A stretch of DNA of 5,590 nt from a bacterium (GTDB lineage Bacteria; Patescibacteriota; WWE3; 2-01-FULL-39-13; JAQBTZ01), in NCBI GenBank assembly GCA_027624675.1, contig JAQBTZ010000043.1, positions 1-5,590 on the forward strand, read 5' to 3'. Shown piece by piece: positions 1 to 5,590 of the stretch (the first letter of the stretch is position 1; every line of letters starts with the position of its first letter). Below the pieces are notes generated by a model, which was not told the DNA's origin, did not search any database, and saw only the letters and a list, made by a program, of their open reading frames with translations. A program made the position numbers and the translations under genes.

Positions 1-1379
1 ACATCTCGTATTGCAGCCTTAGTTTTCATTCGACCAAAAGTTGCAATTAAGGCCACATTTTCCTCTCCGTATTTTTCTGTTACATAGTGCAATAACTCTT
101 CGCGGTGAATATCTGCAATATCAAGGTCAATATCAGGTGGAGAGTCTCTTTCTGGATTTAAAAACCTTTCAAAATATAGCTCCCAGCTAATCGGCTCTAT
201 ATTAATAATTCCAAGTGCGTAAGCTACAACCGAACCTGCAACTGAACCTCTTACTGAAACAGGAATATCACGGTCTCTGGCGTACTGAACCACGTCAGCC
301 ATTACCAAAAAGTAGTCGTTATACCCTTTATCATCAATTATCTTAAGCTCGTAGTTTACCCTTTCTTTTAGTTCTTTAGTTACTGGGCTATATTTTTCTT
401 GTAACCCAGAAAAAACCTTTTTATCTAAAAATTCTTTAGTCTTTTTCTTGTTATTATCCATAAAAACTGGCTGTACCCTATCGTACGTAATGTCATATTC
501 CTCAACCTTTTCTGCAATTTTCACAGTGTTTTCTATTGCTTCTGGTAAATCTGAAAAATCTGCTATCATCTGTTCTGGAGTTTTAATATATGTACCTTCG
601 TACGCCTTTCGTCTTGTTGGATCTTCTAACTGCTTTCCATCTTTTATTGCAAACAAAACCTCCTGCGTAAAGGCATCCTCCTCATTTAAATAATGCGCAT
701 CAGTTGTTGCTATTAAAGGTATATCGTACTCTCTGGCGTATTTAATAAGTGTTTTATTAAGGTGAGATTGTTTTTTAATATAGTCTGCAGTCTCAAAATC
801 GTATTTTTTTAACTCTCTTTCATCAATTTCATCTGTTCCAACGCTGTAATGTCTTTGTAGCTCGATATAAAAGTCGCTTTTAAACGTTTCTTTAAAAAAT
901 TTAAGCCACTCTATTGCCTTTTTCTCTTTCCCTGCAACAATATTTGACCCTAAAGGGCTTCCCATACAAGCACTTGTTACAATTAAACCTTCGCTGTATT
1001 GTTTTAACAACTCCTTATCAGCCCTTGGCCTATAATAAAAACCCTCTGTATGGCTTCGACTTACAAGTTTGATTAAATTTTTATATCCTTTAAGATTTTT
1101 TGCTAAAACTAATAGGTGAAAATACTTGTCGCCATCTACTAACTCTCTAAGTCCCATCTGCGCTGGTGAAACATAAATCTCACAGCCTATAATTGGTTTA
1201 ATATTATTCTCCCTTGCAGTTTTCCAAAACTCGAAAGCCCCATACAAAACACCGTGATCTGAAATCGCAATTGCTGGCATTTTGGTCTCAACCGCCTTAT
1301 TAATAAGTGCAGGGATACGATTAACACCATCTAATAAAGAATATTCTGTATGTAAATGAAGATGAACAAAACTAGGCAA
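1..1379 (-). CDS. dnaE: DNA polymerase III subunit alpha, N-terminal part (partial at window edge)
   Basis: This is the catalytic subunit of the replicative DNA polymerase; 459 codons are visible and the C-terminal part lies beyond base 1. The N-terminus, PSFVHLHLHTEYSLLDG, is the family's PHP-domain opening. PHP metal-ligand positions look intact: H6, H8 and H10, D17, D41-H42 (SDHG), E67, H88, C138, E173, H177 and D227-x-H229 (TTDAH). An intact PHP site suggests a built-in proofreading nuclease, unlike the degenerate E. coli PHP domain; this is inferred from motifs. The palm follows, with an RGSVAGS loop (R377-S383) and catalytic aspartates in PPDIDLD (D416 and D418). The usual GPGRGS is replaced by a one-residue-shorter SVRGS. 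Start: TTG at 1379-1377 is the only plausible start after an in-frame TAA about 30 bases upstream. No ATG and no Shine-Dalgarno precede it. It lies 77 bp downstream of cysS on the same strand. The identity is secure; the exact start is less so. Confidence 0.96.
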   Translation of the reverse strand, partial: MPSFVHLHLHTEYSLLDGVNRIPALINKAVETKMPAIAISDHGVLYGAFEFWKTARENNIKPIIGCEIYVSPAQMGLRELVDGDKYFHLLVLAKNLKGYKNLIKLVSRSHTEGFYYRPRADKELLKQYSEGLIVTSACMGSPLGSNIVAGKEKKAIEWLKFFKETFKSDFYIELQRHYSVGTDEIDERELKKYDFETADYIKKQSHLNKTLIKYAREYDIPLIATTDAHYLNEEDAFTQEVLFAIKDGKQLEDPTRRKAYEGTYIKTPEQMIADFSDLPEAIENTVKIAEKVEEYDITYDRVQPVFMDNNKKKTKEFLDKKVFSGLQEKYSPVTKELKERVNYELKIIDDKGYNDYFLVMADVVQYARDRDIPVSVRGSVAGSVVAYALGIINIEPISWELYFERFLNPERDSPPDIDLDIADIHREELLHYVTEKYGEENVALIATFGRMKTKAAIRD

Positions 1380-1402
1380 GATATTATTTCGTGCTTGAAA
1401 CC

Positions 1403-1436
1403 TTTAAGTGTATTTTGCATTTGTTTTACACTTAAA
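1403..1436. repeat. 10-bp AT-rich inverted repeat between cysS and dnaE
   Basis: Perfect arms TTTAAGTGTA (1403-1412) and TACACTTAAA (1427-1436) flank a 14-nt spacer in the 77-bp gap. The minus-strand arm nearest dnaE contains the TAA that closes the dnaE frame upstream of its TTG start. No T-run follows on either strand, so a standard intrinsic terminator is not supported. A protein-binding operator or a weak RNA hairpin is possible. I see no convincing separate dnaE promoter here. Confidence 0.55.
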
Positions 1437-1456
1437 CTAACAAGTCACTACTAAAT

Positions 1457-2866
1457 TTAAACTTTTCTAACCTTTAACTCTTCCCCATCTAATATTTCGT
1501 ACCCTATATCTTTAATTGTATCTCTAATTTTATCAGCTTCAAGAAAGTCCTTCGATTTTCTGAGCGCCTCCCTCTTTTGTATTAGCTCTGCAACCTTTTC
1601 TGGTAAATCTTCTAATTTTACGTCGTTATTTATTGGACTTAAGCCTAAAATGTTAAATGCAAATGCAACAATTTTTTTCTTTTCATCTATCTTAATATTT
1701 TCATCTTTTATCATATTAAACAAAACTGCCAAAGCTTGTGGAACATTTAGATCATCGTTAAGTTTTTCAAGAAACATCTGCTGATATTTTTCCCAGACAA
1801 CCCCAGGGGTTGTTTCAACAACCCCTGGGGTTGTCAAGATTGTGGAAAGGTTTTGCAACGCAACTGTTGCAGCTTTTAAACCCTCCCAACTAAACTTTAG
1901 TTCAGACCTGTAATGAGCGGAGTAGTAAAAATACCTTAATGCCATAGGTTCAAAACCCTTATCTAAAACTGTTTGCATTGTTATAAAATTGCCTAAGCTT
2001 TTGCTCATCTTTGTTTCATCTACATTTAGCATAGCTCCATGCACCCAGTAGTTTATAAAAGTTTTACCTGTAATACTTTCTGTTTGTGCAAGCTCGTTTT
2101 CATGGTGAATCTCTTTTAAATCATCCCCACCAATGTGAATATCGATAGTGGTGAAATCGGTTGCAGTTAAGCCAACATCAACCCCGAAGGTTGATGTTGG
2201 CTTTGCAAAGGCATTTGTAAGTGATTTCATACTCATTGCAGAACATTCTATATGCCAACCAGGAAAGCCAACTCCCCAAGGGCTATCCCAAGTTTTCTGC
2301 CGTGTTTCGCCACTCTGAACAAATTTCCATAAAGCAAAGTCCTCAACCTGTCTTTTACCTTCAGTTAGCTCTATTCTAGATTGGCCTTTATCCGAGTTAA
2401 AAGTATTGCCAAGCTTTCCATAATCACTATCTTTGCTAGTATCAAAATAAATTCCGTAATCAGTTTTGTAAGTATAACCCTTTTTTTCAAGCTCTAAAAT
2501 AAGAGCAATTTGCTCTGCAATATGTTCTGTTGCATGAGGGTACAAATCCGCACTAATATTAAGCATTGCTAACTGCTCCATGTAAATTTTTTCATATTTT
2601 GAGGTAATTTCATCAACAGTAACACCAAGCTCTGCTGCTCTTTTTTCGATTTTATCCTCTACATCTGTAATATTCATTACAGACTTAACATTATATTTAT
2701 TTGCCTTTAAAACCCGATTTAGCAGATCCATTAATGTTGCTGTACGTAGGTTTCCTATGTGTTGAAAATCGTAAACTGTAGGGCCACAGGTATACATAGT
2801 AACGTTTGATGGGTTAACTGGATTAAATTCTTCGATTTTGCGGGAAAGTGAGTTATATAATTTCAT
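1457..2866 (-). CDS. cysS: Cysteinyl-tRNA synthetase with two in-frame palindrome insertions
   Basis: This cytoplasmic class I synthetase activates cysteine with ATP and attaches it to tRNA-Cys. The 469 residues compare with 461 in E. coli. Visible motifs are the N-terminal CGPTVYDFQHIGN, where HIGN (36-39) is the HIGH-type signature; SPWGVGFPGWHIECSAM; HHENE; and KMSKS (286-290). Zinc ligands correspond to C27, C208, H254 and E258. The C-terminal helical anticodon-binding region ends in a typical RxxKDFxxADxIR segment. C208 and H254 are 46 residues apart against 25 in E. coli, a 21-residue expansion that contains a palindrome (residues 220-236). A second palindrome encodes TTPGVVETTPGVV (residues 345-357) in the variable linker before the anticodon-binding region. 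All catalytic motifs remain, so the enzyme should be active. The ATG at 2866 fits the family N-terminus. It has no Shine-Dalgarno but sits 7 nt from a TATACT box. Confidence 0.97.
   Translation of the reverse strand: MKLYNSLSRKIEEFNPVNPSNVTMYTCGPTVYDFQHIGNLRTATLMDLLNRVLKANKYNVKSVMNITDVEDKIEKRAAELGVTVDEITSKYEKIYMEQLAMLNISADLYPHATEHIAEQIALILELEKKGYTYKTDYGIYFDTSKDSDYGKLGNTFNSDKGQSRIELTEGKRQVEDFALWKFVQSGETRQKTWDSPWGVGFPGWHIECSAMSMKSLTNAFAKPTSTFGVDVGLTATDFTTIDIHIGGDDLKEIHHENELAQTESITGKTFINYWVHGAMLNVDETKMSKSLGNFITMQTVLDKGFEPMALRYFYYSAHYRSELKFSWEGLKAATVALQNLSTILTTPGVVETTPGVVWEKYQQMFLEKLNDDLNVPQALAVLFNMIKDENIKIDEKKKIVAFAFNILGLSPINNDVKLEDLPEKVAELIQKREALRKSKDFLEADKIRDTIKDIGYEILDGEELKVRKV
1796..1835. 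repeat. 40-bp nested palindrome translated inside cysS
   Basis: Perfect 19-bp arms (1796-1814 and 1817-1835) surround a 2-nt TC centre. Each arm is itself a palindrome, CAACCCC-A-GGGGTTG and CAACCCC-T-GGGGTTG, so the unit can form one long hairpin or two small ones. On the minus strand it reads in frame as two heptads, TTPGVVE and TTPGVVW. It is far more GC-rich than the surrounding gene and lies in a variable-length linker of CysRS, which suggests an inserted element rather than conserved protein sequence. Confidence 0.85.
2161..2208. repeat. 15-bp-arm palindrome translated inside the CysRS catalytic core
   Basis: Perfect arms AAGCCAACATCAACC (2169-2183) and GGTTGATGTTGGCTT (2189-2203) flank a CCGAA loop. 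An outer TTGCA/TGCAA pair (2161-2165 and 2204-2208) extends it past a 3-nt bulge. It is read in frame as residues of about 220-236, including AKPTSTFGVDVGLTA. It lies within the 21-residue expansion, relative to E. coli CysRS, between zinc ligands C208 and H254. Confidence 0.85.
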
Positions 2867-2873
2867 ATTTAAA

Positions 2874-2902
2874 AGTATATCGTAAAACTAATTTAGTCTA
2901 AA
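2874..2902 (-). promoter_or_regulatory. Probable cysS promoter, leaderless type
   Basis: On the minus strand, a -10 box TATACT (2879-2874) lies 17 nt from a -35-like TTTAGA (2902-2897). Only 7 nt (TTTAAAT) separate the -10 box from the cysS ATG, so transcription should begin at or within a base or two of the start codon. No Shine-Dalgarno is present. The -35 overlaps that of the divergent plus-strand promoter. Confidence 0.6.
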
Positions 2903-2930
2903 GACAATAATCACAAAAGTATGTTAAAAT
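2901..2930 (+). promoter_or_regulatory. Extended -10 promoter for the small plus-strand gene
   Basis: A -10 box TAAAAT (2925-2930) is preceded by the extended -10 element TG at 2922-2923. A weak -35, AAGACA (2901-2906), lies 18 nt upstream. Predicted transcription start is near 2937, giving a leader of about 47 nt before the ATG at 2984. The promoter is back-to-back with that of cysS and shares bases with its -35, so the two polymerases may exclude each other. Confidence 0.55.
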
Positions 2931-2938
2931 AATTTTAG

Positions 2939-2983
2939 AGCCGCGAGGCTATGTCAGCCTAACTTTTTCAAAGGAGAAAAAAG
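2939..2983 (+). promoter_or_regulatory. Structured 5' leader with alternative hairpins and Shine-Dalgarno
   Basis: AGCC (2939-2942) can pair with GGCT (2947-2950) around a GCGA tetraloop of GNRA type. The same GGCT can instead take part in AGGCT (2946-2950) pairing with AGCCT (2956-2960) across a 5-nt loop. The two hairpins are mutually exclusive. Downstream, CTTTTT (2963-2968) can pair with AAAAAG (2978-2983), placing the Shine-Dalgarno AAGGAG (2971-2976) in the loop. Stems are short, so any switching role is speculative; the ribosome binding site itself is strong, 7 nt from the ATG. Confidence 0.45.
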
Positions 2984-3112
2984 ATGACTCAGCAGCACAC
3001 TGTATTAGAGTCGGACACGTATGCAGGCTATCAGTACGAAGTTATTGCAATTCCAAGAGAAAGTGCTGATAAACCACCGATTAGGAGACTTGTTCTCTCT
3101 CATTCGGTCTGA
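2984..3112 (+). CDS. Small hypothetical protein, 42 aa
   Basis: I do not recognise this gene. An ATG preceded by AAGGAG at good spacing, a promoter and a structured leader opens 42 codons that end at TGA. The peptide begins MTQQHTVLESDTYAGYQYEV and ends RRLVLSHSV. It is soluble-looking, with no membrane segment, signal peptide or cysteines. The stretch TYAGYQYEVIAI would suit a beta hairpin, and the C-terminal half is proline- and arginine-containing. Codons such as CAG, TCG, GAC and ACG stand out from the AT-biased neighbours, which may mean a different origin. It is divergent from cysS and convergent with recR. It could be a real small protein, a regulatory leader peptide, or the remaining 5' end of a decayed gene. 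Neither other frame continues far past the stop with a recognisable protein. Confidence 0.5.
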   Translation: MTQQHTVLESDTYAGYQYEVIAIPRESADKPPIRRLVLSHSV

Positions 3113-3128
3113 AGTTTTATTTACTCAT

Positions 3129-3165
3129 TTCACAAGCCCCCCCCATTATTTTGTGAACAAATTTT
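3129..3165. terminator. Possible bidirectional terminator hairpin between convergent genes
   Basis: TTCACAA (3129-3135) pairs with TTGTGAA (3151-3157), and an additional G-T wobble may close inside. The loop contains a run of eight C (3137-3144). ATTTT follows at 3161-3165 on the plus strand. The hairpin lies between the end of the small plus-strand gene (3112) and the end of recR (3175), the right place for a shared terminator. The stem is AT-rich and the T-run is weak, so support is modest. Confidence 0.4.
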
Positions 3166-3174
3166 AATAGTTGT

Positions 3175-3771
3175 CTAGTACTCCCCCCTACCCTCCAACG
3201 ATCTTTTTAGTGTTGTGTTATCTGCATACTCAATATCTCCACCTACTGGCATTCCTCTTGCTATCCTTGTTACCTTTATTCCTGCTGGTTCTATTAGCCT
3301 TTTTATATACATTGCTGTTGCCTCACCCTCCATACCTGTATTTGTTGCTAGTATCACCTCGTTTATATTTGTGTTTCGACCTAACCTTTCAACCAGCTCT
3401 TTTATAAAAATATCCTCTGGGCCAATATTATTTAGCGGATTAATTGCGCCGTGTAATACATGGTATAGTCCATCAAAATTGGCTCGTTCTAACGCTACAA
3501 GGTCCATAGGCGTTTCAACAACTGCAATTATGTTTTTGTTTCTGTTTTCATCTGCACATACCTCGCACGGATTGATTGATCCAATATTTTTACAGATACT
3601 ACAAATTGCTGTTTCCTTTTTTAAATTTATTAGGGCATTTCCAAACTGTTCTAACATGTCTTGTGGATTATGTAACAGGTAAAACGTTAACCTTTGGGCG
3701 GTTTTAGGACCAATCCCCGGTAGTTTTTCAAAACTTTCTGATAAATTTTGTATTGCTTTTGGTATTTTCAT
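3175..3771 (-). CDS. recR: Recombination mediator protein RecR
   Basis: RecR works with RecO (and RecF) to load RecA onto SSB-coated single-stranded DNA at gaps during recombinational repair. The 198 residues match the usual family length of about 200. In order there is an N-terminal helix-hairpin-helix LPGIGPKTAQRL (17-28); a four-cysteine zinc site C57-x2-C60 and C69-x2-C72; and a TOPRIM domain from about residue 80 (IIAVVETPMDLVALE). These are followed by ILATNTGMEGEATAMYI, the Walker-B-like ARGMPVGGDIEYAD, and a typical C-terminal TLKRSLEGR. It starts 2 nt after the dnaX stop and has only a weak GAAG-like ribosome site inside the end of dnaX, so translation is probably coupled. The ybaB/ebfC gene often found between dnaX and recR is absent. 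Confidence 0.97.
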   Translation of the reverse strand: MKIPKAIQNLSESFEKLPGIGPKTAQRLTFYLLHNPQDMLEQFGNALINLKKETAICSICKNIGSINPCEVCADENRNKNIIAVVETPMDLVALERANFDGLYHVLHGAINPLNNIGPEDIFIKELVERLGRNTNINEVILATNTGMEGEATAMYIKRLIEPAGIKVTRIARGMPVGGDIEYADNTTLKRSLEGRGEY

Positions 3772-3773
3772 AA

Positions 3774-5360
3774 TTAATCTTCAAGTAACTTTGCCAAATC
3801 ATCAATATCTATCTCTACATTTTTTACGTTTGCATCGATTAAATCACCTTTATTTTTTAACCCTAAATCTTTCGTAGTCACCTTAATCGCTGTTTTTTCA
3901 CCAATAATACAGGTTATAATGCATTCTCCAATAAATTCGGCCAACACATTTTCAATCACCTGTCTGTTACGAACTGCCTCTATTCTCTCTTTATGAAACG
4001 AATAATACACCTCTAAAATTAAATTGTTTTTATCTATATTAACTGGCTTTGCGTTTTTAATTATAGAAGAAAGTGACGAATTTATACCAGCAACTTTTTC
4101 AGCAATTGTTACCCAGTTGCTAATTAAACTTGAGATTTTTTCGGATTGATCGATTCCTTTAACAGGTGGAATAGCTTTTTGGGAATCTTTCTCTTTAGAC
4201 AAAACAATACTAGACTCAGATCCTGAAACAAGTTCAGGATGACTAGCTTGTTTACTAATTTTTAGATCTTTTTTTTTTGACTCTTCAACTACCTCTACCA
4301 CATCTTCTTTCCCTTTAAGCAAAGTTAAAACTGCAATCTCTAATGGTAACTGCGGAGTAACTGCATACCTAAAATCAAGTTGAGCTTTGGTAAATACGTC
4401 GATTAATTTTATTATATGAGTTTGATTAAGTTTTGATGCAAAAAATTTTAACTTTTCTAATGTTTTTTCTTCATCTGAAACTAAACTTTCTTGACCTACT
4501 GAAACTAATAATATATCTCGGATATAAAACACTAACCCCTCGGTATATACTGGTAAATCCACACCTTTTTCGTATAAATCATTAATCAATATTACTGCCT
4601 TATCTGGTTTCCCCTCAATTAAGCTACTTATCATTTCCTCGTAATTTTGGGTATCGGTACTACCAACTACCTCATCTACTTGTAAATCAGAGGTTACAAC
4701 CTGTTCTAATAAGGTAACTGCATCTCGAAAACCGCCTTTACTTGCCTTTGCTATTTTTACTAAATCATCTTTTTCTATTTTAAATTGTTCTTGCTTGGCA
4801 ATAGAATCTAAAACAGTAACAATATCATCCATTTTTGCCCTTGAAAATTCTAAAACCTGGCAACGAGACTTTACCGTCTCTGGAATTTTATGCGCATCAG
4901 TAGTTGCTAATATAAAGATTGAATGTGCTGGTGGCTCTTCTAATGTCTTTAACAGTGCATTAAACGCCTCTGTTGTTAACATGTGTACCTCGTCAATTAT
5001 ATATACCTTATATTTGCTGTTATATGGAGCAAGCTTTACTCCCTCGCGTAGTAACCTAACATCATCTATCCCTCGGTTACTAGCTGCATCTAGCTCGATT
5101 AGATCAATGAAAGAACCATTATTTATTGATTTACAAGATTCACACTTATTGCATGGCTCGCCGTTTTTACCTGGCTTTTCACAGTTAATTGCTTTTGCAA
5201 AAAGACGGGCTAAAGTTGTTTTTCCAGTACCCCTTGGGCCAATAAAAAGGTAAGCATGAGCAAAAGTATTATTAACAATTTGGCTTAAAATTGATGATTT
5301 AATATTACCAATGCCAACTAACCCTTCAAAATTTTGTGGACGATATTTTCTGTAGAACAT
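3774..5360 (-). CDS. dnaX: DNA polymerase III subunit gamma/tau (clamp-loader ATPase)
   Basis: DnaX is the AAA+ motor of the clamp loader; it opens and loads the sliding clamp on primed DNA, and its long form tethers the polymerase. The 528 residues fit the shorter bacterial DnaX proteins. Visible features are the opening MFYRKYRPQNFEGLVG; Walker A GPRGTGKT (41-48); a zinc module C60, C70, C73, C76; Walker B VYIIDEVHM (119-127); sensor 1 ATTDAHK (152-158); SRC arginine finger (165-167); and GGFRDAVTLLEQ (209-220). The collar domain runs to about residue 350. A charged linker (about 350-415) follows, then a C-terminal domain. The linker contains a run of ten A at codons 361-364 and the palindrome-encoded HPELVSGS (374-381). 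The ATG sits directly at the conserved N-terminus, lacks a Shine-Dalgarno and lies 7 nt from a TATACT box. It heads the dnaX-recR unit. Confidence 0.97.
   Translation of the reverse strand: MFYRKYRPQNFEGLVGIGNIKSSILSQIVNNTFAHAYLFIGPRGTGKTTLARLFAKAINCEKPGKNGEPCNKCESCKSINNGSFIDLIELDAASNRGIDDVRLLREGVKLAPYNSKYKVYIIDEVHMLTTEAFNALLKTLEEPPAHSIFILATTDAHKIPETVKSRCQVLEFSRAKMDDIVTVLDSIAKQEQFKIEKDDLVKIAKASKGGFRDAVTLLEQVVTSDLQVDEVVGSTDTQNYEEMISSLIEGKPDKAVILINDLYEKGVDLPVYTEGLVFYIRDILLVSVGQESLVSDEEKTLEKLKFFASKLNQTHIIKLIDVFTKAQLDFRYAVTPQLPLEIAVLTLLKGKEDVVEVVEESKKKDLKISKQASHPELVSGSESSIVLSKEKDSQKAIPPVKGIDQSEKISSLISNWVTIAEKVAGINSSLSSIIKNAKPVNIDKNNLILEVYYSFHKERIEAVRNRQVIENVLAEFIGECIITCIIGEKTAIKVTTKDLGLKNKGDLIDANVKNVEIDIDDLAKLLED
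4209..4247. repeat. HPELVSGS-type palindrome in the dnaX linker
   Basis: ATCCTGAA (4220-4227) and TTCAGGAT (4233-4240) form 8-bp arms around ACAAG. Outer CTAG copies at 4210-4213 and 4243-4246 could extend pairing past mismatches. In frame on the minus strand it encodes SHPELVSGSES. I know this DNA (CATCCTGAACTTGTTTCAGG) and its peptide HPELVSGS as a recurrent palindromic repeat in many bacterial genomes; recognition is from memory, not a search. Confidence 0.75.
4269..4278 (-). other. Slippery A10 tract in dnaX (candidate gamma-forming slippage site)
   Basis: The minus strand reads TCA AAA AAA AAA GAT: ten consecutive A across codons 361-364, just after the clamp-loader core. Loss of one base, or a +1 shift, reads K-I then TAA. 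Gain of one base, or a -1 shift, reads R-S-K-N then TAG. Either event therefore truncates DnaX at about 365-368 residues, leaving domains I-III. Thermus thermophilus dnaX makes gamma by transcriptional slippage on a similar A run, and E. coli uses ribosomal -1 frameshifting at a comparable place. That it works here is inference. Confidence 0.65.
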
Positions 5361-5367
5361 GTAGGTT

Positions 5368-5396
5368 AGTATATGCTAAAAAAAAAATTGTATCTA
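5368..5396 (-). promoter_or_regulatory. Probable dnaX-recR promoter, leaderless type
   Basis: On the minus strand, TATACT (5373-5368) lies exactly 7 nt before the dnaX ATG. A weak -35-like TAGATA (5396-5391) is 17 nt upstream, and the spacer contains a run of ten T (5387-5378). There is no Shine-Dalgarno in the intervening AACCTAC, so the transcript is probably leaderless. Box and spacing match those at cysS. Confidence 0.55.
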
Positions 5397-5419
5397 GCAA
5401 ATATGCAAAAAAACAATAT

Positions 5420-5450
5420 GTCATTACGAGTGTTAGGGAAGTAATCCAAA
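5420..5450. repeat. Degenerate dispersed repeat of the GTCATTGCGAG...GAAGCAATCC type
   Basis: GTCATTACGAG (5420-5430) and GGGAAGTAATCCAAA (5436-5450) resemble the two ends of a repeat common between bacterial genes, GTCATTGCGAG...AAGCAATC, with both central G/C positions changed consistently to A/T so that ATTAC and GTAAT still pair. GGAAGTAA (5437-5444) can also pair with TTACTTCC (5456-5463) in the next palindrome, linking the two into one structured block. The resemblance is from memory. Confidence 0.45.
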
Positions 5451-5457
5451 TTTATTT

Positions 5458-5491
5458 ACTTCCGGGATGTTAGTCCTAACATCCCGGAAGT
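5458..5491. repeat. 34-bp intergenic palindrome
   Basis: Perfect 16-bp arms ACTTCCGGGATGTTAG (5458-5473) and CTAACATCCCGGAAGT (5476-5491) surround a 2-nt TC centre, the same centre as the 40-bp palindrome in cysS. It is GC-rich in an AT-rich gap between the divergent dnaX promoter and the plus-strand promoter at 5510. There is no T-run on either side, so it does not look like an intrinsic terminator. Confidence 0.8.
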
Positions 5492-5509
5492 TAGAGAAAA
5501 AACTATCGG

Positions 5510-5538
5510 TTGATTTTGAGAAGGTTTTGGAATATAAT
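5510..5538 (+). promoter_or_regulatory. Strong sigma70-type promoter for a gene beyond the right edge
   Basis: TTGATT (-35, 5510-5515) and a consensus TATAAT (-10, 5533-5538) are separated by exactly 17 nt. Transcription should start near 5545 and run rightwards, out of the window. This is the best promoter match in the window, so the downstream gene is probably well expressed; its identity cannot be seen. Confidence 0.8.
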
Positions 5539-5559
5539 ACTGCAAGCACAACAAAAAAC

Positions 5560-5588
5560 CTAGGGGGAGACACCTAGTTGCAAAGGAG
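5560..5588 (+). promoter_or_regulatory. Leader hairpin and Shine-Dalgarno of the off-window gene
   Basis: CTAGG (5560-5564) can pair with CCTAG (5573-5577) across an 8-nt purine-rich loop; ACCTAG is also present as a direct repeat. TTGC then AAAGGAG (5582-5588) follows as a strong ribosome binding site, with the start codon expected just beyond 5590. The order of hairpin, short linker and CAAAGGAGA mirrors the leader at 2946-2977. Confidence 0.55.
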
Positions 5589-5590
5589 AT

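Follow-up and report, generated by a model that had tools for sequence, protein, structure and literature searches.

According to Di Nocera 2013 (PMC3733652) and Corneloup 2021 (PMC8266576), the hairpins of REP/RAYT systems (REPtrons) are short and occur singly or as inverted dimers; many copies are intergenic and near 3' ends, the RAYT gene is flanked by them and some copies are intragenic. Di Nocera 2013 (PMC3733652) places REPs inside genes, tRNA synthetase genes included, and section 15 of that paper describes two Xanthomonas recB genes with REPs at about the same site. Rickettsia palindromic elements (RPEs) lie in frame inside unrelated genes and measured ∼150 bp as first reported (PMC10969869), and RPE-4 and RPE-6 are CGTC-tagged while some RPE types are shorter REPs (PMC3733652). 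In-frame REPs are already known, from Di Nocera 2013 and from the Rickettsia RPEs.

The palindromes described here share the listed features of REPtrons, but differ from these in the missing foot tag, in their occurrence at 18 places only, in RAYTs that score below the NCBIfam cut-off, in a Patescibacteria-like host and in a single CysRS linker that is hit by unrelated palindromes of three genomes. None of GTAG, GTGG or CGTC was found at the hairpin foot in any of 15 copies (both ends, from 6 bases outside to 2 inside), and therefore the family does not belong among the GTAG/CGTC REPs. With RPEs it shares in-frame palindromes in unrelated genes (here cysS, argS and, twice, an ORF on contig C25), whereas the size of 35-45 bp, the absence of CGTC, the other host and a core beside a RAYT gene set it apart, as judged by the descriptions. 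The original prediction had drawn the RPE parallel but no match, which agrees with these differences in size, host and CGTC, and the name Rickettsia palindromic element was not adopted.

The window, the whole stretch of 5,590 nucleotides that was analyzed, is contig C38 of the genome of an uncultured bacterium, with 725,728 bases in 126 contigs. The features of its cysS gene are as follows.

1457..2866, minus strand: cysS, an ORF of 469 amino acids (PF01406, 7e-96) with both palindromes, F1 and F2, in frame
2169..2203: F1 hairpin, perfect 15-bp arms at 2169-2183 and 2189-2203, loop of 5
2161..2208: outer pairs of F1, TTGCA at 2161-2165 and TGCAA at 2204-2208, read directly from the sequence
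1796..1835: F2 palindrome with 19-bp perfect arms, coding for TTPGVVETTPGVV, CysRS residues 345-357

The perfect 15-bp inverted repeat with outer 5-bp pairs, which the original prediction had placed in the cysS frame, was confirmed. F1 is translated as KPTSTFGVDVGL, corresponding to CysRS residues K222-L233 (codons 2168-2203), and KPTSTFGVDVGLTATD is the predicted peptide stretch tied to the translation of the cysS palindrome. The window contains three hairpins with arms of at least 15 bp (15, 16 and 19), whereas 60 first-order Markov replicas of the window yielded two hairpins with arms of at least 12 and none of at least 15. Contigs C1-C20 (213,917 bases) contained nine such hairpins, compared to one and none in two Markov replicas. 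The core pattern CAACCN{3,7}GGTTG was found at 21 places in the genome and its reversed control at none. That F1 is a chance palindrome within ordinary loop sequence would be consistent with the wide variation of the F1 loop in close relatives, but both controls argue against it and the dispersed copies already refute it, so that this explanation retains next to no probability.

Indeed, the cysS palindrome is one place of a dispersed, genome-specific hairpin family. An alignment (A2) was built from 15 of the 21 core places; the three F2 hairpins were left out, as were C30, C47 and C126c, which seemed to be chance or degenerate matches. In A2 the arms are variable, but hardly any change is seen in the core TCAACC..CGGGGTTGA. 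When a covariance model derived from A2 was used to score 150 of 381 first-look candidates, it identified 18 distinct places with E<0.01, namely the 15 training rows and C4, C15 and C88, and recognized F1 as a family member at 9.1e-14. BLAST and the covariance model recovered further copies in the host genome, as expected for the palindromic element that had been proposed, and the palindrome is no single occurrence. Stretches of 25 to 45 bp are nearly identical between unrelated loci by BLAST, and part of the F1 flank is common to the C44 copy (45 bp, 98%). In 56 relatives the model gave two weak matches. The exact F1 arms had one match in genome_contigs, in Polaromonas, in a collection from which records of the host genome itself were possibly excluded, and none in viral_contigs. 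Arm pairing is kept in 80.4% of the cells of A2 and the covariation score was reached by 1 of 500 shuffles, while the numbers of pairs with both partners changed and of additional pair types did not rise above shuffles (411/500 and 369/500).

Several copies lie at gene ends: the C44 copy between two convergent stops, the C15 copy at distances of 7 and 13 bp from a pair of convergent gene ends, and the C5 copy overlapping a stop. This position, together with the A and T runs of the palindrome of a relative (G009, see below), which resemble a two-way terminator, would fit a selected role as RNA, with the hairpins acting as terminators or mRNA-stability elements and the coding copies as attenuators. 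A known structured RNA was rejected as the identity of the element, since the window had no match to Rfam at gathering scores, and F1 has no T run. Moreover, such a role is not needed for the mid-gene copies in essential genes, which always use one frame, and it is considered highly improbable.

The effect on the protein was studied by comparison with CysRS homologs. The spacing between HIECSAMS and DIH is 29 residues in the window, compared to 8 in 65 and 21 in 16 of 96 anchored homologs (121 examined); it is 8 in the alignment of 1li5, which we take to be E. coli CysRS, and 21 and 20 in P0005 and P0006, respectively. The predicted 21-residue expansion thus has the right size (29 versus 8), but only 8 net residues accompany the palindrome: since outgroups without palindrome already have a spacing of 21, the excess consists of 13 older and 8 palindrome-associated residues. 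In an alignment (A1) of the window and 19 of 120 listed homologs, the peptide KPTST.GVDVGL is carried by P0001 (93%), P0002 (81%) and P0008 (80% over 87%). At the F1 site the form of P0003 is degenerate, and P0004 (77%) and P0007 (71%) have different, longer loops. The F1 peptide is absent from P0005 (76%), P0006 (73%) and the 11 most distant A1 rows, so that the segment is not conserved across distant CysRS. The source names of the homologs include Levybacteria, Pacebacteria, Kerfeldbacteria and Patescibacteria group, and by these names the host probably belongs to the Patescibacteria.

The catalytic motifs are intact, as had been stated: HIGN (36-39), KMSKS (286-290), C27, C208, H254/H255 and E258, the zinc binders presumably being among the last four. 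The CysRS model had a mean pLDDT of 87.3, with residues 217-234 in neither helix nor strand and a pLDDT of 54 for block 221-230. Translation of the cysS palindrome is predicted to give a loop, possibly exposed at the surface as originally proposed, which would be tolerated by the enzyme. A structure search returned only CysRS and other synthetases and has no bearing on the palindrome.

F2, missing from the original prediction, is longer than F1 and lies in the same gene. It consists of two inverted hairpins with cores at 1798-1812 and 1819-1833, the same core as that of F1, and would represent a dimer in which one hairpin is followed by its inverted counterpart. In the CysRS model it falls in the linker between helices 327-345 and 356-370. 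Among the A1 rows only the window and P0001 carry F2, and the spacing at this site is 50, compared to a value of 47 that five of the seven close relatives share, a net gain of 3.

The host genome contains five Y1_Tnp genes, all above the cut-off of Pfam (PF01797). For all five the best transposase model was NCBIfam REP_Tyr_transpos (NF047646), yet with 34-42 bits versus a cut-off of 80, and they had no match to other transposase models. One of them is flanked by the family core.

C31:4942-5658, minus strand: C31 RAYT gene, Y1_Tnp, with the HYH (HUH) and RYI..N motifs present

The core hairpin occurs 23 bp past the stop and 47 bp ahead of the ATG of this gene, in the same orientation. At C31 only the family core is present, without the full F1 arms. 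When aligned as direct repeats, these flanks score 28.5, compared to at most 14 in 500 shuffles. The chance of two such flanks is estimated as 5 x (60 x 21/725,728)^2, ∼1.5e-5, where the 60-bp limit was chosen after the distances were known. The other four RAYT genes lack this hairpin family. In IS200/IS605 elements and their small derivatives a Y1 HUH transposase gene lies between two hairpins of the same orientation; the C31 gene is arranged alike, but its unit was seen in a single copy. A GGCAGATTGG hairpin adjoining the C31 RAYT gene was rejected as its REP, because it occurs at a single place in the genome. As a separate observation, an unrelated double hairpin, ACAGGACAGTCCTGT / ACAGGACTGTCCTGT, with a build like that of F2 lies just ahead of the RAYT gene on C55 (L039 1262-1294).

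Since motif-based finding of the cysS ORF missed 25 of 53 loci, a census of 53 cysS loci from 52 relatives relied on a listing of every palindrome at each locus. At two of the 53 loci, in G009 and G014, cysS itself contains a perfect palindrome, both times at the F2 linker. In G009, a relative at class level, a 27-bp palindrome, GGGACTACCCCGAATCGGGGTAGTCCC, occurs at 11 places (control 0), perhaps representing 10 loci because two of them have common flanks, and one copy lies in cysS. Copies of it flank a RAYT gene (Y1_Tnp 8e-9), 30 bp upstream and 6 bp downstream, and it is also present in a pseudouridine synthase gene and a PMT_2 gene, in each case read as QKGTTPNRGSPF. At L140 and other loci it is bordered by the terminator-like A and T runs, yet copies lie within genes. 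G015, from the genus of G009, was considered as a source of the exact empty site that would match the cysS palindrome of G009, but was rejected, as it is too diverged (linker of 61 versus 57 residues). G014 carries a double hairpin, GGGGCAGTGCCCC / GGGGCACTGCCCC, in 16 units at nine sites, five of which are in recognized genes (topA twice, a YchF-type GTPase gene twice, and cysS). The two topA copies, at L141 679-707 and 1363-1391, lie in one topoisomerase I gene. No RAYT-like ORF was found within the G014 stretches examined. The host genome (G000), G009 and G014 belong to three different families of one class and carry unrelated palindromes at the same CysRS linker.

Within longer genes of the host genome, seven family or F2 hairpins were found at six sites in four ORFs: cysS (two sites), argS, a 595-aa ORF on C25 (two sites) and a 548-codon ORF on C126. 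All seven share one frame, though two of the three frames of F1 are open whichever its orientation. The in-frame family copies in genes account for 4 of the 18 places (cysS, argS and the C25 ORF twice), all in the PTSTxxVDV frame. This frame is also used by C126b, inside a 104-codon open frame without Pfam match, while C5 and C6, each located where an open frame ends, are in a different frame. The C25 and C126 ORFs had no Pfam match; the former has four relatives, one of which shows KPTSTSKVDVGF at the aligned place.

At the argS site F1 is present in the host gene and in P0122, and F2 in P0123-P0126 (81%), with TPxV aligned, also in P0129 and P0130. The spacing is 32 with F1 and 30 with F2 compared to 29-35 in most rows without palindrome, a net change of about 0. 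At three sites the net gain in length falls short of the size of the element (cysS F1 +8, cysS F2 +3, argS about 0), and therefore the lengths do not establish a clean insertion there; earlier codons may have been overwritten or may have disappeared afterwards. Neither a transposition event nor a duplicated target or an exact empty site was seen in the DNA. A second argS palindrome, GGTCAGACC..GGTCTGACC (L004 319-351, C43), also occurs twice on C9, giving three places in total; as an insertion it was rejected, because no gap is seen versus P0122.

Template switching in the course of replication could also build hairpins and perfect them on the spot, free of a transposase, with the cores passed on by rare copying between sites. 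Such a process would leave length hardly altered, as observed at the argS and cysS F2 sites, could account for F1 and F2 alternating at one argS site among relatives, and would fit arms that vary among copies but are still largely paired. It does not readily explain 25 to 45 bp that are almost unchanged at unrelated loci, a RAYT gene flanked on both sides here (by the core) and in G009 (by another palindrome), or the same units recurring at 11 places in G009 and 16 times in G014. Template switching is therefore regarded as unlikely.

Instead, the palindrome probably belongs to a REP-like family that is likely spread by a RAYT-type (Y1, HUH) transposase, and that is predicted to survive in cysS as a tolerated loop. 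The link to RAYT is drawn from the core at C31 and from the clean case of G009, and from these sequences we infer that the hairpins may be cleaved and mobilized by RAYT. By analogy with TnpA_REP and the IS200 enzymes, the transposase would recognize the folded hairpin on one DNA strand and would insert copies at scattered positions. Selection would remove any copy whose frame is closed or that falls within a folded core, and would leave those in loops, in linkers between domains and at gene ends. For the cysS copy, survival is predicted on the ground that its contribution is a short loop in an open frame, which the enzyme would tolerate.

More tentatively, it is conceivable, though somewhat doubtful, that across the class genome-specific RAYT palindromes repeatedly rewrite the same inter-domain linkers (CysRS, ArgRS, TopA, YchF), partly overwriting codons, so that unrelated parasites converge. 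If true, unrelated DNA parasites would meet at the same protein site in small-genome bacteria. The cysS palindrome would also unite RAYT-linked repeats, usually termed extragenic, with palindromes inside proteins, which are best known from Rickettsia. Because one CysRS linker is hit by another palindrome family in each of three genomes of the class, plain comparison can address whether essential enzymes regularly gain new linker sequence from mobile hairpins, and whether these are inserted or replace what was there. Within the literature searched, nothing on point was returned for REPs or RAYTs in this host group; within these limits the host group and the recurrence of palindromes at one CysRS linker are new.

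Some further features were observed in the window. In dnaX (minus strand) a palindrome-like repeat at 4218-4241 is read as HPELVSGS; it occurs at three places in the genome when up to three mismatches are allowed, and the peptide had no match in a literature search. Between cysS and recR, a stretch at ∼2941-3111 has no plus-strand ORF of at least 60 aa, though it resembles the start of a short gene (AAAGGAGAAAAAAGATG). Past dnaX, an intergenic perfect palindrome with arms of 16 (ACTTCCGGGATGTTAG) is located at 5458-5491.
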